The translations under genes were made by a program, and so were the position numbers. From Microbacterium testaceum (lineage in GTDB: Bacteria; Actinomycetota; Actinomycetes; Actinomycetales; Microbacteriaceae), in contig NZ_LDRT01000019.1 in assembly GCF_001476655.1 (NCBI RefSeq), positions 1 to 64,000 of the forward strand: a DNA stretch of 64,000 bases, in the 5' to 3' direction. Under the pieces are notes generated by a model. The model had not been told where the DNA came from. It worked only from the letters and a program-made list of their open reading frames with translations, and did not search any database. Below, piece by piece: positions 1-64,000 of the stretch (positions within the stretch are counted from its first letter, which is position 1; every line of letters begins with the position of its first letter).

Positions 1-818
1 TCGGGGGCGGGGGAACCCGGCGGCGGGGGAGGGTTGAGCATGTCTTCGATCGGCACGACGACGGAGAGGTCGAAGGCCTTCGTCGCCTTCGGGGCCACGA
101 TGTCGACGGGCTGCGCACCGCCGAGGAATCGCGCGACCTCGTCGATCGGCCGGACGGTCGCCGAGAGGCCGATCCGCTGCGCGGGCTTCTCGAGCAGCGC
201 GTCGAGCCGCTCGAGGCTCACCGCGAGGTGCGCGCCGCGCTTGGTCGCAGCGACCGCGTGCACCTCGTCGATGATGACGGTGTGCACGCCCCGCAACGTC
301 TCGGCCGCCTGGCTCGTCAGCATGAGATAAAGCGACTCGGGGGTCGTGATGAGGATGTCCGGAGGATCGGTCACGAGCTTGCGCCGATCGCTCGAACTCG
401 TGTCGCCGGACCGCACGCCCACGGTCACGCCGGGGACCTGGATGCCGAGGCGTCGGGCCGACTGCCCGATACCGACGAGCGGCGACCGGAGATTGCGCTC
501 CACGTCGACGCCAAGGGCCTTGAGTGGCGAGATGTAGAGGACGCGGGTGTTCGTTGCCGGGGTCTTGGTCGCGGTCTTCTTGCCGCGGCGCGGGGGATCG
601 GCATCCGGTGTCTCGGGGGCCTTTTCGCGGAAGATGCGGTCGATCGCGAAGAGGAAGGCCGAGAGCGTCTTGCCGGACCCGGTCGGGGCGACCACGAGAG
701 CGTTGCGCCCGGACGACACCGATTCCCACGCGCCCTTCTGCGCGTTCGTGGGGGCCGAGAACGCGCCGCGGAACCAGTCCTGCGTCGCAGGACCGAATCT
801 GTCGAGGACGTCAGCCAT
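1..818 (-). CDS. Lhr-type DEAD/DEAH ATP-dependent helicase, N-terminal part (runs off the window)
   Basis: The first 272 residues of a large superfamily 2 helicase are present; the rest lies beyond base 1. Reading from the ATG at 816-818, the protein opens with a Q-motif-like stretch (FSAPTNAQKGAW), then Walker A APTGSGKTLSA, the motif Ia-like YISPLKAL, a TTPESLYLML stretch and the DEVH Walker B box (VIIDEVHAVAATKRGAHL), followed by motif III-like GLSATV. The wording of these motifs, particularly DEVHAVAATKRGAHL, is typical of Lhr (large helicase-related) proteins. These are 3'-5' translocases thought to act in DNA repair or RNA/DNA remodelling; full-length members are about 1500 residues. 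It is divergent from the small gene at 1026, with about 200 bp between them in which I see no further gene. The family is firm; the physiological role is not. Confidence 0.9.
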   Translation of the reverse strand, partial: MADVLDRFGPATQDWFRGAFSAPTNAQKGAWESVSSGRNALVVAPTGSGKTLSAFLFAIDRIFREKAPETPDADPPRRGKKTATKTPATNTRVLYISPLKALGVDVERNLRSPLVGIGQSARRLGIQVPGVTVGVRSGDTSSSDRRKLVTDPPDILITTPESLYLMLTSQAAETLRGVHTVIIDEVHAVAATKRGAHLAVSLERLDALLEKPAQRIGLSATVRPIDEVARFLGGAQPVDIVAPKATKAFDLSVVVPIEDMLNPPPPPGSPAP

Positions 819-1025
819 GCCGACATCCTCTCTCGGACCTCCGACATCGGGCCGGGGTTGACGTTCGCCCGCCGCGGAACGGCCGGGCGGCCGCCTCCAG
901 ACGACACGTTCGTGCCGAGGCCACGCGTGACGCGCCGCCACCGCCCGTGACCTCGGCGGATGGCCTCCCCTCAGCTCCCCCTCGCGGCGGAGGCGGTGAG
1001 GTGCGCGGCGGCCTAGCGTGACCGT

Positions 1026-1325
1026 ATGAACAACGCATCGTCGTCCCGGCGGGCCGCCGTCGCGGTCGTGTCCGTCTCCGTGTGCCTCGGTCTCGCGATC
1101 GGTGCCGCCCTGTGGTTCGGCTCGCAGAACCTCCTCATGGGCGCCACGATCGGTGGCATCCTCGCCCTGCTGTTCGGCGGTTTCGCGGTCTTCACGTTGC
1201 GTCAGGCGCATCCGTCGCAGGGCGGCGCGGGAACCGACGGCGGAGCCGCGATCGTCGGCGGCTTCGGCGACGGCGGCTGCGCGGACGGCGGAGGCGGGGG
1301 TGCCGACGGCGGCGGCGCCTGCTGA
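1026..1325 (+). CDS. Small membrane protein with a Gly/Cys-rich tail
   Basis: The product is 99 residues with no recognised family. Residues 1-9 are polar and basic. Two hydrophobic segments follow (about residues 10-30 and 37-57), each long enough to cross the membrane. The last 40 residues are almost only Gly, Ala and Asp with three cysteines, the last being the terminal residue (GGGAC). A second small gene at 3151-3453, on the other side of the ABC-F gene, has the same plan: basic N-terminus, two hydrophobic segments, and a Gly/Ser/Cys tail ending in Cys. The stop codon lies 2 bp from the convergent ABC-F stop. The low-complexity tail means the frame rests on the hydrophobic segments and the matching neighbour. 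The function is unknown. Confidence 0.65.
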   Translation: MNNASSSRRAAVAVVSVSVCLGLAIGAALWFGSQNLLMGATIGGILALLFGGFAVFTLRQAHPSQGGAGTDGGAAIVGGFGDGGCADGGGGGADGGGAC

Positions 1326-1327
1326 GC

Positions 1328-2923
1328 TCACGGCTCTCGCTCGATGAGCCTCCCGTCCTCCAGCTCCAGTTGGAGGTCAAGGTCCAGACGCCCGAGGAAC
1401 GCGTCGTCATGGCTCACCACCAGGACCGCACCCCGGTACGCCTGGAGCGCGGCGACCAGTTGGTCGACCGTGTCGAGGTCGAGGTTGTTCGTCGGTTCGT
1501 CGAGCACGAGCAGCTGCGGGGGCGGATCGGCCAGCAGCACGCGGGCGAGGGCGACACGGAACCGCTCACCACCCGACAGCGAGCCGACCGGGCGGGTCAC
1601 CGCGTCGCCGCGCACGAGGAACCGTGCCAGTCGATCGCGCACGAGCGCCACGGGAACGCCCGGCGCCGCCGCGCACACGGTGTCGAGGACGGATGCCGTG
1701 TCGTCGAGGCCGTCGAGACGCTGCGGCAGGTAGCCGACGTGCTCGACGCTCGCTCGGGCATGGATCGGCCCCGCGGGGTCCACGGCGCGGACGAGGCTCT
1801 CGAGAAGCGTCGTCTTGCCGATGCCGTTGCGACCCACCAGCGCGACGCGCTCGCGACCCGTGACGATCCACTCGCGCTCCTCGTCGCCGAGCGTCAGGAT
1901 CCGCCGTCCGGCTGCGTTCCCCGGATCGGGCAGGTCGATGCGCACCACGTCGTCGTCGCGCACGCGGGCTGACGCCTCGTCGAGCGCGGCGCGCGCGGCA
2001 TCCTCTTTCCCTTTCATCTCGATGCTCAGCCGCCCCGCGCTCACCTGCGCCGCGTTGGCGCGACCCCCCGCGATGATCTTCGGGACCCTCTTCTCGACCT
2101 TCGCCTTCTGCGCGACGCGGGATCGGGCGGCGAGCTTGTCGTACGACTCGATGCGCTGTCGCCGCTCGCGCCGCAGCGATTGGACCGCGTCGCGTTCGGC
2201 GCGCACGGCGGCCTCCTGCTCCGCGTCGCGGTGCGCGCGCCACACGCTGTAGGGGCCGCCGACGACGCTGAGGCTCTGGCCGTAGAGCTCGGCGGTGGCA
2301 TCCATCAGCTCGAGCAGACCGACGTCGTGACTGACGATGACCAGCGTGCCGGGCCAGCTCTGAACGAGCTCGCTCACGCGCGCCCGGGCGTCGCGGTCGA
2401 GGTCGTTGGTCGGTTCGTCGAGGAGCGTGATGTCGGCCGCGCGGGCGCGGAGCCCGACGAGCGCGGTCAGCATCGTCTCCCCTCCCGAGAGCTCCCCGAC
2501 GGTGCGGTCCAGGGCATCGGATGCCAGGCCCGCCTCGGCGAGCAGGGCGTGGGCGCGCGCCTCGACGTCCCAGTCGTCGCCGACCGCGTCGAAATGGTGC
2601 GGCGCCACGTCGCCCGACTCGATGGCGCGCAGGGCGGTCAGTGCCGTCTCGACGCCGAGGAGTGCCGAGACGGGTCGGTGCGGATCCGCCGCGAGACGCT
2701 GCGGGAGCATGACGACGTCACCGGATGCCGAGACCGTGCCGGAGGTGGGGGCGAGGTGCCCCGAGGCTAAGCGCAGGAGCGTGGACTTGCCGGCGCCGTT
2801 TCGGCCGACGAGACCGGTGCGGCCCCGGCCGAGGGCGCCGGAGACCTCGTCGAGGGCGACGGTTCCGTCGGGCCAGACGAGGCGGACGCGGTCAAAGACG
2901 AGGGAAGGGGAAACAGTTGACAT
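1328..2923 (-). CDS. ABC-F family ATPase
   Basis: This 531-residue protein has two ABC ATPase domains and no membrane segment, the ABC-F layout. The first domain has Walker A GRNGAGKST near residue 40, signature LSGGE, and Walker B LLDEPTNDLD. The second has GRNGIGKTT, LSGGERFRVALARVLL and LVLDEPTNNLD. Between them is a charged helical linker (about residues 220-310, rich in Arg, Glu and Lys), matching the P-site tRNA interaction motif region of ABC-F factors. ABC-F proteins bind the ribosomal E site and either resolve stalls or protect against 50S antibiotics; the sequence does not show which applies here. The 227-bp upstream region holds a possible short leader peptide (3009-3050). The gene is convergent with the gene at 1026 (2 bp between stops). 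Confidence 0.9.
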   Translation of the reverse strand: MSTVSPSLVFDRVRLVWPDGTVALDEVSGALGRGRTGLVGRNGAGKSTLLRLASGHLAPTSGTVSASGDVVMLPQRLAADPHRPVSALLGVETALTALRAIESGDVAPHHFDAVGDDWDVEARAHALLAEAGLASDALDRTVGELSGGETMLTALVGLRARAADITLLDEPTNDLDRDARARVSELVQSWPGTLVIVSHDVGLLELMDATAELYGQSLSVVGGPYSVWRAHRDAEQEAAVRAERDAVQSLRRERRQRIESYDKLAARSRVAQKAKVEKRVPKIIAGGRANAAQVSAGRLSIEMKGKEDAARAALDEASARVRDDDVVRIDLPDPGNAAGRRILTLGDEEREWIVTGRERVALVGRNGIGKTTLLESLVRAVDPAGPIHARASVEHVGYLPQRLDGLDDTASVLDTVCAAAPGVPVALVRDRLARFLVRGDAVTRPVGSLSGGERFRVALARVLLADPPPQLLVLDEPTNNLDLDTVDQLVAALQAYRGAVLVVSHDDAFLGRLDLDLQLELEDGRLIEREP

Positions 2924-3008
2924 GACGGAACTCCGGGAACGCGGGATGCGCGGACACCGGACCCGTCCGCGTCAGCGGAGGGCGGCCGAGAAACGGCGGG
3001 TCGACGGG

Positions 3009-3050
3009 TCAGCGCGCGGACAGGGGCGCGGAAGCGTCGACGTTCTTCAC
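3009..3050 (-). promoter_or_regulatory. Possible leader peptide of the ABC-F gene
   Basis: Upstream of the ABC-F start, on the same strand, is a 13-codon reading frame (GTG start at 3050, stop 3009-3011; peptide MKNVDASAPLSAR). A GAGG sits 9 nt before its start. Immediately after, an 8-bp inverted repeat (3003-3010 with 2960-2967) lies between the frame and the ABC-F start. Many ABC-F antibiotic-response genes are controlled by ribosome stalling on a short leader peptide, so the arrangement is suggestive. A frame this short could easily occur by chance. Confidence 0.3.
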
Positions 3051-3150
3051 CGGAGGAGACCTCGTTCTCGGGGACAGGGCTGTCCACGTTAGCGGACTCG
3101 GGGTCGATGCGGAACCCCTGCGAACCGGTCGCCGTGGTTACGATGTCGGC

Positions 3151-3453
3151 GTGGTCACCTCCGCGCCTCTCGACCGTCAGCGAGCAGACGCTCGTCGGCG
3201 TCGGCTCCTGTTCGCGTGGGCGGTGACGTTCCCCGCGTGGGTGGTCGCGTTGCTCGTCGTCGGCATCTTCCTCGGCGACGTCGTGGGCGGCCTGCGCACC
3301 GGTGCGCTCTTGGGTGCTGTCATGGCCGCGGTGGGCTCGATCCCTCCCGGTCGAGGCGGCGGCTCCGTGTCGTCGTCTCCCTACGTCGACAGCGGCCCCG
3401 CGTCGGACGCCTCGTGCGGCGACAGCGGGGGAGGCGACAGCTCGCACTGCTGA
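3151..3453 (+). CDS. Small membrane protein with a Gly/Ser/Cys tail
   Basis: The product is 100 residues from a GTG start. A basic N-terminus (about 18 residues) is followed by two hydrophobic segments (roughly residues 21-41 and 48-64). The hydrophilic tail is rich in Ser, Gly and Asp, carries a cysteine in SCGDSGGG, and ends SSHC. It shares its architecture, though little exact sequence, with the 99-residue product at 1026-1325 across the ABC-F gene. It is divergent from the ABC-F gene and ends 1 bp before the convergent esterase stop. No family is recognised; a membrane location is the only supported statement. Confidence 0.6.
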   Translation: MVTSAPLDRQRADARRRRLLFAWAVTFPAWVVALLVVGIFLGDVVGGLRTGALLGAVMAAVGSIPPGRGGGSVSSSPYVDSGPASDASCGDSGGGDSSHC

Positions 3454-3454
3454 G

Positions 3455-4117
3455 TCATTCCGCCGCCTCGCGGCCCGCGAGGCGCGCGTCGAGGAAGGCG
3501 CGGACGTCGTCGAGTTCGGCCTGCGAGATCGAGTGCGTCAGCCCCGGGTAGACCCGACCGCTCAGCTCGCTGTGCCCGGGGAGCCACTGCGCCGTCGCGT
3601 CGATCAGGGGCGTCGGGATGACGTCGTCCGCCGCGCCACGCCCCCAGAACACCGGGGGACGACGTTCGGCGAGGACGGCGTCCCCGGGGAGTTCGCCCCC
3701 TGCCGCGTAACCGGCCAGCACCACGACGAACGACACCGCCTCGGGGTCGACCCGCAGCGTCTGGAGGGCGACCGCGCCGCCCTGCGAGAAGCCGAGCAGT
3801 CCGACGGGCGCCGTGCCCGCGGCATCTTGCATCCAGGCGAGCACGGACTCCGCCGCGCGGGTGACGGCGTCCGGATCGCGTCCGTTCAGCCCCTCGATGG
3901 GGTACCACGAAGCCCCGGGCATGGGCCAGGGCGGGGTGAGCGGGGCGCGCAGACTCGCGATCACGTAGTCGGCGGGGAGGTACGGGGTGAGCCCGAACAG
4001 ATCGTGCTCGTCGGAGCCGTATCCGTGGAGGAGGAGCAGGACTGGGCGATCCCCGCGTTCGTGCGCAGGCACGGACCACCGGACGAGGGCGGGATCGAGG
4101 GAGAGGGGCGTGCTCAT
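3455..4117 (-). CDS. Phospholipase/carboxylesterase-family alpha/beta hydrolase
   Basis: This is a 220-residue soluble alpha/beta hydrolase. The oxyanion region LLLHGYGSDEHDL is near residue 30. The nucleophile elbow GFSQGG has Ser111. An acid candidate (ADDVIP) lies near residue 164 and the catalytic His in GLTHSIS near residue 196. GFSQGG together with HGYGSDEHD matches the YpfH/carboxylesterase 2 group, which hydrolyses short-chain esters; the substrate cannot be read from sequence. The ATG at 4115-4117 gives the usual family length. A longer frame reads upstream, but it lies antisense to the DUF4916 gene and adds no conserved sequence. Confidence 0.85.
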   Translation of the reverse strand: MSTPLSLDPALVRWSVPAHERGDRPVLLLLHGYGSDEHDLFGLTPYLPADYVIASLRAPLTPPWPMPGASWYPIEGLNGRDPDAVTRAAESVLAWMQDAAGTAPVGLLGFSQGGAVALQTLRVDPEAVSFVVVLAGYAAGGELPGDAVLAERRPPVFWGRGAADDVIPTPLIDATAQWLPGHSELSGRVYPGLTHSISQAELDDVRAFLDARLAGREAAE

Positions 4118-4363
4118 GCGGCCATTGTGGCAAAGGCCTCCGACATCCGGCTCCTCGGGGCGGTGAGCCCCGGCCGCGGAAGGAGGACCCGGCGCGGGAG
4201 GACGTCCCGCCGGGCAGATCCCCTCCCGTCCCGGAATCCCCTCCCGTCGCGCGGGCCGATCCGCCGCCTCTGCGCGCGTCGACCCGCTGCGTTCTCGGAG
4301 GCCGACCCGCCGCGACCGCGCGGACACGCGGCATCGGCGGCGGACGGTTGGTATACAGGGAGC

Positions 4364-4978
4364 ATGGCTGTCCGCACACCCGACCCCGAACCCGGCGACA
4401 ACGGCGAAGAGCGCGAGCCGCTGTCCGGCCCCTTCTCGGGCGCACCCGGCGGCCCGAACACCAACCCGGGGTGGCTCAGCGAGGTCGAACTCGCCGAGGC
4501 ACGGCGACGTCTCCCCATGCTCTACGTCGAGGCGCTGCCGGTACGCACCGACGGCATGGGCATGGTGACGCAGGTCGGCATCCTGTTGCGGGCGACCCCG
4601 CTCGGCGAGATGACCCGCACCCTCGTCTCGGGGCGCGTGCGGTACGGCGAGACCGTGCGCGACGCGCTGTTCCGCCACGTCGAGAACGACCTCGGGCCCA
4701 TGGCCTTCCCCCTGCTCCCGCCGCAGCCGGCGCCGTTCACGGTGGCCGAGTACTTCCCGCTCCCGGGCGTCAGCGCGTTCCACGACGACCGGCAGCACGC
4801 CGTCGCCCTCGCGTACGTCGTTCCCGTGACCGGCACGTGCGAACCGCGTCAGGACGCGCTCGAGGTCACGTGGCTGTCGCCGGAGGAGGCGGCCTCCGAT
4901 GCGCTCGCCGCCGAGATGGAGGGCGGCCGCGGCACCCTCGTCCGGCAGGGCCTCGCCTCGGTGGGCGCGCTACGCTGA
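4364..4978 (+). CDS. DUF4916 (NUDIX-like) protein
   Basis: The protein has 204 residues. After a 35-residue acidic and Pro/Gly-rich N-terminus comes a conserved block starting GWLSEVELAEARRRLPMLYV. It continues through LVSGRVRYGETVRDALFRHV and PFTVAEYFPLPGVSAFHDDR to the C-terminal LTWL-type segment (VTWLSPEEAASDALAAEM). I recognise this as the actinobacterial DUF4916 family, which adopts a NUDIX-hydrolase-like fold. The canonical NUDIX box is not obvious, so hydrolase activity is uncertain. The start ATG is preceded by a GGGAG-like site. It is divergent from the esterase and upstream of the M3 peptidase. Confidence 0.8.
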   Translation: MAVRTPDPEPGDNGEEREPLSGPFSGAPGGPNTNPGWLSEVELAEARRRLPMLYVEALPVRTDGMGMVTQVGILLRATPLGEMTRTLVSGRVRYGETVRDALFRHVENDLGPMAFPLLPPQPAPFTVAEYFPLPGVSAFHDDRQHAVALAYVVPVTGTCEPRQDALEVTWLSPEEAASDALAAEMEGGRGTLVRQGLASVGALR

Positions 4979-5064
4979 CGCGTCCCCTCCTGCACCGTTC
5001 GGGATTCCCGGCGGCTGTCCCCCGGACGTTGCCCGGTGTCGGAGACCCTGCCTAGGGTCGGAGG

Positions 5065-6987
<1,923 letters not shown>

Positions 6988-6990
6988 GAC

Positions 6991-7043
6991 GCCGAGGGGC
7001 ACGGCATCCATCCCGATCAGGACGGATGCCGTGGGCCCTCGGC
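6991..7043 (+). terminator. Hairpin terminator after the M3 peptidase
   Basis: This is a long inverted repeat. The arm 6991-7009 pairs with 7024-7043, apart from a small internal bulge, around a 14-nt loop, starting 3 bp after the peptidase stop codon. There is no T-run, as is common in actinobacterial terminators. Each arm carries one copy of the GGATGCC/GGCATCC 7-mer. Because the gene at 7152 ends on the opposite strand, it may serve both directions. Confidence 0.7.
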
Positions 7044-7151
7044 CGTGTCTCGACACGGGTCGAGCGGTGTCGCTGGGAGACCGCGGCGTGATCGCGGGGC
7101 GGCATGTGCCGCGTCGTCCGCGGATGCCGGGCGCGCGACGTCGGGCTCAGC

Positions 7152-8279
7152 TCACGCGGTCGTCTCGCGCGCGATCGCCGCGACGAACGCGTCGATGTCG
7201 TCTTCGGTGGTGTCGAACGAGCACATCCACCGCACCTCGCGGCGCAGCTCGTCCTCCCCACCGCCACTCGAATCATCGCTGTCGCGCTGATCCGAGCCTC
7301 CGTCGGCGGGGCCCCAATCGTAGAAGCGGAAGCTCGCGCGCAGCCGGTCGGCGACCCCGACGGGAAGGATCGCGAAGACGCCGTTGGCCTGGGTGGGCTG
7401 CGTGAACTCCACGCCCTGGATCGAGCCGTCGGCGAGGCCCGCCTCGACGCCCGCGCGCAGGCGCTGGGCCATCGCGTTCGAGTGACGCGCGTTGCGCAGC
7501 CACAGGTCGTCCTCGAGCAGGGCGACGAGCTGCGCCGAGACGAAGCGCATCTTGCTCGAGAGCTGCATGTCCAGCTTGCGCAGGTAGGTCAGCCCCGTCG
7601 AGGCCTCGGGGTCCAGCACGACGATGGCCTCGCCGATCATCGCGCCGTTCTTCGTGCCTCCGAAGCTCAGCACGTCGACGCCGGCGTCGCGGGTGAAGGC
7701 CCGCAGCGGCACGTCGAGCGCCGCGGCGGCATTCGAGATGCGGGCGCCGTCCATGTGCAGGCGCATGCCGTGCCCGTGGGCGTGGTCGGCCAGCGCGCGG
7801 ATCTCGTCGACGGTGTACAGCGTGCCGAGCTCGGTCGACTGCGTGATCGACACCACCAGCGGCTGTGCGCGGTGCTCGTCGCCCCAGCCCCACGCCTCGC
7901 GGTCGACGAGCTCGGGGGTGAGCTTGCCGTCGTCGGTGGGGACCGTCAGCAGCTTGATGCCGCCGACGCGCTCGGGGGCTCCGCCCTCGTCGACGTTGAT
8001 GTGCGCGGTGGATGCCGAGATCACGGCGCCCCAGCGGGGGAGCATCGACTGCAGGCCGACGACGTTCGCGCCCGTGCCGTTGAACACGGGATAGGCCTCG
8101 ACCCCCTCGCCCAGCAGCGAGACGAACAGCTCCTGCAAGCGCGCGGTGTAGACGTCTTCGCCGTAGGCGACCTGGTGGCCCTCGTTGGCCGCGGCGATCG
8201 CGGCGAGGACGTCGGGGTGGATGCCGGAATAGTTGTCGGAGGCGAAGCCGCGCACCGACGTGTCGTGGAGGGAAGTCAC
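7152..8279 (-). CDS. Low-specificity L-threonine aldolase family protein
   Basis: This is a 375-residue PLP enzyme of the threonine aldolase/beta-eliminating lyase family, which cleaves L-threonine or L-allo-threonine to glycine and acetaldehyde. Recognisable features are the N-terminal GFASDNYSGIHPDVL, PVFNGTGANVVGL, the STAHINVDEGGAPE substrate/PLP region, LHMDGARISNAA (PLP-contacting Asp), and the Schiff-base Lys210 in SFGGTKNGAM. The GTG at 8277-8279 is chosen because family similarity begins within a few residues and a GGTGGGG ribosome-binding site precedes it. An Asp/Ser/Gly-rich insert near the C-terminus (around residues 335-350) is unusual. It is divergent from the SNF2 helicase with about 100 bp between them. 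Confidence 0.9.
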   Translation of the reverse strand: MTSLHDTSVRGFASDNYSGIHPDVLAAIAAANEGHQVAYGEDVYTARLQELFVSLLGEGVEAYPVFNGTGANVVGLQSMLPRWGAVISASTAHINVDEGGAPERVGGIKLLTVPTDDGKLTPELVDREAWGWGDEHRAQPLVVSITQSTELGTLYTVDEIRALADHAHGHGMRLHMDGARISNAAAALDVPLRAFTRDAGVDVLSFGGTKNGAMIGEAIVVLDPEASTGLTYLRKLDMQLSSKMRFVSAQLVALLEDDLWLRNARHSNAMAQRLRAGVEAGLADGSIQGVEFTQPTQANGVFAILPVGVADRLRASFRFYDWGPADGGSDQRDSDDSSGGGEDELRREVRWMCSFDTTEDDIDAFVAAIARETTA

Positions 8280-8381
8280 CCCACCAGCGTAACTTTTCCC
8301 GGCTCCTCCCCAGGGGTGATCTCCTCCACAGAACGCCCCCGGACACGACGGGGTGTCGGTGCCCCCGGCGACAATGGGGGG

Positions 8382-11300
8382 ATGAGGTTGGATCCCGAAG
8401 CGCTCAGCATCGCCGGCGAGATGTTCTCGTCGTCCGCGATGATCCGCGCCGATCGCCTCCTCGTCTACGGCTCCGTCGAGGTGGGAGACGCGAGGGCGGT
8501 CGGTGACATGCTCGTGGTGACGGCGCAGTCCTTCGGCGCGGCCGGCTACGAGCACCTCGAGCTGCAGGTCGCCGCCGACTTCTCCCGCCTCTCCGGGTGG
8601 TGTTCCTGCGGTCGCGGCCCCGAGTGCGAGCACTCGTGCGCGGCGGCGCTCGTCCTCCTCGACCGGCTGATCTCCGCCGGTCGTCCGCCACGCCCCGAGT
8701 GGCAGCGTTCGCTCGACGAGCTGTTCGCGGCCGCGCCTCCCGCCGACGACGAGGCGCCGTTCGACCTGTGCCTCTTCCTATCCGTCCGGCGGGGCGGCGG
8801 TCGAGGGTACGGAACCGCCTTGACCCTCACCGCGCGGCCCGGGGTGCGCGGCACACGCGGCACCTGGATCAAGGGGCGCGCGGGCTGGTCGGCCCTCGCG
8901 GCCCTCCCCGCCGATCCGCGCGCTCGCGCCGCCCTCGACAGCCTCGGCCGGTTGGGGCGGTACGGCGCCGGTGCGTACCTCTCCGACGAATGGATGCCGC
9001 TGTCCGCCGTGCCCCCGCACTCGCTGTGGCTGCAGCTCGACGCCGTGGTGGCAGCGGGGGTGCCGCTGGTGTCGGGATCCGGCGCGCACCATCCCGTGCG
9101 GATCCTCGAGGAGCCGGTGGCGGCCGCGGTGACGCTGGACCGGCGGGGCAGCACGCTCCACGTGCGCGGGGGTGTCCAGGGCGTCGACGAGGTCACCGCG
9201 GTCCTGCCCTCGTGGGTGGTCGGCGAGCCGGCGGTCGCCGTGGCCTTCGTGGCCGATCGCGACGGCGCCGACGAGCGCATCACCCTCGCGCGGCTGTCCG
9301 TTCCCGTGTCGGGCCCCGTGCGCGGGTTGCTGGCGCGGCCGGGCGCTCTCACGATCGACGAGGGCGGGACTCCGACCTTCTTGCGGGACTATCTACCCCG
9401 CCTTCAGCTGGAGGCCCCGGTGGCGTCCCCGAGGGGCACCGTCGACGTGCCGCCCCCGCCCCTCCCGGTGCTCGAGCTGCTCGTCGAGCATCGAGACGGG
9501 TCGACGTTCCTCTCCACGCGATGGGACCGGTCGCCGACGCGGGGGCGTCGCCATGGCGAGCACGAAAGAGCGGTCTGGAGCACGGTCGAGCCCCTCGCCG
9601 CCGAGATGCGCATCGGGATCCCCGCTCCCTTCCCGACGGGTGCCGCCCCGGCGCGAGCACTCAGCGCCGGCGACGCAGCGCTGCTCGTGGCGGAGGGGCT
9701 GCCCCGGCTGCGGTCGCTCGCGCACGTCCGCGTGCAGACCAGCGGAGATGATCCCGTCTACCGGGTGTCGGAGGACGCCCCGGTCATCCAGCTGAGCACG
9801 GGCGACGACGACGGCAGCGACTGGTTCGACCTGCACGCCCGCGTCACCGTCGGCGACGTCGAGGTGGAGTTCACGTCTCTCTACACGGCCCTGGCGCTGG
9901 GCGATCGCGTGCTGTTCCTCGGCGAGGGCGCCTACGTCCGACTCGACACTCCCGAGTTCGACCGACTCCGCGCGGTGATCGATGAGGCGCGCACGCTCGC
10001 CGACCGCCCCGGCGCCGACCTGTCCGTCAACCGCTACAACGTGGGCCTGTGGGACGACCTGTCCGAACTCGGCATGGTCGCCGCGCACGAGGCGGAGTGG
10101 TGGCTGCGCGTCCGCGGTCTGACCGACGACGTCGCCCTCGAGCCGGTCGATCCACCGGCCGGGCTTCGCGCGACCCTGCGCGACTACCAGCGCACCGGTC
10201 TCGATTGGCTGCACTTCCTCCGGGTGCACGGGCTCGGCGGCATCCTGGCCGACGACATGGGCCTCGGAAAGACCGTGCAGACCATCGCGATGATGGAGGC
10301 CGCTCGTGCCGCCGATCCGGCGATGGCCCCCTTCCTGATCGTCGCGCCGACCAGCGTCGTGGGCAACTGGGCGCGCGAGTGCGCGACTTTCGCCCCGGAG
10401 CTCGAGGTGCGCACCGTCTCGGCCACGCGCGCGAGACGGTCGTCGGGCATCGCCGAGGAGGCCGCCGGCGCGCACGTCGTCGTGACGAGCTACGCCCTGT
10501 TCCGTCTGGAGCAGGAGCAGTACGCCGAGGTCGCGTGGTCGGGGCTCGTCCTCGACGAGGCGCAGCAGATCAAGAACCCCGCCTCGAGGGGCTATCGCGC
10601 GGCGCGCAGCCTCGCGGTGCCCTTCACGCTCGTCATCACGGGCACACCCATGGAGAACAACCTGCTCGAGCTGTGGGCGCTGATGTCGCTCGTGGCGCCG
10701 GGGCTCCTCGGCACGAGGGAGTCCTTCACCGAGCTCTACCGCACCCCCATCGAGAAGCACTCCGATCGCGCGCGGCTCGATCTTCTGCGTCGCCGTATCC
10801 GGCCCTTCCTCCTGCGCCGCACGAAGGAGCTCGTGGCATCCGAGCTCCCGCCCAAGCAGGAGACCGTCGTCGCGGTCGAGCTGCACCCCGCCCACCGCAA
10901 GCTCTACGATCGACGCTTCCACCGCGAGCGGCAGCGCCTGCTCGGTCTGCTCGACGACGATGCCGACGGCAACAGGTTCGCGATCTTCCGGTCGTTGACG
11001 ATGCTGCGCCAGCTGGCGCTCGATCCCTCCCTCGTCGACGAGGGGGAAGCTCCCTCGGCCAAGCTCGACGCCCTGGAGGAACTCCTCATCGAGGCGGCGG
11101 TCGAGGGGCACCGCGTCCTCGTGCTGAGTCAGTTCACGCGGTTCCTCCGTGCGGCTCGCCAGCGCGCGACCGACGCAGGACTCGCGTCGGGCTATCTCGA
11201 CGGCGCGACGGTCGATCGTCAGGCGGTGATCGACGGCTTCCGCGAGGGAGATGACCCCGTGTTCTTCGTCTCGCTCAAAGCGGGCGGGGTCGGCCTCAAC

Positions 11301-11579
11301 CTGGTCGAGGCCGACTACGTCGTGCTGCTCGATCCCTGGTGGAATCCCGCCGTCGAAGACCAGGCGATCGACCGTGCCCACCGCATCGGGCAGACGCGAC
11401 CGGTGATCGTGTACCGGCTGGTCTCGTCCGACACCGTTGAAGAGAAGGTCGTGGCTCTGCGGGAGGCGAAGTCCGAGCTCTTCTCACGCGTGCTCGACGG
11501 GGGCGCCGACGACGGCGACGTCACCTTCGCCGGGGGGCCTCGTCTGACGGCCGACGACATCCGGGGCCTCCTCGACTGA
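8382..11579 (+). CDS. SWIM zinc-finger SNF2-type helicase
   Basis: This 1065-residue protein has a SWIM zinc finger near the N-terminus (Cys74-x-Cys76 ... Cys82-x-His84) and a poorly conserved middle region. A C-terminal SWI2/SNF2 ATPase follows: Walker A DDMGLGKTVQT near residue 626, Walker B LDEAQQIKN near 723, ITGTPMENN, then the helicase C half with VLSQFTRFL, SLKAGGVGLNL and DQAIDRAHRIGQ. Bacterial relatives are HepA/RapA-like and are thought to remodel protein-DNA or RNA polymerase complexes; the exact target is unknown. The ATG at 8382 fits the beginning of conserved sequence. A frame open further upstream lies antisense to the aldolase gene and is ignored. Confidence 0.92.
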   Translation: MRLDPEALSIAGEMFSSSAMIRADRLLVYGSVEVGDARAVGDMLVVTAQSFGAAGYEHLELQVAADFSRLSGWCSCGRGPECEHSCAAALVLLDRLISAGRPPRPEWQRSLDELFAAAPPADDEAPFDLCLFLSVRRGGGRGYGTALTLTARPGVRGTRGTWIKGRAGWSALAALPADPRARAALDSLGRLGRYGAGAYLSDEWMPLSAVPPHSLWLQLDAVVAAGVPLVSGSGAHHPVRILEEPVAAAVTLDRRGSTLHVRGGVQGVDEVTAVLPSWVVGEPAVAVAFVADRDGADERITLARLSVPVSGPVRGLLARPGALTIDEGGTPTFLRDYLPRLQLEAPVASPRGTVDVPPPPLPVLELLVEHRDGSTFLSTRWDRSPTRGRRHGEHERAVWSTVEPLAAEMRIGIPAPFPTGAAPARALSAGDAALLVAEGLPRLRSLAHVRVQTSGDDPVYRVSEDAPVIQLSTGDDDGSDWFDLHARVTVGDVEVEFTSLYTALALGDRVLFLGEGAYVRLDTPEFDRLRAVIDEARTLADRPGADLSVNRYNVGLWDDLSELGMVAAHEAEWWLRVRGLTDDVALEPVDPPAGLRATLRDYQRTGLDWLHFLRVHGLGGILADDMGLGKTVQTIAMMEAARAADPAMAPFLIVAPTSVVGNWARECATFAPELEVRTVSATRARRSSGIAEEAAGAHVVVTSYALFRLEQEQYAEVAWSGLVLDEAQQIKNPASRGYRAARSLAVPFTLVITGTPMENNLLELWALMSLVAPGLLGTRESFTELYRTPIEKHSDRARLDLLRRRIRPFLLRRTKELVASELPPKQETVVAVELHPAHRKLYDRRFHRERQRLLGLLDDDADGNRFAIFRSLTMLRQLALDPSLVDEGEAPSAKLDALEELLIEAAVEGHRVLVLSQFTRFLRAARQRATDAGLASGYLDGATVDRQAVIDGFREGDDPVFFVSLKAGGVGLNLVEADYVVLLDPWWNPAVEDQAIDRAHRIGQTRPVIVYRLVSSDTVEEKVVALREAKSELFSRVLDGGADDGDVTFAGGPRLTADDIRGLLD

Positions 11580-11605
11580 GTCGCACGCGGGGTCCCGCTC
11601 GGTCG

Positions 11606-11676
11606 CGGAACCCGGTCGGTGTCGGAACCCGGTCGGTGCCCGGAACCCGGTCGGTGCCCGGAACCCGGTCGGTGCC
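11606..11676. repeat. 18-bp tandem repeat, four copies
   Basis: Four head-to-tail copies of CGGAACCCGGTCGGTGCC run from 11606 to 11676 (the first copy is 17 bp), followed by a decayed partial fifth. They lie in the 221-bp gap between the helicase stop and the MFS start. The MFS frame happens to stay open through the repeat, but nothing suggests it is translated. Confidence 0.9.
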
Positions 11677-11800
11677 GGAACCTCGGGGCACCCGGTCGAC
11701 GGCCCGATCGCTCGCGACCCTCCGGCGCTCGCGCGAGATCGTCGTGCAGCTCGCTCGAACGGGCCTGGTCGATGTCGGAGGTCGGGTCTACCGTGTGCTC

Positions 11801-13261
11801 ATGTCCGCTTCACAGCCTCCCGTCGCCGCCGCGGCCGTCGGTGCGGCGCGCGGGCGGCGCACGTTCCTGGCCGTCCTGATCAACACGGCCGCGGCGAACG
11901 TCACGACGAGCTTCCTCTGGTTCGCACTCACCTTCTGGGTGTACCTCGAGACGCGGTCGGTTCTCGCGACGGGTGTCGTCGGCGGCGCCTACATGCTGCT
12001 GCTCGCTGTCTTCGCCATGGTGTTCGGCACGCTGGTCGACCGCCACCGCAAGCACCGGGTCATGATCGTCTCCGGCGTCGTCACCCTCGCGGCCTTCCTC
12101 CTCGCGGGGGCCCTGTGGCTCGCTCTCCCCGAGTCGGTGCTGCTCGATCTCGGCGGGCCGTGGTTCTGGCTGTTCTCGGGGATCATCCTCGGTGGCGCCG
12201 TGATCGAGAATCTCCGCAACATCGCCCTCTCCACGACCGTGACCCTTCTCGTGCCGGTGGAGCGTCATGCGAATGCGAACGGTCTCGTGGGCACGGTGCA
12301 GGGCCTGGCGTTCGTCGTCACCAGTGTCTTCAGCGGACTCTCGGTCGGATTCCTGGGCATGGGGTGGACGCTCGCGATCGCCGTGGTGCTCACCGCGATA
12401 GCCCTCGTGCACCTCCTCACCATCCGGATCCCCGAGGCTCCGCCGGCGGCCGGCGCAGAACGAGGTCCCGTGGTCGACATCGGCGGGGCCGTCCGCGCGG
12501 TGCGCGCGGCGCCCGGACTCTTCGCCCTCCTGGTGTTCTCCACCTTCAACAACCTCATCGGGGGCGTCTACATGGCGCTCATGGACCCGTACGGCCTCGA
12601 GCTCTTCCGCCTCGAGATCGACGGCCGGGTCTACGACGTCGAGGTGTGGGGCGTCGTGCTCGCGGTCACGGCGACGGGCTTCATCATCGGCGGGGGTCTC
12701 GTCGCCAAGCGCGGACTCGGCCGCAACCCGATCCGGACGATGTTGTGGATCGTCATCGCCATGGGAGTGCTCGGCGCGGTCTTCACCCTCCGCGACTGGT
12801 GGTGGCTCTACGCGATCGGCATCTGGGTGTACATGGCGCTCATCCCGCCCGTGGAGGCCGCCGAGCAGACGGTCATCCAGAAGGTCGTGCCCTTCGCGAC
12901 GCAGGGGCGCGTCTTCGGCTTCGCCGCGGCCTTCGAATCGGCGGCCGCGCCCGTGACCTCGTTCCTGATCGCCCCGATCGCGCAGTTCCTCGTCATCCCC
13001 TACATGGAGGGCGACAGCGGGCGCGCCACCTGGGGCTGGCTCGTGGGTGAAGGGCAGTCGCGGGGGATCGCTCTCGTGTTCGTGTTCGCCGGCCTGGCCA
13101 TGGTCGTCGTCGGCGCCCTCGCGTTCTTCTCACGGTCGTACCGCGTGCTGTCGACGCAGTACCGAGCGGCGGACACGGATGTGTCCGGTGGCACTCCGGT
13201 CGACGCGGAGACGGATACCGCCGTCGACACCGACCCCGGAACCCGGGCATCCAGCTCCTAG
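11801..13261 (+). CDS. Major facilitator superfamily transporter
   Basis: This is a 486-residue integral membrane protein with about a dozen hydrophobic segments from residue 25 to 450. The MFS motif A-like loop GTLVDRHRKHRVMIV lies between the second and third segments. The hydrophilic C-terminal tail (about 35 residues) is rich in Asp and Thr. MFS carriers of this type often export drugs or metabolites, but the substrate cannot be inferred. The ATG at 11801 is chosen because the membrane domain begins soon after it. The upstream reading frame includes the tandem repeat and looks non-coding. The stop overlaps the stop of the convergent SDR gene by 4 bp. Confidence 0.85.
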   Translation: MSASQPPVAAAAVGAARGRRTFLAVLINTAAANVTTSFLWFALTFWVYLETRSVLATGVVGGAYMLLLAVFAMVFGTLVDRHRKHRVMIVSGVVTLAAFLLAGALWLALPESVLLDLGGPWFWLFSGIILGGAVIENLRNIALSTTVTLLVPVERHANANGLVGTVQGLAFVVTSVFSGLSVGFLGMGWTLAIAVVLTAIALVHLLTIRIPEAPPAAGAERGPVVDIGGAVRAVRAAPGLFALLVFSTFNNLIGGVYMALMDPYGLELFRLEIDGRVYDVEVWGVVLAVTATGFIIGGGLVAKRGLGRNPIRTMLWIVIAMGVLGAVFTLRDWWWLYAIGIWVYMALIPPVEAAEQTVIQKVVPFATQGRVFGFAAAFESAAAPVTSFLIAPIAQFLVIPYMEGDSGRATWGWLVGEGQSRGIALVFVFAGLAMVVVGALAFFSRSYRVLSTQYRAADTDVSGGTPVDAETDTAVDTDPGTRASSS

Positions 13262-13956
13262 GCGCCCGCCCCCACCTCGATCACCACGTCGTTGAACGCG
13301 TCCGCGGTGTCATCCCAGAGCGCCACGAAGGCGGCCGCCAGTGCCTCCTCGAGCCCCTCCAGGCTCTTCACGCGGAAGATCACGGCCGCCCCGGAGATCG
13401 CTCGGTCGGCATCGCGTGCGTTCTTGGCGAAACCCTGCGCGACGGCCCTCGTCCACGCCTCGCTCGCCGCCTTGATCGCCGCGTAGTTCGCCCCGCCCGC
13501 CAGGGGGCGTGCGACTGCCGTCGACGACACGATGGCGAGTCGGCCGGCGGGGGAGGCGCGCAGGTCCTCATCGAAGGCGCGGCTCACGACGCGCAGCGCG
13601 GTGAGCGAGCGCAGGAGGAACGCGAAATCCTCGTCGCTCTGTCCGGCCAACCCGCCGCCGCCACGCCAGCCTCCGACCAGGTGGAGCACACCGTCCACCC
13701 GTCCGTGCGCGGCGTGGACCCGCTCACGCAGGGCCGACACGGCATCCTCGTCGGTGAGGTCGCATCGTTCCCCGAGCGCGCCCGGTGCGTCGCGCACCGC
13801 GTCCGCGAGCCGCGCGGCATCCGATCCCACGATCACCACCCGTGCCCCGGCATCGAGCAGGGCACGCGCGGCCGCCCGCCCCGCCGCGCTCGTGCCCCCG
13901 GCGAGGAGGACGAGTGGTCCCCGGACGAGTTCCTGCGTCTGCTGCGTGTCGCTCAC
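13258..13956 (-). CDS. Short-chain dehydrogenase/reductase (SDR) family protein
   Basis: This is a 232-residue Rossmann-fold protein. The nucleotide-binding turn is GGTSAAGR (near residue 19) in place of the classical TGxxxGxG. HLVGGWRGGG corresponds to the NAG region, IVSSTAV supplies the catalytic Ser, and NYAAIKAA supplies the YxxxK pair. It is therefore a plausible oxidoreductase with a slightly divergent cofactor loop; the substrate is unknown. The GTG at 13954-13956 is preferred, with GGAGAC just upstream, because homology starts within 15 residues. The frame stays open to 14106, but that part is low-complexity and Arg/Asp-rich. Its 3' end overlaps the MFS gene by 4 bp. Confidence 0.82.
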   Translation of the reverse strand: MSDTQQTQELVRGPLVLLAGGTSAAGRAAARALLDAGARVVIVGSDAARLADAVRDAPGALGERCDLTDEDAVSALRERVHAAHGRVDGVLHLVGGWRGGGGLAGQSDEDFAFLLRSLTALRVVSRAFDEDLRASPAGRLAIVSSTAVARPLAGGANYAAIKAASEAWTRAVAQGFAKNARDADRAISGAAVIFRVKSLEGLEEALAAAFVALWDDTADAFNDVVIEVGAGA

Positions 13957-14130
13957 ACTGTCTCCGTCGTCGTCATCGGCGTGGTCCTCCGAGTGTCCTC
14001 CGCGGCGGATCCGAGCGCGAGCGCTCCCGCGTCTCCTGGCCATGACGGGCCCTCCGCTCTGCGCCGCGTGTCCACGACACACCGTCCCCACCGGGATGCA
14101 CGTCACCGGACGCGCGGCGGAGAGCGGGGA

Positions 14131-15528
14131 TCAGTCCGTTCCGCGGATGCCCTCGGTCGAGGCGATCACCTGGCGCATCTTCTTCTCGAGCGCCTCGAAG
14201 AACATCGACAGCGGGAACTCGTCGTCCCGCACCGCGTCGGTGTACCCCTTCGGCAGGCCCGCGAGCACGTCGTCGGGCAGCCCGCGTGCCCAGACCGACG
14301 CTGGGTGCGGTGTCACGACCGAGCGCACCAGGTCGTAGGCGGCGAGCCAGTGGGCGGTCTTGGGACGGTCGATCGAGCGCCAGTAGAGCTCGTCGATGGC
14401 GTCAGCGAGAGCGATCACCGCGGCGGGTACTTCGTCCCAGTCGAAGGCGAGCGACGTGTCGGTCCAGTGCAGCACCCGCCGCTGGTGCAGCCAGGCGAAC
14501 AACAGTTGACCTCCGAGGCCGTCGTAGTTGCGCACGCGCGATCCGGTGATGGCGAAGCGGAAGATACGGTCGAAGATCACCGCGTACTGGACGAGCCCGG
14601 CGTGGTCGAGCATGGCCTGCTCAGCGGCATCCAGGTCGTCCCGAGCCGACAGGCGGGCCTGCAGCGCGACGCACTCGCGGAACGCGGTGAGGTCGCAGCG
14701 CAGCTCTTCGAGCGAATAGAGGAAGAACGGCATGCGCTGCTTGATCATGAACGGGTCGAACGGCAGGTCGCCGCGCATGTGGGTGCGGTCGTGGATCAGG
14801 TCCCACATCACGAACGTCTCTTCGGCGAGAACCTGGTCATCGAGCAGCCGTGCGGCGTCGGCGGGGAGTTCGAGCTTGGTGATGTCGGCGGCGGCGCGGG
14901 TGACGCGGCGGTAGCGCGCGGCTTCGCGATCCTGGAAGATCGCGCCCCACGTGAAGGTGGGGATCTCGCGCATGGCCACGGTCTCAGGGAAGAGGACGGC
15001 CGAGTTGGTGTCGTACCCGGGCGTGAAGTCGATCAGTCGCAGCGAGACGAAGAGGCGGTTGGTGTACTCGGTCTCGAGACGAGCGATGAACTCGGGCCAG
15101 ATCGCCTCGACGAGCACCGCCTCGACGTGGCGGTCGCGCGATCCGTTCTGCGTATACATCGGGAAGACGACCAGGTGACGGATGCCGTCGACCCGGTGCT
15201 CCTGGGGCTGGAAGGCCACGAGAGAGTCGAGGAAGTCGGGCACCCCGAGCCCTTCTGCCCTCCACCGGCGGAAATCGGCGGCCGAGGCCTCGAGGTAGGC
15301 GGCATCGTGGGGGAAAAGCGGGGAGAGGGCTTCGATCGCGTCGATGACATCGTCGAGCAGGGGAGCGGCTGCCGACGCGTCGGCGATCGACCCGTCGCTC
15401 GCCTGCAGCTTCTGCAGGGCGATGGTCGCGTTCTTCAGCTGTGCCCACGCGGGGGTGTGCTCGACCTCGGCGACGGTGCGGCCGTCGAGCAACTCGTGTG
15501 CGGTACGGGAAGGCGTCGCGATGGTCAT
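14131..15528 (-). CDS. DUF6421-like protein
   Basis: This 465-residue soluble protein has no signal peptide or membrane segment. Notable stretches are VVFPMYTQNGSRDRHVEAVLVE, VSLRLIDFTPGYDTNSAVLFPE, FVMWDLIHDRTHMRGDLPFDPF and RMPFFLYSLEELRCDLTAF. These look like the actinobacterial DUF6421 family, whose function is unknown. The conserved HDRTHxRGDLPFDPF and ELRCDL segments, rich in His, Asp and Glu, would suit a metal site, but that is inference. A clear CGGAGG precedes the ATG at 15526-15528. It is divergently transcribed from an Lrp/AsnC regulator, so that regulator probably controls it. The family name comes from memory and is only moderately certain. Confidence 0.72.
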   Translation of the reverse strand: MTIATPSRTAHELLDGRTVAEVEHTPAWAQLKNATIALQKLQASDGSIADASAAAPLLDDVIDAIEALSPLFPHDAAYLEASAADFRRWRAEGLGVPDFLDSLVAFQPQEHRVDGIRHLVVFPMYTQNGSRDRHVEAVLVEAIWPEFIARLETEYTNRLFVSLRLIDFTPGYDTNSAVLFPETVAMREIPTFTWGAIFQDREAARYRRVTRAAADITKLELPADAARLLDDQVLAEETFVMWDLIHDRTHMRGDLPFDPFMIKQRMPFFLYSLEELRCDLTAFRECVALQARLSARDDLDAAEQAMLDHAGLVQYAVIFDRIFRFAITGSRVRNYDGLGGQLLFAWLHQRRVLHWTDTSLAFDWDEVPAAVIALADAIDELYWRSIDRPKTAHWLAAYDLVRSVVTPHPASVWARGLPDDVLAGLPKGYTDAVRDDEFPLSMFFEALEKKMRQVIASTEGIRGTD

Positions 15529-15548
15529 GGCATCCTCCGGTCGTTGCG

Positions 15549-15590
15549 GTAAAAATTCCTGCTTGAGCGCAATGCTAACGGAAAACTTAC
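15549..15590. promoter_or_regulatory. Candidate Lrp/AsnC operator between divergent genes
   Basis: The 108-bp gap between the DUF6421-like gene and the Lrp/AsnC gene has an unusually AT-rich core. It holds an imperfect 11-bp dyad: GTAAAAATTCC at 15549-15559 and GGAAAACTTAC at 15580-15590 (8 of 11 positions match when inverted). The half-site centres are 31 bp apart, about three helical turns. Lrp/AsnC proteins bind such AT-rich dyads and often control their divergent neighbour. Confidence 0.5.
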
Positions 15591-15636
15591 GGATGCCGCG
15601 AGGGTCGACATGGCGCTCCCTGGTACTGTCGACCCC

Positions 15637-16125
15637 ATGACCGAGGCTCCTGCTCGCCCGGCGCGCCTCGATGACGCCGTCGACGCCGCGATCGTCCGCG
15701 AGATCTCGCTCGACGCGCGCGCGACGCTGTCGCACCTGTCCGAACGCGTGGGGCTGTCCGTCTCGGCCGTGCAGTCGAGACTGCGCCGGCTCGAAGCGCG
15801 CGGAATCGTGCGCGGCTATCGCCCGGTTCTCGATGCCGAGGCACTCGGTCGTCCTCTCGCGGCCTTCGTCGAGATCACCCCGCTCGATCCCGCACAGCCC
15901 GACAACGCCCCCGAGCTGCTGGCGCACCTCACCGCGATCGAGGCGTGCCATTCCATCGCGGGGGAAGCGGCCTACATGCTGTTCGTCCGGGTCCCGACCC
16001 CCCGCGATCTCGAGGCGCTGATCCGCGACATCCGCGCGGCCGCGCACGTGAACACGCGCACCACGATCGTCCTGCAGACGTTCTTCGAGGCGCGTCCGAT
16101 CGAGCCGGCCGACTTTCCCGCCTGA
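15637..16125 (+). CDS. Lrp/AsnC family transcriptional regulator
   Basis: This is a 162-residue regulator. The N-terminal winged helix-turn-helix (about residues 12-62) contains DAAIVREISLDARATLSHL, then VGLSVSAVQSRLRRLEARGIVRGYRP, the classic Lrp recognition helix. The C-terminal RAM ligand-binding domain runs from about residue 70 to 150 (AAFVEITPLD, ACHSIAGEAAYMLFVRV, VNTRTTIVLQTFFEARPI). The G-E-A-A-Y-M-L-F-V-R-V part matches the usual GxxDyll.v.v turn, with Glu-Ala in place of the usual Asp. Members sense amino acids or related molecules and often regulate a divergent gene, here the DUF6421-like gene. The ATG at 15637 is preferred over an upstream ATG because it begins just before the HTH domain. 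Confidence 0.92.
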   Translation: MTEAPARPARLDDAVDAAIVREISLDARATLSHLSERVGLSVSAVQSRLRRLEARGIVRGYRPVLDAEALGRPLAAFVEITPLDPAQPDNAPELLAHLTAIEACHSIAGEAAYMLFVRVPTPRDLEALIRDIRAAAHVNTRTTIVLQTFFEARPIEPADFPA

Positions 16126-16226
16126 CGCCGGGACTCCTCCTCCCCGAGTGCCGATCTCGGCGAGGCGTCCACGAATACATCGCCGGACGGATGCCACCTC
16201 CCTCCCTGGTCTGTAGCGTGGCCGCG

Positions 16227-17387
16227 ATGCTCTCTCTCCGTCCGCTACGCCGCTATCAACTGGTGACCGATCTCGTCGTCGCCGGTCTTTTCGGGCTGCT
16301 CGCTCTCTCCCTCGAACTCGCGTCGGATGCTCCCTCCGTCCCCGTCGGCGTCGGCGCCTCCCTGATGGTCGTGGCCTTCACGGCCGCTGCGGCCATGCGG
16401 AGACTGAGCCCGGGCCTCGCGCTCGCCCTCGCCTGGGCGGGCGCGTTGCTGCAGATGGGGCTCGGCCGACAACCGTCGCCGACCGACGTCGTGGTCTTCG
16501 CGGTGTTGTACACGACCGCCGCCTACGGCACGCGGCGGGTGTTCTGGGCCGGGTTCGTCTCCGCGGTCGGGGGCGCCGTCGTCGTCTCGCTCTATCTGGT
16601 CGTCCGTACGCTCACCTCTCCCATCCAGCCGGAAGATGTCGCGGCGATCGTCGGAATCCTCCTCGCGGCGGCCTTCGCCCTGCTCCTGGCGTGGGTGACG
16701 GGGGCCCTCGTGCGAACGGCGATCCGTGCGACCGAGAACGGTCGGGCTCAGCGTGCGGCCGAGGCAGAGACCATCGCGGAACAACAGCGCGTGCGGATCG
16801 CCCGTGACATGCATGACGTCGTGGCCCACTCGCTCGCCGTCGTGATCGCCCAGGCGGACGGAGCCCGCTACGCGGCGACGGCCGACCCCGAGGCCGCCAC
16901 GGCCGCCCTCGCCACGATCTCCACCACCGCCCGCGCGGCCCTCACCGACGTGCGCCAACTGCTCACGCAGCTGCGTCACACGCAGGCCGAGGGCCCGCAA
17001 CCGCGGCTCGCCGACCTCGACGCGCTGTACACGCACGTGCGCGCCGCGGGCGTCGAGCTGTCGGTCGACGTCGATCCCGTCCCACCCGGAGAGCCGCCGG
17101 CGGCGATCCAGCTCGCGGTGTACCGCATTCTGCAGGAGGCGTTGACGAACGCCCTCCGCCACGGCGCCGACCCTCGCGTCGATGTGTACCTCGGGTGGCT
17201 CCCCGACCACGTCGAGCTCCTGGTGCGTAACGCGCGGGCGGCAGACGCTCCGGCTCCGCCGTCCGGCGGACACGGTCTCATCGGGATGCGCGAGCGTGCA
17301 CAACTCGTCGGCGGCCGGCTGACCGCCGAGGCGCAGGGGCGGTTCTTCGTCGTGCGCGCGACCCTTCCCGTCCGGGCATCGCCATGA
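16227..17387 (+). CDS. Sensor histidine kinase, NarL/DesK-type (HisKA_3)
   Basis: This is a 386-residue membrane sensor kinase. About five hydrophobic segments occupy residues 10-165. A coiled region then leads to the dimerisation/phosphoacceptor helix RIARDMHDVVAHSLAVV with His196. The HATPase_c domain follows (LQEALTNALRHG as N box, GHGLIGMRERAQLVGG as G box), ending in a short RATLPV strand. There is no separate extracellular sensor domain, so the signal is probably sensed in or near the membrane. The gene overlaps or closely precedes its response regulator and forms a two-component pair with it. The signal and targets are unknown. The start is ATG 16227; a GTG lies 9 bp upstream. Confidence 0.93.
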   Translation: MLSLRPLRRYQLVTDLVVAGLFGLLALSLELASDAPSVPVGVGASLMVVAFTAAAAMRRLSPGLALALAWAGALLQMGLGRQPSPTDVVVFAVLYTTAAYGTRRVFWAGFVSAVGGAVVVSLYLVVRTLTSPIQPEDVAAIVGILLAAAFALLLAWVTGALVRTAIRATENGRAQRAAEAETIAEQQRVRIARDMHDVVAHSLAVVIAQADGARYAATADPEAATAALATISTTARAALTDVRQLLTQLRHTQAEGPQPRLADLDALYTHVRAAGVELSVDVDPVPPGEPPAAIQLAVYRILQEALTNALRHGADPRVDVYLGWLPDHVELLVRNARAADAPAPPSGGHGLIGMRERAQLVGGRLTAEAQGRFFVVRATLPVRASP

Positions 17388-17440
17388 GCCGGCCGAGCCC
17401 CGAACACCCGACAGAACGATCCCCGAGAGGAACCGCCCGA

Positions 17441-18091
17441 GTGAGCACCCCCGTACGTATCGTTCTGGTCGACGATCAGGCGCTGTTCCGCGCCGGCATC
17501 CGGATGGTGATCGACTCGCAGCCCGACCTCGAGGTCGTGGGCGAAGCATCCGACGGTCGCGAGGGAATCGAGATGGTCCGCGCGACCCGGCCCGACCTCG
17601 TCCTCATGGACGTGCGCATGCCGGTCATGGACGGGCTCACCGCGACCGCGGAGATCCTCCGCGAGCCGGAGCCGCCCCGTGTCGTCGTCCTCACCACCTT
17701 CGACCTCGACGAGGCCGCTGCGCGGGCCATCCAACGCGGCGCGAGCGGATTCCTCCTCAAGGACTCGGAGCCCGAATTCCTCCTGTCCGCCATCCGCACC
17801 GTGCACGCGGGGTCGGCCGTCATCGCGGCGGAGGCGACGCGCGAGCTCTTCGCCCACATCGCCGAGAACGGCACCGCGGAACCCGTACCGACCAGCTTCG
17901 GCGAGCTGACCGAGCGTGAGCGCGAGATCTTCCTGCTCGCGGCCGCGGGACTCAGCAACGGCGAGATCGCGGCGCGCGAATTCCTCTCCGAAGCCACGGT
18001 GAAGACCCACATCAGTCGGATCCTCTCCAAGCTCTCGCTCCGGGATCGCGTGCAACTCGTTGTCTTCGCGTACCGGCACGGCCTGGTCTGA
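17441..18091 (+). CDS. NarL/LuxR-family response regulator
   Basis: This is a 216-residue regulator and partner of the preceding histidine kinase. The receiver domain (residues 1-120) shows the acidic pair in IVLVDDQALFRAG, the phosphoacceptor Asp57 in LVLMDVRMPVMDG, the switch Thr in VVVLTTFD and Lys in GFLLKDSEP. The C-terminal GerE/LuxR helix-turn-helix reads LTEREREIFLLAAAGLSNGEIA and TVKTHISRILSKL. The GTG at 17441, with GAGAGGAA ideally spaced upstream, gives the usual short N-terminus. An ATG at 17384 overlapping the kinase stop (ATGA) would add 19 atypical residues, so translational coupling from there remains possible. Confidence 0.92.
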   Translation: MSTPVRIVLVDDQALFRAGIRMVIDSQPDLEVVGEASDGREGIEMVRATRPDLVLMDVRMPVMDGLTATAEILREPEPPRVVVLTTFDLDEAAARAIQRGASGFLLKDSEPEFLLSAIRTVHAGSAVIAAEATRELFAHIAENGTAEPVPTSFGELTEREREIFLLAAAGLSNGEIAAREFLSEATVKTHISRILSKLSLRDRVQLVVFAYRHGLV

Positions 18092-18126
18092 GGCCTCCGC
18101 GCCGGGCGTTGCGGACGCCGCCGCCG

Positions 18127-18636
18127 TCAGTCGGACGCGTCGTCCGCCTTCTCCGGGTCGTACGCCCACGTCGGCGCGAGGGCGCGGATACGCCCTTCGC
18201 GCCACTGCCACATCGCCCAGAGTCCCGGCCAGAGCACGGGGGCCGCGGCCCCACCGATCGTGAGGCGTTCCCTCCACAGGGTCCGTCCCGCCTCGCCCGG
18301 GGCCTCGGACACCGCCATCTGGTGATCCCACACGTCGAGGGCGGCGAGCGGACCGGTCAGGGGCACCCCCCAGTCCCGGAACACGCGCACACGCCCGTGG
18401 CCATCCGTGGTCTCGCGGTCCGCAACCGAGATGAGCTGCCGGCCGAGGGGAAGCGCCCCGGCGAGGCTCATCTGCACGGGGACGTCGTCTCCGGAGGCGA
18501 ACGAGGTCGGCATCTCCCCGAGCGCATCGACGTCGAGGAGGGGACCATAGAGCTCGGCGACGGCACGCGGCGAGTGCAGCGCTCGCCACGCGGCATCCGG
18601 ATCGCAATCGATCACGAACTTCAACAGAATGCGCAT
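18127..18636 (-). CDS. SRPBCC-like protein of unknown function
   Basis: The product is 169 residues with no signal peptide. The opening MRILLKFVIDCDPDAAWRAL and the following alternation of beta strands and polar turns (VAELYGPLLDV, DVPVQMSLAG, ALDVWDHQMAVSE, TLWRERLTIGG) resemble the START/SRPBCC ligand-binding fold. The end is unusual: a Trp-rich block (LWPGLWAMWQWREGRIRAL). The fold call rests on general pattern only. It is convergent with the response regulator and divergent from the ComB-like gene, 80 bp away. Confidence 0.7.
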   Translation of the reverse strand: MRILLKFVIDCDPDAAWRALHSPRAVAELYGPLLDVDALGEMPTSFASGDDVPVQMSLAGALPLGRQLISVADRETTDGHGRVRVFRDWGVPLTGPLAALDVWDHQMAVSEAPGEAGRTLWRERLTIGGAAAPVLWPGLWAMWQWREGRIRALAPTWAYDPEKADDASD

Positions 18637-18716
18637 GCTGCGAATTCTGCCGCACGCGCCCGTTCCCCCGCCCGGGTTGACGGCGGGCGGACGCGTCCCC
18701 GGCTTAGGCTCGAGGG

Positions 18717-19334
18717 ATGCCGAACGACCACGCCCCGCATGCCCAGGCGAACTACCAGGTGCGTCTCGAGTGGGGGAGTGCGGGCCTGGCGCGGCTCGCG
18801 CCCGCCGACGTCGTGATCCTCGTGCAGACGCTCGGTCTCTCGGCCGATGCGCTCGCCGCCGCCGAGGCGGGCGCGGTCCTGCCCCTCGACGGGCTCCCGA
18901 CCGCGGCGCTCGCGGGCCGCGCATCCGTCGGCGCCGCGCACGTGCTGATCGGCGGGATCCGCAACGCACGAGCCGTGGCCGACCGCGTCCTCGAGCTGCA
19001 GACGGCGCGCGCGGCGCGCACCAGTATCGCGATCATCGCGGTCGGGTATTCGGATGCCGACACCCTCCGCTTCGCCGTCGACGACCTCCTGGGGGCCGGT
19101 GCCGTGGTTGCGGCGCTCGGTGATGTGGGCATCGACCACGCCTCTCCCGATGCGGCCGTCGCCGGCGAGGGGTATCGCGCTCTCCGCGGAGCGGCGCGTC
19201 ATCTGCTCTCGGCGAGCGGCACGGGTCGGGCGCTCGCCGGCGTCGGTCGTGCGGAGGTCGTTCAGGCCGCGGCCGCGCGGGATGCGGCATCCGTCGTCCC
19301 GGCGTTCGCCGACGGAGCCTTCCGCGCCGCCTGA
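18717..19334 (+). CDS. ComB-like (2-phosphosulfolactate phosphatase family) protein
   Basis: The protein has 205 residues. The pattern of VRLEWGSAGLARLAPADVVILVQTLGLS, then LIGGIRNARAVADRVLELQ and TSIAIIAVGY, and the later GAGAVVAALGDVGIDHASPDA corresponds to the ComB/2-phosphosulfolactate phosphatase fold. The founding member removes phosphate from 2-phosphosulfolactate in coenzyme M synthesis. Actinobacteria do not make coenzyme M, and members here are usually of unknown substrate. ComB's characteristic metal-binding residues are not clear to me, so only the family is claimed. An AGGG lies just before the start ATG. Confidence 0.72.
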   Translation: MPNDHAPHAQANYQVRLEWGSAGLARLAPADVVILVQTLGLSADALAAAEAGAVLPLDGLPTAALAGRASVGAAHVLIGGIRNARAVADRVLELQTARAARTSIAIIAVGYSDADTLRFAVDDLLGAGAVVAALGDVGIDHASPDAAVAGEGYRALRGAARHLLSASGTGRALAGVGRAEVVQAAAARDAASVVPAFADGAFRAA

Positions 19335-19355
19335 CCCGCGCGGGTTCCTCCCGCA

Positions 19356-19428
19356 GCGCAGATCCGGAGATCGCGCGCAGATCCGGACGAGACGCGCATC
19401 ATCGTCCGGATCTGCGCGGCATCTCCGG
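19356..19428. repeat. Nested palindrome between convergent genes
   Basis: A perfect 16-bp inverted repeat (GCGCAGATCCGGACGA at 19375-19390 with 19402-19417) has an 11-nt loop. It is enclosed by an outer 8-bp pair (19364-19371 with 19421-19428). The left arm is also repeated directly upstream (GCGCAGATCCGG at 19356-19367). A further 8-bp hairpin lies at 19447-19467. The element fills the gap between the converging ComB-like and SprT-like genes, so it may act as a two-way terminator or be a mobile palindromic repeat. Confidence 0.8.
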
Positions 19429-19545
19429 GTCCGCGAGGCCCCGCACCGGCCGGCCCCAAGCCGGCCGCGCCCGCGGTATCCCCGCACCCGACGAGTCGGC
19501 CTGCGCCGCGCCCGCCCGCGGCACCCCCGCTCGCCCCGAACTGTG

Positions 19546-20034
19546 TCAGCGCGGGGTCGCCGCCGCGAGCCGCGTGGCCCGGCTGATGTCGCGGCGCTCC
19601 CAGGTCAGCGCGAAGCGCGGATCGAAGTGCGGCGCGCACTTCGCGCAGGACGTGGGCCGCGTCGCGCGACGGTGACGGTAGGCGACGTGTCCCGCGGGGC
19701 AGGTGCCGACCCAGGGGGCGAGCTCATTGGCGGTCTCTCCGGCGTGCGTCGTCCCGCCGACGTAGCCGAGCTCACGCGCCGTGCGCTTCCACGTCGGACC
19801 GTGCCCGGCGGCTCCGCCCGCGAGGGCGTGCGCCACCTCGTGCAGAAGAGTCTGGTGGTTCGTGTCGTCGTCGTAGCGGGCGGCGAGGTAGCGCGAGACG
19901 CTGATGCGCTTGCGGCCGTAGTCGCAGAGCCCCGCGCGGCGCTTGGCATTGTCGAAGCCGAAGGTCCACGACGCGTCGAGGTGCAGGGCGATCAGTGCCT
20001 CTGCCCAGGTGCGCACGCGCTGCAGTTCGGACAT
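19546..20034 (-). CDS. SprT-like zinc metalloprotease-fold protein
   Basis: This is a 162-residue soluble protein. The zinc motif HEVAH lies at residues 65-69, with a following His78 in AAGHGPTWKR, the arrangement of SprT/Spartan-like domains. A C-terminal region with three cysteines and several histidines (CPAGH ... SCAKC) looks like a zinc ribbon. Eukaryotic Spartan digests DNA-protein crosslinks; bacterial SprT-like proteins are poorly characterised, so a proteolytic repair role is inference. It is followed by the TPR gene on the same strand, 30 bp away, perhaps as one transcript. Confidence 0.85.
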   Translation of the reverse strand: MSELQRVRTWAEALIALHLDASWTFGFDNAKRRAGLCDYGRKRISVSRYLAARYDDDTNHQTLLHEVAHALAGGAAGHGPTWKRTARELGYVGGTTHAGETANELAPWVGTCPAGHVAYRHRRATRPTSCAKCAPHFDPRFALTWERRDISRATRLAAATPR

Positions 20035-20064
20035 GACCGGAAGACTAGACCGGGGTTACGACAT

Positions 20065-20592
20065 TCAGCTCGCGACGACCTCGCGCGGGCGCCGACGGTC
20101 GGCGGCGTCGATCGCGAGCAGCGTCGATTCGAGCTGGGCGTCGGTGGCCCCGGCGTTCTGCCGGAGGAACAGCGCGCGCTTGAAATCGCGCCGCGCGCTC
20201 TCGAAATCGCCCTCGTCGTAGTGCACCTTGCCACGGTGCTGCAGGGCGAAGGCGGCGATGCTCGCCCAGTTCTGCCCCTCGGCCTCCTCGGCGCACATCG
20301 TGAGCTCCTGCTCGGCGGCGGCGTACGCCCCGCGGCACTGCATGATCGTGGCGTGGAGGATGCGGGCGCGCAGCAGATCGCGACGTGTCCCCGCCATGCG
20401 CGCGACGCGCACCGACTGCTCCGAGATGGCGAGGGCCTCGTCGAAACGATCGAGCACCTTGAGCAGCCACACGCGCTCCAGCAGGGCGGGGAGGCTGCGC
20501 TGGGAGCCGATCTCGTCGAGACGCTCCGCGCACTCACGAGAGTCAGTGATCTCGCGCAATGTGTCGGGGTCATACCCGCGGATATAGCTCAC
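20065..20592 (-). CDS. TPR-repeat protein
   Basis: This is a 175-residue, wholly helical protein. Successive helix pairs with TPR spacing are visible: LPALLERVWLLKVLDRFDEALAI, RRDLLRARILHATIMQCRGAYAAA, and WASIAAFALQHRGKVHYDEGDFESARRDFKRAL. The last of these is a near-canonical TPR (A at 8, G-x-Y/F, A at 27). There are no other domains or export signals. Such proteins act as small scaffolds; no partner can be named. It sits on the same strand between the SprT-like and spermidine-synthase-like genes. Confidence 0.8.
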   Translation of the reverse strand: MSYIRGYDPDTLREITDSRECAERLDEIGSQRSLPALLERVWLLKVLDRFDEALAISEQSVRVARMAGTRRDLLRARILHATIMQCRGAYAAAEQELTMCAEEAEGQNWASIAAFALQHRGKVHYDEGDFESARRDFKRALFLRQNAGATDAQLESTLLAIDAADRRRPREVVAS

Positions 20593-20664
20593 CGTCGCTC
20601 CTCCCGAATGGCCGATGGTCTCCAGTCTGCGACGAGAAGGCCGAACTGCCCAGTCGCCACGCGG

Positions 20665-21531
20665 TCAGCGTTCGAAGAGGGATGCCGAGGGCTTGGGCGA
20701 CGGTGTCGCATCGGCATCCGTCGCCGGGCGCGCGCCGCGGACGAACTCTTCGATCTCGGCTCCCTGGGAGACCTTGGCGGGGTGGGGGCCGGCGGCCATG
20801 AGCCGCGGCAACCACTCGACAGGAAGGGGAGCGGCGGAGGCGGCGATGACGAGATTGCCGAAGCGACGGCCCTTGAGGACCTGCACCTCGGCCAGAAGGA
20901 TGACCTCCGGCAGCACGTCGCGCACCGTCGCCACCTGGCGTCGGGCGAACGCGAGACCGGGGCCGTCCGAGACGTTGACGAGCAGCACCCCGTCCGGGGC
21001 GAGGAGGCGGGCGGCCTCGCGGTAGAACTCCACGGTCGTGAGGTGCGCCGGCGTCTGCGCGCCCGAATACACGTCGCTGACGAGGAGGTCGACGGCACCG
21101 GAGAGCCCGGCGGGCAGCCGCGCGAGCCCGGCGCGGGCGTCGCCGATGCGCACGCGCACCGCGGCGCCCCGGGGGAGCGGAAGGTTCTCGCGCACGAGGT
21201 CCCACAGCTTCGGCTCCAGCTCGATGACCTGCTGTCGCGAGCCCGGTCGGGTGGCTTCGACGTAGCGGGGGAGAGTGAGGGCCCCCGCACCCAGGTGCAC
21301 GGCGGTCAGCGGCTGTCCCGGCATCCGGAGTCGGTCGATGACCGCCCCCATCCGGGCGACGTACTCGAAGTGCAGGTGCGTCGGGTCGTCGAGGTCGACG
21401 TGCGACTGCGGGGTGCCGTCGACCACCAGCTCCCAGCCGGAGACGAAGCCCGACGGCGACACCCGGGCGAGGGAGCCGTCCGACAGCCGTGCGGTGGGGG
21501 CGTCGTCGGGTTCGATGCGCATTCGAGCCAT
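20665..21531 (-). CDS. Spermidine synthase-like methyltransferase-fold protein
   Basis: This is a 288-residue class I methyltransferase-fold protein of the SpeE-like group. Features include THLHFEYVARMGAVID (substrate region), VHLGAGALTLPRYV in place of GGGdG, VIELEPKLWDLVRENL for the acidic residue after strand 2, VRIGDARAGLARL, and DLLVSDVYSG in place of the DxxD aminopropyltransferase site. The last replacements mean polyamine synthesis is doubtful. Actinobacteria have many such 'fused spermidine synthase' proteins of unknown activity. The C-terminus (about 25 residues) is disordered. Confidence 0.82.
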   Translation of the reverse strand: MARMRIEPDDAPTARLSDGSLARVSPSGFVSGWELVVDGTPQSHVDLDDPTHLHFEYVARMGAVIDRLRMPGQPLTAVHLGAGALTLPRYVEATRPGSRQQVIELEPKLWDLVRENLPLPRGAAVRVRIGDARAGLARLPAGLSGAVDLLVSDVYSGAQTPAHLTTVEFYREAARLLAPDGVLLVNVSDGPGLAFARRQVATVRDVLPEVILLAEVQVLKGRRFGNLVIAASAAPLPVEWLPRLMAAGPHPAKVSQGAEIEEFVRGARPATDADATPSPKPSASLFER

Positions 21532-21831
21532 GTCTCCACGCTAGGCCCTGGCTCCCGCGCCCACCGGATGCCGCCGCGCCGCGCCGTGGCGGGTACACGA
21601 TGCGGAGCGAATCGCTGCGCGGTGCGTCGCCGACCTGCGCGATGTGGGTGTTGCGCGCCGCGTGGTTGAGGCATCCTGCTCTCCCGCTCGAAACACGATC
21701 GATACACAGGGGCAATGGGCAGCGGGCCTGTCGACCTGTACGGTCGGTTCAACAGCAAGCGGAGCGCGGCACGACGAGGTGACAGCGCAGTCGGGCTCCT
21801 CCTTTCCTCCCCCCGGAAGGCACAACGAAAA
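21532..21831. other. 300-bp intergenic region upstream of the oligopeptide-binding protein gene
   Basis: This region separates the divergent spermidine-synthase-like gene and the ABC importer operon. I see no gene. A purine-rich GGAAGG at about 21815-21820 is the probable ribosome-binding site of the binding-protein gene, 11 bp before its ATG. Two copies of the GGATGCC/GGCATCC motif lie near 21566 and 21670. No promoter pair convinces me. Confidence 0.7.
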
Positions 21832-23502
21832 ATGCAAGGAAATCTCCGTACCCGCGTGCTCGCGGCCGGCGCCACCATCGCCATCGGTGCGCTCGCCCTC
21901 GCGGGGTGCACGAGCCAGCGTGACGACAACGGCGGCGGCGGTGATGCCGGCGGCGACGTCGACTCGACGTTCGTCTTCGGTGCCTCGGGTGACCCCTCGA
22001 GCCTCGACCCCGCGTTCGCGAGCGACGGCGAGTCGTTCCGTATCTCGCGGCAGATCTTCGAGGGACTCGTCGGTGTCGAGCCGGGGACGGCTGATCCCGC
22101 CCCCCTGCTCGCCGAGAGCTGGACGCAGTCCGACGACGGCCTGTCGTACACGTTCCAGCTGAAGCAGGGCGTGACCTTCCACGACGGCACCGAGTTCAAC
22201 GCCGACGCGGTCTGCTTCAACTTCGATCGGCAGAACAATTTCACCGGCATCGCGCAGTCCGAGAGCCTGTCCTACTACTGGGGCAAGATCATGCGCGGCT
22301 ACGCCGACACGGGTACCTCGATCTACGGCGGCTGCGAGGCCGCGAGCCCCACCGAGGCGACGATCACGCTCACCGAGCCGTTCGCCGGCTTCATTCCCGC
22401 GCTCTCGCTCCCCGCCTTCGCGATCCAGAGCCCCACCGCCCTCCAGGAGTACAAGGCCGACGAGGTCGGCGGCACCTCCGAGGCGCCGACCCTCAGCGAG
22501 TACGCCCAGGCGCATCCGACAGGTACCGGCCCCTTCAAATTCGACTCGTGGGAGCCGGGCGCCGAGGCGACCGTCAGTGCCTACGACGGCTACTGGGGCG
22601 AGCAGGGCCAGGTGCAGCAGGTCATCTTCCGCGTGATCGGCGACACCACCGCCCGCCGGCAGGCCCTCGAGTCCGGCTCCATCGACGGGTACGACCTCGT
22701 CGCCCCCGCTGACCTGGGTGCGCTCGAGAGCGCGGGCTACATGCTCACCAACCGCGACCCGTTCAACATCCTGTACCTCGGCATGAACCAGGCGAACCCC
22801 GCGCTCAGCGACATCCGCGTGCGCCAGGCGATCGCCCACGCCATCGACAAGCAGCAGCTCGTCACCCAGGTCCTGCCCGAGGGCACGACCGTGGCCTCGC
22901 AGTTCATGCCCGACAGCGTGATCGGCTTCAACTCCGGTGTGACGACGTACGACTTCGACCAGGACGCCGCCAAGGCCCTCCTCGCCGAGGCCGGCTTCAC
23001 CGAGGCCAACCCGCTGACGATCACGTTCAACTACCCCGTGAACATCTCGCGCCCGTACATGCCGAACCCCGAGCAGATCTTCACCAACCTGCAGTCGCAG
23101 CTGCAGGCCGTGGGCATCGTGCTCAACCCGGTGTCGAACGAGTGGGGCGAGTACCTCGACCTCATCCAGGGCGGCAGCGACCACGGCATCCATCTCCTCG
23201 GCTGGACCGGCGACTACAACGACCCCGACAACTTCGTGGGTACGTTCTTCGGCGCGAAGTCGAACGAGTGGGGCTTCGACAACGCCGAGCTCTTCTCGGC
23301 CCTCACCTCGGCCCGCGGCATCGCGACCGAGGCCGAGCAGGACCCGGCCTACCAGGCGGTGAACGAGCAGATCGCGACGTTCCTGCCGGGCATCCCGCTG
23401 GCCAATCCCGTGCCGACGCTCGCCTTCGCGCCCCGCGTGAAGTCGTACCCGGCCAGCCCCGTGCAGGACGAGGTCTACAACGAGATCGAACTCACCCAGT
23501 GA
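21832..23502 (+). CDS. Family 5 extracellular solute-binding lipoprotein (oligopeptide/dipeptide ABC importer)
   Basis: The 556-residue precursor has a lipoprotein signal peptide with lipobox LALAGC (Cys at about residue 24), followed by a Gly/Asp linker. The mature part opens TFVFGASGDPSSLDPAFASDGESFRISRQIFEGLVGVEPG, the classical family 5 (DppA/OppA) signature. YTFQLKQGVTFHDGTEFNADAV and PTGTGPFKFDSWEPGAEA continue the family pattern. It captures peptides or similar solutes outside the membrane for the two permeases downstream; specificity is not readable. The ATG at 21832 begins the signal peptide. Two hairpins follow the gene (23509-23602), which may lower expression of the permeases relative to it. 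Confidence 0.93.
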   Translation: MQGNLRTRVLAAGATIAIGALALAGCTSQRDDNGGGGDAGGDVDSTFVFGASGDPSSLDPAFASDGESFRISRQIFEGLVGVEPGTADPAPLLAESWTQSDDGLSYTFQLKQGVTFHDGTEFNADAVCFNFDRQNNFTGIAQSESLSYYWGKIMRGYADTGTSIYGGCEAASPTEATITLTEPFAGFIPALSLPAFAIQSPTALQEYKADEVGGTSEAPTLSEYAQAHPTGTGPFKFDSWEPGAEATVSAYDGYWGEQGQVQQVIFRVIGDTTARRQALESGSIDGYDLVAPADLGALESAGYMLTNRDPFNILYLGMNQANPALSDIRVRQAIAHAIDKQQLVTQVLPEGTTVASQFMPDSVIGFNSGVTTYDFDQDAAKALLAEAGFTEANPLTITFNYPVNISRPYMPNPEQIFTNLQSQLQAVGIVLNPVSNEWGEYLDLIQGGSDHGIHLLGWTGDYNDPDNFVGTFFGAKSNEWGFDNAELFSALTSARGIATEAEQDPAYQAVNEQIATFLPGIPLANPVPTLAFAPRVKSYPASPVQDEVYNEIELTQ

Positions 23503-23508
23503 TCCGGA

Positions 23509-23602
23509 TGCCGTGGGCTCCTCCACCGTCGAGGTGAGGGGCCCACGGCACACGGATGCCGCGGGCCCGGTGCCGTCTCGGACCACCGGGCCGGCGGCAT
23601 CC
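23509..23602 (+). terminator. Two tandem hairpins between binding-protein and permease genes
   Basis: The first hairpin pairs 23509-23518 with 23541-23550 (10 bp, perfect). The second pairs 23554-23572 with 23584-23602 (18 of 19 bp) around an 11-nt loop. They fill most of the 135-bp gap. Inside one transcript such hairpins usually stabilise the upstream binding-protein message or cause partial termination. Confidence 0.7.
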
Positions 23603-23637
23603 CGCGTCCCCCCGCTCCCGACACCCTGTGAGAATCC

Positions 23638-24642
23638 GTGCTCCGCACCATCGGCAGACGTCTGCTCCTGCTCATCCCCACCCTGTTCGGTCTTTCCGTC
23701 CTGCTCTTCGCCTGGGTGCGCGCTCTCCCGGGCGGTCCCGCCGTCGCGCTCCTCGGTGAGCGCGCGACCCCGGCGGCCGTCGAGCGCATCAACGAGCTCT
23801 ACGGCTTCAACGAGCCGCTGTACGTGCAGTACTTCACGTGGCTCGGCCGCCTCGCCACCGGCGACTTCGGCTCCTCGATCCAGACGGGGCGGCCCGTGCT
23901 CGAGGAGTTCGTGCGCCGCTTCCCCGCGACCCTCGAGCTCTCGATCGCCGCACTCATCGTGGCCGTGGGCATCGGCATCCCCCTCGGCTACTGGGCGGCG
24001 CGCCGCCACGGCAAGGTGTGGGACCACACGGCCGTCGTGCTGAGCCTCATCGGCATCACGATCCCGGTGTTCTTCCTCGCGTTCATCCTCAAGTACGTCT
24101 TCGCGGTGCAGCTGGGCTGGCTGCCCTCCGACGGGCGCCAGAACCCGCGCATCGACGCGACGCACTATACGAACCTGTACGTCTTCGACGGGCTCATCAC
24201 GGGCGAGTTCGACGCCTCGTGGGATGCCATCCTGCACCTGATCCTCCCGGCGATCGCGCTCGGCACGATCCCGCTCGCGATCATCGTGCGCATCACGCGC
24301 GCGTCGGTGCTGGAGGTGCAGAACGCCGACTACGTCCGCACGGGCCGGGCGAAGGGCATCGGGACGGGGACGCTGCGCAACCGCTTCATCCTGCGCAACG
24401 CGATGCTCCCCGTCGTCACGACCGTGGGGCTGCAGGCGGGTCTGCTCATCTCGGGGGCGGTGCTCACGGAGACGGTCTTCGCCTTCCCGGGCATCGGGCA
24501 GTTCCTCGCGCGGGCGATCTTCACGCGCGACTTCCCTGTGCTGCAGGGCTTCATCATCTTCATCGCGATCGCCTACGCGCTCATCAACCTGTTGGTCGAC
24601 CTGTCGTACAGCGTCATCGACCCGAGAGTGAGAGTCCAGTGA
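23638..24642 (+). CDS. ABC importer permease, DppB type
   Basis: This is a 334-residue inner-membrane permease with six hydrophobic segments. The first (about residues 9-29) is followed by a large extracytoplasmic loop containing NELYGFNEPLYVQYFTWLGRLATGDFG, typical of DppB/OppB. The coupling loop for the ATPase is NADYVRTGRAKGIGTGTLRNRFILRNAMLPVV. It forms the translocation channel with the next gene product. The GTG at 23638 gives the usual N-terminus. The stop overlaps the next start by 4 bp (GTGA), indicating coupled translation. Confidence 0.94.
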   Translation: MLRTIGRRLLLLIPTLFGLSVLLFAWVRALPGGPAVALLGERATPAAVERINELYGFNEPLYVQYFTWLGRLATGDFGSSIQTGRPVLEEFVRRFPATLELSIAALIVAVGIGIPLGYWAARRHGKVWDHTAVVLSLIGITIPVFFLAFILKYVFAVQLGWLPSDGRQNPRIDATHYTNLYVFDGLITGEFDASWDAILHLILPAIALGTIPLAIIVRITRASVLEVQNADYVRTGRAKGIGTGTLRNRFILRNAMLPVVTTVGLQAGLLISGAVLTETVFAFPGIGQFLARAIFTRDFPVLQGFIIFIAIAYALINLLVDLSYSVIDPRVRVQ

Positions 24643-25598
24643 GCTCTTCGATCCTCCCTCCCGCCCCGAGCGGCGGACCCGTCGACGACAACGCGGTGGT
24701 CGATTCGCAGTTGATGGCCGCGCAGGCGCGTGGTGGTTTCTGGCACGACGTGTTCCGCAGGCTCCGGCACAGCCCCGTCGCCTGGATCGGCGCGATCATC
24801 GTGCTCGCGTTCCTGCTCGTCGCGGCCCTCGCTCCGCTGCTCGCGCCGTACCCGGCCGAGTCGCTTCCCGGACAGCGTTTCATCACCCCGACCGACATCC
24901 CCGGTCCGGGAGAGATGGCGGAGTTCCCCCTCGGCCTCGACCGCTTCGGCGGCGACGTCCTGTCGAAGCTCATCTGGGGAGCGCAGGCCTCGCTGCAGAT
25001 CGGTGTCATCTCGACCGCTCTCGGCCTCCTCGGCGGAATGTTCCTGGGGCTGCTCGCCGGCATGTTCGGCGGCTGGGTCGACGCGCTCGTCATGCGCTTC
25101 GTCGACATCCTGCTGTCGGTTCCCAATCTGCTTCTCGCCGTGTCGATCGCGGCGATCCTCGGGCAGAGTCAGCTCGCGATCATGATCGCCATCGGCGCCT
25201 CGCAGGTGCCCGTGTTCGCGCGGCTCCTCCGCGCCTCGATGCTTCAGCAGCGCGGCGCTGACTACGTGCTCTCGGCGCAGACCCTGGGCCTCAGCCGCCG
25301 CACGATCACGATGACCCACGTGCTGCCCAACAGCGTCGGCCCGGTCATCGTGCAGGGCACGCTGACGCTCGCCACCGCCGTGATCGACGCCGCCGCGCTG
25401 TCGTTCCTGGGCCTCGGCGGCGGGCTGCCGCAGACCGCCGAGTGGGGGCGCATGCTCACGTACGCGCAAGCCGAGCTCGCGATCGCGCCGTGGCTCGCGT
25501 TCCTCCCCGGCATCTGCATCGCGGTGACCGCGCTCGGGTTCACGCTCCTGGGCGAGTCGCTCCGCGAGGCGATGGACCCGCGGACGCGGGCGCGGTAG
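24639..25598 (+). CDS. ABC importer permease, DppC type
   Basis: This is a 319-residue permease. After a polar N-terminus of about 45 residues comes the first membrane segment (VAWIGAIIVLAFLLVAALAPLL). The remaining segments start with the ASLQIGVISTALGLLGGMFLGLLAG stretch. The EAA coupling loop is GADYVLSAQTLGLSRRTITMTHVLPNSVGPVI. This is the usual DppC/OppC design and pairs with the upstream DppB-type protein. The start overlaps the previous stop. No ATPase gene follows on this strand; the ATPases are in the convergent gene at 25782. Confidence 0.94.
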   Translation: MSSSILPPAPSGGPVDDNAVVDSQLMAAQARGGFWHDVFRRLRHSPVAWIGAIIVLAFLLVAALAPLLAPYPAESLPGQRFITPTDIPGPGEMAEFPLGLDRFGGDVLSKLIWGAQASLQIGVISTALGLLGGMFLGLLAGMFGGWVDALVMRFVDILLSVPNLLLAVSIAAILGQSQLAIMIAIGASQVPVFARLLRASMLQQRGADYVLSAQTLGLSRRTITMTHVLPNSVGPVIVQGTLTLATAVIDAAALSFLGLGGGLPQTAEWGRMLTYAQAELAIAPWLAFLPGICIAVTALGFTLLGESLREAMDPRTRAR

Positions 25599-25672
25599 CG
25601 CGCGGCGCTCCTCCGGCCCCGGCCCGCTGTTCCGGCCCCGGCCCGCTCGCGCGGGTCGGGGCCCCGGCATCC

Positions 25673-25746
25673 ATGTCCCACTTATTGCGGGTCGGCGGCC
25701 GCTGGGCCGGCCATTCTCGGGACATGCACCGCCATAAGCGGGACAT
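25673..25746. repeat. Palindromic element with GGGACAT boxes between convergent genes
   Basis: ATGTCCCACTTATTGCGG (25673-25690) and CCGCCATAAGCGGGACAT (25729-25746) are inverted copies matching at 16 of 18 positions, 38 bp apart. A third GGGACATG box at 25719-25726 lies exactly 21 bp from the one at 25740-25747. The element lies between the ends of the permease and ATPase genes, so promoter function is unlikely. It looks like a dispersed intergenic palindrome or a protein-binding site. Confidence 0.8.
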
Positions 25747-25781
25747 GCTTCGCGAGCACAGTCGCCACCCGGCCCGCCGCG

Positions 25782-27449
25782 TCAGCCGGCCAACCCCAGC
25801 TCGTTCCCGGGGATCGACGACAGCAGACGTCGCGTGTACGGATCGCGCGGATTGGTGAAGACCTCTTCGCTGGATGCCGCCTCGACCAGGCGCCCGTCCT
25901 TCATCACGCAGACGTAGTCGCTGATCAACCGCACCACCGCGAGGTCGTGCGAGATGAAGAGATAGCTGAGGCCGTATTCGCGCTGCAGGTCACCGAGCAG
26001 GTCGAGGATCTGCGCCTGCACGAGCACGTCGAGGGCCGACACCGGCTCGTCGCACACGATGAGTTCCGGAGAGAGCGCGAGGGCGCGGGCGATCGCGACG
26101 CGCTGCCGCTGCCCGCCCGACAGCTCCGAGGGATAGCGACGGAGCATGGATGCCGGCAGAGCCACGTCATCCATCAGCTGACGCACGCGCTTCGAACGGT
26201 CGGCCTTCGACCCCCGCTTATAGAAGGAGAGGGGCTCCTCGACGATTCGTTCCACGGTGAACATGGGGTTCAGGCTCGAGTACGGATCCTGGAAGATCGG
26301 CTGCACCTTCTGCCGGAACTGCCGGAGCGCCTCGCCCCTGAGCGCGGCGACGTCGTGCCCGTCGAAACGGATCGAGCCGCTCGTGGGCTCGACGACCTTG
26401 AGCAGCATGCGCGCGGTCGTGGTCTTGCCCGACCCCGACTCCCCGACGATCGCGACGGTCTGGCCGCGCGGAATCGACAGGGAGACGTCGTCGACCGCGC
26501 GGAAGTCCTCTCCCCTCCCGCGCACGGGATAGACCTTGGTCAGCCCGTCGATCTCGACGATGTTGTCGCGTGCCACATCGACGGGACGTTCGCCGCGGAA
26601 GTCCTCGGGCCGCAGGCGCACCGCCGCGACCGACGGCGCCGCCGCCACGAGCGACTTCGTGTACGCGTGCTGGGGGTTCTCCAGGATCTGCCGCGCGGGC
26701 CCCTGCTCGACGACGCGTCCGCGGTGCATGACGACGACCTTCGAGGCGCGCTCGGCGGCGAGGCCCAGGTCGTGGGTGATGAGGAGGACGGCGGCGCCCA
26801 GCTCGTTCGTCTGCTTGTCGATCTGATCGAGGATCGTCTGCTGCACGGTCACATCGAGAGCGCTGGTGGGCTCGTCGGCGATGAGCAGGCGCGGGCGGCA
26901 CGCGAGGCCGATGGCGATGAGCGCGCGCTGGCGCATCCCGCCCGAGAACTCGTGCGGGTACTGCCTCGCACGCTTCTCGGCATCCGGGAGCCCGGCGGCC
27001 TCAAGCGCCTCGACGACCTTGCCCTTCACGCTCGAGCGGTCGGCGAGACCGTGGGCGAGAAGGGTCTCGGCGACCTGCGTGCCGATCTTCGCGACGGGGT
27101 TGAGGTTCGACATCGGGTCCTGGGGGACGAGACCGATCTGCCGCCCGCGGACCTGGCGCATGCGCGCTTCGCCGAAGGTCGTCAGGTCTTCGCCGTCGAG
27201 GAGGATCTGGCCGCGCGCCACGCGACCACCGGATGCCAGCAGGCCGATGATCGCCATGGCGGTCGTCGACTTGCCGGAGCCGGACTCGCCGACGATGGCG
27301 ATGGTCTCGCCCGCGTGGATGTCGAGATTCACACCATCGACGGCCCGCACGGGACCGTCCATGGTGGCGAAGTCGACCGCGAGATCACGGACCGAGAGCA
27401 GGGGCTGGGGGGATGCCGGAGCGGGGGGACCGGCGACATCGGAGGTCAT
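25782..27449 (-). CDS. Fused double ABC ATPase of an oligopeptide importer (DppD-DppF type)
   Basis: This 555-residue protein has two complete ABC ATPase domains in one chain. The first has Walker A GESGSGKSTTA near residue 53, signature FSGGMRQRALIAIGLA and Walker B LLIADEPTSALDV. The second has GESGSGKTTTA, LSGGQRQRVAIARALA and LIVCDEPVSALDV. Each is followed by the oligopeptide-family C-terminal extension (VEQGPARQILENPQHAYTKSL; VEAASSEEVFTNPRDPYTRRLL). It probably powers the permeases encoded at 23638-25598, although it is transcribed towards them from the other side. A GGAGGG precedes the ATG at 27447-27449. Upstream extension of the frame crosses palindromic repeats and is rejected. Confidence 0.93.
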   Translation of the reverse strand: MTSDVAGPPAPASPQPLLSVRDLAVDFATMDGPVRAVDGVNLDIHAGETIAIVGESGSGKSTTAMAIIGLLASGGRVARGQILLDGEDLTTFGEARMRQVRGRQIGLVPQDPMSNLNPVAKIGTQVAETLLAHGLADRSSVKGKVVEALEAAGLPDAEKRARQYPHEFSGGMRQRALIAIGLACRPRLLIADEPTSALDVTVQQTILDQIDKQTNELGAAVLLITHDLGLAAERASKVVVMHRGRVVEQGPARQILENPQHAYTKSLVAAAPSVAAVRLRPEDFRGERPVDVARDNIVEIDGLTKVYPVRGRGEDFRAVDDVSLSIPRGQTVAIVGESGSGKTTTARMLLKVVEPTSGSIRFDGHDVAALRGEALRQFRQKVQPIFQDPYSSLNPMFTVERIVEEPLSFYKRGSKADRSKRVRQLMDDVALPASMLRRYPSELSGGQRQRVAIARALALSPELIVCDEPVSALDVLVQAQILDLLGDLQREYGLSYLFISHDLAVVRLISDYVCVMKDGRLVEAASSEEVFTNPRDPYTRRLLSSIPGNELGLAG

Positions 27450-27526
27450 CCCTCCATCCTGTCTCGCCGGTGCTCTCCTGCCCAGCCTTTCCGTCCGATC
27501 GTCACGCGGCCGTAACGCGCTGGCCG

Positions 27527-27742
27527 GCGCACGACTCCTGCACATCCGCGTCCCCGCCGGTCGGGAGGGCCCGAGGGGCGCGTTCTGCAGGAGATGTGCC
27601 CCGCCCCCGGCCGCGGGCGGGGCCGAGCCACCGCCCGGCGGACCCCGCGCCGCTCGCGCGTCGCCGGCGCACACCTCCTGCAGATCTGCGCCCGCGGTCG
27701 TCGGAGGGTGCCCGTTACGGCGGATCTGCAGGAGTCGTGCGG
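27527..27742. repeat. Two tandem palindromic intergenic elements (CTCCTGCAGATC family)
   Basis: This lies in the 341-bp gap between the ABC ATPase and pxpA (divergent genes). There are four related segments as two inverted pairs: 27527-27550 with 27579-27600, and 27666-27690 with 27721-27742. The shared core is GCAC..CTCCTGCA.A, for example CACGACTCCTGCA at 27529-27541 and its near-complement at 27726-27738. Each pair can fold into a hairpin with a 28-30 nt loop. This is the pattern of REP/BIME elements. The remainder of the gap is GC-rich and I see no gene in it. Confidence 0.78.
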
Positions 27743-27790
27743 CCGCCGGACCCCCGGCCGCCGCGGGCCGCGCGGCGCTAGCGTGGCACC

Positions 27791-28543
27791 ATGCACGTGG
27801 ACCTCAACGCCGACCTCGGCGAGACGGTGGACGGGATGCCGACCGCCGACGACGAGGCGATGTTCGCCCTCGTGTCCAGCGCCAACGTCGCCTGCGGCGG
27901 CCACGCGGGTGATGCCGCGTCGATGCGCGAGGCGGTCGAGCGCGCCGCGCGCTTCGGCGTCGCCGTCGGCGCGCACCCCTCGTATGACGACAGGGCGAAC
28001 TTCGGGCGGATCCGTCGCCATCCGGCCGCCGCCGATCTTCGCGCGAGCGTTGCCGTCCAGCTCTCCGCGCTCGTGGACGCGGGCGCCGACCTGCGGTACG
28101 TGAAGCCGCACGGCGCGCTCTATCACGCCGTCCGCGACGATCCTGAGCAGGCGCGGGCGGTCATCGACGCGATCTCCGACCTGTCCGCGCTCCTCGGCCG
28201 GGCCCTCCCGGTCCTCGGGCTCCGGGGCGCGGTCGCCGAGGCCGCAGCCTCCGCGGGGCTGCCCTTCGTGCACGAGGCGTTCCTGGATCGCGGCTACACG
28301 GCCCACGGCGCTCTCGTGCCGCGCGGTGAGCCCGGCGACCTCGTCGACGATCCGGCCCGCGTCGCGGAGCGTGCGCTGCGCCTCGTACGAGACGGTGACG
28401 TCGATGCCGTCGACGGCACGCGCATCGCCGTCGAGGCCGCCTCGCTCTGCCTGCACGGCGACACCCCCTCGGCCGTCTCGATGGCACGGGCCGTGCGCGC
28501 CGCCCTCGACGACGCCGGTGTCGAGGTGCGCGCGCCGTGGTGA
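27791..28543 (+). CDS. pxpA: 5-oxoprolinase subunit A
   Basis: This is a 250-residue member of the LamB/YcsF family, the A subunit of the prokaryotic ATP-dependent 5-oxoprolinase PxpABC. That enzyme opens 5-oxo-L-proline (pyroglutamate) to L-glutamate and so removes a damage product of glutamine and glutamate. Family hallmarks are the N-terminal DLNADLGE, SSANVACGGHAGD, GAHPSYDD, and YVKPHGALYHA. Its stop overlaps the start of the PxpB-PxpC fusion gene, so all three subunits come from one transcript in fixed order. Confidence 0.95.
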   Translation: MHVDLNADLGETVDGMPTADDEAMFALVSSANVACGGHAGDAASMREAVERAARFGVAVGAHPSYDDRANFGRIRRHPAAADLRASVAVQLSALVDAGADLRYVKPHGALYHAVRDDPEQARAVIDAISDLSALLGRALPVLGLRGAVAEAAASAGLPFVHEAFLDRGYTAHGALVPRGEPGDLVDDPARVAERALRLVRDGDVDAVDGTRIAVEAASLCLHGDTPSAVSMARAVRAALDDAGVEVRAPW

Positions 28544-30180
28544 CGCTGCTCCCGATGGGGGAGCGCGCCATCCTCGTCGAGGTCGCGGACCTCGCCGCCG
28601 TCCTCGAGCTGCACGCGGCGCTCGCCGCGGATCCTCCCGCCGGTGTCGCCGACCTCGTCCCCGCCGCGCGCACCGTGCTCGTCGGGTTCGACCCCTCGCG
28701 CATCCCCGCCGACGCGGTCCGCTCCTGGATCACCGCCGCCGCGCACCGGACTCCGGATGCCGTCGCCTCGGGGCCTCTCGTCGAGCTCCGGCTGCGCTAC
28801 GACGGCGCCGACCTCGAGTCGACCGCCGAACTCCTCGGCATTCGGGTCGCGGACCTCATCGCCCGACACTCCGCCTCCGGATGGACCGTGGCCTTCTCCG
28901 GCTTCGCCCCGGGTTTCGGCTATCTCGTGAGCGATGACTGGCCGTTCGACGTGCCACGTCTCGCCCAGCCGCGCACCCGCGTACCGACGGGCGCGGTCGG
29001 CCTGGCCGGGGAGTTCAGCGGCGCGTACCCCCGCGAGACCCCGGGCGGCTGGCGGCTGATCGGCACGACCGACGCGGTCCTGTTCGATCCGGATGCCGCC
29101 GACCCGGTGCTTCTTCCCCCGCGGGCACGCGTGCGTTTCGCGCCGCAGCGCTCGCGTCTCACCGCCGCCTCGGTGCCCGCCTCGGTGCCCGCCGCGGTGG
29201 TTCGGGCGTCGCCCCCTTCCGGGCGGGACTCCGAGGTCCCTGAGCCAGGGCCCCGCACCCGTCCCGAGAACGGAGGAGACGCGCGCAGCGGAGGACCGGC
29301 GGCCGCCGATGTCTCCTCCCGTCCCGCCCCCGTCCTCTGCGTCCTCACCCCCGGCGGATTCACGACCGTCCAAGATCTCGGCCGCTCCGGCCGCGCGGCC
29401 CTCGGCGTCGCCCGGTCGGGGGCCCTCGATCGCACCGCGCTGCGCGTCGCCAATCGCCTGGTCGGCAATACCGAGGATGCCGCGGGCCTCGAGATCACGC
29501 TCGGCGGCTTCCGCGCGCGAGCCGAGGTCGACGCGTGGGTGTGCGTGACCGGCGCGCTCGCGGAACTGCGCGTCGACGGGCGGGCCCGCGACCTCTACGC
29601 CCCCGTCCTGGTCCCCGCCGGTGCCGAGCTGTCGATCGCGGCCCCGATCGCCGGACTCCGCTCGTACCTGGCGCTGCGGGGCGGGATCGTCGCGCCGGCC
29701 TCGTTGGGCTCGCGCTCCCGCGACGTTCTGGCGGGCCTCGGCCCCGCGCCCTTGCGTGCCGGCGACGTCCTGGATGCCGGGGTCCCGTCATCCGGTGTTC
29801 CGGTCATCGACGTCTTCCCCTTCTCGGTCCCACCGGCCCTCGTCGACGTGGCCGTCGCCCCCGGTCCCCGCACGGACTGGTTCGCCCCCGGGGCGGTGTC
29901 GACGCTCGTGGGGACGGAGTGGGAGGTGTCCACGCAGGCCGATCGTGTCGGCATCCGGCTCGAGGGGCCCGAGTTGCCGCGGCTGCGCGTGGGCGAACTC
30001 CCGAGCGAGGGCATGCGCCCCGGGGCGATCCAGGTTCCCCCGCACGGGCGACCGGTCGTGCTGCTCGCCGACGGTCCCGTCACCGGCGGATACCCCGTGA
30101 TCGGGCTGGTGAGGGATGCCGACCTCGATGCGCTGGCGCAGGTGCGGCCCGGTGATCGCGTGCGATTCCGGCGCGTCTGA
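28537..30180 (+). CDS. 5-oxoprolinase subunits B and C fused
   Basis: This 547-residue protein joins PxpB and PxpC. Residues 1-205 are the PxpB/KipI (CT_C_D) half: LPMGERAILVEV, GFAPGFGYL, and PRLAQPRTRVPTGAVGLAG. A Ser/Pro/Arg-rich linker of about 50 residues follows. From about residue 267 comes the PxpC/KipA (CT_A_B) half: VLTPGGFTTVQDLGRSG, GALDRTALRVANRLVGN, and SEGMRPGAIQVPPHGRPVVLLADGPVTGGYPV. The two halves form a complex with PxpA; fusion would fix their 1:1 ratio. The GTG at 28537 (or GTG 28540) overlaps the pxpA stop. In Bacillus, related KipI/KipA proteins were first described as regulators of sporulation kinase KinA, which is not relevant here. Confidence 0.93.
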   Translation: MVTLLPMGERAILVEVADLAAVLELHAALAADPPAGVADLVPAARTVLVGFDPSRIPADAVRSWITAAAHRTPDAVASGPLVELRLRYDGADLESTAELLGIRVADLIARHSASGWTVAFSGFAPGFGYLVSDDWPFDVPRLAQPRTRVPTGAVGLAGEFSGAYPRETPGGWRLIGTTDAVLFDPDAADPVLLPPRARVRFAPQRSRLTAASVPASVPAAVVRASPPSGRDSEVPEPGPRTRPENGGDARSGGPAAADVSSRPAPVLCVLTPGGFTTVQDLGRSGRAALGVARSGALDRTALRVANRLVGNTEDAAGLEITLGGFRARAEVDAWVCVTGALAELRVDGRARDLYAPVLVPAGAELSIAAPIAGLRSYLALRGGIVAPASLGSRSRDVLAGLGPAPLRAGDVLDAGVPSSGVPVIDVFPFSVPPALVDVAVAPGPRTDWFAPGAVSTLVGTEWEVSTQADRVGIRLEGPELPRLRVGELPSEGMRPGAIQVPPHGRPVVLLADGPVTGGYPVIGLVRDADLDALAQVRPGDRVRFRRV

Positions 30181-30255
30181 CGCCGCCCGGAGAGGGAATG
30201 CTCGACGGGCGCACGCGGTTATACCGCAGGTCCGCAAACGCGTCAAGAATTGGAC

Positions 30256-30284
30256 TGGACACGGCGAGTCCTCCCGCGTATGCT
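30256..30284 (+). promoter_or_regulatory. Candidate sigma-70 type promoter of rpoBC
   Basis: The -35 box TGGACA (30256-30261, 5 of 6 consensus bases) is separated by 17 bp from the -10 box TATGCT (30279-30284, 4 of 6). Transcription would begin near 30291, leaving a leader of about 160 nt before the TTG start of rpoB. A small perfect palindrome, GCGGTTATACCGC, lies just upstream at 30215-30227. Confidence 0.6.
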
Positions 30285-30452
30285 TGGACTTTGCGCTCCT
30301 CGATTCCCCCTGCCCTCATATGGTGGTCGGCTGAGCCTGTCCGTCCCCGCTTCACCGCGGTGTGTGACGAGCAGGTTATCGGGGCAGGAACGCACTCCAC
30401 CTGACGACAAGGAATCACGAGCCCCTCGCCCGGGCTTCTGGAGGTTATTCCC

Positions 30453-33947
<3,495 letters not shown>

Positions 33948-34003
33948 GCTCCCAGCTCAGCGACCCAGCTCAGATTTCAGAGAATTCCGACACAGGAGAA
34001 CCA

Positions 34004-37000
34004 GTGCTCGAATCAACCACTTTCGATCAGATCCGTATCGGTCTGGCCACCGCCGACGACATCCGTCGTTGGTCCTTCGGTGAGGTCAAGAAGCCCGAGA
34101 CGATCAACTACCGCACGCTGAAGCCCGAGAAGGACGGCCTCTTCGGCGAGCAGATCTTCGGGCCCTCCCGCGACTGGGAGTGCGCCTGCGGAAAGTACAA
34201 GCGCGTGCGCTTCAAGGGCATCGTCTGCGAGCGCTGCGGCGTCGAGGTCACCAAGAGCTCGGTCCGCCGTGAGCGCATGGGCCACATCGAGCTCGCCGCG
34301 CCCGTCACGCACATCTGGTACTTCAAGGGCGTGCCCTCGCGCCTGGGCTACCTGCTCGACATGGCGCCGAAGGACCTCGAGAAGGTCATCTACTTCGCCG
34401 CCTACATGGTGATCTCGGTCGACGAGGATGCTCGTCACCGCGACCTCGCCACGCAGGAGAACAACATCCGTCTCGAGCTGAAGACGCTCGGCGACCGCCG
34501 CGATGCCCGCATCGCCGCGCGCCTGGCCAAGCTCGAGGAGGAGCTCGCCGCCCTCGAGGCGGAGGGCGCCAAGGCCGACCAGAAGAAGAAGGTCAAGGAC
34601 GCCGCCGAGAAGGACATGACGGCCGCCCGCAAGAACGCGGACGAGCAGATCGCCAAGCTCGAGCGCGTGTGGGAGGACTTCCGCACGCTCGAGGTCGGCG
34701 CCCTCAAGCCCGAGGACGACGTCTTCCACGAGCTCCAGGACCGGTTCGGTCAGTACTTCGAGGCCCACATGGGCGCCGAGTCGATCAAGCGCCGTCTCGA
34801 GACCTTCGACCTGCAGGCCGAGGCCGACAGCCTCCACCTGCAGATCTCCGAGGGCAAGGGCCAGCGCAAGATCCGTGCGATCAAGCGCCTGAAGGTCGTC
34901 AACTCGTTCCTGCAGACCGGCATGAGCCCGGCCTCGATGGTGCTCGACGTCGTTCCGGTGATCCCGCCGGAGCTTCGCCCGATGGTCCAGCTCGACGGTG
35001 GCCGCTTCGCGACCAGCGACCTGAACGACCTCTACCGTCGTGTGATCAACCGCAACAACCGCCTCCGTCGCCTGATCGACCTCGGTGCCCCCGAGATCAT
35101 CGTGAACAACGAGAAGCGCATGCTGCAGGAGGCCGTCGACGCCCTGTTCGACAACGGCCGCCGTGGCCGCCCCGTCACCGGTACCGGCAACCGCGCCCTG
35201 AAGTCCCTGAGCGACATGCTCAAGGGAAAGCAGGGTCGCTTCCGCCAGAACCTGCTCGGAAAGCGCGTCGACTACTCGGGTCGTTCGGTCATCATCGTCG
35301 GACCCCAGCTCAAGCTCCACCAGTGCGGTCTGCCCAAGCAGATGGCGCTCGAGCTGTTCAAGCCGTTCGTGATCAAGCGCCTGATCGACCTCGGTCACTC
35401 GCAGAACATCAAGGCCGCCAAGCGCGCCGTCGAGCGCTACCGTCCCGAGGTCTGGGACGTGCTCGAAGAGATCATCCGCGAGCGCCCCGTGCTGCTGAAC
35501 CGTGCACCCACCCTGCACCGTCTCGGCATCCAGGCGTTCGAGCCCCAGCTCGTCGAGGGCAAGGCGATCCAGCTGCACCCGCTCGTCTGCGCGGCGTTCA
35601 ACGCCGACTTCGACGGTGACCAGATGGCCGTCCACCTGCCGCTGTCGGTCGAGGCTCAGGCCGAGGCTCGCGTGCTCATGCTCGCCTCGAACAACATCCT
35701 GAAGCCGTCGGACGGCCGCCCGGTCACCCTGCCCTCGCAAGACATGATCATCGGCCTCCACCACCTGACCACCCTCAAGGAGGGTGCGATCGGTGAGGGT
35801 CGTGCGTTCGGTTCCGTGGGCGAGGCGATCCTGGCCAAGGACGAGGGCACCCTCGACCTGCAGGCCAAGGCGCGCATCCGCATCCCCGGCCTGACGTTCC
35901 TCGAGGGCCAGGCGCCCGAGGGCTACGACAAGCACGGCCTCGTCGACGCGTCGCTCGGTCAGGCGATCTTCAACGCCACGCTCCCGAAGGGCTACCCGTT
36001 CGTCCGCGAGCAGGCCGACAAGGGCAAGCTGTCGCAGATCGTCAACAAGCTGGCCGAGGAGTACCCCAAGGTCGAGGTCGCGGCATCGCTCGACCGGATC
36101 AAGGACGCCGGCTTCTACTGGGCCACCCGCTCGGGTGTCACGGTGGCGCTGAGCGACATCCTCACCCCGCCGAACAAGGCCGAGATCGTGGGCGGCTACG
36201 AGAAGCAGGCCGCGAAGGTCCAGGCGCAGTACGAGAAGGGTCTCACCACCGACGCCGAGCGTCGTCAGGAGCTCATCAAGATCTGGACCGAGGCCACCGA
36301 CGAGGTCCAGAAGGCGATGCGGGACAACTTCCCCGCCGACAACACCATCAACCGCATGGTCTCGTCGGGCGCCCGTGGTAACTGGCTGCAGATCCGCAAC
36401 ATCGCGGGTATGCGTGGTCTGGTGAACAACCCCAAGGGTGAGATCATCCCGCGTCCGATCATCTCCTCGTACCGCGAGGGTCTGTCGGTCGCCGAGTACT
36501 TCATCGCGACGCACGGTGCCCGTAAGGGTCTGGCCGACACGGCCCTCCGTACGGCCGACTCGGGGTACCTGACGCGTCGTCTGGTGGACGTCTCGCAGGA
36601 CGTCATCATCCGCGAAGAGGACTGCGGCACGTCGAAGGGCCTCGAGCTCCCGATCGCCGCTGTCGACTCGAGCGGTGTGCTGGTGAAGGACGCGAACGTC
36701 GAGAACTCGGTGTTCGCCCGTACGCTCGCGACCGCCGCGGTCGACGCTCAGGGCACCGTCCTGGCCGAGGCCGGCGACGACGTGGGCGACGTGCTCATCG
36801 ACAAGCTGGTCGCGGGCGGCATCGAGTCCATCAAGGTCCGCTCCGTGCTGACCTGCGACTCCGCCGTCGGTGTCTGCGCGAAGTGCTACGGCCGTTCGCT
36901 GGCCACCGGCAAGATCGTGGACATCGGTGAGGCCGTCGGCATCATCGCCGCCCAGTCCATCGGTGAGCCCGGTACCCAGCTGACGATGCGTACCTTCCAC

Positions 37001-37879
37001 ACCGGTGGTTCCGCGTCGGCCGACGACATCACGCAGGGTCTGCCCCGTGTGCAGGAGCTCTTCGAGGCGCGTACCCCCAAGGGCGCATCGCCCATCGCCG
37101 AGGCCGACGGCCGCATCACGATCGACGAGACCGAGAAGGCCAAGAAGGTCATCCTCACGCCCGACAACGGCGACGAGCCCGTGGTCTACCCCGTCCTGAA
37201 GCGTGCGACGCTCCTGGTCGAGGACGGCCAGCACGTCACCGTGGGCGAGCCCCTCCAGGTCGGAACGCTCGACCCCAAGGAGGTCATGCGCGTGCAGGGT
37301 GCCCGCGAGGTGCAGAAGTACCTCGTGAACGGCGTCCAGGGCGTGTACCGCTCGCAGGGTGTGCCGATCCACGACAAGCACATCGAGGTCATCGTGCGCC
37401 AGATGCTGCGCAAGGTCACCGTCGTCGACCACGGCGACACCGACCTGCTCCCGGGTGAGCTCGTCGACTTCAAGCGGTACCAGAACATCAACCGCGAGAC
37501 GGTCGGCGAGGGCAAGCGCCCCGCGTCGGGTCGTCCCGAGCTGATGGGTATCACGAAGGCGTCGCTCGCGACGGAGTCGTGGCTGTCCGCCGCGTCGTTC
37601 CAGGAAACCACCCGCGTCCTGACGCAGGCGGCCATGGAGGGCAAGAGCGACCCGCTCGTCGGCCTCAAGGAGAACGTCATCATCGGAAAGCTCATCCCCG
37701 CGGGGACGGGCCTGTCGAAGTACCGCAACGTCACCGTCGAGGCGACGGAAGAGGCCAAGAGCGAGCGGTACCCCAACCGCATCTTCGCCTCGGACGGCGC
37801 GTACTCCGACGCCGACCTGAGCTACGTCGACTTCGACAGCTTCACGACGGACGACTTCACGCCCGGTAGCTACAACTAA
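34004..37879 (+). CDS. rpoC: DNA-directed RNA polymerase subunit beta'
   Basis: This is the 1291-residue beta' subunit. The N-terminal zinc site CACGKYK...CERCGVE is near residues 60-78. The catalytic magnesium loop [15 protein letters not shown] is near residue 535. The bridge-helix region follows [29 protein letters not shown], and the second zinc site is [15 protein letters not shown]. The start is GTG at 34004 after AGGAGAA. The length is normal for actinobacteria. The gene ends at a strong hairpin terminator (37896-37927). The long frame that stays open on the opposite strand is a by-product of high GC and codon bias. Confidence 0.98.
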
Positions 37880-37895
37880 GGGATCCGCTCCCGAA

Positions 37896-37927
37896 CGAAG
37901 GCCCTCGGCTCCTGCCGAGGGCCTTCG
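37896..37927 (+). terminator. Intrinsic terminator of rpoBC
   Basis: A perfect 14-bp hairpin (arms 37896-37909 and 37914-37927, core AAGGCCCTCGGC) with the four-base loop TCCT begins 17 bp after the rpoC stop. There is no T-run, as usual in this group. Confidence 0.88.
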
Positions 37928-38028
37928 TCGTGTCCGCCTGGTTTCAGCGACGCGACGTCTCGCCTTCGCGGCGTGTCGTGGGCGCGGCGGGTCGGGGCAG
38001 TGCGCATACCGTGGACGGGGAGGAACGG

Positions 38029-38649
38029 ATGGCACGAGTCGGTGGTCGGAACGCGTGGATCGCGTGGCCCGCGGGGATCGTCTGCACCGTCGTGGTCGCC
38101 GTTCTCGTCGTTCTCGCGCTGCCCGGTATCCCCGGCGCCGTGACCTTCGTGGGCGACACGCTGCGCGCGGCGCGAACGGCTCCGACGGCCACCCCCGAAC
38201 CCTCTCCGACGCCCGCGGCGACCTGCGGCGAGCTGTACACCCCGGAGCTGTGGTCGTCGCTGGTGTGGTCGCGAGACAACCTGCTCACCCAGCGTCGGAC
38301 GCCCGCTGCCTCCACGCCCGAGGCCGTGGCGGCATCCGGAGCGACGGTCGTCGTCACCTGCCACTGGCGCGGTCGCCCGGGTCAGTCCCTCGAGACGACG
38401 GTGTCCACCGTCACCCCCGAGGGCGCCGCGGCGGTGCAGGCGACCCTGTCGTCGCAGGGCTTCGGATGCCAGGTCTCCGGCGCCACCACCCACTGCGAGC
38501 GGACAACGGGCGGTGTCGTCGAGGTCCACGACCTGCGCGGAGACCGCTGGGTGTCGTCGACCCTCACGAACTGGACGCCGGACGGCTACGCCGCGGTCGT
38601 GGCATCCCGCGCTTTCGGCGAGGAGCCGGTCAGCCGAAGATCGACGTGA
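38029..38649 (+). CDS. Membrane-anchored protein of unknown function, paralogue of the next gene
   Basis: This is a 206-residue protein with an uncleaved N-terminal membrane anchor (about residues 12-36, WPAGIVCTVVVAVLVVLAL). A Thr/Pro-rich spacer (TAPTATPEPSPTPAATC) then leads to an exported domain with four cysteines. That domain shares its layout with the convergent gene product: Cys just after the spacer, a C-x-W strand (VVTCHWRGRPGQ), then GFGCQVSG..THCE near the end and a closing NWTPDGYAAVVASRAFG. The matching spacing suggests two disulfides. The ATG at 38029, with AGGAA upstream, is the start of the anchor. The last 20 bp overlap the 3' end of the convergent paralogue. Confidence 0.78.
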   Translation: MARVGGRNAWIAWPAGIVCTVVVAVLVVLALPGIPGAVTFVGDTLRAARTAPTATPEPSPTPAATCGELYTPELWSSLVWSRDNLLTQRRTPAASTPEAVAASGATVVVTCHWRGRPGQSLETTVSTVTPEGAAAVQATLSSQGFGCQVSGATTHCERTTGGVVEVHDLRGDRWVSSTLTNWTPDGYAAVVASRAFGEEPVSRRST

Positions 38650-39223
38650 TGATGCTCGCGGTGTACCCGGTCGGCGCGAGGTTGGAGTACTGCGTGTCGA
38701 TGAGGACGTCGTCGCGATAGAACAGCGTGCGTCCGTCGTTGACCGGGTACTTGTCGTTGATCCAGGTCTTCTCGCACCGCGTGCCGTCGTCGGGGGTGTA
38801 GCAGCTGAACCCCTGCGTGGCGACGAGTTCGTTGAGCATGTCGAGGGCGGGCCCGCGATCGATGCGGGTGATGCGCGTCTGCAGCTGCGTCGTGTCGGCG
38901 CTCGGATCGCGCCAGACGCAGATGAGCGAGCCGTCGGACTGCGGACCGGACGGGCCGACGGACGGGTCGTTCAGGGGGACGGATGCCAATTGGGCCTGCA
39001 CGTCGGCCGAGAGCATCGCGCGACAGTCGGTGGGGATCGCCACCGGGGCGACCGTCGGGGTGATGGTCGGAATCGGGGTCGCGGTCGGCACCACGGTCGA
39101 TTCCGTCGGGGACGACGTGGGCGCGGCCGAGCCCTCGCCCTCGGGCGCGCAGGCGGCCAGCGCCAGCACCGCCGCCACCGCGAAGAGCGCGGCGCCGGCA
39201 GGACGAATCACGCGACGGGGCAT
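38630..39223 (-). CDS. Exported lipoprotein of unknown function, paralogue of the preceding gene
   Basis: The 197-residue precursor has a lipoprotein signal peptide ending LALAAC (Cys near residue 25), then a Ser/Thr/Pro-rich spacer and a domain with four cysteines: TDCRAML, LICVWRDPSADT, GFSCYTPDDGTRCEKTW. It closes NLAPTGYTASIITSIFG, aligning with NWTPDGYAAVVASRAFG of the opposite-strand neighbour. The two genes are therefore diverged copies, one lipid-anchored and one held by a membrane helix, in tail-to-tail orientation with a 20-bp overlap. No known family is recognised. An exposed, disulfide-stabilised location outside the membrane is likely. Confidence 0.8.
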   Translation of the reverse strand: MPRRVIRPAGAALFAVAAVLALAACAPEGEGSAAPTSSPTESTVVPTATPIPTITPTVAPVAIPTDCRAMLSADVQAQLASVPLNDPSVGPSGPQSDGSLICVWRDPSADTTQLQTRITRIDRGPALDMLNELVATQGFSCYTPDDGTRCEKTWINDKYPVNDGRTLFYRDDVLIDTQYSNLAPTGYTASIITSIFG

Positions 39224-39348
39224 GCAGACACCCTAGATGCCCCCACCGACACGGTCGAGACCGACACACGACGGCACGCCTCCGCGGCGCGGGGTAATGC
39301 GCGGGTTAGCCTGGCGCCGCAGATACTTGCGCGCGTGAGGAGACCCCG

Positions 39349-40404
39349 ATGAGCGACCCCCAGTCGTACGGAAACCCCGTCGACGAGCCCAAAGAAGAGG
39401 CGCACGACGTGGTGGGGCAGGCCCACGAGGGGCTCGCCGACGCCGAGGCCGCCCAGCGCGATGCCGTCGACCCCGCCGAGGCCGCCGCCGCATGGGACGA
39501 GCGCGAGCGGGAACACCCCGTCGCGACCACGTCGGCACCCACCCAGGCGGCCGTGCACGATGCGTCGCCCGTCGCCCCCGCGGCGGCCACCGACCTCGAC
39601 GACGAGGACGCCCGCTGGGCCGCGTACGCCGCCTCGGCGGAGCCCGAGGCCTCGACGAGCGCCGCCGCCACGGACGCGCACACGCAGCGCTACGACGTCA
39701 CGTCCGGCACCGCCACGGCCGTCGCCGCCGGTGCCGCAGCCGGGGGAGCGTCCTCGACCCCGGTGGCATCCACGACCGCGTACGACACTCGTGCGTCCGA
39801 CGCCCCCGCGGCGACCTCGCCGAACGCGTACGCGAACCAGCCCATCTTCGTGCAGGCCCCCGAAGCCCCCCGCCCGCGGGGCAACCGTGGCGCGGCAGGG
39901 GCGATCGGCCTTCTCGCCGCGCTCTGCTTCGCCGTCCTCTACCTCGCCGCGACGCTCGGTCTGCGCCTGCTGACGGGTGACGTCCAGGTGTCGGGGCTGG
40001 CGAACGCCGCCCTGTCCGCCCTGGCCACCTGGGGTCTGTGGGTACCGACCGTGGCCTTCTACCTCGGTTTCTGGTTCCTCGGCGCCCTGATCAACCGCGG
40101 TCGGTGGGGACACTGGGTGGTCTGGGGTCTGCTCGTGGGCGTCATCGCGTGGGGCGGACACCTCCTGGGCGCCCTCTTCGCCGCGCCGTTCTGGATGCTG
40201 ACCGCTCGCGAGGGCGTCGACCTTCTCGGCGACAACGTCCTGGCCCCGCTCGCGATCGTCGCCTTCGTGCTCGGGCGCGAGCTCACGATCTGGTTCGGCG
40301 CCTGGGTCGCCCGCCGCGGACGCCGGGTCTCGGAGCTGAACGACGAGGCTCAGCGCGAGTACGAGCGCACCCTCGAAGCCGGCCCGCAGGTCGCCGTCGT
40401 CTGA
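39349..40404 (+). CDS. Membrane protein with long disordered N-terminus
   Basis: This is a 351-residue protein. Residues 1-175 are almost entirely Ala, Asp, Glu, Thr and Pro with no folded pattern, and are acidic and probably cytosolic. About four membrane segments follow from residue 182 (GAAGAIGLLAALCFAVLYLAATLGL, then WVPTVAFYLGFWFLGALI, GHWVVWGLLVGVIAWGGHLLGALF and LAPLAIVAFVLGRELTIWFG), ending in a basic tail. No family is recognised. GGAGA lies just before the ATG. It is divergent from the lipoprotein gene and 10 bp upstream of the next membrane protein gene, probably co-transcribed. Confidence 0.75.
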   Translation: MSDPQSYGNPVDEPKEEAHDVVGQAHEGLADAEAAQRDAVDPAEAAAAWDEREREHPVATTSAPTQAAVHDASPVAPAAATDLDDEDARWAAYAASAEPEASTSAAATDAHTQRYDVTSGTATAVAAGAAAGGASSTPVASTTAYDTRASDAPAATSPNAYANQPIFVQAPEAPRPRGNRGAAGAIGLLAALCFAVLYLAATLGLRLLTGDVQVSGLANAALSALATWGLWVPTVAFYLGFWFLGALINRGRWGHWVVWGLLVGVIAWGGHLLGALFAAPFWMLTAREGVDLLGDNVLAPLAIVAFVLGRELTIWFGAWVARRGRRVSELNDEAQREYERTLEAGPQVAVV

Positions 40405-40414
40405 ACGGGATGCC

Positions 40415-40900
40415 ATGACCGATGCGTCGCGACCGGCGGGGGTGACCCCGCCGGTCGCCGTCGTTTTCGCGACCGTGACTTTCGTGGCTCTCGCCATCGG
40501 GGGACTCGGGGTCGCGAGCCTCGTCTTCGACAGTGACGTGATTCCGGTGACGGGTCTCGGCCCCGTTCCGGGGGTGCTGGGCCTCGCGGTCGCAACGGCG
40601 TCGTTCTCCGGCATCCTGTTCTGGGGGCTCCGGGCGGTCCCGCCGGGGTACCTCACCGCGGTCCCCTGCGCCCTCGGGGTGTTCGTGGGGGAGCTCGCGG
40701 GAATCGTCGTCGGGGGTCTGGTGAGCGGGGCGGATCCGGCCCGGGCCGTCGCCGCGGCCGGTGAGGTGGCCCTCGGGTGGCCGGGAGCGGTGCTGGCGGT
40801 CGCCGGGCTGTTGTCGGGGCTCTTCGGGGTGTTCCTCGCACGGGTGCGAGCCGAACGGCCCCGGTGGACCTGGGAGGACGAGGACGACGACGGTCGGTGA
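40415..40900 (+). CDS. Small integral membrane protein of unknown function
   Basis: The product is 161 residues with four predicted membrane segments: PPVAVVFATVTFVALAIGGLG, VLGLAVATASFSGILFWGL, YLTAVPCALGVFVGELAGIVVGGL, and a last one ending SGLFGVFLARV. A short acidic cytosolic tail (WTWEDEDDD) follows. It starts 10 bp after the preceding membrane-protein gene, so they are likely one transcript. The function is unknown. Confidence 0.75.
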   Translation: MTDASRPAGVTPPVAVVFATVTFVALAIGGLGVASLVFDSDVIPVTGLGPVPGVLGLAVATASFSGILFWGLRAVPPGYLTAVPCALGVFVGELAGIVVGGLVSGADPARAVAAAGEVALGWPGAVLAVAGLLSGLFGVFLARVRAERPRWTWEDEDDDGR

Positions 40901-40987
40901 TCGTCCCGCTCGGTCGTGGCGTGCGGTCATGACGCGCGGGAACGCGCGGATCCCCGTTGCCCGGGCGTGTCGGGCTAGCGTAGGGGT

Positions 40988-41650
40988 GTGGAGCGGTCGC
41001 TCGAGACCCAGGTCGGCCAGGCGGTGGACGCCTGGCTCAAATGGCTGCCCCGGTGGGAGCCGGCGAACCATCGCGGTCGCGTCGCTCCGTGCCGGCGGTG
41101 CTTCGGCTCACCCGTCCTCTCCGCCGCGGGCCTCGGGGCCGACGTGCCGCACGGCGTCCAGCACGGTCTCTCGACGCGGGTGAAGGCGATCGTCGATCAC
41201 GCCGTCGCCGAGTACACCGCGCGCAACCTCCCCATGCTGCAGGCCGAGCTGGACCAGCAGGCCGAGCGGAACCGTCGCCGTTCCTATCGCCCCGCGGAGG
41301 GTCTCGAGCCCGAATTCGAGGGGTTGCCGCTCGATCCCGAGCCGGAGCCGGGTGCCCCGTTCCTGTTCACGCTCACGGGTCTGGCCGCAGAGGAGGACGC
41401 GGTGATCCCGGCGCTTCCGCCGTTGTCGGACGCGGCCAAGGCGGCCCTCCGGCAGGAGGTCGGACTCGCTGACGACTACGCGAACATGATCGGGCGCGAG
41501 ATCTGCACGATTCTCTTGCGTCACCGCCTGCGCATCCAGGCAGCCATCGCGGAGTACGTCGAGCCCCAGGTCGCGGCGATGCTCGACGAACTCACCCGTT
41601 CCCTCGACGCACCGTTCGACCCGCGCGACCCCGGCGCCGCCTCCCCCTGA
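40988..41650 (+). CDS. Conserved-looking helical protein of unknown function
   Basis: This is a 220-residue soluble protein from a GTG at 40988 (a second GTG lies 2 bp upstream in another frame). The N-terminal third has a CRRC pair and a region reading LSTRVKAIVDHAVAEYTARNLPMLQAELDQQAERNRRRSY, a long amphipathic helix. The middle is Pro/Glu-rich. The C-terminal part is again helical (YANMIGREICTILLRHRLRIQAAIAEYVEPQVAAMLDELT). There is no signal peptide or membrane segment. I recognise no family. It ends 98 bp before the kinase operon, which may contain that operon's promoter. Confidence 0.7.
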   Translation: MERSLETQVGQAVDAWLKWLPRWEPANHRGRVAPCRRCFGSPVLSAAGLGADVPHGVQHGLSTRVKAIVDHAVAEYTARNLPMLQAELDQQAERNRRRSYRPAEGLEPEFEGLPLDPEPEPGAPFLFTLTGLAAEEDAVIPALPPLSDAAKAALRQEVGLADDYANMIGREICTILLRHRLRIQAAIAEYVEPQVAAMLDELTRSLDAPFDPRDPGAASP

Positions 41651-41748
41651 GGTTGTGCACACCCCCCGGGGATCGAGGGGTGCCTTTGTTAGCATTGCCG
41701 GGTTGTCCGCCCGCTCAGACGCGGGCGTGTCGTTCGGGAGGGGGCACC

Positions 41749-42885
41749 ATGGCGCAGCGCCTGCCCTCGTCGCCCCCGATCCTTCCCGGGCTCGCTTACA
41801 TCCGCCCCCTCGGGTCGGGCGGTTTCGCGGACGTCTTCCTGTACGGCCAGGACATGCCCCGCCGCGAGGTCGCGGTCAAGGTGCTGCCGAGCGATGTCCG
41901 CGATCCCGACCTGCTGCGGATGTTCAACGCCGAGGCCGACGTCCTCGCGCACCTGTCGGCGCACCCGTCGATCGTCACCGTCTACCAGGCGGGGATCTCG
42001 GCGGACGGACGACCGTACATCGTCATGGAGTACTGCCCCGGCTCGCTCTCCCAGCGCTATCGCGTCGAGCGGATCCCGGTCGCCGAGGTCCTCGCGATCG
42101 GCGTCCGCATGGCGGGAGCGCTCGAGTCGGCGCATCACGCGGGACTCGTGCACCGCGATGTGAAGCCGAGCAACATCCTCATCACCACCTTCGGTGCCCC
42201 TGTGCTCGCCGATTTCGGCATTTCCTCGTCGCTCGTCCGTCAGGACGCCGACGAGATGCTCGCGATGTCCGTTCCGTGGAGCGCGCCGGAGGTCATCGCC
42301 GAGCAGACGGCCGGTACCGTCTCGAGCGAGGTGTGGAGCCTTGGAGCGACGGTCTACTCGCTGCTCGCCGGGCACAGCCCTTTCGAACGTCGGGAGCGCG
42401 GGCAGAACTCTCGCGAGCAGCTGCGCCGCCGCATCGCACGCGCGTCGTACACCGAGATCGCGCGCGCCGACGTCCCGCCCGCCCTGCAGGTGGTGCTCGC
42501 GCGCGCGATGGCGCGCAATCCGCAGGACCGGCACCCCAGCGCGCGCGCCTTCGGCGAGGATCTGCAGCGCGTCCAGACCGAGCTGGGGCTGGCGGCCACG
42601 ACTCTCGAGGTCCCCATGGCCGACTGGTCGCCGTCGGCCCAGGTCGTGGACTTCTCCGATACGGCCCTGCGCGGGCCCACGCGCTCGCGGATCGAGCGCG
42701 AGGGGGCGCGAAAGCTCCGCGACCGTTCCGGGATGACCGGGCTTGCGCGCGACGAGGACACCGACATCTCCGCTCCGGGACCGACGGCTCATCGCATCCT
42801 CCCCTGGGCGCTCGCGGGGGCGACGCTCGTCGCGGCCGGGGCTGTGGCCGTCGCGGCGCTGTACGCGACGGGGGTGCTGCGATGA
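41749..42885 (+). CDS. Membrane Ser/Thr protein kinase
   Basis: This is a 378-residue Hanks-type kinase. The glycine loop is LGSGGFADVF (residues 21-30), the ATP lysine is Lys44 in VAVKVLP, the catalytic loop is HRDVKPSN (135-142), the magnesium loop is DFG (155-157), and the APE motif is in SVPWSAPEVI. A Thr/Ser-rich juxtamembrane region follows (DFSDTALRGPTRSRI, DEDTDISAPGPT). A single membrane helix (about 350-374) sits almost at the C-terminus. There is essentially no extracellular part and no PASTA repeats, so it has no sensor of its own. ATGA overlap couples it to the giant Ig-domain gene. Likely substrates are the FHA and repeat-motif proteins of the same operon. GGGAGG precedes the ATG. 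Confidence 0.95.
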   Translation: MAQRLPSSPPILPGLAYIRPLGSGGFADVFLYGQDMPRREVAVKVLPSDVRDPDLLRMFNAEADVLAHLSAHPSIVTVYQAGISADGRPYIVMEYCPGSLSQRYRVERIPVAEVLAIGVRMAGALESAHHAGLVHRDVKPSNILITTFGAPVLADFGISSSLVRQDADEMLAMSVPWSAPEVIAEQTAGTVSSEVWSLGATVYSLLAGHSPFERRERGQNSREQLRRRIARASYTEIARADVPPALQVVLARAMARNPQDRHPSARAFGEDLQRVQTELGLAATTLEVPMADWSPSAQVVDFSDTALRGPTRSRIEREGARKLRDRSGMTGLARDEDTDISAPGPTAHRILPWALAGATLVAAGAVAVAALYATGVLR

Positions 42886-45800
42886 AGCGGCGGACGATCG
42901 CCGGGCTCGCGGCCACGCTCGCCGCTGCCGCGCTGGTCGTCACGGCGAGCGTCGTCTGGCCCGGACTCGACGCCCAGGAGACGCCCGAGGTCGACACGTC
43001 GGTCTGGGCGCTGCAGACCGGAGAAGGGCAGCGCTACGCGCGGGTGAACACCTCCGTCGGCGAGCTCGATACGGTGCGGTCCGCGGGCAATCCGAGCGAG
43101 GTCGCCCAGAGCGCGGACGGGGCCTATCTCTTCACCGACAGCTACAGCAAGCTCTCACGCATCGACGAGGCGCAGCCCGTCAACCTGCAGGAGGACCAGC
43201 TCGCCGCCGCTCCCGACACCCCGCCCGGGACCACCTCGGTCGCCACCGCCGGGGATTTCGTCGTGTATCGCACCGACACCGGCACGCTCTTCGCCGGGCG
43301 GTTGAGCGAGGCCGGGCAGGCGGCATCCGAACTCGATCCGTTCGGCACCGCCGGGGGCGACGCACCCGCCTACACCGCGGATGCCATCGCCCTCGACGAC
43401 CGGGGGATGCTCTTCGCGTACTCCTCGGCCGACGGATCCGTGATCCGCTATGACATCGCGGCCGACGAGCTGCGCGGGCGCGACCCGGTGACCGCGGACA
43501 TCGCGTCGCCGCTGATCTCGGCTGCGGGGGATGCCTGGGTCCTGGTCGACGCCGAGGCCGGGCGGGTGTGGGTCCGCGGGGCGGATCCGGTGGACATCGC
43601 CGTGGCCGACCAGCTGGTCGTCGCCGCACCGGATTCCCGCGGCGCCATCGTCTACGCCGCCGACGAGCGGTCGCTCTGGGCGATCCCCACCGACGGCTCG
43701 GGACCGCAGCGTGAGGCGGGGGTCGGCGACACGGTGCTCGGACAGCCCGCGAAGCCCCTGTCGCGTGGAGGCGTCGCGTACGCCGCGTGGCTGCTCCCCG
43801 GGGATGCCGGCGGCACGCTGTGGCGCTCCGACGGGGGAGAGACCCCGCTCGACTATGCCGGGGGAACGCTCCCCGATCAGCGTCGCCCCGTGTTCGTCGC
43901 CACCGATCACGCCGTGATCCTGAACGAGACGCGCAGCGGATGGGTGTGGACGGTTCCCAACGGGGCGCTCGTGTCGTCGAGCCAGAACTGGAGCCTCGAC
44001 GATCGGACCGAGCAGGCCGCGGTCCAGAGCGACGAGCAGCTCAGCGTCGTCCTCGACCCGAAGCCCCCGATCGCGGAACCCGACGCGTTCGGTGTCCGAG
44101 CGGGCCGTCTGGTCACCCTCCCCGTGCTCCTGAACGATCACGATCCGAACGAAGACGTCCTGAGCATCGTCGGCGAGAGCGTCACCGGTCTCGATCCCGG
44201 GTTCGGCGAACTGAGCCTGACCGACGACAACCAGCGACTCACCGTTCGCGTCCGCCCGGAGGCGACCGGCACGGCGACCTTCTCGTACGCGGTGACCGAC
44301 GGTACGACGCCCGACGGGCTGACCTCGGCTCCGACGACGGTGACCCTCACGGTATCGCCGGAGACCAGCAACGCCGCTCCCGTGTGGTGCGGGGTCGAGA
44401 AGTGTCTGCAGCCGTGGCCGACTCCGGAGGTCGCACGCGGGGGGACGATCACGGTTCCCGTCCTCCCGGGCTGGGTCGATCCCGACGGCGATCCTCTGCT
44501 CCTGCTGTCCGTCGACAACCCCGGCGGCGTGGGCAGCGTCACCTCGACGCCCGCCGGAGAAGTCGTCTACCAGCACGCCGACGACGGGTCGGGTGGCGAG
44601 CAGACCATCCAGCTCGACGTCACGGTGGCCGACACGGCCGGGGCCGTGACCACCAAGCCGCTGCTCATCCGCGTCGCGCCCGACCCGAAGCTCGCCGTGC
44701 AGTCGTTCGCGGTGGTCGACACGGTGGGCTCCGGCCTCACCGTCGATGTCGGGCCGCACGTCACCGGGACAGCGGGCGCCATCTCGCTCAGCTCGGTCCG
44801 CGTGCTCGACGACGCGGCGGCGACGGCCGGCGTCGTCGGTGGGAGCACGACCTTCGACTTCAGCGCCTCCCAGCCCGGGGTGTATCGGGTCGATTTCACC
44901 GTCTCGGACGGGGGAAGGGATGCCACGGGAACCGCCCGCATCACCCTCCTGGCGGCCGATGCGCCCGCTCAGTTGGCCACCGCTCCCGTCGTGGCCTTCG
45001 TCCGGCCGCAGGAGGACGCGACACTCGACGTGTTCTCCGCCGTGTCGAACCCCACGGGCCGGGTGCTCCTGTTGAGCGACGTCGTGGCCGCCGCGCAGGA
45101 GGGAGCGTCGCTCAGCGTCGACACCGTCGGCCAGAACGACCTCCGCGTCTCGGGAAGCACCGCCGGGGGAGAGGCGGGTCTGCTGGGGACGGTGACCTAC
45201 AGCGTGAGCGACGGCACCGAAGACGAAGGCGCGCGGGTCTCCGGCGAAGCGACGGTCTACCTGCTTCCCCCGGCCCCCGAGATCGCCCCGATCGCGGTCG
45301 ATGACACCGTCACCGTCCGTGCCGGAGCGCAGGTCGACATCCCCGTGCTCGACAACGACGTGTCGCCCGCCGGCGGACGACCCACACTCGATCCCGCCAG
45401 CGTGAGCGCCCAGCCCGCGAGCGACGCTCTGGCCTTCGCCTCGGGCGGAGTGCTGCGTTACCTCGCCCCGACCGCACCCGGATCGTACGAGGTGACGTAC
45501 CGCGTGTACACCACCGGAGCCCCCTCGCTGTGGGACGAGGCGACGGTCCACATCACCGTGCTCGGCAACGACGCCAACCGGCCACCGGTGCCCGACACCC
45601 TCCAGGGGCGGGTGTTGAGCGGAGGGACCACCACGATTCCCTTCCGCAGCTTCGGGGTCGACCCGGACGGCGACGCGGTGACGCTCGATCGGATCGTGTC
45701 GCAGCCCGATCGGGGCAGCGCGGCGATCTCTCCCGACGGGCTCTCGATCGTCTATTCGTCCGTGCCGGGCGACCGCGGCCAGGTGTCGTTCCGTTACCGT

Positions 45801-48800
45801 GTGGCGGACACGGCCGGAGCCACGGGCGAGGGCACGGTGCGGATCGGCGTCCTCGACGCCGAGGCGAACCCGAGCCCGATCACGTTCACCGACTACGTCC
45901 AGGTGCAGGCGGGGGCGGACAGTCGGCTTCGCGTGAGCCCGCTCGCGAACGACATCGATCCGACCCAGGGGCGACTCACCCTCACCGGGGTGCGCCCCGA
46001 TCTTCCGCAGACCCTCGCCGACGGCGACGACAACCCCGAGTACGCGCGGCTGGCGGAACGCGTCGAATCGGTCTCCGACACCGGAGTGGTCATCCGTGCG
46101 GGCGATGCCCCCGCGACGATGTCGTTCCTCTACGACGTGGCATCCGACTCGGGGAACACCGGACGGGGGCTCATCGTCGTCAAGGTCGTGCGCGAGAGCG
46201 TGCCCGACTACCCGGTGGTGGCCGATACGGCGCTCACCGTCGAGGACCGGGACGACTTCACCACGGGTGTCGACGTGATCGAGGGGCGTGCCACCTGGTC
46301 GGGCGGCGACGTGAGCGACCTCCGGGTCTCGCTCTGGGGCGATCCCACGGACGTCCGTCTCGACGGGCGACGCCTCTCCGGCGACCTTCCGGCCACCCGC
46401 CGCATCATCCCCTTCGCCGTCACGGGCACGGTCAACGGTTCCGAGGTCACGACCTACGCCTTCCTCCGCGTCCCGGGCGACGCCGACGTGACGCTCGCCC
46501 TCCGCCCGAACGCGGCGCAGCGCGTCGACGAGTTGGCGTCGGTCGAGTTCGACATGGCATCCCTGGTCGCCGTCCCTCGCCGGGCGACCCTCGAGGTCGG
46601 AACAGAGGCCACCACGAGCGGTGCGCGTGCCGAGGCGCGCTGCACGATCGCGGGCACCCGGGTGACGTACGACGCCGGAACCGGATCGCCGTGGAGCGAC
46701 GTGTGCACGGTCCCCGTGCGCATCGCGGGGACGCAGGAGTGGACGCTCCTGTCGGTTCCGATCGGTGTGGTGGCGCGCAACCCGCAGCCCGAGCTGCGGC
46801 CCGGATCCCTCACGGTCGGGCCGGGCGAGACCGCGACGTTCGATCTGCGCAACATGACCTCGTGGCAGCTCGGCCGCGAGGACGGGAACGGCATCCGCTA
46901 CGCGCTCGACTACTCCGGCTCGGCGTTCTCCGCAGTCACCCTCGAGGGATCGACCGTCACCGTCACGGGTGCCGATCGCGCAGTCCCGGGAACCGAGAAC
47001 GCGGCGATCATCACGGTCACGAGCCACAACGCCGTCGCCCCCGCCCGTCTCGTGCTGCGGGTGGGCGCGGCACCGTCGACCCTCCCGCAGGGAGGAACGA
47101 TGTCGCGGCAGTGCTCGCAGGCGAACGGGTCGTCGTGCCCGATCGAGGTGGTCGGCGCCGATGGAGAGGTCAACCCCCTCCCGCGCACGCCGCTCGAGGT
47201 CGTGAGCGTGCGCCCCACGGGAACGTGCACCGGTGTGAGTTTCGCGGTCGCCTCAGCGTCGAGCATCGCCGCCTCGTGGACGAGCGACGCCCCGGGTGCG
47301 ACCTGCGCGGCGAGCGTGACGCTGCGCGATGCCCAGGGCCGCGCCACCGCAGGTCCCCGCGACGCCCGCGTGGTGCTCGACCTGCAGGGGTACCCGCGGG
47401 CCCCCGCGAGCGTGCGTCAGTCCGCGTACGCCGACGGCTCCGTCACCCTCCGCGTCGATGCGGGCGAGGCGCGGCGCGCCTACCCGGGTCTCTCCGGTTT
47501 CCTCGTGCGCTACCGCGGTGACGTCGTCGCCCAGTGCGCGCCCGACGGCGGTTGCCCCACGATCGCCGCCCCGAACGGCGACCAGCGGGAGTACGTCGTG
47601 ACGGCCGTCAACGACGTCGGCGAGTCGCGCGGTTCGGTGCGCACGACGGCGTGGGCCTACGACCCGCCCCCGCGTCCCGACAGTGCGGACTGGACGCCGA
47701 CCGTGACCGACGACGGCTCCGGAAACGTCGTGGACATCACCGTCCGGGGAGTGGATGCCGCCGAGACCGGCTCCCTCGAGATCCGCAGCAGCACGGGCGA
47801 GACGCAGACCGTCTCGGTGGGACGCAACCAGCAGGACGTGCCGATCAAGGGCTTCCGGGTCGGGAGCAACTCCTCGACCGAGGTCCGGGTCACCCCGCGG
47901 TCCCGTTTCGACGTCCCCCCGGGGCTGGGCGGCACCGTCGAGGGCGGCGTCCTGACGTTCCGCGCCCACGGCGTCGGCAAGCCGACAGGCCTCGACCTCA
48001 CCCTCACCTCGCGTGCCGCCTCGGACGGTTCGACGACGATCGTGGCGCAGGCCACGGCCAGCCCGAACGGCACCGATTCCGACCTTCGTTTCGGGATCAT
48101 GGAGGGGACGAGCTGCCGTACGGGAGACGGCGGGTCGCGCCGCGAGTTCCCCGGGAAGAAGGACGGCGAGGAGTACACCTTCACGGCCTGCGTCGACTCC
48201 GTCTACCAGGGCAAGACGTACGGCTCCGCCGATCCGCTGACCAAGCCGCACCGCGTCGATCAGGACCGCGCCGCCCCGCGGGGGTACACGTTCCGCGTGA
48301 ACGCCGACCCGATCCTCGACCAGGACAACGGCCGCGCGATCGCGCGTTGGCGCCTCAACGAGGAAATCGAGCCCGGGAACAAGCCGCCGAACAACAACGA
48401 CGTGTTCTACACGAACTTCAACAACAAGCGGTCGAGCGTCTTCGACAGCGACCCCGACATCGGGGTCTACTTCGAGCACACGTTCTGGGGCACGACATCC
48501 GAGGTCGGTCGCGTGACCCCCGCCGACGGCAGCGCGCCCTACCAGGTGCAGGCGTCCGCCAGCATCCGATCGTGTGTCGCCGGCGACGCACTCGACATCT
48601 CGAAGAGCTCCAGCAACGACAAGGCCGCCATGAAGGGCGACAGTTCCACCGCCGTGTTCCGCGACGGCCAGGGCAACAAACTGCCGCGCCCCGACGGCGA
48701 CGACCGCGTCCCGGTCGGCGCGAAGAGCGTCGAGAACGTCACGGTCACGGTCGACTGGTCGGCGCAGGGGTGGGGACTGAACGGTACGACGCTCACACTG

Positions 48801-48839
48801 TCCGGCACCTGCTCGCCCGGCACCTCCACGAACCCCTGA
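42882..48839 (+). CDS. Giant multi-domain exported protein (beta-propeller-like, Ig-like and FN3 domains)
   Basis: The 1985-residue protein begins with a signal-anchor (about residues 7-28, LAATLAAAALVVTASVVWPG). Residues 40-385 have repeated short strand patterns such as YSSADGSVIRYDIAADELRG that suggest a beta-propeller. From residue 392 to about 1300 come about eight Ig/cadherin-like units, several opening with a P-x-A/V-D-D...V-L-L-N-D-x-D signature (LPVLLNDHDPNED, IPVLDNDVSPAGG, VSPLANDIDPTQG). Fibronectin type III-like units occupy roughly 1500-1800, and a cysteine-containing domain closes the protein. There is no sortase signal or C-terminal membrane helix. It is probably displayed outside the membrane, held by its N-terminal anchor, acting as the extracellular arm of the kinase operon. 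Confidence 0.88.
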   Translation: MKRRTIAGLAATLAAAALVVTASVVWPGLDAQETPEVDTSVWALQTGEGQRYARVNTSVGELDTVRSAGNPSEVAQSADGAYLFTDSYSKLSRIDEAQPVNLQEDQLAAAPDTPPGTTSVATAGDFVVYRTDTGTLFAGRLSEAGQAASELDPFGTAGGDAPAYTADAIALDDRGMLFAYSSADGSVIRYDIAADELRGRDPVTADIASPLISAAGDAWVLVDAEAGRVWVRGADPVDIAVADQLVVAAPDSRGAIVYAADERSLWAIPTDGSGPQREAGVGDTVLGQPAKPLSRGGVAYAAWLLPGDAGGTLWRSDGGETPLDYAGGTLPDQRRPVFVATDHAVILNETRSGWVWTVPNGALVSSSQNWSLDDRTEQAAVQSDEQLSVVLDPKPPIAEPDAFGVRAGRLVTLPVLLNDHDPNEDVLSIVGESVTGLDPGFGELSLTDDNQRLTVRVRPEATGTATFSYAVTDGTTPDGLTSAPTTVTLTVSPETSNAAPVWCGVEKCLQPWPTPEVARGGTITVPVLPGWVDPDGDPLLLLSVDNPGGVGSVTSTPAGEVVYQHADDGSGGEQTIQLDVTVADTAGAVTTKPLLIRVAPDPKLAVQSFAVVDTVGSGLTVDVGPHVTGTAGAISLSSVRVLDDAAATAGVVGGSTTFDFSASQPGVYRVDFTVSDGGRDATGTARITLLAADAPAQLATAPVVAFVRPQEDATLDVFSAVSNPTGRVLLLSDVVAAAQEGASLSVDTVGQNDLRVSGSTAGGEAGLLGTVTYSVSDGTEDEGARVSGEATVYLLPPAPEIAPIAVDDTVTVRAGAQVDIPVLDNDVSPAGGRPTLDPASVSAQPASDALAFASGGVLRYLAPTAPGSYEVTYRVYTTGAPSLWDEATVHITVLGNDANRPPVPDTLQGRVLSGGTTTIPFRSFGVDPDGDAVTLDRIVSQPDRGSAAISPDGLSIVYSSVPGDRGQVSFRYRVADTAGATGEGTVRIGVLDAEANPSPITFTDYVQVQAGADSRLRVSPLANDIDPTQGRLTLTGVRPDLPQTLADGDDNPEYARLAERVESVSDTGVVIRAGDAPATMSFLYDVASDSGNTGRGLIVVKVVRESVPDYPVVADTALTVEDRDDFTTGVDVIEGRATWSGGDVSDLRVSLWGDPTDVRLDGRRLSGDLPATRRIIPFAVTGTVNGSEVTTYAFLRVPGDADVTLALRPNAAQRVDELASVEFDMASLVAVPRRATLEVGTEATTSGARAEARCTIAGTRVTYDAGTGSPWSDVCTVPVRIAGTQEWTLLSVPIGVVARNPQPELRPGSLTVGPGETATFDLRNMTSWQLGREDGNGIRYALDYSGSAFSAVTLEGSTVTVTGADRAVPGTENAAIITVTSHNAVAPARLVLRVGAAPSTLPQGGTMSRQCSQANGSSCPIEVVGADGEVNPLPRTPLEVVSVRPTGTCTGVSFAVASASSIAASWTSDAPGATCAASVTLRDAQGRATAGPRDARVVLDLQGYPRAPASVRQSAYADGSVTLRVDAGEARRAYPGLSGFLVRYRGDVVAQCAPDGGCPTIAAPNGDQREYVVTAVNDVGESRGSVRTTAWAYDPPPRPDSADWTPTVTDDGSGNVVDITVRGVDAAETGSLEIRSSTGETQTVSVGRNQQDVPIKGFRVGSNSSTEVRVTPRSRFDVPPGLGGTVEGGVLTFRAHGVGKPTGLDLTLTSRAASDGSTTIVAQATASPNGTDSDLRFGIMEGTSCRTGDGGSRREFPGKKDGEEYTFTACVDSVYQGKTYGSADPLTKPHRVDQDRAAPRGYTFRVNADPILDQDNGRAIARWRLNEEIEPGNKPPNNNDVFYTNFNNKRSSVFDSDPDIGVYFEHTFWGTTSEVGRVTPADGSAPYQVQASASIRSCVAGDALDISKSSSNDKAAMKGDSSTAVFRDGQGNKLPRPDGDDRVPVGAKSVENVTVTVDWSAQGWGLNGTTLTLSGTCSPGTSTNP

Positions 48840-48903
48840 TACCGGCGCCCCCGACTCCCCGGCATCCATCCCCACCGGCATCCCCCAGAGAGAGACCACC
48901 GAC

Positions 48904-49878
48904 ATGACGATCACCCAGGAGCAGGCCACCTGGTTCGCGCAGACGTTCTCGCAGATCGCCGACAACGTCGAGCGCGCCGTGCTCGGCAAACGGCACGTGG
49001 TCGAGCTGGTGCTGACCGCGATGCTCAGCGACGGTCACGTCCTCCTCGAAGACGTCCCGGGCACGGGCAAGACCTCCCTGGCCCGCGCGGTCGCCCAGTC
49101 GGTCCAGGGCACGAACACCCGCATCCAGTTCACCCCCGACCTGCTCCCGGGCGACATCACCGGCATCACCGTCTACGACCAGAAGACCGGTCGCTTCGAG
49201 TTCCACGCCGGGCCGATCTTCGCCAACATCGTCCTGGCCGACGAGATCAACCGAGCGAGCCCCAAGACGCAGTCGGCGCTGCTCGAGGTCATGGAAGAAG
49301 GGCGCGTCACGATCGACGGCGTCTCGCGCGAGGTGGGCGTCCCCTTCCTCGTCCTGGCGACGCAGAACCCTGTGGAACAGGCCGGAACGTACCGCCTCCC
49401 CGAGGCCCAGCTCGACCGCTTCCTCCTGCGGACCTCGCTCGGCTATCCCGACCATGCGGCGACGGTGCGCATCCTCGACGGAGCCGCCATCGCGACCGCC
49501 GACCTGCGCCCGATCGTCACGCCTCACGCGCTCGTCGGCATGGCGGATCTCGCGGCGACCGTGTACGTCGACGCGCTCGTCCTCGACTACATCGCCCGAC
49601 TCGTGGATGCCACCCGCTCCGCCGACGAGGTCCGCCTCGGCGTCAGCATCCGCGGGGCGCTCGCGCTCACCCGGGCCACGCGCTCCCGCGCCGCCGCGCA
49701 GGGACGCACCTACGCCACCCCCGACGACGTCAAGGCGCTCGCCGTGGCGGTGCTCTCGCACCGGCTCATCCTGCACCCCGAGGCCGAGTTCGACGGCGTG
49801 ACGGCCGAGGCGGTCATCGGTCAGGTGCTCCTCGATGTCGCCCCGCCGACGCAGCGCGAGAGCGAACGCGCGCGATGA
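48904..49878 (+). CDS. MoxR-family AAA+ ATPase
   Basis: This is a 324-residue cytosolic AAA+ ATPase. Walker A is PGTGKTSLA (Lys56), Walker B is IVLADEINRASPKTQ (Asp113-Glu114), sensor 1 is LVLATQNPVEQAGTYRLPEAQLDRFLL, and the arginine-containing C-terminal region is SIRGALALTRATRSRAAAQGR. MoxR ATPases work as chaperones for metal insertion or assembly of larger complexes, nearly always next to a DUF58 or VWA gene as here. AGAGAGA precedes the ATG at 48904. A 64-bp gap with two GGCATCC motifs separates it from the Ig-domain gene. The DUF58 partner follows 25 bp later. Confidence 0.95.
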   Translation: MTITQEQATWFAQTFSQIADNVERAVLGKRHVVELVLTAMLSDGHVLLEDVPGTGKTSLARAVAQSVQGTNTRIQFTPDLLPGDITGITVYDQKTGRFEFHAGPIFANIVLADEINRASPKTQSALLEVMEEGRVTIDGVSREVGVPFLVLATQNPVEQAGTYRLPEAQLDRFLLRTSLGYPDHAATVRILDGAAIATADLRPIVTPHALVGMADLAATVYVDALVLDYIARLVDATRSADEVRLGVSIRGALALTRATRSRAAAQGRTYATPDDVKALAVAVLSHRLILHPEAEFDGVTAEAVIGQVLLDVAPPTQRESERAR

Positions 49879-49903
49879 CGACCCTCCTCCCCGGGATCCC
49901 TCG

Positions 49904-51280
49904 ATGCCCGACGTGAACGTCACCGAGTCGCGGCTGACACGGACCTCCGCAGGCACCGTCGGTACCGGCTCGCGGACCTCGATCACCTCCACGTCGACGC
50001 GCCGCGCCCGGCGGATCGTGCGCGCGGTCGTGCGCGCCGCCGAAGCCTGGCGCGCGACGAGCGAGGCCGTTCTCACCGCCTCGCGTTGGGCGGGCCGCAC
50101 CGTGCGACCGGCGGGAGCGGTCGTGACGATCGCCGCGACCGCGGGCCTCATCGCCGGGCTCGTCTTCGGGTGGGTGGAGTGGATGGTCGCCGGGAGCGCC
50201 TCCCTCCTGCTCCTGATCATGAGCGTGCCGTTCCTCTTCGGCTCCCGTGCCTACGCGGTCGACCTGACGCTCGCGCGCGAGCGCGTCGTCGCCGGGCACG
50301 GAGTGACGGGCGAGATCATCGTCCGCAACGAGAGCGCGCGCGTCGCTCTTCCGGGACGCCTCGACATCCCCGTGGGATCGGGGCTCGTGGAATTCGGCGT
50401 GCCGTTCCTGCGCCCCGGACACAGCGTCACCGAGACGCTCGAGATCCCGCCCCTGCCACGGGGCGTCGTGACGGTGGGGCCTGTCACGACGGTGCGGAGC
50501 GACCCGATCGGACTGCTGCGGCGAGAGCACGCCTTCGACGACGAGAACGAGTTGTTCGTCCACCCCCGTACGGTGCCGCTGCCGTCGACGAGCGCCGGTC
50601 TCGTGCGCGACCTCGAGGGCAACGCGAGTCGTCGTCTCGTCGACGCCGACATGTCGTTCCACGCGATCCGCGAGTACGCCCCCGGTGACTCGCAGCGCCA
50701 GGTGCACTGGAAGTCCACGGCGAAGACCGGCCGCCTGATGGTGCGTCAGTACGAGGAGTCCCTCCGCTCCCGGATGGCCGTCGTCCTCGGCGCCGCGTCG
50801 CAGGAGTACCTCGACGCCGACGAGTACGAGCTCGCCGTGTCCGCCGCGGCTTCCCTGGGCCTGCGGGCCGTCCGTGACGCGCGCGACATCGACATCGTCA
50901 CGGGCTCCGAGATCCCGCGCGTGGTGAAAGGGAGACTGCGCGCGATCCGCCGTATCCCGACCGTCACCCCGCGACAGATGCTCGACGGGTTCAGCGCCCT
51001 CGAGCGCTCCGACAACACCATGTCGGTGTCGGACGTCTGCCGCTTGGCATCCGAATCCAACGAACGGCTCTCGATCGCGTTCATCGTCGTCGGCTCCCGC
51101 GTGCCCCTCGCGCGCGTGCGACAGGCGGCGCTCGCCTTCCCCGTCGACACCGCCGTGGCGGCCGTCGTGTGCGACGAACGCGCGCACCCGCGCATGCAGA
51201 GCATCGCCGGGCTGACGGTGCTGACCATCGGCACCCTCGACGACCTGTCCGGACTCCTCGTGCGTGGAGCGACATCGTGA
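49904..51280 (+). CDS. DUF58 domain protein, MoxR partner
   Basis: This is a 458-residue protein. After a basic, Ser/Thr-rich N-terminus there are two membrane segments (about residues 65-105, AGAVVTIAATAGLIAGLVFGW and SASLLLLIMSVPFLFG). A beta-rich extracytoplasmic-type domain follows, then the DUF58 core with the signature IREYAPGDSQRQVHWKSTAK and GRLMVRQYEESLRSR near residue 280. DUF58 proteins are found with MoxR ATPases and transglutaminase-like proteins, and are thought to be assembly targets or co-chaperones. The ATG at 49904 is preferred over an upstream extension that overlaps moxR. The stop overlaps the next start (GTGA). Confidence 0.9.
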   Translation: MPDVNVTESRLTRTSAGTVGTGSRTSITSTSTRRARRIVRAVVRAAEAWRATSEAVLTASRWAGRTVRPAGAVVTIAATAGLIAGLVFGWVEWMVAGSASLLLLIMSVPFLFGSRAYAVDLTLARERVVAGHGVTGEIIVRNESARVALPGRLDIPVGSGLVEFGVPFLRPGHSVTETLEIPPLPRGVVTVGPVTTVRSDPIGLLRREHAFDDENELFVHPRTVPLPSTSAGLVRDLEGNASRRLVDADMSFHAIREYAPGDSQRQVHWKSTAKTGRLMVRQYEESLRSRMAVVLGAASQEYLDADEYELAVSAAASLGLRAVRDARDIDIVTGSEIPRVVKGRLRAIRRIPTVTPRQMLDGFSALERSDNTMSVSDVCRLASESNERLSIAFIVVGSRVPLARVRQAALAFPVDTAVAAVVCDERAHPRMQSIAGLTVLTIGTLDDLSGLLVRGATS

Positions 51281-53751
51281 CGGCGGACAGACACCCCGGT
51301 CGCGTCGTGGCGGGAGCGTCGTACACGGCGTCGGCGGTCGCGATCGCCGCGGTCGCCGCGTGGCCCATCTACGCGTCATGGTCGTTCGTCGTTCTCGTGG
51401 TCTCGTCGGCCGTTGCCGCGGCCCTGATCGTGACGCTGGTGACCTGGCGCCGGTGGGGCGGGTGGATCACGGCCGCCGCCACCGCCGCGGCGTTCCTGGT
51501 CCTGTGCGTGCCTCTGGCGGTCCCGTCGCGACTCGGGGGACCGCTCGAGATCCTCCGCGGTGTCGGCGAGGCCTCGGCCGGGGTGCTCGTCGCGTGGAAA
51601 GACCTCGTCACCGTGGACCTGCCGGTGGGTGCCTACCGCAATCTGCTCGTCCCCGCGCTCGTGGTCTTCCTCGTCGGGGCGGTGACGACCCTCTCCCTCG
51701 CCCAGCGAGCCGATCGGCGGTCGGCGGGTGCCGTGGTGAGCGCGCTGCTGATGACGGGCTTCGGCCTGTTCTTCGGCCGCACCTCGCCCAGCGCCCCGCT
51801 CGTCTGGGGGCCCGTGTCGATCCCGGCGCCGGTGGAGACCGCCGTGGGACTCGCCGCTCTGCTCTCCGCGGTCCTCTGGCTCGCCTGGCGCGCGCACGAT
51901 GAGAGGACCCGATCCCTCCGACGTACGAGTGCGCTCGCCGTGTCGCCGACCGCGCGGCGCTCCCGAACGGACCGTCGCCGCGCCCTCACCGGAGCCGGAA
52001 TGATCCTCGTGGCGGCATTGGTGACCGTCGCCGTCGTCCCCTGGGCGGCCGGCGATGCCGACCGCCGCGTCCTCCGCTCTGCCACCGGTCCGGAGCGTCA
52101 GATCGCCGAGGCGGTCAGCCCGCTGTCCGAGTACCGGGCGATGTTCTCCGACTCCCGGGTCGAGGACGTGCTGTTCCGCGTGAGCGGGGAGGGAGCGCTG
52201 CCGGACCGCATCCGCGTGGCCACCCTCGACTCCTACGACGGCGAGATCTTCCGTTCGTCGGGCACGGGGGAGGGGCGGTTCGTCCGCGTCCCCTCCCCGC
52301 TCCCGGTGACAGACGGTCGAGCCGTCGACGCCGAGGTCGAGATCGGCGACCTCGGCGGGATCTGGATGCCGACGGCGGGGAGCCTCGTCCACGCCGCCTT
52401 CGCGGGGGACCGGCCGAATCAGCTGGCCGATCGGTTCTACTACAGCGCCGCCGCCGAGGCCGGTGTGCAGATCGCGGACGGCGGCCTCGTCCCGGGCGAT
52501 CGCTATCGGCTGACGGCGATCGAGCCGGCCGCTCGTGACCTCGCGACGCTCTCCGCCCCCGGTGCCCCCGCGGGGGTCTCCGGCGGGGAGAATCTGCGCC
52601 GCTGGGTCGACGAGCACAAGACAGGGGACGGCGGAGCCGCCCTGGCCACGCTCGTGCAGCTGCTGCGCGAACGCGGGTACCTCAGCCACGGGCTCGCGCC
52701 ATCCGCGGGTTCTGCCGCGCCCCGGTGGGCGACTGACCTCGCCGGGTACCAGGTGCAGCCGAGCGCGTCCGGGCATTCTCTTGCGCGCATCGAGACGATG
52801 TTCCAGCGCCTCCTCGACAGGGAGGACGACCCCCGAGCAGTGGCATCCGGGAACTATGTCGCCGCCGTCGGCGACGACGAGCAGTTCGCCGTCGCCACGT
52901 CGCTCATCGCGCGTCAGCTGGGCTTCCCGTCGCGCGTCGTGGTCGGGACGCGGCTCACCTCCGCCGATCCCGACCTGCCGACGTGCGAGGCCGGAGAATG
53001 CCGCGCCGGCGACCTGAGCGCGTGGACCGAGGTGCAGGGGGCCGACGGGAGCTGGACGCCGATCGACGTGACCCCGCAGCACGAGCAGTCCCCGAGCCTC
53101 GAAGTGACCGAACAGCGCGATCCCGAGAACGTCACCGAGGTGCGGCCCGACACGGTCGACGAGGTCGTGCCTCCCGCTCCCGTGCAGGAGGACAACACGC
53201 TCACCGACGAGGAACGCGCCGCCGACGGTCTCGACCTCGCCTGGCTGTGGCCGATCCTCCGGGTCGCGGGCCTGTCCCTGCTCGTCGTCCTCGTGCTCTT
53301 CGGTCCGTTCCTCGCGGTCGTGATCGCCAAGGCGATCCGCCGACGCGGCCGCCGTCGCGATCCGGACCCGCGCGCGGCGATCGCCGGCGGCTGGGAGGAG
53401 TACGTGGATGCCGGCGTCGATTCCGGCCGCGAGCTCCCCCCGTCTTCCACGCGTCGCGAACTCGCGGCGGCGCTCGGAACGGACGGCGGTCCGCATCTCG
53501 CGGACGAAGCCGATCGCGCGGTGTTCTCCTCCCGGACGGTCACCACCGACGAGGCCGCGGCCTTCTGGCGCATCGTCGACACCGAACGCCGGAGTCTCGC
53601 GCGTCAGCGCGGCGGATGGCGGCGACTGCTCGCGGCCGTATCGTTGAGATCGTTCCTGCGGTTCCTCGCCCCGCGTCCCACGCGCCGACGGCCGCCGCAC
53701 CGCGACGAGAGGGGAAAGCGCCCGGCCCGACGGCGGCGCGACACGACATGA
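51277..53751 (+). CDS. Membrane transglutaminase-fold protein lacking the catalytic Cys and His
   Basis: The 824-residue protein has five or six membrane segments in the first 250 residues, an extracytoplasmic region with a transglutaminase-like core, another membrane segment (about 670-690) and a cytosolic, Arg-rich C-terminal part. The core has the usual frame but not the active site. Where active members have G-x-C-E-x-F-A, this one reads GDDEQFA (Asp534 in place of Cys). Where they have HAW, it reads SAW (Ser581). The third residue, Asp597 in TPIDVTP, remains. GFPSRVVVGTRL is retained as a structural motif. It is therefore probably a structural or binding protein, not an enzyme. Both ends overlap neighbouring genes (GTGA and ATGA). 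Confidence 0.88.
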   Translation: MTADRHPGRVVAGASYTASAVAIAAVAAWPIYASWSFVVLVVSSAVAAALIVTLVTWRRWGGWITAAATAAAFLVLCVPLAVPSRLGGPLEILRGVGEASAGVLVAWKDLVTVDLPVGAYRNLLVPALVVFLVGAVTTLSLAQRADRRSAGAVVSALLMTGFGLFFGRTSPSAPLVWGPVSIPAPVETAVGLAALLSAVLWLAWRAHDERTRSLRRTSALAVSPTARRSRTDRRRALTGAGMILVAALVTVAVVPWAAGDADRRVLRSATGPERQIAEAVSPLSEYRAMFSDSRVEDVLFRVSGEGALPDRIRVATLDSYDGEIFRSSGTGEGRFVRVPSPLPVTDGRAVDAEVEIGDLGGIWMPTAGSLVHAAFAGDRPNQLADRFYYSAAAEAGVQIADGGLVPGDRYRLTAIEPAARDLATLSAPGAPAGVSGGENLRRWVDEHKTGDGGAALATLVQLLRERGYLSHGLAPSAGSAAPRWATDLAGYQVQPSASGHSLARIETMFQRLLDREDDPRAVASGNYVAAVGDDEQFAVATSLIARQLGFPSRVVVGTRLTSADPDLPTCEAGECRAGDLSAWTEVQGADGSWTPIDVTPQHEQSPSLEVTEQRDPENVTEVRPDTVDEVVPPAPVQEDNTLTDEERAADGLDLAWLWPILRVAGLSLLVVLVLFGPFLAVVIAKAIRRRGRRRDPDPRAAIAGGWEEYVDAGVDSGRELPPSSTRRELAAALGTDGGPHLADEADRAVFSSRTVTTDEAAAFWRIVDTERRSLARQRGGWRRLLAAVSLRSFLRFLAPRPTRRRPPHRDERGKRPARRRRDTT

Positions 53752-55289
53752 ACGACTCCACGGGCGTCATCCTCGGCCTGTCCACCGCGGTCCTCTTCGT
53801 CATCCTGTACGTCTGGTACGCCCTCGCGCTGTCGGCCCTCTTCGCCAAGGCGGGGGAGAAGTCGTGGAAGGCGTGGGTTCCGCTGGTGAACCTCGGCACG
53901 ATTCTCAAGCTCGGCGGGTTCTCCCCCTGGCTCGTCCTCCTCAACCTCGTTCCGCTGTTCGGGGGGATCGCTTTCGTCATCGTCTTCATCGTGGCGGTGC
54001 ACCGCATCAGCGAGGGGTTCGACCGCGGGGCCGGCACGACGGTGCTCGGCGTGGTGCTCCAGGTCGTCTGGGCCAGTGTGCTGGGCTTCGGCTCGGCGCG
54101 CTGGGCGGGTTCGGATGCATCCGGGTCGCGCACGATGGACGAGAACTCCGCCCCCGTGCGCCGGGGTCAGGACTTCGACGGCCCGTACGTTCCCTTGGTC
54201 GGCGGGTGGACGCCGGAGCCTCCCGCGCCCGCCGACGCCGAGCCCTCCTCGGAGCCGGTCGTGCTCCCGTTCGCGGCTCCCTCGGGTTCTCTCGCCGACG
54301 CGGTCCCGTCCGCTGTGGACTGGGCCCCGTCCCGCAGCGGGGACGCGTCGCCGCCGTACGATGCGCGTCCTCCTCGTCCCGAGGACAGGAATCCGGATGC
54401 CACGCCGCCGACGTCCGTGTTCGATGTTCTCGACGCTCTGCGCGCCGAGGCGGAAGAGCCCGGTACTCGCCGGAGCGCCGCCGAGCCGGCCCCCGCTGTC
54501 TCGGACGCCGAAGACAACGGCTTCCAGCCCACGGTTCCTCTGACGCCGGGGCTTCCCCTGCGCGGTCGAGGCGTCCCCGTGGCGTCGACGGGCGCGACGG
54601 AGGCCGAGGACACCCCCGCGCCGGAATCCCCGGCCGTCTCGGAGCCCGAGCCCTGGACGCCCCCGCGCCGCGCCACCGCGCCCGCCCCGGTCGACGAGGT
54701 GCCGCTCACCCGTCCCGCCGTCGATCCGGACCCCGCGGCGGAGTCGGCCACGTCCGCACCGCCTCCCGAGGCAGAGGAGTTCCCCGAGCTCTCCGAGGCG
54801 GTCTCGGCGGTTTCGGGTGCGCCGGATGCCGGAGCCCCGCGGTCCGCGCGCACGTCGGTCGCCGCGCTCTACACGCAGCCGGAGTTCGCTCCCGGTCGGG
54901 ATGCGGACGACGACCTCGAGGCGCTCGACCGGACCGTCGTGGCGCGCCGGCGTCGCATCCCCTGGGCGCTGGTCCCGCCCAGCGGCGATCCCGTCGAGCT
55001 CACGTCCTCCGTCGTCATCGTGGGACGACGGCCCGCGGCGGACGGGGCGTTCCCCGATGCGCAGCTCATCGCGATCACGGACGAGACGCGAACGGTCTCC
55101 AAGACGCACGCGCGTCTGCAGCTGCGCGGCGACACCTGGTTCGTGACCGATTTGGACTCGACCAACGGCGTCCTCTTCGCGACCCTCATGGGCACCGAGA
55201 TCGAGGCGCCTCCGGGGGAGGAGATCGAAGCCGGTGAGCGGTTCTTCCTCGGAGACGCGGAGGTGCGCCTGTCACGGAGGGATGCGTGA
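53748..55289 (+). CDS. DUF5684 membrane domain fused to an FHA domain
   Basis: This is a 513-residue protein. Residues 1-120 form a DUF5684-like unit with three or four membrane segments, including AGEKSWKAWVPLVNLGTILKLGG and LVLLNLVPLFGGIAFVIVFIVAVHRIS. A disordered Pro/Glu/Ala-rich stretch of about 280 residues follows, then DRTVVARRRR and a C-terminal FHA domain (about 410-510) with GRRP, the phosphothreonine-binding SKTHARL (near residue 451) and DSTNG. FHA domains bind phosphothreonine, so this is the expected reader of the operon's kinase. The DRTVV motif just before the domain could be an autoinhibitory phosphosite, as in GarA/OdhI-type proteins. Both ends overlap their neighbours. Confidence 0.9.
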   Translation: MNDSTGVILGLSTAVLFVILYVWYALALSALFAKAGEKSWKAWVPLVNLGTILKLGGFSPWLVLLNLVPLFGGIAFVIVFIVAVHRISEGFDRGAGTTVLGVVLQVVWASVLGFGSARWAGSDASGSRTMDENSAPVRRGQDFDGPYVPLVGGWTPEPPAPADAEPSSEPVVLPFAAPSGSLADAVPSAVDWAPSRSGDASPPYDARPPRPEDRNPDATPPTSVFDVLDALRAEAEEPGTRRSAAEPAPAVSDAEDNGFQPTVPLTPGLPLRGRGVPVASTGATEAEDTPAPESPAVSEPEPWTPPRRATAPAPVDEVPLTRPAVDPDPAAESATSAPPPEAEEFPELSEAVSAVSGAPDAGAPRSARTSVAALYTQPEFAPGRDADDDLEALDRTVVARRRRIPWALVPPSGDPVELTSSVVIVGRRPAADGAFPDAQLIAITDETRTVSKTHARLQLRGDTWFVTDLDSTNGVLFATLMGTEIEAPPGEEIEAGERFFLGDAEVRLSRRDA

Positions 55290-56068
55290 GCGGCTCCGAC
55301 GACAAGCCCGACGATCCCGAGGACGTCACCCTGTGGGCGGGGCGTCTGCGCGCCTGGCCCGCGGCACCCGTCCCGTCGACGGCCAGAGATGACGGAGAGT
55401 CGGACGGGAACGTGGACGCGACCCTCATCGCGCGACGCCGGGGCCCGGGCCGCGGTCCGCGGCGAGAAGACGACGCTCCCGAGGGCGAGGGGGACATCGA
55501 CGACACCGCGCCGGGTGGGCGTCCACCGAACGACGTGACCGTCCGCTCGTCGCGCAGGGGACAGGGCCCGGCGGAGCGGGTCGAGGACAGCGCCGTCGAG
55601 ACCGACATCACCGTCCGCTCGGTGCGCGAGGGCGGGAGTGAGAAGCCCGCGGAACACGTCCTCGACGACACCACGACCGCCGCTCGCCGCGTCGGCGGGC
55701 CCGCGGAGCCCCTTTCGGCTACGGCTCCCGGTCGTCGCCGGGCGTCCCGCGCGGGCGCGCATCCCGAAGGGGGGGCCGAGACCGCGCCCCGAGAACCGCG
55801 AGTCGAGCCCACGCCCCGCGGTGACGCCCCTGCGCGGACGGTGCGCGTCCCCGGCGAGGAGACCGCGGAGGCCTACGGTCCGCGCGCCGACGAAGCAGTC
55901 CGCGTGCATCGCAACGTGCCGCCGCCGAGGATGGACCCCGATCGCGATGCCTCCCTCGTGCGCCCGAAGGGGGCACGCCGCGGGGTGGCCGCCCCGCTCG
56001 TCATCGGGGGAACGACCATCGTCGTCCTCGCCGGGGCGCTCGCCGCGTTCGTCCTGCTGGCCCGCTGA
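55286..56068 (+). CDS. Tail-anchored disordered protein with repeated D-x-T-hydrophobic motifs
   Basis: This is a 260-residue protein from a GTG overlapping the FHA gene stop. Residues 1-233 are hydrophilic and disordered. The last 25 residues ([27 protein letters not shown]) form a membrane helix, so the body is cytosolic. Within the disordered part a motif recurs: DVTL (Thr15), DATLI (Thr46), DVTVR (Thr85), DITVR (Thr109) and DASLVR (Ser223). Weaker forms are IDDTA (Thr74), LDDTT (Thr129) and RTVRV (Thr185). The same motif (DRTVV) precedes the FHA domain encoded upstream. Such acidic-Thr-hydrophobic sites are typical kinase and FHA targets, so this may be a multivalent phospho-docking hub. 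No known family is recognised. Confidence 0.8.
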
Positions 56069-56119
56069 CCCGGGCGACGGGGCCGAGCGACCGTCCGCAC
56101 CCGTGAGGTCGCCGCACGT

Positions 56120-56149
56120 TTGCCCGGACACCCGAAGAACACGTATCAT
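56120..56149 (+). promoter_or_regulatory. Candidate promoter of the str operon
   Basis: TTGCCC (56120-56125) and TATCAT (56144-56149) are 18 bp apart. Transcription would start near 56157, leaving a leader of about 270 nt before rpsL. The 361-bp stretch from 56069 to 56429 holds no gene; it contains this promoter and the leader hairpin at 56232-56249. Confidence 0.55.
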
Positions 56150-56231
56150 TGATCGGGTGTGCGTTCACGCGCGCCGTGCGTCATGCCTCCGGGTAGGACA
56201 TGCGGATCAACGCTCGCACCATCTCAGGGAT

Positions 56232-56249
56232 CGACCTGCGAACAGGTCG
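56232..56249 (+). promoter_or_regulatory. Hairpin in the rpsL leader
   Basis: A perfect 7-bp stem (CGACCTG at 56232-56238 with CAGGTCG at 56243-56249) is closed by the loop CGAA in the predicted long 5' leader of the str operon. Ribosomal-protein leaders often fold to bind a regulatory protein, but this hairpin does not match an autoregulation site I know. Confidence 0.45.
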
Positions 56250-56429
56250 CCCCCACGGCATATCCACCACGAACCGCGTCCGATCATTCTGGCGCGCGGT
56301 GGATCACACGTGAGCCCGACACGTCACGAATCGCAAGATGCGCGACATGACGGGGGAGACACGACCGCTGTCACCGTGCAGCACCCCGGACGGCCCGAGA
56401 GGAACCGCCCGGCCAAACAAGGAGAGAAC

Positions 56430-56798
56430 GTGCCAACCATTCAGCAGTTGGTTCGCAAGGGCCGCTCGCCGAAGGTCTCGAAGACCAAGGCTCCCGCGCT
56501 GAAGTCGAACCCCCAGCAGGCCGGCGTGTGCACCCGCGTGTACACCACGACCCCCAAGAAGCCGAACTCGGCCATGCGCAAGGTCGCCCGCGTGAAGCTG
56601 CGCAACGGCACCGAGGTCACCGCCTACATCCCCGGCGAGGGCCACAACCTGCAGGAGCACTCGCTCGTGCTCGTCCGCGGTGGTCGCGTCAAGGACCTCC
56701 CCGGTGTCCGTTACAAGATCGTCCGCGGTGCGCTCGACACCCAGGCTGTCAAGAACCGTAAGCAGGCTCGTAGCCGCTACGGCGCGAAGAAGGGCTGA
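56430..56798 (+). CDS. rpsL: 30S ribosomal protein S12 (uS12)
   Basis: The product is 122 residues from a GTG at 56430, preceded by AGGAGAG. It forms part of the decoding centre. [12 protein letters not shown] with Lys43 and the later [10 protein letters not shown] with Lys88 are both the streptomycin-sensitive wild-type residues. First gene of the classical str operon, followed 5 bp later by rpsG. Its leader is unusually long. The frame is open upstream, but the S12 family begins at [12 protein letters not shown]. Confidence 0.98.
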
Positions 56799-56803
56799 GA
56801 ACC

Positions 56804-57274
56804 ATGCCTCGTAAGGGTCCCGCCCCGAAGCGTCCCGTCGTCAACGACCCGGTGTACGGCGCTCCCGTCGTCACCCAGCTCGTCAACAAGATCCTCGTCG
56901 ACGGCAAGAAGTCCATCGCCGAGGCGATCGTGTACGACGCCCTCCGTGGCGTCGAGGCGAAGAACAGCCAGGACGCCGTCGCCACGCTCAAGAAGGCGCT
57001 CGACAACGTCCGTCCCACCCTCGAGGTCAAGAGCCGCCGCGTCGGTGGCTCGACCTACCAGGTTCCCGTCGAGGTCAAGCCGCACCGCGCGAACACCCTC
57101 GCGCTGCGCTGGCTCGTGAGCTACGCGAAGGGTCGTCGTGAGAAGACGATGACCGAGCGTCTGCAGAACGAGATCCTCGACGCCTCGAACGGCCTCGGTG
57201 CCGCGGTCAAGCGCCGCGAAGACACCCACAAGATGGCCGAGTCGAACCGCGCCTTCGCGCACTACCGCTGGTAA
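56804..57274 (+). CDS. rpsG: 30S ribosomal protein S7 (uS7)
   Basis: This is a 156-residue primary 16S rRNA-binding protein of the small-subunit head. The start [19 protein letters not shown] and the conserved [16 protein letters not shown] and [12 protein letters not shown] blocks are typical. It lies 5 bp after rpsL. The fusA start is 86 bp downstream. Confidence 0.98.
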
Positions 57275-57360
57275 AACCCGCGGAGGGTCTGTGACCGAAC
57301 CCGGTCGCGGACCCTCCGATGGGCCCGGCATCAACCTCCCAACAGGTAAGGAAGACACCC

Positions 57361-59475
57361 GTGGCACAAGACGTGCTCACCGACCTGCACAAGGTCCGCA
57401 ACATCGGCATCATGGCCCACATCGATGCCGGCAAGACCACGACGACCGAGCGCATCCTGTTCTACACGGGCGTCAACCACAAGATCGGTGAGACGCACGA
57501 TGGTGCGGCGACCACCGACTGGATGGAGCAGGAGCAGGAGCGTGGCATCACGATCACCTCCGCCGCCGTGACCTGCTTCTGGGAAAAGAACCAGATCAAC
57601 ATCATCGACACCCCCGGTCACGTCGACTTCACGGTCGAGGTCGAGCGCTCGCTGCGCGTGCTCGACGGTGCCGTCGCCGTCTTCGACGGCAAGGAGGGCG
57701 TCGAGCCCCAGTCCGAGACCGTGTGGCGTCAGGCTGACAAGTACGACGTCCCCCGTATCTGCTTCGTCAACAAGATGGACAAGCTGGGCGCCGACTTCTA
57801 CTTCACGGTCGACACCATCGTCAACCGCCTGAAGGCCAAGCCCCTGGTCATCCAGCTCCCGATCGGCGCCGAGAACGACTTCGTCGGCGTCGTCGACCTC
57901 GTGTACATGCGCGCTCTGGTCTGGCCCGGCGACGCCAAGGGTGATGTCACCATGGGCGCCAAGTACGAGATCCAGGAGATCCCGGCCGACCTCGTCGAGA
58001 AGGCGCAGGAGTACCGCGAGAAGCTCCTCGAGACCGTCGCGGAGTCCGACGACGCGCTGCTCGAGAAGTACTTCGGCGGCGAAGAGCTCACCCACGAGGA
58101 GATCAAGGGCGCCATCCGCAAGATGACGATCGCCAGCGAGGTCTACCCCGTGCTGTGCGGTTCGGCGTTCAAGAACCGCGGTGTGCAGCCCATGCTCGAC
58201 GCCGTGGTCGACTACCTCCCCTCGCCCCTGGATGTGCCCGCCATCGAGGCGCACGACCCCAAGGACGAAGAGGTCGTCATCGAGCGCCACGCCGACCGCG
58301 ACGAGCCCTTCGCGGCCCTCGCGTTCAAGATCGTGACGCACCCGTTCTTCGGTCGCCTCACCTACATCCGCGTGTACTCGGGTCACCTCGACTCCGGTGC
58401 CCAGGTCGTCAACGCGACCAAGGGCAAGAAGGAGCGCATCGGGAAGATCTTCCAGATGCACGCCAACAAGGAGATGCCGGTCGACTCGGTCACCGCCGGT
58501 CACATCTACGCCGTCATCGGCCTCAAGGACACCACCACCGGTGACACCCTGTGCGACCCGGCCAACCAGGTCGTCCTCGAGTCGATGACGTTCCCGGAGC
58601 CGGTCATCGAGGTCGCCATCGAGCCCAAGACCAAGGCCGACCAGGAGAAGCTGGGTGTCGCCATCCAGAAGCTCGCCGAAGAAGACCCGACGTTCCGCGT
58701 CGAGCAGAACGCCGAGACCGGCCAGACCGTCATCAAGGGCATGGGCGAGCTCCACCTCGACATCCTGGTCGACCGCATGAAGCGCGAGTTCAAGGTCGAG
58801 GCCAACGTCGGAAAGCCCCAGGTGGCGTACCGCGAGACGATCCGCAAGTCGGTGGAGCGTCACGACTACACCCACAAGAAGCAGACCGGTGGTTCGGGTC
58901 AGTTCGCGAAGATCCAGTTCGCGATCGAGCCCCTCGAGGTCACGGCCGACAAGACCTACGAGTTCGAGAACAAGGTCACCGGTGGTCGCATCCCGCGCGA
59001 GTACATCTCGCCGACCGACCAGGGCTTCCAGGACGCGATGAACGTCGGCGTGCTCGCGGGCTACCCCATGGTGGGTGTCAAGGCGATCCTCCTCGACGGT
59101 GCCTCGCACGACGTCGACTCGTCGGAAATGGCGTTCAAGATCGCAGGATCCATGGGCTTCAAGGAGGCCGTCCGCAAGGCGAACCCCACCATCCTCGAGC
59201 CGATCATGGCCGTCGAGGTGCGTACTCCCGAGGAGTACATGGGCGACGTCATCGGCGACCTGAACTCGCGTCGTGGCCAGATCCAGTCGATGGAAGACGC
59301 CGCCGGCGTCAAGGTCGTCCGGGCCAACGTCCCGCTGTCCGAGATGTTCGGCTACATCGGTGACCTGCGCTCGAAGACCTCGGGTCGCGCCGTCTACTCG
59401 ATGGAGTTCGACAGCTACGCCGACGTCCCGAAGGCCGTGGCCGACGAGATCATCCAGAAGAACAAGGGCGAGTAA
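57361..59475 (+). CDS. fusA: Elongation factor G
   Basis: The 704-residue translational GTPase moves tRNAs and mRNA through the ribosome. G1 is [13 protein letters not shown], the switch II G3 motif is DTPGHVDF, and G4 is NKMDK. Domain IV region [21 protein letters not shown] and the C-terminal [23 protein letters not shown] are as expected. The GTG at 57361 starts at [24 protein letters not shown] precedes it at good spacing. It is followed by a long hairpin (59487-59528) before tuf. Confidence 0.98.
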
Positions 59476-59486
59476 AACCGCCCTTC

Positions 59487-59528
59487 GGATGCCGGGAACC
59501 AGGGTTCCTGCTCGGGTTCCCGGCATCC
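59487..59528 (+). terminator. Hairpin between fusA and tuf
   Basis: A perfect 14-bp inverted repeat (59487-59500 with 59515-59528) with a 14-nt loop begins 11 bp after the fusA stop. Each arm includes GGATGCC or GGCATCC. It may end part of the str transcript. TAGTAA around 59553-59558 could then be the -10 element of a separate tuf promoter, but no good -35 is visible. Confidence 0.65.
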
Positions 59529-59634
59529 ACTCAAACTCAATACCGACTCTCTAGTAACCTGAGAACCATCCCCGTGGAGAACCGGTCGCAATCCAGCGCC
59601 CGGGACTTCGCAACTACGTCCTGAGGAGGACCCA

Positions 59635-60828
59635 GTGGCTAAGGCCAAGTTCGAGCGGACCAAGCCGCACGTGAACATCGGAACGATCGGTCACGTCGAC
59701 CACGGCAAGACCACGCTCACCGCTGCCATCTCGAAGGTGCTCGCCGACAAGTTCCCGTCGGCCACCAACGTCCAGCGTGACTTCGCGTCGATCGACTCGG
59801 CGCCGGAAGAGCGTCAGCGCGGTATCACCATCAACATCTCGCACGTCGAGTACGAGACCCCCAAGCGTCACTACGCTCACGTCGACGCGCCCGGCCACGC
59901 CGACTACATCAAGAACATGATCACCGGTGCCGCTCAGATGGACGGCGCGATCCTCGTGGTCGCCGCCACCGACGGCCCGATGGCTCAGACCCGTGAGCAC
60001 GTTCTGCTCGCCAAGCAGGTCGGCGTGCCCTACCTGCTCGTCGCGCTGAACAAGAGCGACATGGTCGACGACGAGGAGATCCTGGAGCTCGTCGAGCTCG
60101 AGGTTCGCGAGCTGCTGTCGTCGCAGGACTTCGATGGCGACAACGCCCCCGTCGTCCGCGTCTCGGGCCTCAAGGCTCTCGAGGGTGACGAGCAGTGGGT
60201 CAACTCGATCGTCGAGCTCATGGAGGCCGTCGACGAGTCGATCCCCGACCCGGTGCGCGACAAGGACAAGCCGTTCCTCATGCCCATCGAGGACGTCTTC
60301 ACCATCACCGGCCGTGGCACGGTCGTCACGGGCCGCGCCGAGCGCGGTACCCTCGCGATCAACTCCGAGGTCGAGATCGTCGGCATCCGCCCGACGCAGA
60401 AGACCACGGTCACGGGTATCGAGATGTTCCACAAGCAGCTCGACGAGGCCTGGGCCGGCGAGAACTGTGGTCTGCTCCTCCGCGGCACCAAGCGTGACGA
60501 CGTCGAGCGCGGTCAGGTCGTCGTGAAGCCCGGTTCGGTCACCCCGCACACCAACTTCGAGGGCACGGCGTACATCCTGTCCAAGGAAGAGGGCGGCCGC
60601 CACAACCCGTTCTTCACGAACTACCGCCCGCAGTTCTACTTCCGCACCACCGACGTGACCGGCGTCATCACGCTGCCCGAGGGCACCGAGATGGTCATGC
60701 CCGGTGACACCACCGAGATGTCGGTCGAGCTCATCCAGCCGATCGCCATGGAAGAGGGCCTCGGCTACGCGATCCGTGAGGGTGGCCGCACCGTCGGCGC
60801 CGGCACGGTCACGAAGATCCTCAAGTAA
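59635..60828 (+). CDS. tuf: Elongation factor Tu
   Basis: The 397-residue GTPase delivers aminoacyl-tRNA to the ribosome. G1 is [11 protein letters not shown]3 is DAPGHADY (Ala after Asp, the form common in actinobacteria), and G4 is NKSD. Domain II and III motifs ([33 protein letters not shown]) are intact. The start is GTG at 59635 after a strong GAGGAGG. It ends at the terminator 60851-60878. Confidence 0.98.
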
Positions 60829-60850
60829 GTCTTTCCAGACTTCACTCGGC

Positions 60851-60878
60851 AAGGGCCGGGCCTTCGGGCCCGGCCCTT
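60851..60878 (+). terminator. Intrinsic terminator of tuf
   Basis: A perfect 12-bp stem (60851-60862 with 60867-60878, core AAGGGCCGGGCC) is closed by the very stable TTCG tetraloop, 22 bp after the tuf stop. Confidence 0.9.
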
Positions 60879-61056
60879 CGTCGTTCCCGGATGCCGGTGC
60901 TTCACGTCGCTGCCGGACGCTGCGCCGGATGCCAGGGTCCCGGGCCGCCGTGAGAAGCGCACGTCGCACGGCTTCGGCACCCGACCCAGACGGCGGTCTG
61001 GGGGAGCCGATGCCCGGGAAGTGGGGCCGACCGGGTGAAACCCGTAAGCTGAACGG

Positions 61057-61896
61057 GTGAGTGACACCCCCTTCGAGCCGAGCCGGCGCTCCCGTCGCGA
61101 GGCCCGAGCGGCCGTCGACAGCCCCACCCCCGAGCAGACGTTCCGCCTCGACGACGAGACCGAACCGGATAAGGAGCCCCGCCCGTCCCGGTCCGCCGCC
61201 GACACGGACCCCGCGCCGCGCCCCTCCCCGCGCGCGTCGAACGGCTTCTTCGGCACCTGGAAGCCGCTCGTGGCCGCCGCGGCCGCCATCGTCGTCGCCG
61301 TCATCGTCGGGCTGATCGTGACGGTGGCTTTCAACGGCGCCGCCGGGCGGAGCATCGGCAGTGTCCTGGCATCCGTCGTCGTCGGCGGCACCGGAATCGG
61401 CCTGATGGCGCGCACCCGGCCGGCGGGCTTCTTCCGCGTCAACGGACTCGACGTCCTGTGGGGCCTGATCCTCGGAGCGGTGATGCCGTTCATCGCGGGG
61501 ATCGGCGCGGTCTCGCGGGGGTGGCCGGCGTTCGAGGCGCTGTCGCTGCGCTGGCTGGTCCTCGGCGTCGCCGCGCCGTTCGTCATCGTGCTGATGCTGA
61601 CCTTCTTCGCGATCGGGTTCGTCTACCCGGCGGCTCTGTCCTACACGTCGACGCGTTTCACACCGACGGTCGCCCGGATCGTGTCCGGTGCCGTCTCCGC
61701 GGTCGCCTTCGCGATCATTCCGATCGTGTTCGCCGGAAACGTGTCGGGTATGCCGTTCGCGCTTCCGGTGGGGCTGGGGATCGCGGCATCCGTCTTCGTC
61801 GCTCTGTCCCGCCGCTTCTGGGGACCCCTGCTCATGGGGCTGGTCTTCACGGGCGTGTGGGTCATGCTCGCGATCGCGGGCTACATCCTGGCCTGA
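61057..61896 (+). CDS. Membrane protein of unknown function with acidic N-terminus
   Basis: This is a 279-residue protein from a GTG at 61057. The first 65 residues are polar and disordered (Pro, Asp and Arg rich). About seven membrane segments follow, starting at KPLVAAAAAIVVAVIVGLIVTVAF and ending VFTGVWVMLAIAGYILA. Some hydrophobic patches (GLDVLWGLILGAVMPFIAGIG) recall CPBP-type membrane proteins, but their conserved Glu-Glu-x3-Arg and His motifs are absent. The function cannot be assigned. Confidence 0.75.
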   Translation: MSDTPFEPSRRSRREARAAVDSPTPEQTFRLDDETEPDKEPRPSRSAADTDPAPRPSPRASNGFFGTWKPLVAAAAAIVVAVIVGLIVTVAFNGAAGRSIGSVLASVVVGGTGIGLMARTRPAGFFRVNGLDVLWGLILGAVMPFIAGIGAVSRGWPAFEALSLRWLVLGVAAPFVIVLMLTFFAIGFVYPAALSYTSTRFTPTVARIVSGAVSAVAFAIIPIVFAGNVSGMPFALPVGLGIAASVFVALSRRFWGPLLMGLVFTGVWVMLAIAGYILA

Positions 61897-61920
61897 CGCT
61901 CCCCCCGCGCGAGGCGATGC

Positions 61921-63150
61921 TCAGCGCCCGCGGAGGATCCGGAGCGCGGCGGCGGTGAAGACGCCCAGGACAGCGAGCTGAACGACGGCGACGCCGCCCG
62001 CCGCCCCCGCGACGCCGAGAAGCGACGCACCGACGAGCACCGCGGGCACGACGAGGAGCGCGCCCACGCAGACGGCGGCGAGGTACGCGCCGTCACGACC
62101 GGAGGGCAGCACGACGCACATGCCGAGCGCGGTCGCGAGCGTCATGGCGGCGAGGGCCACACCCCCGAAGAGGGCGGTGAGGGACGTGATCTCGAAGCCG
62201 GGACCCAGCACCACGGGGGTCGCCCACGGGACGACGAGGGCGAAGCCGGTGCCGAGGGCGACGGCGAGCAGGACATGGAGTCCGACGGCGCGGCGCATGC
62301 GTCGCAGCCCCGCATCGCCGGGGGCCGACGAGACCCAGCCCTGGAAGGAGCCGGTGATCATGTACACGCCGATGTATCCGTACTTGAGGACGCGATCGAA
62401 CGGCGCGAAGCCGATGGCGGCCGGCGAGGTGGCGACGCCGAGTGTCGAGAGGGGAGCGGTCTCGGAGAACGTGAGGAGACCGGCGGCGAGGGCCGTGCGC
62501 CACCCGCCCCGGTAGGCGCCGCGGGCGTCTGTGAGAGCGGCGCGCACGGAGAATCGCTCGCGGAGACCGATGAACCACGTCGCGGTGACGAACGCGGCGA
62601 GCGTGCCGACGAGCAGGATCGTGGGGTACAGCAGAGGGGTGGCGGTGAGAAGCGCGGCGAGGGCTCCGACGAGGTTGAGCACGATGCGGGGGACGGCGTC
62701 GAAGACGAGCGACAGAAGAGGACGCCCGACCCCCACCGCGTACCAGCTGAGCGACAGGCCCTGCAGAGCGAAGGCGAGAGCGGAGACGATCGCGAGCGCG
62801 TGATCGTCGGCATGGCTCGCCAGAGCCGCGACCAGGGCGACGGCGGGCAGGACCACGATGCTGTTGGCCCCGCGGACGACGATACTCGCGCGGAAGACGC
62901 GCGCGGGGTGTGCGGAGCGCGCCGCTTCGACCGGGCCGCGGACGGCCCAGCCGAAGGTGATGATGGTGGCGGCCAGCGTGCCGAGGGCTTGGCCGATCGC
63001 GATCTCGGCGAAGCCGTCGGGGCCTGCGGCGCGCGTGATGAGCGGCAGGGCGATGAGCGGGGAGATGGCCGAGAGCGCGGAGACGGCGGTCAACAGCGCG
63101 ACGCTGCGCGCCCGGTGCGGCCGCGACGGCTCAGCGGACTCGGAGGTCAC
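61921..63150 (-). CDS. Flippase-like polysaccharide biosynthesis membrane protein (MATE/Wzx fold)
   Basis: This is a 409-residue protein with about 12 hydrophobic segments and short loops. The opening ALLTAVSALSAISPLIALPLITRAAGPDGFAEIAIGQALG is the standard start of Wzx/MVF-like flippases. These move lipid-linked sugar units across the membrane for capsule or cell-wall polysaccharide assembly. The GTG at 63148-63150 overlaps the end of the upstream O-antigen-ligase-like gene by 20 bp, so the two are one transcript. This marks the edge of a polysaccharide cluster that continues beyond the window. Confidence 0.82.
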   Translation of the reverse strand: MTSESAEPSRPHRARSVALLTAVSALSAISPLIALPLITRAAGPDGFAEIAIGQALGTLAATIITFGWAVRGPVEAARSAHPARVFRASIVVRGANSIVVLPAVALVAALASHADDHALAIVSALAFALQGLSLSWYAVGVGRPLLSLVFDAVPRIVLNLVGALAALLTATPLLYPTILLVGTLAAFVTATWFIGLRERFSVRAALTDARGAYRGGWRTALAAGLLTFSETAPLSTLGVATSPAAIGFAPFDRVLKYGYIGVYMITGSFQGWVSSAPGDAGLRRMRRAVGLHVLLAVALGTGFALVVPWATPVVLGPGFEITSLTALFGGVALAAMTLATALGMCVVLPSGRDGAYLAAVCVGALLVVPAVLVGASLLGVAGAAGGVAVVQLAVLGVFTAAALRILRGR

Positions 63151-64000
63151 GCTCGTCCTCGGTGAGGGGCCGCAGGAGCACCGCGATGAGGATCCAGGTG
63201 ATCGCGAACCAGAACATGCTCGTCAACGTCGCGGAGAGCAGGTAGGACGCGAGCAGGCCCGCGGCCACGGGCTTTCGTTCGCGCGGGACGAAGACGAAGA
63301 CCGCGACGAACAGGAGGATCAGCAGCCCGAGGCCGAGGATCCCTCCGTCGTAGAGCACCTGAACGGGCAGCATGATGATGTGCCCGCTGATCCCTGGCGT
63401 GCCGGGCTGTTCGTGGCGCAGTCCGAACGTGTTCGTCCCGTTGCCCAGCCACAGGTTGATCCCCTTCATCTCCTGCGCGGCGAGGCCCGCGACTTCGAGG
63501 CGGAAGGCGATCGTCCCGCCGACGAAGTCGACGTCGCCGATCTTGTTCTGCTGCTCCGGGTTCGTCGGGTCGGGTTCGCGCGTCGGTGCCGGCGTGGGCG
63601 TGCCCCCCGTCGCGGTCGAGGCGACGGATGCCGAGGGGCTGGCCGTCGCGGGAAGGGTGCGGTCGGCGGGCGCCGTGCCGCCCATCGCGGCGATGACACC
63701 GTAGGTGACGACCAGGGTGGCGACGAGGACCCCGGCCGGGAGGACGCGAGCGAAGCGTTCACGCCACGATGAGCGCAGCGAGAAGACGGTGAACAGCGCG
63801 AAGACGCCGAGGCCCAGAATGAGGCTGAACACGGCGGTGCGGGTCTGCGAGGCGACCAGCCCCAACGGCACCGCCACCGCGACGGCGGCGACCTCCCACC
63901 GCCCGATGCCCCGCCGTGTGATCGTCAGCAGCGTCCAGAAGATGAGGATCGAGGCGTAGATGTTCGCCTCGATCGCGGTGACCCGAGCGACGTACACCTC
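63131..64000 (-). CDS. O-antigen ligase/polymerase-like membrane protein, C-terminal part (runs off the window)
   Basis: The last 289 residues are present; the gene begins beyond base 64000. Several hydrophobic segments (IYASILIFWTLLTI, WEVAAVAVAVPLGLVASQTR, FSLILGLGVFALFTVF) surround a Ser/Thr/Pro-rich extracytoplasmic loop (TASPSASVASTATGG to EPDPTNPEQQN). GNGTNTFGLRHE then GHIIMLPVQVLYDGGILGLGLLILLF correspond to the Wzy_C region, where Arg/His residues matter for catalysis. The end is RPLTEDERDLRVR. It overlaps the downstream flippase gene. The role is likely joining or polymerising surface glycans. Confidence 0.8.
   Translation of the reverse strand, partial: EVYVARVTAIEANIYASILIFWTLLTITRRGIGRWEVAAVAVAVPLGLVASQTRTAVFSLILGLGVFALFTVFSLRSSWRERFARVLPAGVLVATLVVTYGVIAAMGGTAPADRTLPATASPSASVASTATGGTPTPAPTREPDPTNPEQQNKIGDVDFVGGTIAFRLEVAGLAAQEMKGINLWLGNGTNTFGLRHEQPGTPGISGHIIMLPVQVLYDGGILGLGLLILLFVAVFVFVPRERKPVAAGLLASYLLSATLTSMFWFAITWILIAVLLRPLTEDERDLRVR

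Follow-up and report, generated by a model that had tools for sequence, protein, structure and literature searches.

Among the described systems that come closest to the locus considered here, the PFNA cluster of Bifidobacterium comprises the genes pkb2, fn3, aaa-atp, duf58 and tgm, and in some species also prpC, BLGT_RS02790 and fha; Pkb2 is reported to phosphorylate the MoxR protein of the cluster (PMC8430577; this source and the next three are cited for the parts of their text that were available). GarA, OdhI and DgcB combine an FHA domain with an upstream threonine self-site, which carries an acidic residue at position −2 and is followed by hydrophobic residues, and position +3 is read by the FHA domain in DgcB (PMC6733907). 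Two human systems are also relevant. In MDC1–NBS1, many pSer-Asp-pThr repeats served by one kinase are read by an FHA domain (PMC8079451). In TIFA, a phosphothreonine situated shortly before the FHA domain is read by the FHA domain of another molecule, giving rise to head-to-tail phosphothreonine–FHA chains (PMC7083832).

The present locus lies in a stretch of 64,000 nucleotides from Microbacterium testaceum, termed the window, and encodes on one strand a kinase, a giant Ig/fibronectin-like protein, MoxR, DUF58 and TgpA-like proteins, an FHA protein and, last, a protein carrying several copies of a phosphosite-like motif, here termed the array protein (table 1). We call the operon PFNA-like, since it belongs to Microbacterium and not to the Bifidobacterium lineage, whose clusters are marked by fn3 cytokine-receptor motifs, and the likeness rests on gene order and Pfam matches: the five core gene kinds occur in identical order, and a kinase, a phosphatase and an FHA protein are among the genes of such clusters. 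Unlike this locus, the Bifidobacterium cluster is described without an array protein in the available part of PMC8430577, and in a full PFNA-ordered cluster without an array (L145) the phosphatase and FHA genes are separated by a gene of another kind. As in GarA, OdhI and DgcB, so far as their source was available, the FHA domain of the window is preceded by a Thr site that has an acidic residue at −2 and is followed by hydrophobic ones; the difference is that copies of the site also occur, several together, on a separate membrane protein, and that the FHA protein is itself embedded in the membrane. The likeness to the part of the MDC1–NBS1 work available lies in many equal phosphosite-like sites within one segment, with a candidate single kinase and a candidate FHA reader; motif, kinase, place and ancestry differ, and no sequence relation is claimed. 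TIFA shares a putative phosphosite shortly before the FHA domain and differs in that the available part of PMC7083832 describes no separate array protein. A search of the open-licence literature for a bacterial protein with many copies of the own site of a partner FHA protein returned none.

Table 1. Features of the operon and of its last two gene products, in window coordinates.
Feature	Position	Strand	Basis or remark
PknB-like kinase with C-terminal anchor; intact HRDVKPSN and DFG; RDEDT site before helix	41749..42885	+	
Giant extracellular Ig/fibronectin-like protein (start approximate)	42885..48839	+	
MoxR-type AAA ATPase	48904..49878	+	
DUF58 protein (start = start of frame)	49835..51280	+	
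TgpA-like membrane protein with transglutaminase core (4-nt overlap used to infer start)	51277..53751	+	
FHA protein: membrane part (DUF5684), linker, phosphosite-like motif of its own, FHA domain at C terminus	53748..55289	+	
FHA protein's own site, DRTVVARRRR (Thr codon 54933-54935)	54927..54956	+	
FHA domain, residues 423-477; G-R, S-x-x-H, N-G present	55014..55178	+	Pfam FHA E 1.5e-7
Array protein of 260 aa with membrane anchor at C terminus	55286..56068	+	ORF frame; Pfam, NCBIfam and PADLOC scans
N-terminal box DVTLW (Thr15; residue 13 on), clade-conserved, not an array site	55322..55336	+	
Array site 1, DATLIARRR (Thr46; residue 44 on), best match to FHA protein's own site	55415..55441	+	
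Array site 2, DVTVRSSRR (Thr85; residue 83 on)	55532..55558	+	
Array site 3, DITVRSVRE (Thr109; residue 107 on)	55604..55630	+	
Weaker site DDTTTAARR (Thr129)	55664..55690	+	kept in 2/3 near relatives
DASLVR (Ser223; residue 221 on, DASLVRP)	55946..55963	+	Thr/Ser there in 0/3 near relatives
C-terminal membrane helix, residues 233-259	55982..56062	+	

The operon and its last gene

For the genes of the TgpA-like, FHA and array proteins there are possible starts (51277, 53748 and 55286) that overlap the preceding gene by 4 nt. The array gene begins with GTG at the FHA stop, with GGAGGGA just upstream, and ends at 56066-56068; rpsL lies downstream, at 56430. A scan of 55900-56500 found one promoter-like site, at 56120, and no terminator-like site.

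The linkage of the array gene was followed through 65 Microbacterium loci around the FHA gene (L038-L102), in which the array gene was called by its position after the FHA stop and by a hydrophobic C terminus, the motif not being used. The kinase is found in 46 of these, always with HRD[VI]KPSN and DFG; it ends in a helix and a few residues, and R-[DE]-E-D-T precedes the helix in 39 of the 46. An array gene accompanies the kinase in 41 loci and is missing from three (L091, L096, L099); the other two (L046, L058) belong to contigs that end just after the FHA gene and are left out of the count. Nine loci end before the place of the kinase, and eight of these have the array gene, the ninth (L068) ending inside it. 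In the last group of ten loci the FHA gene is present without any match to the kinase, giant, MoxR, DUF58 or TgpA proteins, and none has an array gene. The gene thus goes with the kinase operon, in line with the reading of the earlier note (41/44 loci with kinase and intact downstream sequence vs 0/10 operon-less loci), and among these Microbacterium loci is restricted to those that bear the operon. A further Microbacterium locus (L153) has the operon and no array gene, with about 250 bp between the FHA gene and rpsL. A link to the kinase specifically was dropped: since the ten kinase-less loci lack every operon protein searched, the linkage is to the operon.

A reading of the operon as a defence system was also set aside, the PADLOC matches being limited to the kinase, which is matched by 34 models (best PD-T4-6), and weakly to MoxR (TRIP13, DolB); the array, FHA, DUF58 and TgpA proteins gave no PADLOC match.

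The array protein and its relatives

Neither Pfam nor NCBIfam gave a match to the array protein at E 0.01. The earlier note recognised no family for it, and relatives do exist: 47 distinct Microbacterium proteins besides that of the window, once a spurious ORF (L071) and duplicates (L051, L064) had been dropped. The body consists of 15% R, 13% A, 12.5% P, 11% G and 10% D, with no F or C. The predicted tail anchor holds, with a single C-terminal helix followed by one residue. The 12 residues before the helix hold 4 R/K against 1 D/E, from which the body should be cytoplasmic; the array would therefore be expected to face the same side as the kinase domain. In all 70 array proteins assembled from Microbacterium and other genera the most hydrophobic segment is C-terminal, with at most five residues after it and none comparable in the body, and 69 have an excess of positive charge just before the helix; C-terminal hydrophobicity was partly a selection criterion for this set, tail length and charge were not. 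The protein is small, membrane-anchored and found in soil and plant bacteria.

The D-x-[TS]-[LVI] motif begins at residues 13, 44, 83, 107 and 221 of the window protein, just as listed in the earlier note, and none of 10,000 composition shuffles reaches five (shuffle mean 0.34); the Thr-only form [DE]-x-T-[VIL] occurs four times (shuffle mean 0.34, p 0.0002). The five are not an array of equal sites. Thr46, Thr85 and Thr109 are matched by Thr in each of the three near relatives aligned (L063, L038, L039), the flanks of Thr85 differing in two of them, and form the array proper; Thr15 belongs to the N-terminal box VT[LI]W, present in 21 of 48 Microbacterium array proteins, and Ser223 is not conserved. 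Among the weaker copies suggested near residues 74, 129 and 185, Thr129 finds support in the relatives (table 1).

Likeness to the site of the FHA protein was scored with an independent motif model spanning positions −3 to +6, built from 81 distinct sites before the FHA domains of FHA proteins and applied, with a cut-off of 6 bits, to array proteins minus their last 28 residues. The 48 Microbacterium proteins contain 152 sites, while 200 shuffles gave a mean of 1.75 and a maximum of 6. Controls stay at background, with one site in the linkers of 94 FHA proteins (shuffle mean 0.77) and none in seven other proteins of the window (shuffle mean 1.27). The sites therefore form a real array, far beyond shuffles and controls, and resemble the FHA neighbour's own site. 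All 70 proteins (L137 excluded) contain 254 sites (shuffle mean 2.85), a total that is partly circular because the 22 from outside Microbacterium were picked wholly or partly by the motif. In the window protein, the first FHA-derived model gives Thr46 16.1 bits, Thr129 5.3 and Thr85 4.9; at 6 bits there is one site against 0.03 expected, the maximum of 100 shuffles also being one. With a single strong site of its own, the window protein is a weak representative of a strong family, and the strength of the case comes from its relatives.

Under a looser rule, the Microbacterium proteins have between 0 and 12 copies each, with a median of 3, which is also the number in the window protein; the 22 proteins of other genera, a set chosen wholly or partly by the motif, have between 3 and 15. 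The median spacing between copies is 19 residues. Alignments of near relatives, in nine groups chosen by the author, with each pair counted in both directions and an aligner that may pair non-orthologous copies, give an identical motif Thr at 278/316 positions vs 451/866 for other Thr, and an identical Asp at −2 at 208/261 vs 650/1138 for other Asp; the motif Arg is barely better kept than other Arg (386/492 vs 1145/1555). The earlier note had proposed such an alignment as a check, with variation in number or position among orthologues counting against the array. Neither number nor position is fixed, which taken literally does count against it; because the motif persists, we read the variation as turnover of the array.

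Array proteins extend beyond Microbacterium. In other genera of Microbacteriaceae, 11 of 20 loci encode one in the same operon (L103, L106, L107, L109, L112, L113, L115-L119); the order is FHA, PP2C, array in eight of the 11, PP2C stands elsewhere in two (L113, L118), and L115 has no PP2C. Operons without an array also occur in the family (L108, L111, L114, L121, L122). A PP2C signature scan of the 65 Microbacterium loci yielded one match (L081), apparently in the wrong frame. An order-wide search added 32 loci, of which 12 have an array: two in the same family (L131, L134) and ten in family f10, where 10 of 13 loci do. In family f4, the FHA site takes the form W-D-x-T-V-L-S in four of six loci.

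The FHA protein and its own site

The motif that the earlier note saw before the neighbouring FHA domain, DRTVV, is present, and an FHA protein match (E 1e-8) is found in 104 of 119 Microbacterium genomes, the window's own included. In the PDB, the FHA profile also matches GarA, OdhI and, for DgcB, the entries 6hbz, 6hc0 and 6hc1. Across 27 aligned sequences, mostly chosen because the site is present, the domain residues G63, R64, S88, H91, N110 and G111 and the Thr of the site are invariant; the first FHA profile (A1) likewise excluded FHA proteins without the site. Under a permissive rule (acid or Gly, any residue, Thr, hydrophobic), a single site lies 50-60 residues before the S of S-x-x-H in 107 of 118 FHA proteins, counted one per locus for L038-L154 plus the window, two pairs being the same gene. 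The distance is 53, 54 or 55 residues in 87 of the 107. The 11 proteins without a site are those of L105, L110, L111, L121, L132, L133, L141, L142, L144, L147 and L148. Among the 81 distinct sites, −2 is D (77%) or E (20%), +1 is V or I (87%), +2 is I or V (82%), +3 is A, V, S or T (99%) and +5 is R (86%).

An expectation that the site would vanish together with the operon was abandoned, the site being kept in 10 of 10 operon-less Microbacterium loci. It must therefore serve beyond the operon, and the FHA protein has other partners. An AlphaFold prediction of the FHA region with its site, from an alignment of the window and L038-L042, is of low confidence (mean pLDDT 38.7, pTM 0.26).

With about three hydrophobic segments (DUF5684), the FHA protein of the window is a membrane protein in its own right; no such segment is seen in the FHA proteins of L107 and L115. 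No literature on DUF5684 was found among open-licence papers. The earlier note had the array cluster the FHA protein at the membrane. Since the window's FHA protein is already there, the array need not recruit it and may instead cluster or release it: membrane recruitment cannot be the general job of the array, and competition and clustering can.

Between genera, the sites of array and FHA protein appear to change in step. An FHA site of the form T-V-V-V-D-R goes with T-V-I-V-D-R or T-T-V-V-D-R in the array (L106 and L109; L107 and L116 are similar); beside the Microbacterium FHA sites T-V-V-T-R-R or T-I-I-A-R-R, the array commonly has T-V-L-S-x-R; and in L137 the two sequences are DDDHTVIASRR (next to the FHA domain) and DDDHTVMSTRR (array). 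Examples of array copies are DETVLSRR for a strong array of the L042 type and ERTVIVDR for one with V at +3, of the L106 type. Likeness was measured by BLOSUM at +1 to +5, comparing own with swapped pairs in a permutation test. Over 69 loci it is 1.91 for own pairs vs 1.58 for swapped pairs, a value reached by 0 of 5000 permutations. With one locus for each of 13 genera, the match is reached by 102 to 846 of 20,000 permutations, depending on the representative of genus g10, which four loci share; for 12 genera belonging to Microbacteriaceae the figure is 483 of 20,000. The arrays of L103, L117 and L123 are unlike their own FHA site at +1 to +3. As shared ancestry stays in the permutation test, we regard the tendency of array and FHA site to vary together as suggestive.

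How the array may be read

The reading we favour, at a probability of about 0.57, is that the array protein serves as a multivalent phosphothreonine platform anchored in the membrane, which the FHA domain of the operon reads and which competes with the FHA protein's own site. The operon kinase would phosphorylate the Thr of D-x-T-[VI]-[VIL]-[AST]-x-R-R, both in the site adjacent to the FHA domain and in the array copies. The FHA domain, whose binding residues are intact, would bind the phosphorylated site by analogy with GarA, OdhI and DgcB. The likeness of array copies to the FHA protein's own site should make the two compete, and phosphorylated arrays may pull FHA domains away from the site to which they are bound, be it their own or that of a neighbour. 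Arrays could also hold several FHA domains together at the membrane, as a graded switch set by copy number, and the platform would be reset by the PP2C phosphatase that most array-bearing sister genera encode within the cluster. Against such a platform stand the single strong copy in the window protein, a copy number that is not conserved (some orthologues have none or one), the existence of operons without the array gene, and the operon-less FHA genes that keep the site.

The main rival, which we consider unlikely, is that the array is a kinase sink or buffer, a multisite substrate that delays or sets a threshold for phosphorylation of the FHA site and binds no FHA domain. The variable copy number suits a buffer, and a shared kinase preference could alone account for the likeness and co-variation of the sites; set against it is that differences between V and S/T/A at +3 are common to site and array, and +3 is where FHA domains usually read, an argument that is still compatible with an effect of the kinase. 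PMC4389566 held no usable mycobacterial phosphosite motif.

A reading that goes further, and which we hold doubtful, takes the whole operon as a phosphorylation-switched membrane assembly, by analogy with TIFA: FHA proteins would form head-to-tail chains that the array nucleates, cross-links or caps. The putative phosphothreonine in the FHA protein lies some ten residues ahead of the domain, perhaps too close for it to fold back. The outcome would be a two-dimensional condensate, its size tuned by the fast-changing copy number (up to 15), and the array would have arisen by copying of the regulatory site out of the reader protein.

It is rather improbable that the reader of the array is some other protein, for instance a second FHA protein or the kinase itself, so that the likeness would reflect only the kinase; the persistence of the FHA site where operon and array are lost would fit this, as would a second region matching the FHA profile in the window's genome (G000:C27, E 3.3e-18), and the position of the array gene directly after the FHA gene, which it overlaps by 4 nt at 44 of 47 distinct Microbacterium loci, argues against it. 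An artefact, in which GC-rich codons and tandem duplication produce functionless D-x-T-V strings in a drifting disordered tail, is very improbable: duplication does happen, as near-identical repeats in some arrays (L042, L065, L112) and the purely repetitive DNA in place of the array gene in L091 testify, but the site count against shuffles and control linkers, Thr codons that vary among copies (ACG 93, ACC 90, ACA 3, ACT 1) and arrays of other genera that keep the pattern with other letters all speak against it.

If the array protein is the multivalent platform that we favour, it would depart from the bacterial FHA systems in the literature examined, where one site lies on the reader itself; here, many copies lie on a separate membrane protein. 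With valencies from 0 to 15, the family offers a natural series in which to examine how a bacterial phospho-switch is set by multivalency, and its arrays supply naturally varied peptides with which FHA specificity could be probed. Were the assembly reading true, the operon would be a bacterial counterpart of the MDC1–NBS1 and TIFA platforms. The array would also open a first way into the mechanism of the actinobacterial kinase-MoxR-DUF58-TgpA clusters.

FHA genes outside the operon

Ten of the Microbacterium loci (L055, L061, L071, L080, L092, L095, L097, L100, L101 and L102) contain the FHA gene without any operon protein. The FHA gene is adjoined by rpsL in nine of these loci, and the Thr site of the FHA protein is retained in all ten; here the FHA protein may act as an orphan reader, served by a different, putative kinase. 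At L091, a Microbacterium locus that does have the operon, the FHA stop codon is separated from rpsL by 1198 bp of repetitive DNA, in whose three forward frames no open array frame was found; the array gene has perhaps decayed or been replaced.

Proteins encoded close to PP2C genes

Array-like sites also occur at the C-terminal ends of the PP2C phosphatases of L137, L152 and L138; they include DDDTVASSRR, EDTTPSSRRR and a repeated DTAPR. Separately, proteins close to the PP2C and FHA genes of L145 and L114 contain repeated modules resembling NPRCYPGL or NPSCYPAL. The L145 gene occupies the place of the seventh gene in Bifidobacterium PFNA clusters.

Coordinates of the repeat-module genes and the second FHA region
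Feature	Locus	Position	Strand
Repeat-module protein	L145	13770-14372	reverse complement
Repeat-module protein	L114	from 16191	reverse complement
Second FHA region	G000:C27	26310-26630	

Kinase motif and second FHA region

In the C-terminal region of the window kinase, and of kinases from loci in the range L043-L099, a conserved R-[DE]-E-D-T motif precedes the membrane helix (39/46 kinases); the kinase may phosphorylate itself there, or the motif may serve as a docking site for an FHA domain. The window's own genome encodes a second FHA region, matched by the FHA-protein profile (E = 3.3e-18), which is a possible additional reader of the array.
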